From Thermoplasmata archaeon (GTDB taxonomy: Archaea > Thermoplasmatota > Thermoplasmata > Thermoplasmatales > Thermoplasmataceae), in contig JAJYUI010000002.1 of assembly GCA_021792595.1 (NCBI GenBank), positions 1-39,208 on the forward strand: a DNA stretch of 39,208 bases. Reading direction: 5' to 3'. A program made the position numbers and the translations under genes. The notes under the pieces are model-generated. The model saw only the letters and a list, made by a program, of their open reading frames with translations, was not told the DNA's origin and did not search any database. The number at the start of each line of letters is the position of its first letter. Within the stretch, counting starts at the first letter, position 1. Positions 1 through 39,208 of this stretch are shown here, piece after piece.

Positions 1-810
1 ATTAATGGAATTCTCCTGTTCTTTCCGAATACCATACAACTTGCTCTCGGGGCTATAATACTGTCGCTTGTGGTTTCACTACCTCTTGGCACCTACATAG
101 GATCCAAACCGAATTCTGCGGCAGATCAGATAGGAAGAGTATTCTCCCTTGCGGGTTATGCCATGCCAGCATTCTGGTTGGCCTATCTTCTTATAGCGTT
201 GTTTGGTGACAAGACTGGGTACCTTCTCCCAGTTGTTCCATGGGGTGGGAATGGACTCACGGGTAGTACTACTGCTTACACTGGAAATCAGCCTTGGATA
301 CATGCCACTCAGTCAGGGTTATATACGACACCGACCCACGTTCTCCTTATTGATGCGCTTCTGGGAGGAAGCCTAAAGTGGTTCCTTATAGCCTTGGAAT
401 ATCTCATACTACCGGTACTTACCCTAACTTACGGTATTCTGGCTGGACTGCTTCGTTTCATAAGGGCGGGCATGGTAGATGCATCCAATCAGGAATATGT
501 TAAGACGGCCAGGGCTAAGGGAGTTCCGGAAAGGTTGATCATAAAGAGGCATATCAGAAAGAATGCGCTGATTCCCGCAGTGACAGTTTTCGGCCTCCTC
601 TTTGCGGGGCTACTGAGCGGGGCAGTCACTGTAGAATTGGTTTTCACATATTATGGGCTAGGCTACTTTATTGTTGAATCATCTATACCTGGACAACTTC
701 AGGTGTGGGCGATAATGGCCGGTACTATAGTATTCGGGCTTCTGCTCGTAACTGCCAATCTTATTGTAGATGTAATATATGCGTACATTGACCCGAGGAT
801 CAGGTACTAA
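1..810 (+). CDS. ABC peptide transporter permease, DppB/OppB family (5' truncated by window edge)
   Basis: Frame 1 is open from base 1 (INGILLFFPNTIQLALGAIILSLVVSLPLGTYIG...), upstream of the listed ATG at 70. Multiple TM segments and the permease EAA-like motif (EYVKTARAKGVPERLIIKRHIRKNALIPAVTVFG). Confidence 0.93.
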   Translation: MNGILLFFPNTIQLALGAIILSLVVSLPLGTYIGSKPNSAADQIGRVFSLAGYAMPAFWLAYLLIALFGDKTGYLLPVVPWGGNGLTGSTTAYTGNQPWIHATQSGLYTTPTHVLLIDALLGGSLKWFLIALEYLILPVLTLTYGILAGLLRFIRAGMVDASNQEYVKTARAKGVPERLIIKRHIRKNALIPAVTVFGLLFAGLLSGAVTVELVFTYYGLGYFIVESSIPGQLQVWAIMAGTIVFGLLLVTANLIVDVIYAYIDPRIRY

Positions 811-821
811 AGGTGAGCTAA

Positions 822-1829
822 ATGGTAGATTTAACAACAACTGAACTGCAAGTAACTCCTCCGAAAAAGATGCATCCTGCTGTAGAGGAATTCAAGTCAA
901 CCGCAAAACTCTTTCTCTCTAACAAACTGGCTCTCGTAGGCGGTACAATCACTGCAATTTACTTCTTGATTGCCCTTCTTGACGTTGTCTATCCCGAGTA
1001 TCTTGGAGGTGGAATAAACGGCTCAAACACATTCACGATTATCAGTTTGATGCCATACGGATCCATCTCTCCAGCGACCCCAGGTTCAAGTTTGGTTTAT
1101 CCAAGCCTGTTTCCGGTTTCACATTATGGATTTCCGGCTTGGTGGTTCTTCCTTGGCACAACCATGTATCAGGTCCCCATTCTCCCAGCTATGCTTATTG
1201 CGCTTAAGTACGACTTAAGCTACTCTCTCTTTGTGGTTCTTATCGGAGGTTCATTGGGGATAGTGGTTGGGGTAGTCGCAGGATACCTAGGAGGTATCTT
1301 CGATGAATTGCTCATGAGAATAACAGACATATTTTTCAGCATTCCGTTCATTGTTCTGTTGATTGCATGGCTCTTTGTCGTGGGGAACACATCGTTACTG
1401 GCGGTGTCAGAGGCGTTGGTGATCATTTGGTGGCCCATTTATGCCAGGCTTGTGCGCGGTCAGGCTCTATCTACCAAAGCGCTGAATTACGTGGAAGCTG
1501 CAAGAGCTGCTGGATCTTCAAAGTTCAGAAACATATTCGTTCACGTGCTTCCAAATGTACTGTCCCCTGTATATGTGCAATTTTCACTGGACCTAGGTAC
1601 AATAGTCTTGATATTCGCAACCCTTGACTTCCTTTCCATTGTACATCTCAGCTATCTTCCTGAACTAGGTGCTCTAATCTTAGGATACGGGGATGGTCTT
1701 GGATACCTCGTATCAGGTTATTGGTGGCCTGCGATAATTCCGGGAATATTCCTTTTGATTTTCACAGTGTCCATTAATTTGATGGGCGACGGGCTCAGGG
1801 ACGTTCTTGATCCAAAACTTAGGAGGTAA
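822..1829 (+). CDS. ABC peptide transporter permease, DppC/OppC family
   Basis: Multi-TM protein with permease loop NYVEAARAAGSSKFRNIFVHVLPNVLSPVYVQ; follows the DppB-like gene directly. Confidence 0.93.
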   Translation: MVDLTTTELQVTPPKKMHPAVEEFKSTAKLFLSNKLALVGGTITAIYFLIALLDVVYPEYLGGGINGSNTFTIISLMPYGSISPATPGSSLVYPSLFPVSHYGFPAWWFFLGTTMYQVPILPAMLIALKYDLSYSLFVVLIGGSLGIVVGVVAGYLGGIFDELLMRITDIFFSIPFIVLLIAWLFVVGNTSLLAVSEALVIIWWPIYARLVRGQALSTKALNYVEAARAAGSSKFRNIFVHVLPNVLSPVYVQFSLDLGTIVLIFATLDFLSIVHLSYLPELGALILGYGDGLGYLVSGYWWPAIIPGIFLLIFTVSINLMGDGLRDVLDPKLRR

Positions 1830-1833
1830 ATTA

Positions 1834-3471
1834 ATGACGGAGGCTTTAGAAAACGGAACTTCACAGGCAGTTGTAGTAGAAAAACTGAAAACCAGGTTTT
1901 TCACTTCAAAGGGAATAGTCAAGGCCATTGACAACTTGGATCTTAAACTCAGGACCGGAGAAACATATGGTGTCGTGGGAGAAAGCGGAAGCGGAAAGAG
2001 CGTAACTGCAGCCTCGATCATGGACTTGATTCCGGATCCACCAGGAAGAATCATACGGGGGGCGATACACATTGACGGGTTCAACATTCTTTCAGGTTAC
2101 GATAAGCACGTGAAGATCAAGGTAAGATCTGAGACCAATGTCAAGTTTAAGAGAAGCAAGAGATTGATAAAGAAACACAATTATATCATCTCCGGAATAA
2201 GAGGCAAGAAGATTGCGATGGTATTCCAGGAACCATTCCTTTCACTAAATCCTGTCTTGACTATAGGGGACCAGATTGAAGAAGCAATATTGCTTCACAA
2301 CAGGGTGTCAATAGCGAACGCTATTATCAGAAGAGAGACAATGGCAAGGAAGGATCTTGAATCTTTCGTGGATGCCGTTATTTCACAACCCGATGTACCA
2401 ACAAGGAAGGACATGATCAACAAATGGGTGAACGAATTCGGTGTGCCAGATATGGAAAGGCCGCTAAATGATCTATTCGAGAATTCCACCGACCAGGAAT
2501 TCATAGTTGAAGAGGCGTTCAAGATTGCCGAGTCTGAGAAAACAGGAATTGAGCTTGAACAGATTTATGACGGCAGAGGTTACTTCGACACTCACGACAA
2601 GCTCCACGAACTCAACTTGAACATTCTGCAGGCACAGTACAACAGGGATAGACTTGAGTCCGGAGAGGATCAACCCGGGGAACCAGGAATGGTTGCTGAG
2701 GAGATAAAAAGATACGATGAGCGTATCGAAGAACTTAAGCAGGAAGAGGCTTCATTGCGTTCTCTCCTGTTAAAGGATTACCTTTCCTACTCTTTTATGA
2801 GGCGTATTCTTAGACGGAAATATGAGAAACCGTACAAGGACATAGCTAGAAGGAGAGCCATCGAACTTCTTACTGAAGTAAATATAGCTGGACCGGAAAG
2901 GGTTCTTGACTCATACCCGCACGAACTTAGCGGTGGAATGCAACAGAGGTCAATGATAGCCATGGCACTCTCATCGAATCCAAAAATACTGATTGCGGAT
3001 GAACCTACAACCTCGCTAGACGTTACGACCCAGGCGCAGATACTTGATCTGTTAAAGGAGATAAGTCACGATACCAATATGACTATCCTGTTTATCACGC
3101 ACGATCTTGCAGTAGTGGCGGAGATGTGCAATAGAGTTGGAGTCATGTATGGAGGAAACATTGTGGAGGAAGCTGATGTAAAACAGATATTCCGAGATGC
3201 AAAACACCCATACACAACGGGTCTCATGAACTCAATCCCGAGGGCGGAAAGGAGATTTGACAAGTCCCAACGGCTGGAGTCAATACCTGGAACAGTTCCA
3301 AACCTGATTGAACCCCCCAGTGGATGCAGATTCCACCCTAGGTGCAAGTTTAAGATGGATATATGTTCTGAACAGAAACCCAGGTTGGTAGAAATTGAGG
3401 AGGGTCACAAGGTGGCCTGTTTCCTTTATTCAGATGAGGTAGAGGAAGAACCCGTGGAGGAGATTCCATGA
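1834..3471 (+). CDS. ABC peptide transporter ATP-binding protein, DppD/OppD family with long insertion
   Basis: Walker A GESGSGKS, Q-loop VFQEPFLSLNP, signature LSGGMQQR, Walker B ILIADEPT, C-terminal PRCKF...C...GHKVACFLY. The ATG at 1834 follows GGAGG, so it is preferred over the ORF-track start at 1807. Confidence 0.92.
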   Translation: MTEALENGTSQAVVVEKLKTRFFTSKGIVKAIDNLDLKLRTGETYGVVGESGSGKSVTAASIMDLIPDPPGRIIRGAIHIDGFNILSGYDKHVKIKVRSETNVKFKRSKRLIKKHNYIISGIRGKKIAMVFQEPFLSLNPVLTIGDQIEEAILLHNRVSIANAIIRRETMARKDLESFVDAVISQPDVPTRKDMINKWVNEFGVPDMERPLNDLFENSTDQEFIVEEAFKIAESEKTGIELEQIYDGRGYFDTHDKLHELNLNILQAQYNRDRLESGEDQPGEPGMVAEEIKRYDERIEELKQEEASLRSLLLKDYLSYSFMRRILRRKYEKPYKDIARRRAIELLTEVNIAGPERVLDSYPHELSGGMQQRSMIAMALSSNPKILIADEPTTSLDVTTQAQILDLLKEISHDTNMTILFITHDLAVVAEMCNRVGVMYGGNIVEEADVKQIFRDAKHPYTTGLMNSIPRAERRFDKSQRLESIPGTVPNLIEPPSGCRFHPRCKFKMDICSEQKPRLVEIEEGHKVACFLYSDEVEEEPVEEIP

Positions 3472-4937
3472 TTAGCGGCATTGGCGATGAAAACATATTG
3501 TTGTACGTTTCAGACTTGAAGAAGTATTTCCCAATCACTACAGGCAGGTTGATGGGGACTAAGGGTTATGTAAAGGCTCTAGACGGAGTAACATTTACCC
3601 TGAGAGAAGGAGAGTCCCTTGGAATAGTGGGAGAAACGGGCTGTGGCAAGACAACTCTTGGCAGGACGATCCTTGATTTAATACAGGCTACAGATGGAAA
3701 TGTATATTTCAACCTCCCAAAGGAGGAAATGCTCCGCATAATGGAACTGGAGAACAAGGAATCAACTCTTCGAGAGGAAGGCAAGACAGATGAAGATCCG
3801 GAATTATTGAAGGTTCTAAAAGAACTCGCGCCTCTCAGGAGGGAGTTCTCAACCACAAAAATGAGCGGGCGGAAACTCTCGAAACTCAGGCGTTACATGC
3901 AGCCAGTATTTCAAGATCCATTCAGTTCGCTCGACCCTAGAAAGATTGTAAGATCAATCATCGGGGAACCGATGAAAGTTCTCTTGAAGATGAAAGTTGA
4001 AGAGATTATCGCAAAAGAACTCGAAATCATAGAAGAAATAGGACTTAGCGAGGATCACCTTTACAGGTTTCCACACGAGTTTAGCGGTGGGCAGAGACAG
4101 AGAATAGGAATAGCCAGAGCCATCTCTATTGAACCAAAACTACTAATCCTGGATGAACCAACCTCAGCGCTCGACGTTTCAGTTCAGGCTCAGATCCTGA
4201 ACATACTGAGAGACTTACAGAATAGGAGAGGTCTCTCCTATCTTTTCATATCGCATCACTTGAATGTTATAAGAATGATGTCGGATCGTGTGGGAGTGAT
4301 GTATCTTGGCAAAATGGTAGAACTGGCAGATACTGAAGAGTTGTTCACGGATATGCTGCACCCTTACACCAAGGCGTTGCTGTCGGCCATTCCAATACCA
4401 GATCCGGAAACGAAGATCAACAGGATTGTTCTGGAAGGCGAGATCCCTAATCCATCTGACCCTCCCAAGGGATGCCACTTCCACCCGAGATGCCCAGTAG
4501 CAATGAAAACATGTGGCTGGTCACCGGTCAACCTTTCAAACCCATTGGCTGCAATGCTTGATCCAGTTAGGAACCAAGAGGCAAAAGACATTGTGGGAAT
4601 TCAGGAAATAATAGTGGATGAGGATAAGAACTATCTTCAGATCCTTTTCGCCCCGGAGTCGCCTGTAAGTGAAAGCAACCTTCAGTTGGTGAAGGACCTC
4701 ATTGAAAAGGAGTCTCTGTTGAAGGGCGGGGTTGTCTTCGAGGCCATAAAGGACGTCTTTATCGAGAGTGAATCTAATTCATTGATAATCACGATGGTTG
4801 ACCCAGAGACTCCCAAGCTCAAGGAAGTAAGAAAAGGTCACTTTGTCTCCTGTTTACTCTACGACTATAACTATTTCGATCAGGAAACATCAGGAAGTGA
4901 GCAGGTTGCGGAGGAACTCATATCAGATAAGGGATAA
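3468..4937 (+). CDS. ABC peptide transporter ATP-binding protein, DppF/OppF family
   Basis: Walker A GETGCGKT, VFQDPFSSLDP, FSGGQRQRIGIARA, LLILDEPTSALD. ATGA overlap with the upstream gene. Confidence 0.93.
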   Translation: MISGIGDENILLYVSDLKKYFPITTGRLMGTKGYVKALDGVTFTLREGESLGIVGETGCGKTTLGRTILDLIQATDGNVYFNLPKEEMLRIMELENKESTLREEGKTDEDPELLKVLKELAPLRREFSTTKMSGRKLSKLRRYMQPVFQDPFSSLDPRKIVRSIIGEPMKVLLKMKVEEIIAKELEIIEEIGLSEDHLYRFPHEFSGGQRQRIGIARAISIEPKLLILDEPTSALDVSVQAQILNILRDLQNRRGLSYLFISHHLNVIRMMSDRVGVMYLGKMVELADTEELFTDMLHPYTKALLSAIPIPDPETKINRIVLEGEIPNPSDPPKGCHFHPRCPVAMKTCGWSPVNLSNPLAAMLDPVRNQEAKDIVGIQEIIVDEDKNYLQILFAPESPVSESNLQLVKDLIEKESLLKGGVVFEAIKDVFIESESNSLIITMVDPETPKLKEVRKGHFVSCLLYDYNYFDQETSGSEQVAEELISDKG

Positions 4938-5322
4938 AAAGCAGGAAGCCAAAGCAATTTACAGGGATGCAGGCGCCAACCTTACGTCTAGGGACTTTGA
5001 GGGCAAGGAGCTTGCAAAGTATCTATTATGGCCATTCACGAGGGCTCTCTTTGGGGTGGGGTGTATATTCCTTGACTTGCTAGTTGTTCCCTTCCTTTAC
5101 GAAGTTATTCCACCAATTCATGAAGGCATCGCTATTCTCAACTTTCTTTACACCTACAACTTGTTGTTTTACTACATTCTGGCGATGGAAGGCTTTTTGT
5201 TCATTCTTCTGGTGATACTTGAGATAAGATTCTATAAGAAACGACTTGCTAAGGATCTTGAAAGAGAAATGATACTAAACCTGCTGGACAGGAAATCAGG
5301 CAAGATCAGAAGGAATATCTGA
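4897..5322 (+). CDS. Small membrane protein of unknown function
   Basis: ORF with two or three hydrophobic segments overlapping the 3' end of the DppF-like gene. Start uncertain (GTG 4897 or TTG 4906 look more plausible than ATG 4843). Confidence 0.55.
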   Translation: MSRLRRNSYQIRDKKQEAKAIYRDAGANLTSRDFEGKELAKYLLWPFTRALFGVGCIFLDLLVVPFLYEVIPPIHEGIAILNFLYTYNLLFYYILAMEGFLFILLVILEIRFYKKRLAKDLEREMILNLLDRKSGKIRRNI

Positions 5323-5856
5323 AGTGTAAAAAGTCATCAGTATATCATCTACATACTTTCCATCAAAAAAGAACTGGCCAACTCTTGCTCCTTCCTTCCT
5401 GAATCCAAGTTTCTCATAAGTTTCAATCGCTACTGTGTTGGTAGAGAACACATCAAGATTTATTTTTTCGATTCCTCTCTTCATTGCCTCAATCTTTGCC
5501 TCTTCAATTAATCTTGTTCCAAGCCCAAGGTGCCTGTGCCCTGCTCTTATTGCAATTCCAAGATTTGCAGTATGCCTGTTTTTTCTGTGCATTCCCCGCT
5601 GAAGTGCCAGAACACCAACGATAAGTCCAGCATAATCAACAACAAGAGTGAGATCGTCGGGGTTTCTTATTCTTTCCTGTTCTCCCCTCTCTGTGTACAT
5701 GTAGAATTCCCCGATGAGAAATTTCTTCTCTTCCATAACGCTCTGCATACAATCGATGATTCCTCTTGCATCCACTGTGGTGGCCTTCCGCAGTGTGTAT
5801 TGTTTTCCATTGCCATTTGCCTGTTCTTTGGGGCGTCTAATGTGCATTGTTGCCAC
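5296..5856 (-). CDS. GNAT family N-acetyltransferase
   Basis: LGIAIRAGHRHLGLGTRLIEEAKIEAMKRGIEKINLDVFSTNTVAIETYEKLGFRKEG fits the GNAT acetyl-CoA binding motif and C-terminal fold. Confidence 0.88.
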   Translation of the reverse strand: MATMHIRRPKEQANGNGKQYTLRKATTVDARGIIDCMQSVMEEKKFLIGEFYMYTERGEQERIRNPDDLTLVVDYAGLIVGVLALQRGMHRKNRHTANLGIAIRAGHRHLGLGTRLIEEAKIEAMKRGIEKINLDVFSTNTVAIETYEKLGFRKEGARVGQFFFDGKYVDDILMTFYTSDIPSDLA

Positions 5857-5955
5857 CGAACATGAATTTCACACGATTGAACGCCTTCTCATTTAAACAT
5901 GGCTGTATATTCCATTGAATCAGCGCAAAGTCCATCTTCACCAGATTCTCGCACG

Positions 5956-6276
5956 TCATGGGTAGATCTGGTTTCCCCTATATAATATCACGAGATCTCC
6001 TTTAGTTCCCAGAATATCACCAATCTCTGTTTCCCTCATTTTGATGTACTGTGAATACCTCTCGGGATTCCCACTCCTTTCACCTATAAGAACTGCATTC
6101 CTGCGCAGGGAAATTTGCAGTCTTATCCTGAAAGAAAGTTCCTCACTAAGTTTTTCCAGTTCTATTCTGTCAGGCAACCTGTCAATATTACAGACTGCTT
6201 TATGAAGGATTTGCGCATGATACCAATTGACAAAAAGCATATTGCCAAGACTCAATTTAGGGAATTGATTGAACAA
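5956..6276 (-). CDS. Small hypothetical protein divergent from rtcB
   Basis: 106-codon ORF (TTG start at 6276; ATG alternative at 6240) filling the gap upstream of rtcB. Protein-like composition, no family recognised. Confidence 0.4.
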   Translation of the reverse strand: MFNQFPKLSLGNMLFVNWYHAQILHKAVCNIDRLPDRIELEKLSEELSFRIRLQISLRRNAVLIGERSGNPERYSQYIKMRETEIGDILGTKGDLVILYRGNQIYP

Positions 6277-7708
6277 TCAGGAAGACCAGCCCCGGTTTGA
6301 GGGGAAGTACAGATACGTGATACCTAGCGGATATGACAGGGATATGAGGGTACCAGCAATGATCTACGGTGACCAAGAGACTGTGAACTCGTCCTGGGCC
6401 GACGGTTCAGCGAAACAACTCATAAACGTCTCAACTCTTCCCTCAATAGTTGGGCAGGCCGTTGCAATGCCAGACATACATGGTGGTTATGGATTCCCCA
6501 TTGGTGGGGTGGCAGCCTTTGACTATGATACTGGCATAGTATCGCCAGGCGGGGTTGGATATGACATAAATTGCGGAGTAACTCTTCTTTCTGTCCCGCT
6601 CAATGAATCTGAGGCCAGAAATAGGATACAGGATCTTGTGGACGAGGTTTTCCAGAATGTACCATCCGGTCTTGGAAACAGGGGTAAATTCGAAGTACCA
6701 ATTCGGGAGATGTCTCTAGTTCTGGATCATGGCATGGAATGGGCTGCCGAGAGAGGCATCGCCACTGAAGACGATCTAAAACGCACTGAGGAGAACGGCT
6801 CCATTGGATCTGCAGACAGCGCGAAGGTTTCAAATGCAGCCAGGCAGAGAGGCAAGAGTCAACTGGGAACACTTGGGGCAGGCAATCACTTTCTTGAAGT
6901 TCAGGCGGTCGATGAAATATTTGAGCAAAGGCTCTCCAAAATATATGGTTTGCCTGAAAAGGGAGGTGTGACCGTTATGATTCACACTGGTTCCAGGGGT
7001 CTTGGACATCAGGTGGCCACAGATTATATCAAGAAATTATCCTCAAGAAAAAATACTGGCGGTCTCAGAGATCCGCAGCTTATCTACGCCGAAATTCACA
7101 GCCAGGAAGGTGGCGACTATCTGGCTGCTATGTCAGCGGCTGCAAACTTTGCATTTGTAAACAGGGCACTTATAGTCCATAAGGTGAGGCAGTCGATATC
7201 AAGGGTGTTTGGCATAGATCATGAAGAATGCAAGCTTGTCTACAGTATTTCGCATAATATTGCAAAGGTCGAGGAACACTTTGTGGATGGAAGGAGAAGG
7301 AAGCTTATGGTGCATAGAAAGGGGGCGACAAAGGCATTTTCGGCAGATTCGACTGAAGGGATGTTTCAGGGAACAGGACATCCCGTCATCATACCTGGAG
7401 ATATGGGCTCAGCTTCTTACGTGATAACGGGAACTCCGGGAAACATGACTCTATCATTCGGTTCTTCATGTCACGGGGCAGGCAGGAGACTCAGCAGGCA
7501 CAATTCAGCGAGAACCTTCAGGGAATCTGAGGTCTTGAAGAGACTTGAGGAAGATGGAATCTACAGCAGGTTTTCCACCAAGAAAGTTATGATTGAGGAG
7601 GCTCCCGGAAGCTACAAGGACATTGACAAGGTGATTGAAATCGCCACTGGATCCAGATTGGGAACCCCTGTTGCAAGGATGAAGCCCATGGGGGTCGTCA
7701 AAGGATGA
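6269..7708 (+). CDS. rtcB: RNA-splicing ligase RtcB
   Basis: AMPDIHGGYGFPIGGVAAFD, GGVGYDINCGV, GTLGAGNHFLEVQ, HTGSRGLGHQV, GDMGSASYV, HGAGRRLSR: RtcB motifs throughout. Confidence 0.97.
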   Translation: MNNQEDQPRFEGKYRYVIPSGYDRDMRVPAMIYGDQETVNSSWADGSAKQLINVSTLPSIVGQAVAMPDIHGGYGFPIGGVAAFDYDTGIVSPGGVGYDINCGVTLLSVPLNESEARNRIQDLVDEVFQNVPSGLGNRGKFEVPIREMSLVLDHGMEWAAERGIATEDDLKRTEENGSIGSADSAKVSNAARQRGKSQLGTLGAGNHFLEVQAVDEIFEQRLSKIYGLPEKGGVTVMIHTGSRGLGHQVATDYIKKLSSRKNTGGLRDPQLIYAEIHSQEGGDYLAAMSAAANFAFVNRALIVHKVRQSISRVFGIDHEECKLVYSISHNIAKVEEHFVDGRRRKLMVHRKGATKAFSADSTEGMFQGTGHPVIIPGDMGSASYVITGTPGNMTLSFGSSCHGAGRRLSRHNSARTFRESEVLKRLEEDGIYSRFSTKKVMIEEAPGSYKDIDKVIEIATGSRLGTPVARMKPMGVVKG

Positions 7709-8724
7709 ACCTGATCGAGAAATCAATCTCCGGATACGTTTTTCATGATGGCAGGATGAGGAAGGGGACTGTCAGAAAGGACGGAGATCTCACCATATTT
7801 GAGGAGGGAGTGATGCTAGACTCTGGGCTTGAAGGAACCCTGATCCCGGCACCAGTAAACAGTCATAGCCACATTGGCGATTCTTTCGTCACAGAGGAGC
7901 CTATGGGAAACCTGAAAGATGTTGTCGGCCCCGGAGGATTCAAGGAAAGGCAATATGGGGCTGTAGACCAGGGAAGAGTTCAGTCACAGATGAAGAAGAC
8001 GATGGATTTCATGAAATCAAGGGGTACAGCGACATTCATTGACTTCAGGGAGGGCGGAAAGGTTGGGGCAGGTTTACTCCGGGAACTTGAAGAAGACATT
8101 AGCCCAATCATTCTTGGAAGACCCACTTCACCCGGTGACGGCACACTTTCTATTTCAGATGGCGCTGGAATGAGCTCAATCGCTGACCACGACATGGAGG
8201 CACTACATAAGATATCCGACGAGTGCAGACGGGAAGGAAAGATATTTGCAATTCACTCTAGTGAATTCCAGAGGGAGGATATTGAAACAATACTCTCCTT
8301 GGAACCCGGTCTCCTCATTCATTGTATCGAGTGTTCAGACGAAGACCTCTCAAGGATAAGTAAGAAGAATATTCCTGTGGCGGTTACACCCCGGTCAAAC
8401 ATTTTTTTCGGCAAGAGGCCCGATTACTCACGTTTTCTTGAACATGGAGTAGAACTCCTTCTAGGAACTGATAACGTAATGACAGTCGAGCCTGACATAT
8501 TCGAGGAAATGCACTTCCTTTATACCTGGCAGAGGTCTACGGGAAGGATTAACCCAGATGAGATTCTTAAGACATCTACAGAGAATCCGTGGAAGTTCAT
8601 TGAAAGCAAGATGAAGATCGGTGCTCGAAGAAGCTACCTCTTTTTCAGAGGGTTAAAGCTCACCTCATATGAAATAGTAACCAGGTCTCATATGCACAAT
8701 TCCCAGAGAGTGAGGATAATTTAG
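7705..8724 (+). CDS. Amidohydrolase-superfamily protein
   Basis: PAPVNSHSHIGDS metal-binding motif, later AIHSSE and LLLGTDNVMT; ATGA overlap with rtcB. Confidence 0.75.
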   Translation: MNLIEKSISGYVFHDGRMRKGTVRKDGDLTIFEEGVMLDSGLEGTLIPAPVNSHSHIGDSFVTEEPMGNLKDVVGPGGFKERQYGAVDQGRVQSQMKKTMDFMKSRGTATFIDFREGGKVGAGLLRELEEDISPIILGRPTSPGDGTLSISDGAGMSSIADHDMEALHKISDECRREGKIFAIHSSEFQREDIETILSLEPGLLIHCIECSDEDLSRISKKNIPVAVTPRSNIFFGKRPDYSRFLEHGVELLLGTDNVMTVEPDIFEEMHFLYTWQRSTGRINPDEILKTSTENPWKFIESKMKIGARRSYLFFRGLKLTSYEIVTRSHMHNSQRVRII

Positions 8725-8796
8725 AGAACCTGAATTTCCCACAACAATATTTATATCAGGAAATTTCCTTACGGCTAAACTGAGAGGAAGATTACA

Positions 8797-11730
8797 TTGA
8801 ACTGGAAATTCAATACGACTTTGATTGCAGTCATAGTGCTCTTAATGAGTTCTTTTTTGGTGACAGCAAATTCGTCAGCTATTACGCCGCAAACCCAGCA
8901 AGTTCATCTCACAGAGTTCTACAATGACTCTGGTGGGACGATTGGTGTTGCCCTGAATAGTACCGTTACCACGGTCTATTATCAGGGAGGGGGGCAGGTC
9001 GCTAATCCACAGACTTCGAACAACCCTTATTTCACCCTTATCAAGGGGAACTACAGTGTTGTCGTATCTCCCTCTTATGTGAGCACATCGATTGGGTATA
9101 TTGTCTCTTCGGGGGTTACATTCAACTTGGAGATTCCTCGCGCATCGTCCAATGTACCAGTATATATTCCGATCAAAGAGACACACCTTGTCAACGTATC
9201 ACTGCCTAACCTGCTGACAGGAAGTTCTGCAAAGGTTTCATTCACCACGACAAGTGGATTTACTTTCCTGACCAACACGACCTCAAAGCCCTACTTTTAT
9301 GCCTACCTTCCGGCTGGGCAGTTCTATGCCTCAGCTACTTATGGAGGGGACAAATTCACATACCTTGAAACTCAGACAGGTTCGCAAAAAACACTCTCGA
9401 TCCCGTTCTCCGGGCAAAAGAGCATGTATGGCTTTGTTTCAGCAAGCGATGGGTCTGCAATATCTGGATTAAACATTATTGCAATCAACACTTCCTCACA
9501 CAACTACTCAGTAACGCATTTTGGGGGCAACTCATTCACGATGACAATGAACAAAGGGGCGTATCCGTATATGGCAATAACGCTTAGCGTACCAGGTTAC
9601 GCACCAGAGAACCTCAAGAATGCACCAGGAGACCAGACGCCTGCTCCCCTCGTAAGTTCATCAAGTAACATTTACTTCAACTATTCTCTTTCAAGGAATC
9701 TGCAGAAGCTAAACTTCAGCGGAGTATTCAAGATAGGCAACTCCACTACATTGCCATTCCTTCCCAACAGCAGCGTGGGAAGCCTTTACTGGCAGATGAA
9801 ACTGGATTCACACTTCGGCAACGATCTCTCAACTTATGCCGGGGAATTGATGCAGCCCTTTACGAATTCCAGCTTTACCCTCAATGGATATAACTACATG
9901 AGGTACGGGAAGACGACAGTGGGTGTGCCAACTGTAGGTACAAACAGTGCGAGCATTTCATTCAACGCTACATACAACAATTCGGCAGTACCGGAGAAAT
10001 ACTCTGGTATGACGATCAAACTTTATGACCGGGGCACCTTCAGTGGGCCAGGAACTCTAGGATATAACTACAACCTCTCATATGACAACTCAACGCTGGC
10101 ACTGCAGTCTTCAACTGTTAATGCAAAGACTGGTTCAAGCCCTATCATTATCGGGCCGCAGAGCACCTCTCAATGGATAACACTCAAATTTGCCTCTGTG
10201 AAGAATCCGACTTTCGTTAACTCATACATAACTCTTAACTGGAAAGGCCTTAACTCAACCAACTATATTGTGAACAAGAGCCAGAAGAATACGATATTTG
10301 TGGTTCCACAGAATAAACTTGTCACACTGAACCTTTCAAAGGCATACTTCAACCCGGTTACTGGAACAAACGACTACCAGAAGGCAACTTTTGCCTGGTC
10401 TATAAAGAACTCCACTGGAACTTACACTAACACTGGCTATAATATCCAGGTAAACTTCCACACTGCCTTCAATAACTCCATCCAGATTTCGTCAACAAGC
10501 ACTTCTGGGGGCTACAATACAACCAACATTACCATTTATGCAGTGAATGTAGCACCAACAGTGAGTTTCAATGTCACCCTCAACGGTAAGATAAAGTACA
10601 ATCTATCAAATCTCGCAAATGGTGCCATACAGAACATAAACCTCCTGCAAAGCAAGAGTTACCTCTATTCTGCCTACAATAGCACTGCAAAGATATCAGG
10701 AACGAAATACAACGTTCCTATGATCTACACCTGGAAATTCACCAATTTCACTGCAACATCGGCCAATGTGACACACGCGTTCAGTAAACCGACAGTTAAA
10801 CCCGGGAGTTACACCTCTGGTACCTTGAACGTTACTACAGTCACCGGAACTACTGCAATCATAAATATACACGTCCATGTGAATGACACCACTCCAGCTA
10901 ATGCAAAGTTTACGATGAAAAATTCAAAGGGGAAGGCCATATCCAACCCACAGGCGGGAACTACAGTAACACTCACTGCTGCCGGCACATCGGATCCATA
11001 CAACCAGACCCTGACCTATAATTGGACCATAAGGTATATCAACGGCACAGTCGCACAAAATGGATCCATATATCACATTGTTTCTGGTAACATGAGCAGT
11101 TCGATCCAGATTCTGGTAAACTTCACCACACTGAATGATTTCAAAGTTTCATTGAACGTCACGAATCACCCGGCGAATGTCAGTGCATATGTAAACAAGA
11201 CCTACACTGTTGTTGTATCGTCTCCCCGGATAGTCATAACAAAAGTGAAATTCCTGTCCACTCCTACGAAGGGGGACTCAAACACCATGAACATAACTCT
11301 AACGAATAAAGGCACTGAGAATGCGAAGAGTTTCAACATAACTGTGGTTGGGGGAGGGTTCAACCAGACCCAATTCTATAACCGTTCCCTGAACATTTCA
11401 CAGAATGCCACGGTTCACTTTACCTGGACTCCACAGTCCTCGGGGAATGTTTCAGTGGTGGTAAGCGGTAACACTTATGGCGAACCAACTTACTTCAGCA
11501 AGATTGGAGAACTTACAACTTACGCGAGCGTGAACCCACCGTCATACGAAACACCTCTGATAATCGGCATCATCGTGGTGGTGGTGGTTGTTGTTGGATT
11601 CCTGTACTATAGGTTCAGTTCTAGGAGTATGAGAAGAGGCAGGGAAACTGAATCAAAGGAGAAGACCTCAATGCTCGCCAAGAGGCTAGAACAGCAGAAA
11701 CAACTTGAAAAGAAAGAGAAAAAGGAGTAG
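8797..11730 (+). CDS. Large secreted/cell-surface protein with PKD/CARDB-like repeats and C-terminal TM anchor
   Basis: TTG start preceded by GAGAGGA; N-terminal hydrophobic segment; Ser/Thr/Asn-rich ectodomain with many NxS/T sequons; C-terminal TM (PLIIGIIVVVVVVVGFLYYRF) followed by a charged tail. Confidence 0.85.
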   Translation: MNWKFNTTLIAVIVLLMSSFLVTANSSAITPQTQQVHLTEFYNDSGGTIGVALNSTVTTVYYQGGGQVANPQTSNNPYFTLIKGNYSVVVSPSYVSTSIGYIVSSGVTFNLEIPRASSNVPVYIPIKETHLVNVSLPNLLTGSSAKVSFTTTSGFTFLTNTTSKPYFYAYLPAGQFYASATYGGDKFTYLETQTGSQKTLSIPFSGQKSMYGFVSASDGSAISGLNIIAINTSSHNYSVTHFGGNSFTMTMNKGAYPYMAITLSVPGYAPENLKNAPGDQTPAPLVSSSSNIYFNYSLSRNLQKLNFSGVFKIGNSTTLPFLPNSSVGSLYWQMKLDSHFGNDLSTYAGELMQPFTNSSFTLNGYNYMRYGKTTVGVPTVGTNSASISFNATYNNSAVPEKYSGMTIKLYDRGTFSGPGTLGYNYNLSYDNSTLALQSSTVNAKTGSSPIIIGPQSTSQWITLKFASVKNPTFVNSYITLNWKGLNSTNYIVNKSQKNTIFVVPQNKLVTLNLSKAYFNPVTGTNDYQKATFAWSIKNSTGTYTNTGYNIQVNFHTAFNNSIQISSTSTSGGYNTTNITIYAVNVAPTVSFNVTLNGKIKYNLSNLANGAIQNINLLQSKSYLYSAYNSTAKISGTKYNVPMIYTWKFTNFTATSANVTHAFSKPTVKPGSYTSGTLNVTTVTGTTAIINIHVHVNDTTPANAKFTMKNSKGKAISNPQAGTTVTLTAAGTSDPYNQTLTYNWTIRYINGTVAQNGSIYHIVSGNMSSSIQILVNFTTLNDFKVSLNVTNHPANVSAYVNKTYTVVVSSPRIVITKVKFLSTPTKGDSNTMNITLTNKGTENAKSFNITVVGGGFNQTQFYNRSLNISQNATVHFTWTPQSSGNVSVVVSGNTYGEPTYFSKIGELTTYASVNPPSYETPLIIGIIVVVVVVVGFLYYRFSSRSMRRGRETESKEKTSMLAKRLEQQKQLEKKEKKE

Positions 11731-11741
11731 ACAGGGGGGCC

Positions 11742-13403
11742 CTACATCTCTTCCAGGAACTCAATTCCAATGAGGGATCCAGCATCCCTCAATATTTTTG
11801 AAAAAGCGCTGGTAAGCATAATTCTTTTTCCCATTTCAGGTCCAGAACCTATCACAGGGCAGTTTGCATAGAACTCATTGAATGCTTTTGCAAGATCCAA
11901 GCAGTAAGTGGCAATTAGCTCCGGTTTAAGGTTAGATACAGCATCCTGCAGAATAATTGGGTAAAGATACAGGTTTCTAGACAGAGCACGCTCTTCTTTC
12001 AAGTACGTCCGAGAATCCACGCTGGTTTCTTCCCCCGCCTTTTCTAGTATTCTTCTGGCTCTGGCATAGGCATACATGATGAAAGGAGCCGCATCACCAT
12101 CAAAGCTCAGCGCTTCCTTCCACTTAAAATCAACCGGTTTGGAAGAGTTTACACGAATGATGTTGAATCTAACGGACGAGACTGCAACCTTCTTCGAAAC
12201 CTCAGAGAGTTTTTCCTCCATCATGTCAGGTCTTTTCTCACGTACGATCTTAAGCGCCTCTTCCTCTGTCCTTCTCAGCAGATCGTCAAGCGAGACTATG
12301 TTTCCTCTCCTTGTCGCAAATCTGGACCCTTCGAGGCTCATGAAGCTGTAAGTTACCACATCAAGCCTGGGCTTGAAGTCCATGAAATCTCTCAGAATCT
12401 GTGAGAGTCTGGCAGCATGTTCCTTGTGGTCTTCTCCAAGGACGTCAATAATCCAATCAGAGTTAAGTGCCTTGAAAATATGATAGGCAATATCCCTGGC
12501 GATATAGAGGGAAGTTCCGTTTGATCTCCTGAGGTATACCTTCGTTTCATTATCCAGCTCTATATAAGTGGCCCCATTTTCGTCCTTTAACCTATTGTCA
12601 AGCATCTCGAAAACGGCTTCAAGTTCGGTACCACGAAGGAAGTTAGATTCCCAGACATAGTCGTCGATCTTGATTCCGATGCTTGAAAGTGATTTTCTTA
12701 TCCCTTCAAGCACAATCGTGCAGTATTCCCTAATTTCACCTATTATCTCTGAATCCCCGCTCTCGTACCTCTTGATAACAGGCTCAATGAGATCCTTTTC
12801 CTTCTCCCTGTCGTCTTTTATTTCGGAGTATATCTTCTGGTAGCCGGATAGCAGTGAATCAATGGCTGGGGGTTCTCCAGGATGATACATCTTGAATCCC
12901 TTGTACAGGGCAGCAACCTGTTTTCCAGAATCATTTACAAAGTACTGGGTTGATACCCGGTATCCGTATCTGGCCAGAATCCTCGCAAGGCTGTCCCCAA
13001 TTATTGAATTCCTTGTTCTCCCAATATGTATTGGTCCAGTGGGGTTGGTACTGGTGTGTTCAACAAGCACCCTTTCAGGGTCCTGGAAAGTGTCTGGGTA
13101 CTGTTTCCTTTCGGACAGATACTTATCCACAGATTCAAGGAAAAACTCATCCCGGAGGAAAATGTTCAGATATCCCGATTCCTGTGCGACTTTGCGTACA
13201 GCGGGTATTTTCAGGATCTCAGCAGTGACCTTTGAGGCAATCTGGTCAAAGCTGGTATTTATTTGCTTTTTTAGCCTGAACATCCTGAAGCTGAAATCTG
13301 CATGGCCACTCCTGTCGTAAGTGAGGTCGGTCTTGTTTGCATCTGGATATCCATCTCTTATCGTTTCAAGTACTTGTTCATATGGATCGTCGAAGAGCAG
13401 CAC
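11742..13403 (-). CDS. argS: Arginyl-tRNA synthetase
   Basis: VEHTSTNPTGPIHIGRTRNSIIGDSLARILARYGYRV...FVNDSGKQ; MSLEGSRFATRRGNIVSLDDLL. Confidence 0.96.
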   Translation of the reverse strand: MLLFDDPYEQVLETIRDGYPDANKTDLTYDRSGHADFSFRMFRLKKQINTSFDQIASKVTAEILKIPAVRKVAQESGYLNIFLRDEFFLESVDKYLSERKQYPDTFQDPERVLVEHTSTNPTGPIHIGRTRNSIIGDSLARILARYGYRVSTQYFVNDSGKQVAALYKGFKMYHPGEPPAIDSLLSGYQKIYSEIKDDREKEKDLIEPVIKRYESGDSEIIGEIREYCTIVLEGIRKSLSSIGIKIDDYVWESNFLRGTELEAVFEMLDNRLKDENGATYIELDNETKVYLRRSNGTSLYIARDIAYHIFKALNSDWIIDVLGEDHKEHAARLSQILRDFMDFKPRLDVVTYSFMSLEGSRFATRRGNIVSLDDLLRRTEEEALKIVREKRPDMMEEKLSEVSKKVAVSSVRFNIIRVNSSKPVDFKWKEALSFDGDAAPFIMYAYARARRILEKAGEETSVDSRTYLKEERALSRNLYLYPIILQDAVSNLKPELIATYCLDLAKAFNEFYANCPVIGSGPEMGKRIMLTSAFSKILRDAGSLIGIEFLEEM

Positions 13404-13426
13404 AGAAGGAAAATTGTTCCCGAATA

Positions 13427-14695
13427 TTAGTCATTATCCTTTCTCTCATCCACCTTGACGCCTATTCTTGCCAAGTCTTCAAAGAAATTCTTGTAGCTTT
13501 TTGCCACCATCCGGGTGTTTTCTATTGGGAACCTCGTTCCTGATGCCACTGAAGCTATCGCCTCTGCCATGATCATCCTGTGATCCCTGAACAACATGGT
13601 CTCATTTCTCATTCCAGAGGAGGATCTGATGAAGAGATCATTCCCCTCTCTCTCCGTCACTGCTCCAAAAGAACTGGCAAGTTCAATTATGGATTTTAGG
13701 CGATCAGATTCCTTGATTTCCAGTCTCCTGCAATTTCTCAACAAGACCCCATCTCTGCTGAAAATTCCTATCACCGAAGCAGGCACTGCCAGGTCAGGGG
13801 TAGAATTTACATCAATCGCAAACCGTGATGGACTGGACTTCACCGCCACCAGTCCGTCCCCGACGAACTGTACGTCTGCGCCAGCATTCCTGAGTAGTTC
13901 CACAAAAACAGCATCAGGTTGTTTACTGTGTTCAGGTAGATTCTCTATCTTTATCCCAGAATTTGAGGCCAGGACTCCCAGGGCTATTAGGAAAGAAGCC
14001 GAAGAGTAATCTCCCTCCAGGTCAACCCAAATCCGTGTAGGCTCAGATATCCTGCCTATAGAAAATTCTCCATCTGATTTCTCGACAGAAAAACCAAAAT
14101 CACGGAGAACCTGTATTGTGAGATCAACATATCCACTCGATGAAATTGCGTAGGAAGACCTGACTTCTGACTCCCTTCCGGAAAGGGCATTCATGAGTAT
14201 GGCCGAACTTACGAATTGGGAACTCGTGCTTCCGGATACGGCGTATGGCACCACTGTCATCATTGAGAAATCCACCGTGAGTGAACCATCTGAACTCCAA
14301 TCAATCTGCCCACCGAAATCTCTGAGGGAGCCCAGTAGGTCATCGTGTGGCCTTGCAGCCAGGGATGGATCCATTCTTATTGTGGTCTTGCACTTTAGAG
14401 CAGCGAGAAGGCCGAGAGTCAATCGGAAAGAAGTGGCGCTCTCGCGCACATCTATGCTGTCGGCGCACCTGAAACTCGGTTTCATGATTATTCTGTCCCC
14501 TGTCAGCGTGACGTCAGAGCCACAGGACCTCGCAATGGAAATCGCAACGTCCTCGTCGTCAGAATATGATCTGTTGGAGAGCGTGAGCGGTATGTTTGTA
14601 AACGCCGATAGAAGGATGTATCTCTGAGAAATGCTCTTGGAGCCATGCATGGGAACTGTGCCCCCAATCTTTTTGCCCTCCAGGAAGACTGTCAG
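13427..14695 (-). CDS. aroA: 3-phosphoshikimate 1-carboxyvinyltransferase (EPSP synthase); probable CTG start
   Basis: HGSKSISQRYILLSAF, ATSFRLTLGLLA, YAVSGSTSSQFVSSAILM, LEIKESDRLKSI, DHRMIMAEAIAS. Coding extends to CTG at 14695 (LTVFLEGKKIGGTVP) ahead of the first ATG at 14650. Confidence 0.93.
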   Translation of the reverse strand: MTVFLEGKKIGGTVPMHGSKSISQRYILLSAFTNIPLTLSNRSYSDDEDVAISIARSCGSDVTLTGDRIIMKPSFRCADSIDVRESATSFRLTLGLLAALKCKTTIRMDPSLAARPHDDLLGSLRDFGGQIDWSSDGSLTVDFSMMTVVPYAVSGSTSSQFVSSAILMNALSGRESEVRSSYAISSSGYVDLTIQVLRDFGFSVEKSDGEFSIGRISEPTRIWVDLEGDYSSASFLIALGVLASNSGIKIENLPEHSKQPDAVFVELLRNAGADVQFVGDGLVAVKSSPSRFAIDVNSTPDLAVPASVIGIFSRDGVLLRNCRRLEIKESDRLKSIIELASSFGAVTEREGNDLFIRSSSGMRNETMLFRDHRMIMAEAIASVASGTRFPIENTRMVAKSYKNFFEDLARIGVKVDERKDND

Positions 14696-15507
14696 ACGGG
14701 CACCACCTCGACACCCTTGTTCGACACCCTTGTCACTATGAATCCCTCTGCATGTTTAGGATACTCTCGCAGGACAATCGGGTTTTCGGCAAATGAGACA
14801 ATTGCCGGACCTTTCCCGGACTGAAATGCAGTACCTCCTGTAATCTGCTTCAACCTTTTTTTCAATTCCGGGTAATCTCCGGTCATTGACGAAACAAGTT
14901 CACCGTTTCTTATCATGGCCTCCCTGTAGTTTCCATCCAGAACAAGTTCCAGGAGATTCCCGAACTTATCCTTGATACTCCGCCAATCGTGGCTGCCCAT
15001 AGACGATGAAAGACGCTCTTCCTGCGGGTAGAGGATTGCCAGGGTTTCTTCCGGGGGATCATGCCTCGAGATGATTCTTCCTGCCCGGTTATCACAAAGA
15101 GATAGACCGCCAAAATAGCAGGCAGTAAGGTCATCCAGAGCTCCGGTAATTGAAATTCCCGCGTCAACCGAAACGCTTGAACAGGTCTCGAGGAAAGCCG
15201 TATTATCAACCCTGATTCCGCTTATCTTGAATACTGCAAAGAGTACTGCTATGACGAGTGCGCTGCTGCTCTTGAGGCCCTTTCCCTGAGGGATGGTGCT
15301 ATGGACAGAAATCTTGAATTTCTTGCCTGTTCGATATTCAGCATCCGCACTTTCCAGTATTTTCCCGATTACACTATTTCTCATGTATTCCTTACTGGAC
15401 GCATCTGCGTCAACATAGAGCGGCAAGTCAATGGCAAGGGAAGATCCTATGCCAGTGGCAAAGGCGGATATGACGGAAATGGCACCATTAACCCTGCACC
15501 TTATCAT
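14692..15507 (-). CDS. aroK: Shikimate kinase, archaeal GHMP family
   Basis: MIRCRVNGAISVISAFATGIGSSLAIDLPL...IPQGKGLKSSSALVIAVLFAVF (GHMP kinase motif)...ITGALDDLTACYFGGL. ATG at 15507 preferred over the ORF-track start at 15705 because upstream codons overlap aroE and look non-homologous. Confidence 0.9.
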   Translation of the reverse strand: MIRCRVNGAISVISAFATGIGSSLAIDLPLYVDADASSKEYMRNSVIGKILESADAEYRTGKKFKISVHSTIPQGKGLKSSSALVIAVLFAVFKISGIRVDNTAFLETCSSVSVDAGISITGALDDLTACYFGGLSLCDNRAGRIISRHDPPEETLAILYPQEERLSSSMGSHDWRSIKDKFGNLLELVLDGNYREAMIRNGELVSSMTGDYPELKKRLKQITGGTAFQSGKGPAIVSFAENPIVLREYPKHAEGFIVTRVSNKGVEVVPV

Positions 15508-16312
15508 GACTCTCTCCAGTAATCCTTTCAATGGACTCCTTGAATAAAACGTGATCGGCGCGAGTGTTGAACACCTTCTCAAAGCTATCCTCAGCCTGAT
15601 AGAGGAACATGTCCAGGCCTGAGAATGCCCTCTTCCCCATCCTCTTCGCCAGAATGACGGAGCCGGTCCTGACTGGGTTGTAGATAAGATCAATAAAAGT
15701 TTCACAACCGGAAATTATGGGCTCAGGGAGGTGGGCAGGCCCGGAAATTCCAACCATTCCAACCGGGGAACAGTTTATTACAAAATCGGAACTTGAAGGA
15801 ATGCCACCATAGTCCAAAAATCTGACCCCTTCTGGACCATCCCTGTATTTCCCGGGGTCTCTCACCAGCACGCTCTCTTCACCAGGCCTGAAATTCTTGT
15901 TTATCGCATATCTCACTGCCCTGAATGCGCCTCCACCCCCAACGAAAAGAATGCTTCTTCCCTGAAAGTCAATTCCAGCCTGAACCAAGAACCTGGAAAA
16001 CCCAGAAAAGTCAGTGTTGAAACCGATCAGGTGCCCATTGTCGTTAGCCACGACATTCACTGCACCAATTTCCATAGCCTCGGGGTCCACCTCGTCTATA
16101 AGGGGGATAACCGTGCCCTTGTGGGGCATCGTCACGTTGAACCCGAAGCAATTTTCCCTCGAGAATTTTATAAATCGCTCAAGATGATTCTTGTCTACTG
16201 ACATGGAAAAATAGTCTGCGGAGATTCTGCTCCTGTCAAACACATAATTGAATAGTGCAGGACTCCATGAGTGAGAAACAGGCTGGCCAACGAGGGCCAT
16301 GAACTTATTCAT
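15488..16312 (-). CDS. aroE: Shikimate dehydrogenase
   Basis: GQPVSHSWSPALFNYVF, GFNVTMPHKGTVIPL, GAVNVVANDNGHLIGFNTDFSGF, FVGGGGAFRAV. Confidence 0.96.
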   Translation of the reverse strand: MNKFMALVGQPVSHSWSPALFNYVFDRSRISADYFSMSVDKNHLERFIKFSRENCFGFNVTMPHKGTVIPLIDEVDPEAMEIGAVNVVANDNGHLIGFNTDFSGFSRFLVQAGIDFQGRSILFVGGGGAFRAVRYAINKNFRPGEESVLVRDPGKYRDGPEGVRFLDYGGIPSSSDFVINCSPVGMVGISGPAHLPEPIISGCETFIDLIYNPVRTGSVILAKRMGKRAFSGLDMFLYQAEDSFEKVFNTRADHVLFKESIERITGESHDKVQG

Positions 16313-17400
16313 TTTTCATACTCCAAGATTGCCTCCTGCAATAATTTCCGGAAATCATGGGGTTCAAGTTTTACCCCCACCGGTATTCCGGGACTGACTG
16401 GCACATTCAGGATTATGTTTCCATTTTCAACCTTCTTGTCATTTCCAATGTAGGATAGTATGCGGTCTGCATCTTCTCTCCTGATACGGGGCAACTCTAT
16501 ACCTAAATCTACAAGCAGCCTCTTTATGAACCCGGAATACTTTTCAGAAGCGATTCCGGCGATTTCCCCAATTACTGACTCTAGTATCATACCTCCGGCC
16601 ACAGCCCTTCCATGCGAGACCATGTTGCTAGTGGCAGATTCTATTGCATGTCCTATTGTGTGACCAAAATTCAACGTTGATCTTATGCCCTTCCTGTCAT
16701 AAAGATCCTCTGACACCATCTTCATCTTTAGGGACACAGATTTCTCGACAAGGGCGAGAAGAGAACCTCTGTCTTCGATCAAATTTTCTCTGGTCAGCGA
16801 TTCAAGGATCTCCAGTATAGAGGGGTCACCAATCATGCCATACTTTACCACCTCACTCAGTCCGTCCGCGAGAACCTTTTCATTCAGCACAGAAATATCA
16901 CAGAAAATCATTCCAGGCACGTGGAATGTGCCGATCGCGTTCTTGACAGACGAGGCGTTTAACCCGTTCTTTCCACCGATGGCACTGTCTACCTGTGCAA
17001 GAAGCGTTGTGGGGATCGCGTGCAGTGGAGTCCCCCGTTTATAGGTCGAGGATAGAAAGCCCGCAAGATCTCCAAGTGTGCCTCCACCGGCATAGGAGAT
17101 CAACCCAGATCTGGGAAAATTTCGTTCCAGAAGCATCAGCACGAGGTTATTGTATGTCTCAATTGTCTTGCACAACTCTCCATCATCCAGGTGGTAAGTC
17201 CTGTCCGCCCCTTCAATCCGTGAAATCCTTTCCCTCAATGGATCCGGGATCCCTTTCGAAACAAACATCAAAGATTCATCAAATCGTTCCAGAGACCTAC
17301 AGATCTCTGAATCCAGGTGATCCCCAATCAGGACTTCGCTGACCATCCCGGAAATCTCCCCCCGAATCTTTCTGGTCATATCCACTGAGATTGTCAGCAA
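16309..17400 (-). CDS. aroB: 3-dehydroquinate synthase
   Basis: AGGGTLGDLAGFLSSTYKRGTPLHAIPTTLLAQVDSAIGGKNGLN, LSEVVKYGMI, TLNFGHTIGHAIE. The start may be an internal codon; the terminal listed start is TTG. Confidence 0.96.
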   Translation of the reverse strand: MLTISVDMTRKIRGEISGMVSEVLIGDHLDSEICRSLERFDESLMFVSKGIPDPLRERISRIEGADRTYHLDDGELCKTIETYNNLVLMLLERNFPRSGLISYAGGGTLGDLAGFLSSTYKRGTPLHAIPTTLLAQVDSAIGGKNGLNASSVKNAIGTFHVPGMIFCDISVLNEKVLADGLSEVVKYGMIGDPSILEILESLTRENLIEDRGSLLALVEKSVSLKMKMVSEDLYDRKGIRSTLNFGHTIGHAIESATSNMVSHGRAVAGGMILESVIGEIAGIASEKYSGFIKRLLVDLGIELPRIRREDADRILSYIGNDKKVENGNIILNVPVSPGIPVGVKLEPHDFRKLLQEAILEYEK

Positions 17401-17474
17401 CGATTAAAATGATTCTAACATTTCAAATCAATCCGGGAAACATTAATTTAGCATCATAAAATGCACGAACGCTC

Positions 17475-19352
17475 TTGAGTAATTTTATAGGCCCTCTGAG
17501 GCTCCACAATCTGAAAAAGAACGGATACGTCCGGATACAGGATCATGGCATGATTGCAAGCAACAGGACTGCCGCTCTTGTTGCGATGGACGGCACAATT
17601 GACTGGGCATGCATGCCCAACTTTAACTCCGAACCGATATTCTGCTCAATCCTGGACAAGAACAAGGGAGGTTACTTCACCATCACTCCTGAAAATCAGG
17701 AAGATGCAACTTCGGGACAGTTCTACCTGGATCATACCAATGTTCTTATGACAGAATTCTATAATAATGGCAGAACAGTTCTAAGGTTAACCGACTTCAT
17801 TCCAACTTCTGAGTTTAGCACAATAAACTTTCCCGAAATACACAGATATATTGAGACTCCTGCAACTGACATGAAGATCAGGGTGGAGTTGAAACCCTCC
17901 TTCAATTACGGCAGGGACCCCGTCCTGATTGAGAAGAATCATTACGGTTTCATGTTCAGGGGGAGCAAGGACAACATAGCTCTATCCACAGACATGAGTC
18001 TCAGGGAAAAGGGAAACCTTGTATCTGGAACGATACAGATGGAGAAGGGATCCTCAAAGTGGGCGGTAGTAGCGCATGGGGTTAACCATATAGAAAGAGT
18101 GACTGATTACCGGTCATACGAAAGACTTGAGGAAACATCGTCATACTGGAAAGCGTGGGTTTCCCAGGCGCAGTATTCCGGAATATACAGCAAAGCAGTG
18201 AGCAGGTCTTCCCTGGCTCTTAAAGCGCTTTTTTATGAACCATCCGGAATGATGGTGGCTGCGCCCACCTCCTCACTGCCTGAATCAATAGGGGGAGAGA
18301 GGAACTGGGATTACAGGTACTCATGGATCAGAGACACTGCTTACGTGGTGGAGGCGCTCTTAATCATAGGGTATAAGAGGGAAGCCATCAAGTTCATCTA
18401 CGATATGATGGAGATAATAAAGAGGGAGGGGAGAATCAGAACAATATACAGTATCAATTCTCATTCTGATCTGGATGAAATCGAGTCCGACTTCGAGGGA
18501 TACATGGGATCGAGACCTGTGAGGTTTGGAAACAAAGCATCCGAACAGCTCCAGATCGACGAGTATGGATCGATTGTAAATGCCATATACTTCCTTTCAT
18601 CAATAGGAGGGATAGTGAACTCCTACCTATGGGACTTCGTGGGAGAGATACTTGGAGAACTGCAAAAAATATGGAACACAAAGGATTCTAGTATCTGGGA
18701 ATTCAGATCCGCCCCAGAGCACTATACTTATTCAAAGGTCATGGCATGGGCTGCGTTTACTCGTGCGATTGAGATAGGAAAAAAATTGAATTATACAGGG
18801 CACTACCAGAGGTGGCAGTCCATCGCAAATGAAATCAAACAGAGTGTTCTGGAGAACGGATTCGACAAGTCCGAGAATTCATTTGTCCAGTACTATGGGG
18901 CCAAACATACTGATTCGGCGCTACTAAGGATGCCTCTCCTGGGATTTCTCCCAGCAAATGATCCAAGAATGAAGGGTACAATCCAGAAAATAGAAAAGGA
19001 TCTTATGATGGACGGATACCTTTTCAAGCGGTACCCCAACGATGACGGCCTGAAGAGCCGTGACAATGCCTTCACGCTGCTTTCATTCTGGTATCTGGAA
19101 GTTCTCGTGGAACAGAAAGAATATACTAAGGCGAGAGAGGTATTTGAATCGCTCCTTGAAAGGGGGAACCACCTGGGCCTGTTTTCGGAAGAGATAGATT
19201 TCGACACGGGTGACCAGGTTGGAAACTTCCCGCAGGCCATGACACACCTAGGAATAATAAGGGCTGCAAAGAAGCTCAATGAAGTTTTCAAGAAGAACCT
19301 GAGCGGGAAACACTCAAACCTGAGTGGGAAGCACTCAAATATGATGCATTAA
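17475..19352 (+). CDS. Glycoside hydrolase family 15 protein (glucoamylase/trehalase-like)
   Basis: IQDHGMIASNRTAALVAMDGTIDWACMPNFNSEPIFCSILD, GGERNWDYRYSWIRDTAYVVEALL, and C-terminal GLFSEEIDFDTGDQVGNFPQAMTHLGII are GH15 motifs. TTG start. Confidence 0.93.
   Translation: MSNFIGPLRLHNLKKNGYVRIQDHGMIASNRTAALVAMDGTIDWACMPNFNSEPIFCSILDKNKGGYFTITPENQEDATSGQFYLDHTNVLMTEFYNNGRTVLRLTDFIPTSEFSTINFPEIHRYIETPATDMKIRVELKPSFNYGRDPVLIEKNHYGFMFRGSKDNIALSTDMSLREKGNLVSGTIQMEKGSSKWAVVAHGVNHIERVTDYRSYERLEETSSYWKAWVSQAQYSGIYSKAVSRSSLALKALFYEPSGMMVAAPTSSLPESIGGERNWDYRYSWIRDTAYVVEALLIIGYKREAIKFIYDMMEIIKREGRIRTIYSINSHSDLDEIESDFEGYMGSRPVRFGNKASEQLQIDEYGSIVNAIYFLSSIGGIVNSYLWDFVGEILGELQKIWNTKDSSIWEFRSAPEHYTYSKVMAWAAFTRAIEIGKKLNYTGHYQRWQSIANEIKQSVLENGFDKSENSFVQYYGAKHTDSALLRMPLLGFLPANDPRMKGTIQKIEKDLMMDGYLFKRYPNDDGLKSRDNAFTLLSFWYLEVLVEQKEYTKAREVFESLLERGNHLGLFSEEIDFDTGDQVGNFPQAMTHLGIIRAAKKLNEVFKKNLSGKHSNLSGKHSNMMH
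19296..19337 (+). repeat. Tandem 21-bp repeat (2 copies) at the GH15 C-terminus encoding NLSGKHS NLSGKHS
   Basis: AACCTGAGCGGGAAACACTCA followed directly by AACCTGAGTGGGAAGCACTCA (19 of 21 identical), in frame. Confidence 0.95.
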
Positions 19353-19359
19353 TTTTGTG

Positions 19360-19872
19360 TCAATCCTGGTAATCCCTCTTCCTGATGTACCTGCCATATT
19401 CTGAGTACAAGTACATTGCTGCACCGGCTACGATTGCCGGAATCCCGGATAAGAGCAGGGCCTGTGTAGTGGTTGTGGAATAGGTGAATGACACAATGAC
19501 TTTCGAGGAGTTATTTCCAAGGTTGGTTATATTAAGGTAAAGACTTCCCTGGCTGGATGGGGAGTATGTGCCCGTATAAGTTGTGTTGCTCGTGATTTGT
19601 ATGCCACCACTTATCCTGGCACCGGAAAAGTAAGGCACAACATAGGTGTCTGCACTTCCTGAAGAGGTCACTGAATAAGCAAGGCTGTCTCCACTTGTAA
19701 GCGCATGCGGAAAACTCACATTTTGGGATGCTCCTGCATCCTGCGTAAAACTGGCTGAATAGTAATTCCCGTAATCCAGGGAGTATACTGCAAAGGAAAC
19801 TACCACGACAGACCCCACCATGAGCGCCAAGGATACGATCCTCAGCAACCTTATTGTTTCCCTGCTTATCAA
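19360..19872 (-). CDS. Small membrane/surface protein with N- and C-terminal TM segments
   Basis: N-terminal LLRIVSLALMVGSVVVVSFAVY, Ser/Thr/Asn-rich centre, C-terminal ALLLSGIPAIVAGAAMYLY followed by basic residues. Confidence 0.7.
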   Translation of the reverse strand: MISRETIRLLRIVSLALMVGSVVVVSFAVYSLDYGNYYSASFTQDAGASQNVSFPHALTSGDSLAYSVTSSGSADTYVVPYFSGARISGGIQITSNTTYTGTYSPSSQGSLYLNITNLGNNSSKVIVSFTYSTTTTQALLLSGIPAIVAGAAMYLYSEYGRYIRKRDYQD

Positions 19873-19908
19873 TGGAACCTCAACGAAATATTGTCTATAA
19901 ATCTGACC

Positions 19909-22263
19909 TTATTCTCCCACCTGAATGCTGTCAGAATCAACGGTCTTTACCTCTCCAATCCTGAACATTGCGGACAATACCGGGACGAAACCGCTGACAT
20001 CAAAGGGAGTCCTGATTGTAAGACTTTCCATTGGCATGCCCGGTGACATCTTCAACGAACTCTTGTAGGCCCTGATCATGGAAACCAGCCTGACGAATTC
20101 TTCAAAGTCTGTGGGAGAATATTCAGACATGTCTGCAGGATCGGGCCATTTATCCAGCTGGAGACTCTCTTTCCTGTCTTTTACCGGAATCATTTCGTAC
20201 GCCTCTTCAGAGATAAACGGGAGGAATGGGGAAAACATCCTGAGTATCTGGAGCATTGCAAATGACGATACGTTGACAATTTCGCGGACTTCTTCCCGTT
20301 TACCCGAACTTCTTGCCATGTTGATCTGTGCCTTTGCAATTTCAAGGTAATTATCGCAGAAAGTGTTCCAGAAGAAATTGTCAAGGGTGCTCCTTGCCTT
20401 TGAGTACTGGTAGGAGTCCATCGCATCTGTGACATCAGGAATAAGTGCTCCAATGAGTCCAAGAATCCACTGATTCACGGGAAGCTTGACCCCCTTGACG
20501 TCATGTTCCGGAACGGTGCCATCCGCCATGATCGCGATTAGTTTTGCGGCATTGTATATCTTTATTACGGAGCGTCTGCCTCTCACAAAATCCTGTTCCC
20601 TCACGGCAATGTCATCGCCCGTGATTGAACCGGACGCCCAGTACCTCAGGGAGTCAGCCCCGAATCTTTCCAGTATGGAGCCAACGCTGAGTGAATTCCC
20701 CCTGCTCTTGCTCACCTTTCTTCCTGAGGGATCATAAACAAGGCCGCTTATCACTATGTCTTCCCATGGTTTCCTGCCAAAGTTGAGGTGTGCCCTCACA
20801 ATGCTTGTATATGCCCAGGTAGAAATGATGTCATGCGCCTGGAACCGCACTGAAAAAACGTCATTTGGCAGGTTCCACCTGTCCGCCACAATTGCGGTGG
20901 ATATGGAGGAAGTAAGCCACGTATCCATGACATCCCTTTCAGGCACAACGTCTTCGGAGCCGCAGTGATTACATTTCCTGCCTGTTGTCATGACTGGATT
21001 GATGGGGAGCTCGTCATCGCCAGCCAGTATGGTTTTTCCGCAGGAGTTGCAGTACCATACGGGGAAAGGAACACCGTAGAATCTCTGTCTTGAGATGCAC
21101 CAGTCCCATTTCATTCCGTTAACCCAGTTGTTAAACCTGGTGTGCATATGCTCGGGAAACCATCTGACACTTTCTCCCCTCTCGATAAGACTGTCTCGTT
21201 CTGCCATGGTCCCTATGAACCACTGCCGGCTGACGAGAATTTCCACAGGTGTATCGCACCTCTCATGCGCATTGACCGATTGGTTTTTCTTTTCCTTTCC
21301 CCTTGCAAAACCCTCAGCTTCAAGCTTCTCAATGATGGCCCTTCTTGCAGCCTTGATGCCAAACCCGTTCAGTAACCCAGAATCCTCAATCTTGCCCCTC
21401 CGGTTTATGATTATCCTTGTCTGCAGGCTCAACCTTCTCCATATCTCAAGATCATTCTGGTCACCAAAGGTGCATACCATTTCGATTCCCGTTCCCTTAT
21501 CGGGGTTCACCGAGTTATCGGAGATAATGGGTACCTCGAATTCGTACAGGGGGACCTTCGCGGTTCTCCCTATCAAGGCAGCGTATCTGGGGTCCTCCGG
21601 ATTCGCGGCAAGCGCGACGCAGGCTCCCATCAACTCGGGTCTCGTGGTTGCAATGATGATCTCGCTCATGCCCGACGAAAATGCGACTCTTACAAAGTCA
21701 GTTTCCCTCTCCATGTCCTTGAGGTCACTCTGGGATATCGCGGTTCCACATGTGGGGCACCACATCGTTGGCCCTTCTGAAGTGAATGCCTTACCACTCC
21801 TTGCCAGGGAAAGGAATAGTTTCTGCGACAGGGCCATTACTTCAGGAGAAATCGTCCTGTAATAATTCTCGAAAGTGGCACTGATGCCAAGGGATTTCCA
21901 GGACCTGAGCATTTCAGTCTCCGCTTCCTCGCTTACCTTTCTCACGAGATTCCTGAATTCCTCCAACGGCATTTCATATCCATGGACATCCATTTTCTTT
22001 TCAGTATATCTTTCTGTTGCGAGGCCGTTATCATCAAAACCCCAGGGATACAGTACATTAAAACCACGCAGTCTCTTGTATCTTGCAGTGAAATCCTGTG
22101 ATGGATATGAAAAAGAATGACCTATGTGCATTTCCCCGGACACGGTTGGAGGTGGTGTGTCAACGGTAAAGAGGTTCCTTTCGTCACGCTTGAATGAATA
22201 CAACCCGATCTTCTCCCATCGCTCGATCCACTTTGATTCCATCGCCTTGATATCCAGTTCCAT
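19909..22263 (-). CDS. valS: Valyl-tRNA synthetase
   Basis: FTVDTPPPTVSGEMHIGHSFSYPSQDFTARYKRLRGFNVLYPWGFDDNGLATE, and KMSKS equivalent GRKVSKSRGNS. Confidence 0.96.
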   Translation of the reverse strand: MELDIKAMESKWIERWEKIGLYSFKRDERNLFTVDTPPPTVSGEMHIGHSFSYPSQDFTARYKRLRGFNVLYPWGFDDNGLATERYTEKKMDVHGYEMPLEEFRNLVRKVSEEAETEMLRSWKSLGISATFENYYRTISPEVMALSQKLFLSLARSGKAFTSEGPTMWCPTCGTAISQSDLKDMERETDFVRVAFSSGMSEIIIATTRPELMGACVALAANPEDPRYAALIGRTAKVPLYEFEVPIISDNSVNPDKGTGIEMVCTFGDQNDLEIWRRLSLQTRIIINRRGKIEDSGLLNGFGIKAARRAIIEKLEAEGFARGKEKKNQSVNAHERCDTPVEILVSRQWFIGTMAERDSLIERGESVRWFPEHMHTRFNNWVNGMKWDWCISRQRFYGVPFPVWYCNSCGKTILAGDDELPINPVMTTGRKCNHCGSEDVVPERDVMDTWLTSSISTAIVADRWNLPNDVFSVRFQAHDIISTWAYTSIVRAHLNFGRKPWEDIVISGLVYDPSGRKVSKSRGNSLSVGSILERFGADSLRYWASGSITGDDIAVREQDFVRGRRSVIKIYNAAKLIAIMADGTVPEHDVKGVKLPVNQWILGLIGALIPDVTDAMDSYQYSKARSTLDNFFWNTFCDNYLEIAKAQINMARSSGKREEVREIVNVSSFAMLQILRMFSPFLPFISEEAYEMIPVKDRKESLQLDKWPDPADMSEYSPTDFEEFVRLVSMIRAYKSSLKMSPGMPMESLTIRTPFDVSGFVPVLSAMFRIGEVKTVDSDSIQVGE

Positions 22264-22280
22264 GAGCGGTCCTGAATCAG

Positions 22281-23183
22281 GTGAGAGTTATAATTCTTCC
22301 CCAACGCAGCTCTATTCAGGGCAGATCTGCAGCAGTTATCTTTTATCGTGAATGGCAATCGGGGAGTGGGATCGTATTGCCAGGAGAAAGCGGAAATAGG
22401 GTAATCATTTCGTCGGAGAGAGACGAGGTGAGCCTGGCGCTTGGCAGGAGGCTCCTGCAACTATACAATTTCAGCCAAATTCAAGGTTCTCTGGGGACAA
22501 ACTTCATCTACAAGAATTTTGTACTTATTTTTATAAAAGAAATTCACTTAAATTTTTCGAATATAAATTCTATAGACAGTCTTTTTCCAGATTTACACGA
22601 CGTGGTGGTACTATCCCGCCACTCTTCAGGGGCTAACGTGAAGTCCATGACGGTGCATCCTACCGGTAATCCAGGGGAAGCAATGCTGGGCGGATTATCG
22701 GGGAAACTATCGATGTCAGATCCGCAAATGATGTGCTCCACACTACGTCTGCTAAAGTCAGAAGCTCCAGGTTTCGGCTATGAGGTCACCCTTGAGGCAA
22801 CGCATCACGGTCCACTCAGCCACCTGCCTATGCACTATGCTGAGATAGGGGTGGTCGACGACAAGTGGAAGAGCGATGAGATTCTTGACACACTCCTTAA
22901 ATCTGTAGTAGGCGCCGCCCCGTCGAGAGGAAAAAATTATGTTGGGGTTGGCGGAGGGCACTATATGCCCAAGGTAACGTCACATGTTCTTTCCGGGGAA
23001 GAAAACGTTGGCCACATGCTTACAAAGAGGGTCGTTCCTTCCATTGAAATTCTGGCACAATCCGTGGAAAAAACTCCTGAATGCAAAGGATTCATCGTCG
23101 ACAGGAAAGGGACAAACGGTGAAACGAGGAGAATAATCAGGGAAATTTGTGAAGTACGGAACCTCGAACTGGTCATTATATGA
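22281..23183 (+). CDS. dtdA: D-aminoacyl-tRNA deacylase, archaeal DtdA (GEK1-like) family
   Basis: VVLSRHSSGANVKSMTVHPTGNPGEAMLGG, EVTLEATHHGPLSHLPMHYAEIG, VGVGGGHYMPKVT. GTG start. Confidence 0.93.
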   Translation: MRVIILPQRSSIQGRSAAVIFYREWQSGSGIVLPGESGNRVIISSERDEVSLALGRRLLQLYNFSQIQGSLGTNFIYKNFVLIFIKEIHLNFSNINSIDSLFPDLHDVVVLSRHSSGANVKSMTVHPTGNPGEAMLGGLSGKLSMSDPQMMCSTLRLLKSEAPGFGYEVTLEATHHGPLSHLPMHYAEIGVVDDKWKSDEILDTLLKSVVGAAPSRGKNYVGVGGGHYMPKVTSHVLSGEENVGHMLTKRVVPSIEILAQSVEKTPECKGFIVDRKGTNGETRRIIREICEVRNLELVII

Positions 23184-23347
23184 TATAATAAAAGTATAAT
23201 ATTACATATATGAAATTATATATATAGTTCGCTTGTTATCTCACCTGAGATAGGAAATTCCAGTATCCGTAAACAATCTGTATTAAGTTCAGCTAAGACA
23301 AATTTAAATATAATAAACAACTACTTTGCCTGTATTAACTGAGGTTA

Positions 23348-24313
23348 ATGGAGATGGAAGAGGTTTCCGCTCAAGAGGAAGAACCACCCGGCGGTACCCC
23401 CCTGATTAGGGCAAGTAACATGGAGAAACGCCTCAGGCTGAGGAAATTTTTTGTTAAGTTTGAGGGAGCAAATCCAACCGGCACACAGAAGGACAGGATT
23501 TCCCTGTCTCACGTAAGAAGGGCTGCCCTGGGAGGCTATGACGTTCTTTCCCTGGGAACGTGTGGCAACTACGGTGCCTCCGTGGCTTACTACTCAAGGA
23601 TCTATGGAAAGCGCACTGTCGTTGGAATACCCAGTGCTTACACCGCATGCAGGCGGTCAGAGATTGAATCATATGGTGCAAGCATACTTGGCCTTGAAGG
23701 AACCTATGAGGAGGCCCTGGGGACAATGGGAGACCTAGCGAGGGACAATAACTGGTATGACTGTAACCCGGGCTCTGTGAACTCAGATGTGGACCTGAGT
23801 GGGTACCAGACCATTGCTGATGAAATTATCAGCCAGCTTGGTCACGCACCGGAAATAGTTTCAGTTCCAGTAGGGAACGGAACGACACTTGCAGGCATTT
23901 TCGAGGGGTTCAGGAAAGCATACCAGTCAGGCACGACGGACCGTATTCCAAGTATTATTGGCGCCAGCACGAGTGGCGGCAATCCAATCGTTGAATCTTG
24001 GAAGAAGGGATACAGGACGATAAGAAATCTCCGGGCAGATCAGATCAGGGAAACTGGCACGAATGAACCCCTGATATCATACAGGCCTACTAACGGACAG
24101 GAGGCACTCACAGCTATTTATCAGTCAAGGGGGTATGCGGAATACGTGACCGATGAAGAAATGCTGTATTACTCAAGATTCGTTGAGCAGGCAGAAGGAA
24201 TTTCAGCTCTTCCGGCTTCTTCTTCCGCCATAGCTTCCGCCGTGAAAGTTCTCGGAAGAATAGGAAACGACAGGGAATGTGTTATCGTGCTCACCGGTCG
24301 TGGCAGGACATGA
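23348..24313 (+). CDS. PLP-dependent (fold type II) threonine-synthase-like enzyme
   Basis: FEGANPTGTQKDRISLSHVRRAALGG (Schiff-base Lys context), LGTCGNYGASVAYYSRIYG, VSVPVGNGTTLAGIFEGF. Start may be the second ATG at 23354. Confidence 0.88.
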   Translation: MEMEEVSAQEEEPPGGTPLIRASNMEKRLRLRKFFVKFEGANPTGTQKDRISLSHVRRAALGGYDVLSLGTCGNYGASVAYYSRIYGKRTVVGIPSAYTACRRSEIESYGASILGLEGTYEEALGTMGDLARDNNWYDCNPGSVNSDVDLSGYQTIADEIISQLGHAPEIVSVPVGNGTTLAGIFEGFRKAYQSGTTDRIPSIIGASTSGGNPIVESWKKGYRTIRNLRADQIRETGTNEPLISYRPTNGQEALTAIYQSRGYAEYVTDEEMLYYSRFVEQAEGISALPASSSAIASAVKVLGRIGNDRECVIVLTGRGRT

Positions 24314-25335
24314 AGAACGCAGTCATCATTGCCGAGGGAGTGCTGGGCACCACCTACGGAAAGACGGCCAACGGCCTGCTCAGGTACAGCAAGAGGTTCA
24401 ACATTGTCGGAGTAGTCGACTCCAGGCAAGAAGGAAAGGATGCCGGGGAGGTCGTCAATGGAAAGCCTTCGGGGATACCGGTTGTATCAGATCCGGTCGA
24501 CCTTTTCAACGCAGGTGCGGAAGGCATAATCATAGGGGTTGCCAGCGACGGAGGGACCCTTCCTGGGAATTACCGGAAGTTTGTATCGGATGCCCTGGAG
24601 AGGGGAATGTTTGTCGTCAGCGGTCTCCACGAATTCATCAGCGACGATCCGGAATTTTCAGGGATTGCCAAACGTACCGGCTCAGAAATCACTGACGTGA
24701 GAAAGATATTCAGGGACATGAGGCATAACTTCACCGGCGACATCCTGAACGTGGAATCAAAAAAGATTGCAGTGCTCGGCACAGACAGCGCAGTTGGAAA
24801 AAGGACCACTGCAGTGAAATTGATGGAACACCTTCAGGGCAGGGGAAGCAGCGCCCTGATGATAGGAACGGGCCAGACTGCATGGATCCAGGGTTTCCGG
24901 CACACCATTGTCCTGGATGCAATCGTGAATGATTTCGTCCCTGGTGCCTTGGAAAAAGTCACAGTTGACGCATGGAATGAAGAGAGACCTGACATAATGA
25001 TGCTTGAGGGCCAGGGCTCAGTCATGCATCCTGCTTATCCCGGAAGCTTCGAGATCATAGCAGCATGCAGGCCCGAAGCAATAATACTGCAGCACTCTCC
25101 AGCCAGGGAATTCTATGACGGCTTCCCCGGATTCAGGATCCCACCGGTTGAAACATACATCCGGATACTCGAAACGCTTTCGGGCAAGAAGGTGATAGCT
25201 ATTTCCATTAACAGGGAAGGGATGAAGGACTCTGAACTCCGCGAAACCATTGAAGCATACAGGGACAGGTACTCAATACCAGTTTTTGATCCTCTCGGGG
25301 ATCTCCGGGAAATAGGGGATATAGTGTCAGGCTGA
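24310..25335 (+). CDS. DUF1611 family P-loop protein (DgcN-like)
   Basis: N-terminal Rossmann-like domain (GIIIGVASDGGTLPGNYRK), then KIAVLGTDSAVGKRTTAVKLMEHL P-loop and GTGQTAWIQGFRHTIVLDAIVNDFVPGALE. ATG at 24310 forms an ATGA overlap with the preceding stop. Confidence 0.82.
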   Translation: MKNAVIIAEGVLGTTYGKTANGLLRYSKRFNIVGVVDSRQEGKDAGEVVNGKPSGIPVVSDPVDLFNAGAEGIIIGVASDGGTLPGNYRKFVSDALERGMFVVSGLHEFISDDPEFSGIAKRTGSEITDVRKIFRDMRHNFTGDILNVESKKIAVLGTDSAVGKRTTAVKLMEHLQGRGSSALMIGTGQTAWIQGFRHTIVLDAIVNDFVPGALEKVTVDAWNEERPDIMMLEGQGSVMHPAYPGSFEIIAACRPEAIILQHSPAREFYDGFPGFRIPPVETYIRILETLSGKKVIAISINREGMKDSELRETIEAYRDRYSIPVFDPLGDLREIGDIVSG

Positions 25336-25340
25336 TCTCG

Positions 25341-26762
25341 ATGGGATATGCCGAGAGAGTTCGATGTTTCAATTCCATAGAGGTGATTCCGGACAGGCCT
25401 GGAAGAAACACTGTTTCGGGCACGATAATAGTTACCATGGGTGCAATCACAGAGAAATTCCATCTGGTATTCTCATACAACCGCGATGTAACAATTGACA
25501 GCAGAACAGCGGGCCTCATTCTCACAATGCCGGTGATAAACTATGCTTACTTTGCCGGGGAGATCAGGCTGAACTTCAGGCTTCGCAAAAGGGACGTTGA
25601 TCTCGTGAGGGAATTTGTCAGGACAAACAACACGGAAGTATTCGTTAACAAGATATGCAGGAGGAGATATGAATTCATCAAGAGAGATTTCATTCCCGGA
25701 GAAGGTGAAATTACCAGGGAAAATGCCGAAGGCTCCACGATGATCATTGCAGATGATGTCGTGGACGACACCCCCAGCGAAACTGTGGAATACTCGACCT
25801 GCAGAATTGCGGTTCTATCTTCCGGCGGAAAGGAGAGCCTGCTCTCCTACGGTATCCTGAAGGAACTTGGAAAGGAAGTGTTTCCTGTTTTCTTCAACGA
25901 ATCCGGGGGGCACTGGAGAACTGCGAAGACCTCGTACGACATGATTTCAAGGGAAAACCCGGAAACACTGAAGATCTGGTCCAACGTGGACAGGTTCTAC
26001 ACCTTCATGAGGGACAGGATAACCGCTCTAGACCAGGCCATGGTCCGGAAGAGGGCAGACACCTACCCAATCAGGCTGTTCATTTTTCCAGTTTATGTGA
26101 TGGCCGCATTGCCGTACCTGGTATCTAACGGGATATCAGGTCTGGTCATGGGGAATGAGTTTGACGATCCTGGTGAGATGAAGCCCTTTCATGGCATCAT
26201 CCACCACTATGGAGTGTACGACCAGTCACGGGACTTTTCTGAAAGAATTTCAGGATATTTCAGGGAATCCGGCCATAAAATCGATCTGTACTCCCTTCTA
26301 TACCCAATCTCCGGGTATGTTGTGGAGAATATACTGGGCCACAGGTATCCGGACTTATTCTCCACCCAGAGATCCTGCCATTCATGCCATTTCACCGAGG
26401 AGGAGATCGCCCCCTGCGGGAAATGCACAAAATGTGCAGGAATACTCCTGTTCTGTGCAGCATCCAGCCTTGATTACGGATTGATAGGGTACAGGGATGT
26501 CACCTGCAACGACATAATCAGGATGGCTGATTCAGGACGAATGCGTCTTGATCCGGACGAACTGGAACACATGATCTCCAGGGTGCGTGGAATCGACAGT
26601 AAACTGCACGAACATGTGGAGGGAGTTCATATGCTGCCGGGAGAGCCTGTTCCCTTCAGCCTTGTGCCTGAAGAACTGAGACCAGGTCTCATGGGCATTG
26701 TTGGAAAGTATTCCAGTGGAATATATTCGTTGGCCAGTGAAAACTGGGTGAGGAGAAACTAG
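25341..26762 (+). CDS. PP-loop ATP pyrophosphatase-like protein resembling MurL (UDP-MurNAc-L-Ala-L-Glu epimerase family)
   Basis: AVLSSGGKESLLSYGILKELG (PP-loop SGGK[DE]S), late cysteine cluster RSCHSCHFTEEEIAPCGKCTKCAGILLFCAA as in MurL-like and other PP-loop proteins; overall layout resembles MurL from memory. Confidence 0.65.
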   Translation: MGYAERVRCFNSIEVIPDRPGRNTVSGTIIVTMGAITEKFHLVFSYNRDVTIDSRTAGLILTMPVINYAYFAGEIRLNFRLRKRDVDLVREFVRTNNTEVFVNKICRRRYEFIKRDFIPGEGEITRENAEGSTMIIADDVVDDTPSETVEYSTCRIAVLSSGGKESLLSYGILKELGKEVFPVFFNESGGHWRTAKTSYDMISRENPETLKIWSNVDRFYTFMRDRITALDQAMVRKRADTYPIRLFIFPVYVMAALPYLVSNGISGLVMGNEFDDPGEMKPFHGIIHHYGVYDQSRDFSERISGYFRESGHKIDLYSLLYPISGYVVENILGHRYPDLFSTQRSCHSCHFTEEEIAPCGKCTKCAGILLFCAASSLDYGLIGYRDVTCNDIIRMADSGRMRLDPDELEHMISRVRGIDSKLHEHVEGVHMLPGEPVPFSLVPEELRPGLMGIVGKYSSGIYSLASENWVRRN

Positions 26763-27295
26763 AAATATTCCGCTATGGCCGTCTCAACCTCTTCCTGTGT
26801 TTCACAGGATGAGTAGGAATTCAGGGGCTCCCTGTTCACATCTATGAACGTCTGCGCCCAGGAAAACTTGGACAGCACCCGTTCTGCCTGATCGTGGTTC
26901 CCCAGAATGAAAAGAGCAGAAGCCAGTGCCTCCACGGATGAAAGAAGCCCTGGTCTTCCATAGTTGACAGGGTTTACGGGCAGGATAGTTGGCAACCTCA
27001 CAGAATACTTTGTTAGGTGCTTCTCGAAATTCCTTTCGCCTTTCCATGAAGTCTCAATGACCATTATCCCGGTCCTCAGGCACTGATCCCGGTCGCTCCT
27101 GAGCAGGTACCTCCTTGACTCAGGATTGAGGTTCACGGTTTTCCTCAGTGCTGAGACCGGGACTTCCTCAGCCATGCCCATGCGTTTCAGCTTCCTCATC
27201 GTCGATCTCTTCGGGTCGTCAAGCCTGAAGTCATGATACTTTACTGCCACATCCATTGAGGTTTTCAACCAACATGGTATCCCGTATATAATCAC
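26759..27295 (-). CDS. tsr3: Tsr3/DUF367 rRNA aminocarboxypropyltransferase
   Basis: DFRLDDPKRSTMRKLKRMG, VIETSW, RLPTILPVNPVNYGRPGLLSSVEALASALFILGNHDQAERVLSKFSWAQTFIDVNREPLNSY matches Tsr3. True start probably the internal ATG at 27256. Confidence 0.92.
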   Translation of the reverse strand: MIIYGIPCWLKTSMDVAVKYHDFRLDDPKRSTMRKLKRMGMAEEVPVSALRKTVNLNPESRRYLLRSDRDQCLRTGIMVIETSWKGERNFEKHLTKYSVRLPTILPVNPVNYGRPGLLSSVEALASALFILGNHDQAERVLSKFSWAQTFIDVNREPLNSYSSCETQEEVETAIAEYF

Positions 27296-27296
27296 C
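27281..27296 (+). promoter_or_regulatory. Possible TATA element (GTATATAATC) in the tsr3 upstream region
   Basis: TATATAAT lies upstream of the preferred tsr3 ATG (27256). Could serve plus-strand transcription of the 27.3-27.5 kb gap. No BRE clearly seen. Confidence 0.3.
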
Positions 27297-27567
27297 TTCT
27301 ACCAATGTGGTGAGAGCCTTCCACCGGACAGGTTCAAACGATCTGCAGTGCGTTTACAGACAGGCCCTGGTAATGCGTTATCCCTCTAGCACTCCAGGAA
27401 AGCTAATGTCGCCTGATCAGGTTCAGGGCAATGTGGTCTCTAGGAAACTAGGGGTTGCACACATCAAAAATACTTTATATCTGTCAACAGATGAAGTTAC
27501 AGGTAACTATGTTCAAGAATTATGGGTTTGGATCTAGTTTTCCAGAGAGAGACGTTACAGTCGTAGG

Positions 27568-29307
27568 TTGAAGGTAGAATCCGTGATCGAGTCACATTGG
27601 AAGAAGATTGTCTTTTCCCTGATCGCATCTGCGATTATCATCCTGAGCGTGTTTGCATTCTTCCCCTCGTCTCAGACACAACCTTCTGCAGTCACTCCGT
27701 CAATTCCGCTCAGTAACGTTACTGTTAACGTGAGCGTTGAACCCCTGGTACACTGGCCTACAGTATCCTCCTCGGCGCAGACCAACTCTACGAACTATTC
27801 GGGGGCACTGATTCAGCTCTTTCCTGTATATCACCCATTTACCAATGGGCCAAGTTACCTGAATTATTCGAATATAACAGCAATGGCAACCGGCTGGCTC
27901 AACCATACGTATAGCGGCAAATTCAAACTACCGCTCGCGATGTACCCCCTGGTTAAGCAGTGGAGGGCATACTTCGGGCACGCAACAGTGGGTGAGACCT
28001 CATTTATTGTCATAATCACTTACTTCTACACACACAACTCAACATCCAAGATAGCATATTCAGTCACCACAACAGCCCCTTACCGCCCATTTGGAATCAG
28101 CCTGAAGACTGGAGGGCTCATCAACGTCTCGGATCATCCAGTTCTCAACAGTAACTTTCATGCCATGGTTCCGGACAAAGATCTTAACTATCCGTCAACC
28201 CCAATTTACTCGAACTACTCCGAGCTTGCAAACAATACTTCAATCCTGATCCCCACGAAGAACTCTGCTACCGGTGGATATTCCCCAATGGGCATTGGAG
28301 GTGGCGGTGATTACTGGGTCTGGAGAGTAAGTTACTACAAACAATTCACACATTCACAGATACCAATCTCATTCCTCAATGAGACGAAGTCGGGTCTCTC
28401 GTCCATGGTAACCGATTCCATCACCATGGGATCGACACAGTTTTCGACAGAATTCAGCATGGCCCAGACAACGTTCAGCAGTTCAGAGAGATCCTACTCT
28501 GTTGGGACATCTCCGGTCTGGATCTCCGGGTTCTACGTGGGGGGTTCCGGTGTTACTACCTTTCCAAACAACTACAACAAGACCTATAGGGACGGGGTTG
28601 TAACCGTGCTGGGAAATGCCACTGTGGTTCAGTACCAATGGACCGAGGTCAATTCATGGAACCAGGTCATGAAGAAGGCAGACTATTACAAGGCAAACGT
28701 ATTCATATCATCACTGGACGAGGCCTATGACCAGTTCCATCTTAACGAAACCCATGCAGGATTTGTCAACCTCGCCAAATACACCAATACTACCTTCAAG
28801 GACCTGCCACTCCAGGAGAGATACCAGGTCGCATTTGGCATATATTTCAACGGAACTGATTCTTCCGCACTGTTTGGCAACGCCAACACGATTTCCGACA
28901 ACACCACTCTTCAGGTCAACAGCCAGGAATCCTGGTACGATATCTACTCGAGCATCAGAGCTACAACGAGCAATCTATGGGGAGAAATCGACGCATATTT
29001 GGGATTGGCAGCAGCGGTTATAGGCGTTGCTCTTGTTTTCGCTGCCATACCATTTGGAGCTTCGGTTGCAGCTCCAGCAGCGATGGCTGCATTCCTGGGT
29101 CTGGGTACTGCCATAGCGGGCTTCCTGTTAAGCGGCGTCATCTCGGTGAGCAGCACCACCTTCATGTATAGTGGATACATACAGAATACAGGTAATGAAA
29201 TTTCCCCCGGCGGTTCCGTTGTGATCAGTAACTGGTACACCATGGACAACATAGAGGTTAACGGAGGAACCTACCAGTTCCCGTCCAATTATGCCATAGT
29301 CACATAA
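27568..29307 (+). CDS. Secreted/cell-surface protein with N-terminal TM and a C-terminal Ala/Gly-rich hydrophobic region
   Basis: N-terminal KIVFSLIASAIIILSVFAFFP, NxS/T-rich ectodomain, C-terminal LGLAAAVIGVALVFAAIPFGASVAAPAAMAAFLGLGTAIAGFLLSGVISV. Start codon uncertain (TTG 27568 or GTG 27583). Confidence 0.78.
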   Translation: MKVESVIESHWKKIVFSLIASAIIILSVFAFFPSSQTQPSAVTPSIPLSNVTVNVSVEPLVHWPTVSSSAQTNSTNYSGALIQLFPVYHPFTNGPSYLNYSNITAMATGWLNHTYSGKFKLPLAMYPLVKQWRAYFGHATVGETSFIVIITYFYTHNSTSKIAYSVTTTAPYRPFGISLKTGGLINVSDHPVLNSNFHAMVPDKDLNYPSTPIYSNYSELANNTSILIPTKNSATGGYSPMGIGGGGDYWVWRVSYYKQFTHSQIPISFLNETKSGLSSMVTDSITMGSTQFSTEFSMAQTTFSSSERSYSVGTSPVWISGFYVGGSGVTTFPNNYNKTYRDGVVTVLGNATVVQYQWTEVNSWNQVMKKADYYKANVFISSLDEAYDQFHLNETHAGFVNLAKYTNTTFKDLPLQERYQVAFGIYFNGTDSSALFGNANTISDNTTLQVNSQESWYDIYSSIRATTSNLWGEIDAYLGLAAAVIGVALVFAAIPFGASVAAPAAMAAFLGLGTAIAGFLLSGVISVSSTTFMYSGYIQNTGNEISPGGSVVISNWYTMDNIEVNGGTYQFPSNYAIVT

Positions 29308-29309
29308 TC

Positions 29310-29429
29310 ATGCTGGGAAAACGTCTCCCGAAAGGTTCCAAGGCAAGAGTCCTGCGGTACACCCAAGAGGGAAATCGCAGGACGATTCCCAGGCAGGCTG
29401 ATCACATCGATATAAAAGATGAATCTTAA
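29310..29429 (+). CDS. Possible small basic protein (39 aa)
   Basis: ATG at 29310 to TAA at 29427-29429: MLGKRLPKGSKARVLRYTQEGNRRTIPRQADHIDIKDES. Below the ORF-track length cutoff. Starts 2 nt after the preceding stop. Confidence 0.35.
   Translation: MLGKRLPKGSKARVLRYTQEGNRRTIPRQADHIDIKDES
29409..29418 (+). promoter_or_regulatory. Candidate TATA box for pyrG
   Basis: GATATAAAAG, about 40 nt upstream of the pyrG ATG at 29454. Confidence 0.4.
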
Positions 29430-29453
29430 TTAGTCACCTATCGCTTATCTAAG

Positions 29454-31082
29454 ATGCAATACATAGTAATTTTTGGCGGAGTGATGTCCGGCCTTGGAAA
29501 GGGAATCATCACCTCCAGCCTTTCTCACCTCCTTGTTAACAGCGGCAAACGGGTCTCAGTCGTGAAGATTGATCCTTACCTTAATTATGACGCCGGAACA
29601 ATGAACCCCTACCAGCACGGTGAGGTATTCGTACTTAACGACGGGAATGAATCCGACCTGGATCTTGGCAATTATGAAAGGTTCCTTGACCTGGATCTGG
29701 GGGAAGAGAACAATATTACCACAGGAAAGGTGTATAAAGAGGTTATTGAGAAGGAAAGAAGGGGGGATTACCTGGGCAGCACTGTCCAGATAATCCCGCA
29801 CATCACCAATGAGATCAAGAGGCGGATCAGGAAGGCGGGCAAGGCAGGAACAGAAATCACGGTGATAGAAGTGGGCGGCACAGTAGGGGACATTGAGTCC
29901 ATGCCGTTTCTTGAAGCGCTGAGGCAGTTGAGGCGCGAAGAGGGCGATTCAAACGTGATGTTTGGCCTGGTAACCCTGATCCCGGAAATAGGAAGAGGAA
30001 TGGAACAGAAAACGAAACCCACGCAACACAGTGTCAGCAGCCTTAGGAGCCTGGGGATCGTGCCTGACATGATTTTTGCCAGGTCCCAGAACCAGCTGGA
30101 AGTGGATACCCGGAAGAAGATTTCGCTTTTTACGGACGTTCCAGAAGAAGGAATCTACAGTGTCACAGACTCTGAAAGCATATACTTCGTTCCAGAAATG
30201 CTTCACGGCCAGGGCATTCTGGACTACGTTTCCTGGAAACTTGATCTTGGCGGATTGATGTACAGGGATATCTGGAAAGAATTCAGGGAGAACCTGGCCA
30301 ATCCTTCAGAGAGAGTAAAGGTGGCGATCGTCGGAAAGTATACCGCTCTCACTGACGCCTACATAAGCCACAGGGAGGCACTAACTCATGTCACTGGAAA
30401 GAACGGGATAGCCGTGGACATAAAGTGGGTGGACTCGGACAAGCTCAAGGAAAGCGTTGAAGTGCTCTCCGACGTGTCAGGAATAATAGTTCCAGGAGGA
30501 TTCGGCTACAGGGGCGTTGAAGGAAAAGTCATTGCAGCGAGATACGCAAGGGAGAATTCAGTCCCGTTCCTCGGAATATGCCTCGGCTTCCAGGTGGCAG
30601 TGATAGAGTTTGCCAGGGACGTACTCGGCCTTAAGGAAGCAAACAGTTCTGAGTTCAACGAAAACACACCGGACCCGGTTATCGATCTTCTACCGGAGCA
30701 GGAAGGACTCGATTCTCTCGGGGGAACAATGAGGCTTGGCCTCAAGAACGTAATCCTCAATGAAGGAAGCGAGGCATTCGAGATTTATGGAGGTAACAAG
30801 GTTATACAGGAACGCCACAGGCACCGTTATGAAGTCAACCAGAAGTACATTTCACGCCTGGAGGAGAACGGAATGATCTTTAGCGGATGTGATGAGGAAG
30901 GGGTGAGGATGGAGTTTCTTGAACTGAAAGACAGGAAAAATTTCATCGCATCCCAGTATCACTGCGAATTCAAGTCCAGGCCGCTCTCGCCTTCCATCTT
31001 GCATGAGCGCCTTGTTATGAATGCCCTGAAGTACAAGAAAGAAAGGGAGGGAGAAACATCAAGGAAATACTCGATAGCCTGA
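29454..31082 (+). CDS. pyrG: CTP synthase
   Basis: [53 protein letters not shown]-terminal glutaminase GICLGFQ and HRHRYEVN. Confidence 0.98.
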
Positions 31083-31090
31083 GACTCAGA

Positions 31091-31387
31091 GTGATCGGAA
31101 AGCTGGAGGGTGATGACAGGTTCAGGGTAAAACTGAGCAAGGTGAACCGCAGCTTTTCAGTGGAATTTGACGGGAAGGAATTTTACAACTTCAGTATCGA
31201 AAATGGAGTTGTCAGCGAGATAAGCGCCGGAAAGATCGATGCAGATATATCCATCTCCGTTCCATCCAAGGTTTTCAGGCAGATACTTTCCAGGGAAGTG
31301 AACCCGATGACTGCATATTTTGAGAAGAAGCTCCGGATCAGGGCAAGCCTGGGGGACAAGCTCCTGATGACTGAGATATTCAGGTGA
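31091..31387 (+). CDS. SCP2-like (sterol carrier protein 2 fold) small protein
   Basis: GKIDADISISVPSKVFRQILSREVNPMTAYFEKKLRIRASLGDKLLMTEIF resembles SCP2-domain sequences. The reading frame extends upstream into pyrG ([11 protein letters not shown]...), so the start is uncertain. Confidence 0.6.
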   Translation: MIGKLEGDDRFRVKLSKVNRSFSVEFDGKEFYNFSIENGVVSEISAGKIDADISISVPSKVFRQILSREVNPMTAYFEKKLRIRASLGDKLLMTEIFR

Positions 31388-31403
31388 GTCCGGGGTCGAT
31401 AGA

Positions 31404-34400
31404 TTGCAGATTACAAAGGTAACGCCAGAACATCTTGAGGCTTACAACTCTGAAATCAGCCGCGAGGTTCTCAGGGCATATTCCATTGCGGAGAGGATGA
31501 GGAGACAGGGGAAGGATGTCACGGACATTGTTGAGATACCCCTTGCAGTAGACATGGCAGACAGGATAGAGGAACTGATCCAGATCCCTGGACTGGCTGA
31601 GAGGATCAGGTCCAGGAAGGACAGGAGCCGTGAAGAGCTGTCGCTGGAGATATCCGTCGAGGTCGCCAGGGAACTGAAGGAAAAGGATGAGCGTCTGGCC
31701 CTGGACAAGGCAGTCAGGGTTGGCCTGGCGATTCTGACGGAGGGAATTCTCGTTGCTCCGCTTGAGGGAATCGCAAGCGTGGACATAGTCAGGGATGACG
31801 AACACAGCTATGCCTCAATTTCCTACTCCGGGCCCATCAGGGGGGCAGGGGGAACCGCGCAGGCCCTAAGTGTGCTGATCGCAGACATAGTGAGAAGGGA
31901 ACTTGGCGTGGGAGAGTTTGTCCCGGAGGATGCTGAGGTGGAGAGATACATAGAGGAGATCCAGAGCTACAACAGGATCAAGCATCTTCAGTACCTGCCT
32001 TCGCCAGAAGAGATCAGGAAGGTAGTCCAGAACAGCCCCATATTCATCGATGGAGAGGGGAGCGAAGAGGAGGAGGTCTCCGGTCACCGTGACATGAAGA
32101 GAATCACCACGAACAGGATAAGGGGTGGGATGTGCCTTGTCATCTGCGAAGGACTGATCCAGAAGGCAAGCAAGATATTGAAGTACACAACCTCCATGGG
32201 AATGAAGGAATGGGAATTCCTCTCAGCTTTTGGCAAGGGAATTGAAAAGGATACCGCCGATACATCGAAGTCTGAAAAGTTTCTGAAGGATATCATCGCA
32301 GGAAGGCCTGTGTTCAGTCACCCAGGAAGACCGGGCGGGTTCAGGCTCCGTTATGGCAGGTCGCGGGTTTCAGGACTTGCAGCTGCATCCATTCACCCTG
32401 CCTCCATGGTGGTGCTGGGAGGATTCATAGCCATAGGAACGCAGCTCAAGATTGAGCTTCCAGGCAAAGCCGCTGCAATGACTGCATGCGATACCATTGA
32501 CGGCCCTACCGTAATGCTTGATGACGGATCGCATGAAAGGATACGAACCGAGGAGAGGTCAAGGGAGGTTCTGGACAGGATAGTGAGCATAACCGATCTC
32601 GGGGACATACTGATCTCATACGGGGAGTTCCTTGAAAACAACTACAGGCTCAAGGAGGGCGCCTTTGGGACGGAAAGATGGAACAGGATGGCACTGGAAT
32701 TCACCGATAAATACGTGGATTCAATTCCGGATCAGTACGAGAGCGTGGAATTATCAAGGAAATACGGGCTTCCGCTTCATCCGGAATATGATCTACTCTA
32801 CCACGATGCCGGGATTGAAGAACTGAAGTGTTTACGTGGAGCAATACTCGGATCGGACATTACCAATGGTAACCTATTGGTTCCGGCTGACCAGAAGGAC
32901 ACACTTGTGAAGATCAACATGGAGTTCTCCGTCGAAGGCAACAGCCTGAAGTTGCCATGGTTCTACCCCCTTGCAGTATGCCTTGGGCTGGACGTTGAAA
33001 ACGGCAGGATAGTGGAGTCAAGAGAGATAGGGGGAGACCACGCGAGTTCCATCGAGATGGTGAATTCCCTGTCAGGAATCAGGATCATTCCACGTGCCCC
33101 GACAAGGATTGGAGCGAGGATGGGGAGGCCTGAGAAAGCAGGAGACAGGAAGATGAAGCCGAAAGTCCACGCGCTGTTTCCCGTCGAGAGTTATGGCGAT
33201 GCTAGGAGATCCATAATGGGGGCAGGAAAGAAGAAGGGGGAATACCTCGCAGAGTTCCTTCCGCGATACTGCCCGAACTGTGACAATATAACTCCAGTCC
33301 CACTCTGCGAGAAATGTGGCACCCCCACTAGGGCCAGGGATGTGCCTTCAAAGAACCAGATTGATCTCAGGACCATAATTTCGAAGGCTGAAACAAGGAT
33401 AGGCATCATTCCTACGGAGAAGACGGAAGTCAAGGGTGTGAAGAAGCTCATGTCAGCCCAGAAAGTGTGCGAACCGCTTGAGAAAGGCATAGCAAGGGCC
33501 TACTATGACATCTCAGTGAACAAGGACGGGACATGCCGTTACGATGTGACCGACGTAACCCTCACGCACTTCACGACTGAAGAAATTTCCATGAGTGGCG
33601 AGGTGGCAAGGAAACTTGGATATGAACCGGATCATGTTAACGAGATATTCGCTCAGGATGTGATCATCCCTGAAGACGCAGGGGATTACCTCCTCAGGGT
33701 ATCAAAGTACATAGATCACCTGCTCATCTATTACTATGGCGCAGAGCCATTCTACTCATGCAAGACGAGGGACGACCTGATCGGAAGCCTCGTGATCGGC
33801 CTTGCCCCCCACACTTCCGGGGGAATTGTTGGAAGGATCATAGGATTCACAAAAGCGTCTGCCTGTTATGCTCACCCGTTCTTCCACGCTGCGAAGAGGA
33901 GGAATTGCGACGGAGACGAGGACAGTGTAATGCTTCTCCTGGATGGGCTACTGAACTTCTCGAGGCACTTCCTCCCATACACGAGAGGGGGGCTAATGGA
34001 TGCACCCCTGGTCATAACAACCAAGTTGAACCCGGAGGAAGTTGACAAGGAAGCACTCAACGTGGATACTTTATCATCATACCCTGAGGAATTCTACGAG
34101 GAATGCATCAAGGGAACGACCCCGTCGGAGATACAGGACATCATGAAACCGGTGAGTGTATTCATGAGTGACCATGGCACCTACTGCGGAATGGGCTATT
34201 CCTTTGAAGTATCAGACATAAACCAGGGAATAACGCTTTCCGCCTACAAGTCAATAGGAACAATGTCAGAGAAGATAGAGAAGCAGTTGAACCTCGCAAG
34301 GAGCATCCGTGCAGTGGATGCCGATGACGTTGCCTCAAGGGTGCTTGAGTCCCACTTTCTCCCGGACATCTACGGTAATTTCAGGGGATTCTTCACACAG

Positions 34401-34664
34401 ACCTTCAGGTGCAGCAAATGCAGCGCAAAGTACAGGAGGGTTCCCCTTTCCGGAAAATGCAGGAGTTGCGGATCCGAGTCTATTATCCTCACCGTACACA
34501 AGGGGGGAATCGTGAAGTACCTGGAGGAGACCAGAAAGGTTCTTGCCTCATTTGAACTGCCGGAATACCTGAGAAGCAGGATCGAGAATCTCATGAGAAC
34601 TATAGATGGAACCTTTACCCAGGAAGAACAGCATTTATCACTAATAGATTATGTGAGGGAATAA
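31404..34664 (+). CDS. polC: DNA polymerase D large subunit (DP2)
   Basis: GPIRGAGGTAQALSVLIADIVRRELGVGEF, FLPRYCPNCDNITPVPLCEKCGTPT, AHPFFHAAKRRNCDGDEDSVMLLLDGLLNFSRHFLP, C-terminal zinc cysteines FRCSKCSAKYRRVPLSGKCRSCG. Confidence 0.97.
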   Translation: MQITKVTPEHLEAYNSEISREVLRAYSIAERMRRQGKDVTDIVEIPLAVDMADRIEELIQIPGLAERIRSRKDRSREELSLEISVEVARELKEKDERLALDKAVRVGLAILTEGILVAPLEGIASVDIVRDDEHSYASISYSGPIRGAGGTAQALSVLIADIVRRELGVGEFVPEDAEVERYIEEIQSYNRIKHLQYLPSPEEIRKVVQNSPIFIDGEGSEEEEVSGHRDMKRITTNRIRGGMCLVICEGLIQKASKILKYTTSMGMKEWEFLSAFGKGIEKDTADTSKSEKFLKDIIAGRPVFSHPGRPGGFRLRYGRSRVSGLAAASIHPASMVVLGGFIAIGTQLKIELPGKAAAMTACDTIDGPTVMLDDGSHERIRTEERSREVLDRIVSITDLGDILISYGEFLENNYRLKEGAFGTERWNRMALEFTDKYVDSIPDQYESVELSRKYGLPLHPEYDLLYHDAGIEELKCLRGAILGSDITNGNLLVPADQKDTLVKINMEFSVEGNSLKLPWFYPLAVCLGLDVENGRIVESREIGGDHASSIEMVNSLSGIRIIPRAPTRIGARMGRPEKAGDRKMKPKVHALFPVESYGDARRSIMGAGKKKGEYLAEFLPRYCPNCDNITPVPLCEKCGTPTRARDVPSKNQIDLRTIISKAETRIGIIPTEKTEVKGVKKLMSAQKVCEPLEKGIARAYYDISVNKDGTCRYDVTDVTLTHFTTEEISMSGEVARKLGYEPDHVNEIFAQDVIIPEDAGDYLLRVSKYIDHLLIYYYGAEPFYSCKTRDDLIGSLVIGLAPHTSGGIVGRIIGFTKASACYAHPFFHAAKRRNCDGDEDSVMLLLDGLLNFSRHFLPYTRGGLMDAPLVITTKLNPEEVDKEALNVDTLSSYPEEFYEECIKGTTPSEIQDIMKPVSVFMSDHGTYCGMGYSFEVSDINQGITLSAYKSIGTMSEKIEKQLNLARSIRAVDADDVASRVLESHFLPDIYGNFRGFFTQTFRCSKCSAKYRRVPLSGKCRSCGSESIILTVHKGGIVKYLEETRKVLASFELPEYLRSRIENLMRTIDGTFTQEEQHLSLIDYVRE

Positions 34665-34665
34665 T

Positions 34666-35445
34666 ATGATTGGATCGCTTTTTGTAACAGGGCCGGCAGG
34701 AACCGGCAAGTCGACATTCTGCTCTAGCCTGAAGAACTACATCCAGTTGAATGACGCCGAGTGCTTCACGGTGAACCTCGATCCGGGTGCGGAATACATA
34801 CCTTATGAACCTGAAATAGACGTGAGGGAATGGATCTCCCTTCCAGAAATCATGAGCGACTACTCGCTCGGCCCAAACGGTGCGCAGGTTGTTGCCTCAG
34901 ATCTAATGCTGGAGCGTGTTGACGAGATCAGGAAACAGCTTGACGAACTGGACGAAGGATATGTGATCTTTGACACTCCGGGCCAGATAGAACTTTTCTC
35001 GTTCAGGCAGGGCAGTATTCAACTCGTTGATGCGCTTTCCGACGGGAAGTCCATGATTTCTTTCCTGGCAGACTCTGTTCTTTCCACCACGCCGTCGGGC
35101 TTCATCTCGCAGAAGATGCTTTTCGGTTCTGTATTCTACAGGTTTTTCAAGCCAATGCTCTTCGTCCTGAACAAATCAGATCTCATAACAGGAGAAGACA
35201 TTTCGAGGGCAGTTTCCTGGGAGTCCGATCCGGATTTGCTTTACGATGCCCTGAGAGACGAGAAACAGAACATGGTCAAGGAGTACCTTCTCGAGATTGT
35301 GAGATCGTTCAAGGAGAGTGAACTGATGACAAGGCTGTATTCCACTTCATCAACCGAGATGTCAGGATTTGACGATATATACTCACAGATGACGCTGTTT
35401 TTCCTCGGCGGAGAAGATACGGATACGGCTTACAGGGATGAGTAG
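34666..35445 (+). CDS. GPN-loop GTPase
   Basis: VTGPAGTGKSTFC, VNLDPGAEYIPYEPEIDVREW, GPNGAQV (GPN motif), FDTPGQIELFSF, LNKSDL. Confidence 0.95.
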   Translation: MIGSLFVTGPAGTGKSTFCSSLKNYIQLNDAECFTVNLDPGAEYIPYEPEIDVREWISLPEIMSDYSLGPNGAQVVASDLMLERVDEIRKQLDELDEGYVIFDTPGQIELFSFRQGSIQLVDALSDGKSMISFLADSVLSTTPSGFISQKMLFGSVFYRFFKPMLFVLNKSDLITGEDISRAVSWESDPDLLYDALRDEKQNMVKEYLLEIVRSFKESELMTRLYSTSSTEMSGFDDIYSQMTLFFLGGEDTDTAYRDE

Positions 35446-35653
35446 GCTTTTTCCTTCAGCGCTGCAGGAGCCCAGTGGTGATTGCCTGCTTATAAACCCT
35501 GATCGCCTCATTAAAATAGTGTGCGTGACAAAAATGTATCAATCCAATTGATTGTAAGCAGTTTTAAATCATCAGGAGCGGCTTTTATATAGACGCTTAC
35601 TGCACCGTGACCTGGAATGAAAAGGCTTTATTTGCAGTGAGTTTAGGCGTCTG

Positions 35654-35848
35654 ATGTCCTCCAAAAGGCACTGCATTATCTGCTCTGATCTGGTATACTC
35701 CGGGCTGTTCTGCTCGGACTGTTCCGCGGAGATACATCGTACGAGGACAATTGAAGAACAGTCGTTCGATCAGTGGCTGATGGAGAACAGGAACCAGAGA
35801 AAACAGGATTTTGACGCCGATCTTTACAGCAGACTTGACAATTTTTAA
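35654..35848 (+). CDS. Small putative zinc-binding protein
   Basis: 64 aa with CIIC...CSDC cysteine pairs. Preceded by TATA-like TTTTATATAG near 35584-35592. Confidence 0.55.
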   Translation: MSSKRHCIICSDLVYSGLFCSDCSAEIHRTRTIEEQSFDQWLMENRNQRKQDFDADLYSRLDNF

Positions 35849-35903
35849 AGTTTGTAAACAAATAGTTTTTTAAAGTTTGTCAAAATTGTGAAATGGTGAA
35901 ATA
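35839..35903 (+). promoter_or_regulatory. sod promoter region with direct and inverted repeats
   Basis: TTTTTAAAGTTTGT repeated at 35842-35855 and 35867-35880, enclosed by ACAATTTT (35839-35846) and AAAATTGT (35882-35889). GGTGA lies before the sod ATG. Confidence 0.6.
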
Positions 35904-36518
35904 ATGTCTGAAGAATGGCTAGGAAAAGATAACCTGAAACCAAAGGACCTTGACGGAATTTCCGCACAGCAGATTGAGTATCACTTCGAGACACACTACA
36001 AGGGTTACGTAAAGAAGCTGAACGAAACCTGGGAGAAGCTACAGACAGCTGACAGAAGCAAGGCAAACCAGAACTATTCAGAGTTCAGGGAACTCAAGCT
36101 TGAGGAGACGTTCAATTATGACGGAGCTCTGCTTCACGAGATTTACTTCGGTAACCTGCACAAGAGCGAGTCCAGCGCACCGGAATCGTTCAGGAAAGCT
36201 GTCGAGAAGGACTTCGGAAGCTACGAAAAGTGGGTCGAGGACTTCAAGGCCACTGGAATTGCATTCAGGGGCTGGTCGCTGCTGGTCTTTGATCTAAACA
36301 CAGGCAAGCTCAGAAACATCGGGGCTGATGTTCACAACACCAATGGAATCTGGAACGCCATCGTGATCCTTGCACTTGACGTATATGAGCACGCCTACTA
36401 TGTGGATTACGGACCAAAGAGAGCGGGATACCTCGACGCATTCATGAAGAACGTGAACTGGAAACTTGTCGAGGAGAAACTCTCGAAGGCTCACAAAGCC
36501 TACGAAGTCTTCAAGTGA
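35904..36518 (+). CDS. sod: Superoxide dismutase, Fe/Mn family
   Basis: QQIEYHFETHYKGYVKKLNE, LHEIYFGNLHK, GWSLLVFDLNTGKLRN, ALDVYEHAYYVDYGPKRAGYLDAFM. Confidence 0.97.
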   Translation: MSEEWLGKDNLKPKDLDGISAQQIEYHFETHYKGYVKKLNETWEKLQTADRSKANQNYSEFRELKLEETFNYDGALLHEIYFGNLHKSESSAPESFRKAVEKDFGSYEKWVEDFKATGIAFRGWSLLVFDLNTGKLRNIGADVHNTNGIWNAIVILALDVYEHAYYVDYGPKRAGYLDAFMKNVNWKLVEEKLSKAHKAYEVFK

Positions 36519-36530
36519 GACAGATCCGAA

Positions 36531-37154
36531 TTGGGAACCCTCCTTGAAAGGATCAGCGAGAGCATCCGGAAGGACTCCGGCCTGGTCGCAAGCAGGGTAA
36601 ATATTTTTTCAGGTCTAAGGAAGGCCAGCAGGGAAGACCTGTTTGGCGAACTTTCTTTTTGCATCCTGGCAGCCAATACCTCTGCGGAAATGGGAATACG
36701 GGTGCAGAGTGCCATTGGGAACAGGGGACTCGCTGAACTGGAACACCAAGAGCTTGTCAGGGAACTCAACAGGGTCAGGTGCAGGTTCTACAACAACAGG
36801 GCCAGGTTCATAGTGGAAGCCAGGAGCATCATGGATGAACTTCCACGCATAGTTAATTCAGATGATTCAAGTGCCGCCCGTGAAGAGCTCGTCGACAGGG
36901 TCAGGGGCATCGGCTTCAAGGAAGCCTCCCACTTCCTCAGGAACGTCGGGGTCTTCGATTTTGCCATTCTTGACAAGCACATCGTAGGGATGCTCTGCGA
37001 GGAGTTTGGACTGCAACCGATAAAATCATTTTCAAGGAAGAGGTATCTGGAAATGGAGAAACATTTCCTGAAGTTATCGGATCACTTCGGGTTGAGGCCT
37101 GGTGTACTTGACCTCCACATGTGGAAGATAGCAACGGGAAAGGTGTTGAAATGA
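36531..37154 (+). CDS. ogg: OGG2-like 8-oxoguanine DNA glycosylase/AP lyase (HhH-GPD)
   Basis: LSFCILAANTSAEMGIRVQ, VDRVRGIGFKEASHFLRNVGVFDFAILDKHIVGML: HhH with catalytic Lys and Asp typical of archaeal OGG2. TTG start. Confidence 0.88.
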   Translation: MGTLLERISESIRKDSGLVASRVNIFSGLRKASREDLFGELSFCILAANTSAEMGIRVQSAIGNRGLAELEHQELVRELNRVRCRFYNNRARFIVEARSIMDELPRIVNSDDSSAAREELVDRVRGIGFKEASHFLRNVGVFDFAILDKHIVGMLCEEFGLQPIKSFSRKRYLEMEKHFLKLSDHFGLRPGVLDLHMWKIATGKVLK

Positions 37155-37155
37155 G

Positions 37156-38559
37156 ATGATAGATCTCAGGTATTCAAAGAGGATGGACGTCAACCACAGG
37201 TACCTCACGGGGGAATCATTCTCCCTGATGGATTCTGCCGGCAGGGCAATTGCTGAGTTCGTCCTGAAGTGCACCGACAGCAGGGATCACATCCTCATAA
37301 TCTGCGGCCCCGGCAACAACGGCGGAGACGGATTCGCAGCCGCTAGCCATCTCGAGGCAAGTGCAGAAGTGGCGGTGCTCCCGCTGATAAACTCAGAACT
37401 TTACACGGGCGATGCCAGGAAAGCCATGCTAAGGTACAAGGGAAGGGTGGCCGATGTGGCAAACCTTGCGAAAGAGATCTCAAGTGCCAGGATCATCATA
37501 GACTCCATTTTTGGAACGGGAATAAAACGTGATCCGATAGGAATCTACAGGGAAGCGATCGAGCTAATGAATGGCTCTGGCAAGGAGATCATTTCCGTCG
37601 ACGTACCATCAGGTTTCGGCATGAACCCGAGCGTTAGGCCTGGCTTCACAGTTACATTCCAGTATCAGAAGGAAGGCATGACGCAGGAAAACTGCGGGAG
37701 AATAGAGGTCGTAAAGCTCGGCTACCATGAGAAATCCGAGAGATACGCCGGGCCAGGCGAATTCGTTTATTATCCATACCCGCTGAAAGACTCCCACAAG
37801 GGGATGAACGGCGTAACGGCAATGGTATCCGGCTGGGAATTCAGGGGCTCATCCATACTAGCAGCACTTGCAGCCAGCAAAGCCGGCACCGATCTTGTCA
37901 AGATCTATGTCAGGGGCTCATCGCCTGACCTGATTTCCGTGTCATACCCATCCCTCATCGTCAGGGACACTGACAGAATCGGGAATGCAACCGAAGAGAT
38001 TGGAAAGGCCGATTGCGTACTGGTAGGCCCGGGAATGGGGAAGGAAAAGGAAGCCTCAGACTTCATGAAGCATGTCATGAGTTCGACAAGGAACAGGATA
38101 GTCGTTGATGCAGACGCCTTGGCCATTGTTGCCCAGGACCCATCCCTCCTCGAAGGAAGGGAATCAGTTCTGACCCCGCATGGCGGGGAATTCAGGAAAC
38201 TCACGGGAAAGGAACCAACTGAAGAGAATGCAATTTCTGCAGCGAGGAAATTGAACGCGGTGATCCTTATGAAAGGCGAAGTGGACATCATAACGGACGG
38301 AACGACCACGATTCACTCTGAAGGCGGAAATCCAAGGCTCACAATGGGAGGGACAGGGGACATCCTTGCGGGCCTGGTTGCATTCTTCATGGCAAAGGGT
38401 ATACAACCCGTTCGGTCTGCAAGCATGGCAAGCTACCTGCTCAAGAGGACCGCCGACTATTTGTTCAGGGATAAGGCGTACTGGTATGACCAGATGGATC
38501 TGCTGGAAACCCTGGCAGGTACAATGAAGTGGATAGAAGCCTTCATTCATTCCAGCTAA
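37156..38559 (+). CDS. nnr: Bifunctional NAD(P)H-hydrate epimerase/dehydratase (Nnr)
   Basis: Epimerase domain ICGPGNNGGDGFAAASHL...IDSIFGTGIKRDP...SVDVPSGFG; dehydratase LTPHGGEFRKLTGKEP and GGTGDILAGLVAFFMAKG. Confidence 0.95.
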   Translation: MIDLRYSKRMDVNHRYLTGESFSLMDSAGRAIAEFVLKCTDSRDHILIICGPGNNGGDGFAAASHLEASAEVAVLPLINSELYTGDARKAMLRYKGRVADVANLAKEISSARIIIDSIFGTGIKRDPIGIYREAIELMNGSGKEIISVDVPSGFGMNPSVRPGFTVTFQYQKEGMTQENCGRIEVVKLGYHEKSERYAGPGEFVYYPYPLKDSHKGMNGVTAMVSGWEFRGSSILAALAASKAGTDLVKIYVRGSSPDLISVSYPSLIVRDTDRIGNATEEIGKADCVLVGPGMGKEKEASDFMKHVMSSTRNRIVVDADALAIVAQDPSLLEGRESVLTPHGGEFRKLTGKEPTEENAISAARKLNAVILMKGEVDIITDGTTTIHSEGGNPRLTMGGTGDILAGLVAFFMAKGIQPVRSASMASYLLKRTADYLFRDKAYWYDQMDLLETLAGTMKWIEAFIHSS

Positions 38560-38560
38560 G

Positions 38561-39061
38561 GTGGCTGCAGAAATGATCACGTACGTCCTCGACACCTCCG
38601 CAGTGATTTCAGGAAAGATCAACATACTGGAGCCGGGATATATCATCCCCTCGGCCGTGGTGGAAGAGATAAGCAGGGGCAGCCTCAAGAGGATACTCGA
38701 TGGCATATCAGGCACTTTGAAAATTCAGTCACCGTCTGAAAACTTCGTCGAACGGGTCATCGAAAAATCCAGGAAAACCGGGGATTATGGCAAACTCAGC
38801 ACCACCGATGTTGAAGTGGTGGCACTTGCGCTGGAGAGAGGCTCAGCAGTGATCTCGGATGATTTTGCAGTCCAGAATGTCTGCGAAGCGCTTGGGCTGG
38901 ATCACCTGTCAACAGACCTGCAGCCAATCGATTCAGCAGTTACGTGGATGGGGAGGTGCCAGGGATGTGGAAAGACATACCGGAAAACCACGGGAACCTG
39001 TTCAGTCTGCGGGCATGCGATCAGGAGGATAAGACAGAGGTCGAGAAAAATAAGGAAATAA
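38561..39061 (+). CDS. nob1: Nob1-like endonuclease (PIN domain plus zinc ribbon)
   Basis: YVLDTSAVISGK...VVEEI...STTDVEVVALALERGSAVISDDFAVQNVC (PIN) and C-terminal CQGCGKTYRKTTGTCSVCGH. Start GTG 38561 or ATG 38573. Confidence 0.92.
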   Translation: MAAEMITYVLDTSAVISGKINILEPGYIIPSAVVEEISRGSLKRILDGISGTLKIQSPSENFVERVIEKSRKTGDYGKLSTTDVEVVALALERGSAVISDDFAVQNVCEALGLDHLSTDLQPIDSAVTWMGRCQGCGKTYRKTTGTCSVCGHAIRRIRQRSRKIRK

Positions 39062-39071
39062 ATATTTTGTC
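39045..39071 (+). repeat. Left arm of a perfect 27-bp inverted repeat, overlapping the 3' end of nob1
   Basis: GAAAAATAAGGAAATAAATATTTTGTC; exact reverse complement occurs at 39182-39208. Confidence 0.97.
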
Positions 39072-39181
39072 CGACGATTATTGAAAAATTCCGTCAGGAT
39101 TACGAAAATAAATATATGATTTATGCAATAATAACTAAAATACACATGTTTGCAGAATTCAAAAAATATATATACTAATCA

Positions 39182-39208
39182 GACAAAATATTTATTTCCT
39201 TATTTTTC
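39182..39208 (-). repeat. Right arm of the perfect 27-bp inverted repeat, ending at the last base of the window
   Basis: GACAAAATATTTATTTCCTTATTTTTC = reverse complement of 39045-39071. Confidence 0.97.

Follow-up and report, generated by a model that had tools for sequence, protein, structure and literature searches.

What might a PLP enzyme, a DUF1611 protein and a relative of the cell-wall enzyme MurL be doing together in an archaeon? The window, a stretch of 39,208 nucleotides from a Thermoplasmata archaeon, features genes for these three proteins side by side, at positions 23348 to 26762. To our knowledge, the bacterial-type cell wall is the only place where an ATP-driven flipping enzyme of the MurL kind is known to act, and most archaea carrying the operon are devoid of such a wall. 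The three genes appear to form an undescribed pathway, in which an amino acid would be tagged and its handedness inverted at the cost of ATP.

Re-reading of the open reading frames agrees with an earlier note on this DNA, which had described three tightly packed genes of one strand with an ATGA overlap and a 5-nt gap. The first gene (PALP, 23348-24313, +) encodes a PLP fold-type II enzyme of an operon-specific subfamily, as judged from the reading frame, Pfam and NCBIfam matches and fold. The second, the DUF1611 gene (24310-25335, +), overlaps it by the ATGA at 24310-24313 and is followed, after 5 nt (25336-25340), by the gene of the MurL-like PP-loop protein (25341-26762, +), recognised from its motifs, fold model and homologues. 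The true PALP start is more likely at 23354 than at 23348, since homologues begin at MEE, and the start common to DUF1611 homologues is 24310, whereas the mechanical ORF opens at 24277. The three reading frames are not a product of chance, since full-length homologues in the same order exist in three archaeal phyla. The AT-rich leader also claimed for the operon is evident at 23184-23347 (GC content 0.256, against 0.507 across the operon), and the TATA-like box TTTAAATA within it (23303-23310, +), about 40 nt ahead of the first start codon, probably represents the operon promoter. Upstream of this leader lies a gene for the D-aminoacyl-tRNA deacylase DTD2 (22281-23183, +; Pfam/NCBIfam), which is found directly 5' of the operon in many Thermoplasmatales loci. 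DTD2 is a thematic yet lineage-limited neighbour, separated from the operon by the leader, and it was set aside as a part of the module because its adjacency is limited to Thermoplasmatales. On the other side, a Tsr3-type rRNA aminocarboxypropyltransferase gene (26759-27295, -), a common neighbour in Thermoplasmatales, is convergent with the operon.

The three genes form a true conserved module, as almost every readable locus of Thermoplasmatota, Thermococcales and Thermoproteota has the order PALP, DUF1611, MurL-like. The MurL-like gene has homologues in 57 of 293 Thermoplasmatota genomes, in about 25 of 101 from the phylum of the Thermococcales (with some broken copies), and in 10 of 200 Thermoproteota, together with two weak matches there to an intermediate family described below. 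Within the 293 Thermoplasmatota, the MurL-like gene (56 genomes, leaving out a distant member in genome G044), DUF1611 (80 genomes) and the operon-type PALP (53 genomes, called by a score gap at 237 bits or more, plus a truncated copy in G091 adjoining DUF1611) are distributed in a strongly nested way. All 53 genomes with the operon-type PALP also have the MurL-like gene, and 55 of the 56 with the MurL-like gene have DUF1611, the sole exception being an 83%-complete genome. The co-occurrence in related genomes on which the earlier note had staked its proposal is thus observed in Thermoplasmatota; the corresponding Fisher values are tiny, and overstate independence because the genomes are related. 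In the family of the source genome, the MurL-like gene is present in 29 of 29 sampled genomes among those listed. Departures from the common arrangement are a DUF1611-MurL-like pair without adjoining PALP in Aciduliprofundum-like genomes, and genome G113, in which PALP is present at another genomic place. The MurL-like gene is broken or fragmentary in the Thermococcales genomes G339, G342, G327 and G359, which suggests that it is being lost in this order at present.

The PP-loop protein contains an intact SGGKES loop (residues 161-166), which, like cysteines 346, 359, 362 and 365 (a Zn-type pattern C-x12-C-xx-C-xx-C), is invariant among 21 relatives. Of 47 aligned rows, 45 show the PP-loop motif, most with Glu for the loop Asp, and 46 have the cysteine site. 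Its structure model (pLDDT 90.8, pTM 0.91), a QueC/QatC-type core with an extra N-terminal domain, retrieved QatC (E 9e-6), Cap9 and QueC with Foldseek (E range 9e-6 to 6e-4). Among solved structures QatC comes closest, with a match along almost the entire length, and a viral fold library yielded mostly QueC-type phage proteins. In QatC, four cysteines bind Zn and the SGGxDS loop binds ATP (PMC13279940), and the Zn motif of QueC is C(x)8CxxCxxC (PMC13329287). The PDB searches retrieved no MurL structure, so that the ranking of folds, which covered QueC, QatC and Cap9, is unable to separate MurL from QueC.

The relationship to MurL was assessed with the NCBIfam MurL model (NF041275, cut-off 700 bits) and through an intermediate family. 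The window protein itself passes no Pfam or NCBIfam family cut-off: it does not match NF041275, and reaches 10.6 bits with PF06508 (QueC), for which the gathering score is 22 bits. The best of its A1 relatives with PF06508 (E 0.01) is also under the cut-off. Among 30 homologues, 16 match the MurL model weakly (about 16-18 bits against the cut-off of 700; best E 3.4e-4) and none matches a QueC model of NCBIfam, and the matched stretches are collinear, with residues 257-367 of the homologue lying on 227-338 of MurL. A second, separate archaeal family (L078, L079, L173 and L174), nearer MurL than the operon family is, matches NF041275 in all four members (best E 1.4e-9), and its alignment with the operon family (E 3.9e-25) begins at the PP-loop. 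On these grounds the protein is firmly a QueC-like scaffold with distant MurL kinship, the scaffold being indicated by the fold matches and by the QueC/QatC-type Zn cysteines and ATP loop, and the kinship by the 16 matches against none, the intermediate family and the collinear positions. Judged by sequence, MurL is the best relative of the family, a kinship supported through relatives and the intermediate family. The earlier designation "MurL-like" thus holds for the family, in which MurL and no QueC model of NCBIfam is matched, and fails for the window protein taken alone against the MurL model. ATP use with release of AMP, as in MurL, is to be expected from the PP-loop, and from the model we infer that the protein activates a carboxylate. 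Besides the low scores, the operon family differs from MurL in its PALP and DUF1611 partners and in its surroundings, as no Mur ligase (MurD2 or other) was recognised among the scanned operon neighbours in the window and in relatives. Searches with tblastn, using the PP-loop protein against plasmids and the intermediate L079 against plasmids and phages, returned nothing relevant, and a scan of genome contigs gave matches in archaea only.

The assignment of the second gene to DUF1611, made in the earlier note, is confirmed by two Pfam domains, both above cut-off (PF07755, 203 bits; PF17396, 91 bits). The protein, with a Rossmann-like N domain and a P-loop C domain, is a homologue of DgcN and has 2g0t, 7xrj and 2obn as solved relatives; it scores 158 bits with the DgcN model NF041892, far under the cut-off of 480. 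Elsewhere, DUF1611 genes often have an epimerase or racemase gene as neighbour. All eight plasmid-borne bacterial or haloarchaeal loci that were opened adjoin DgcA, a dipeptide epimerase or an alanine/ornithine racemase: DgcN-DgcA pairs in Pantoea, Sphingobium, Klebsiella and Vibrio, a dipeptide epimerase in Bradyrhizobium, a D-aminoacylase and a dipeptide epimerase in Natrinema, and an alanine/ornithine racemase in Aliiroseovarius and Ruegeria. A D-Glu N-acetyltransferase and an N-acetyl-D-Glu racemase have been named (PMC11747546). In Thermoplasmatota genomes negative for the MurL-like gene, an enolase-superfamily dipeptide epimerase is adjacent to or near 8 of 20 DUF1611 loci and an alanine-racemase-like gene is adjacent to 2, the remaining 10 showing no recognised epimerase or racemase nearby. 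Genome-wide, a dipeptide epimerase is present in 18 of 25 genomes that have DUF1611 and lack the MurL-like gene, against 3 of 213 DUF1611-negative ones. DUF1611 rows partnered with the MurL-like gene fall into a single clade of the tree (support 100/99), beside the group that holds the racemase-partnered ones. The MurL-like protein thus occupies the slot where other DUF1611 loci keep an epimerase or racemase. The replacement is not clean, given the 10 loci without epimerase and the 14 of 55 genomes in which the MurL-like gene coexists with a dipeptide epimerase; in the source genome (85% complete), no dipeptide epimerase was seen. The epimerisation envisaged in the earlier note gains independent support from these unrelated enzymes beside other DUF1611 genes.

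The best reading of these data, which we hold tentatively, is that the operon is an amino-acid N-acylation and epimerisation module resembling DgcN-DgcA, in which the epimerase has been replaced by an ATP-driven MurL-type enzyme and to which a PLP enzyme has been added. The DUF1611 protein would N-acylate an amino acid, as DgcN, a D-Glu N-acetyltransferase, does. The MurL-like protein would then act on this N-acylated amino acid or on a short peptide, spending ATP on adenylation of its free alpha-carboxylate. The adenylation would acidify the alpha-hydrogen and allow the stereocentre to invert, and hydrolysis of the adenylate would make epimerisation one-way. The PLP enzyme may form or use up the free amino acid. 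The chemistry of each step, the acidic (Glu-like) nature of the substrate and the direction are what we infer. The module shares with DgcN-DgcA (EC 2.3.1.312 and 5.1.1.25) a DUF1611 acyltransferase gene adjoining an epimerase gene. Where that pathway has DgcA of the enolase superfamily, the module has a MurL-like, presumably ATP-using protein; it also differs in the modest 158 bits to the DgcN model and in the extra PLP enzyme, for which the DgcN-DgcA pathway has no counterpart.

Such a module would most likely serve to scavenge D-amino acids or the cell-wall peptides of bacteria. In one Thermoplasmatota family and in one Thermoproteota genome, genes for a GNAT acetyltransferase, an L-Ala-D/L-Glu-epimerase-like protein and an M14-like peptidase converge with the operon, and in Thermococcales a GNAT gene lies immediately 3' of the MurL-like gene. 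The recycling of murein peptides in E. coli involves an M14 peptidase, MpaA, and an epimerase, YcjG; by analogy, the neighbours suggest that operon hosts may scavenge cell-wall peptides. The earlier remark that these genes are unexpected in a wall-less archaeon applies to the making of peptidoglycan and loses its force for scavenging, which requires no wall of one's own. That murein-less archaea combine an ATP-driven, one-way epimerase of MurL type with a DUF1611 N-acyltransferase and a dedicated PLP enzyme in an undescribed stereo-inversion pathway is a conjecture offered with reserve; in the open literature, to which the search was confined, no paper on this operon was found. If true, MurL-type chemistry would play a second part in biology, one beyond the synthesis of peptidoglycan: a MurL relative in the epimerase slot of wall-less archaea would show this chemistry to be more widespread, and the operon would offer three testable proteins from thermophiles.

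A QueC-like fold is in itself no proof of epimerisation, as QueC-like scaffolds also carry out amidation, nitrile formation and protein conjugation. The PP-loop protein could be a QueC/QatC-like enzyme that moves the adenylated carboxylate to ammonia or an amine, the ammonia possibly stemming from the PLP enzyme, to yield an amidated or conjugated amino-acid derivative. QatC, Cap9 and QueC are indeed the best solved folds, a QueC-type cysteine site is kept in all but one of the 47 rows, and ammonia-lyases are found among PALP relatives. Yet 16 of the 30 homologues match the MurL model and none a QueC model of NCBIfam, and DUF1611 genes stand beside epimerases or racemases in other genomes, so we regard this alternative as rather unlikely. 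The operon protein has the PP-loop core and the Zn-type cysteine site in common with the QueC/QatC/Cap9 family (PF06508), and departs from it by its score under the family cut-off and by SGGKES in place of SGGxDS. By eye, neither of the QueC motifs YxQxHxxE and VPxRN was seen in the protein, and no deazaguanine genes were noticed near the operon.

The direction of the reaction is the point of a second alternative, to which we likewise give a low probability. Known MurL works one-way, from L to D (PMC8788868, PMC5808125), which for the acylation and epimerisation module would mean making, not degrading, a D-residue. Instead of scavenging D-amino acids, the operon might supply a cell component, osmolyte or small molecule with a noncanonical amino acid, either a D-form or a modified one. 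A PALP of synthase-like fold-type II with an operon-specific active-site signature is in line with this proposal, as is the core-pathway-like presence of the gene throughout the listed genomes of the source family. The patchy occurrence and broken copies in Thermococcales, however, fit an accessory trait, and the dipeptide epimerase and M14-like peptidase neighbours in two phyla point to peptide breakdown.

Despite the scores of the protein, an ordinary threonine synthase as the identity of PALP, with the operon as a loose set of biosynthetic genes, is quite improbable. PALP was correctly described as a PLP fold-type II enzyme in the earlier note (PF00291, 194 bits); it exceeds the cut-off of the "threonine synthase" model NF004996 (420 against 266 bits), and its AlphaFold model (pLDDT 91) has threonine synthases as nearest solved folds. 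Fold and overall sequence are thus shared with threonine synthases (NF004996, NF005035, TIGR00260), whereas the active site differs. The phosphate-loop Arg at position 160 of the Thermus enzyme, which we take to be the phosphate-binding residue for O-phosphohomoserine, is replaced by Asp, Ser, Gly or Gln in all 15 aligned operonic PALPs. The STGNT loop reads TCGNYG, and all share an EPL motif without variation. The short archaeal type of ThrC (NF005035) likewise has no Arg in that exact column, but one occurs a residue further on. The source genome contains a separate ThrC (C44, L146; 434 bits with NF005035, against a cut-off of 301), and PALP tracks the MurL-like gene in every Thermoplasmatota genome that has it. 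The missing phosphate-binding Arg and the second ThrC make the name "threonine synthase" doubtful for PALP, and the reading proposed here would set right this automatic name, which is carried by a gene family widespread in archaea. Finally, that the MurL-like protein is a true peptidoglycan-type MurL retained for wall synthesis is scarcely credible in spite of the weak matches to the MurL model, as members occur in archaea not making murein, Mur ligases were unrecognised among the scanned neighbours and scores are far under the 700-bit cut-off.

Some further genes were recorded beside the operon and its relatives. Within the window, a 579-aa ORF without accepted family match (27568-29307, +) has an N-terminus resembling a signal peptide or membrane anchor. 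A heliorhodopsin gene adjoins a second MurL-like copy at L065 (G255:C38, 2249-3199), where the contig ends beside that copy. At L074 (G027:C122, 181-3046), the partner is unlike those of the operon, namely a 474-aa ORF that carries a NUDIX domain at its C-terminus and overlaps with a MurL-like copy.
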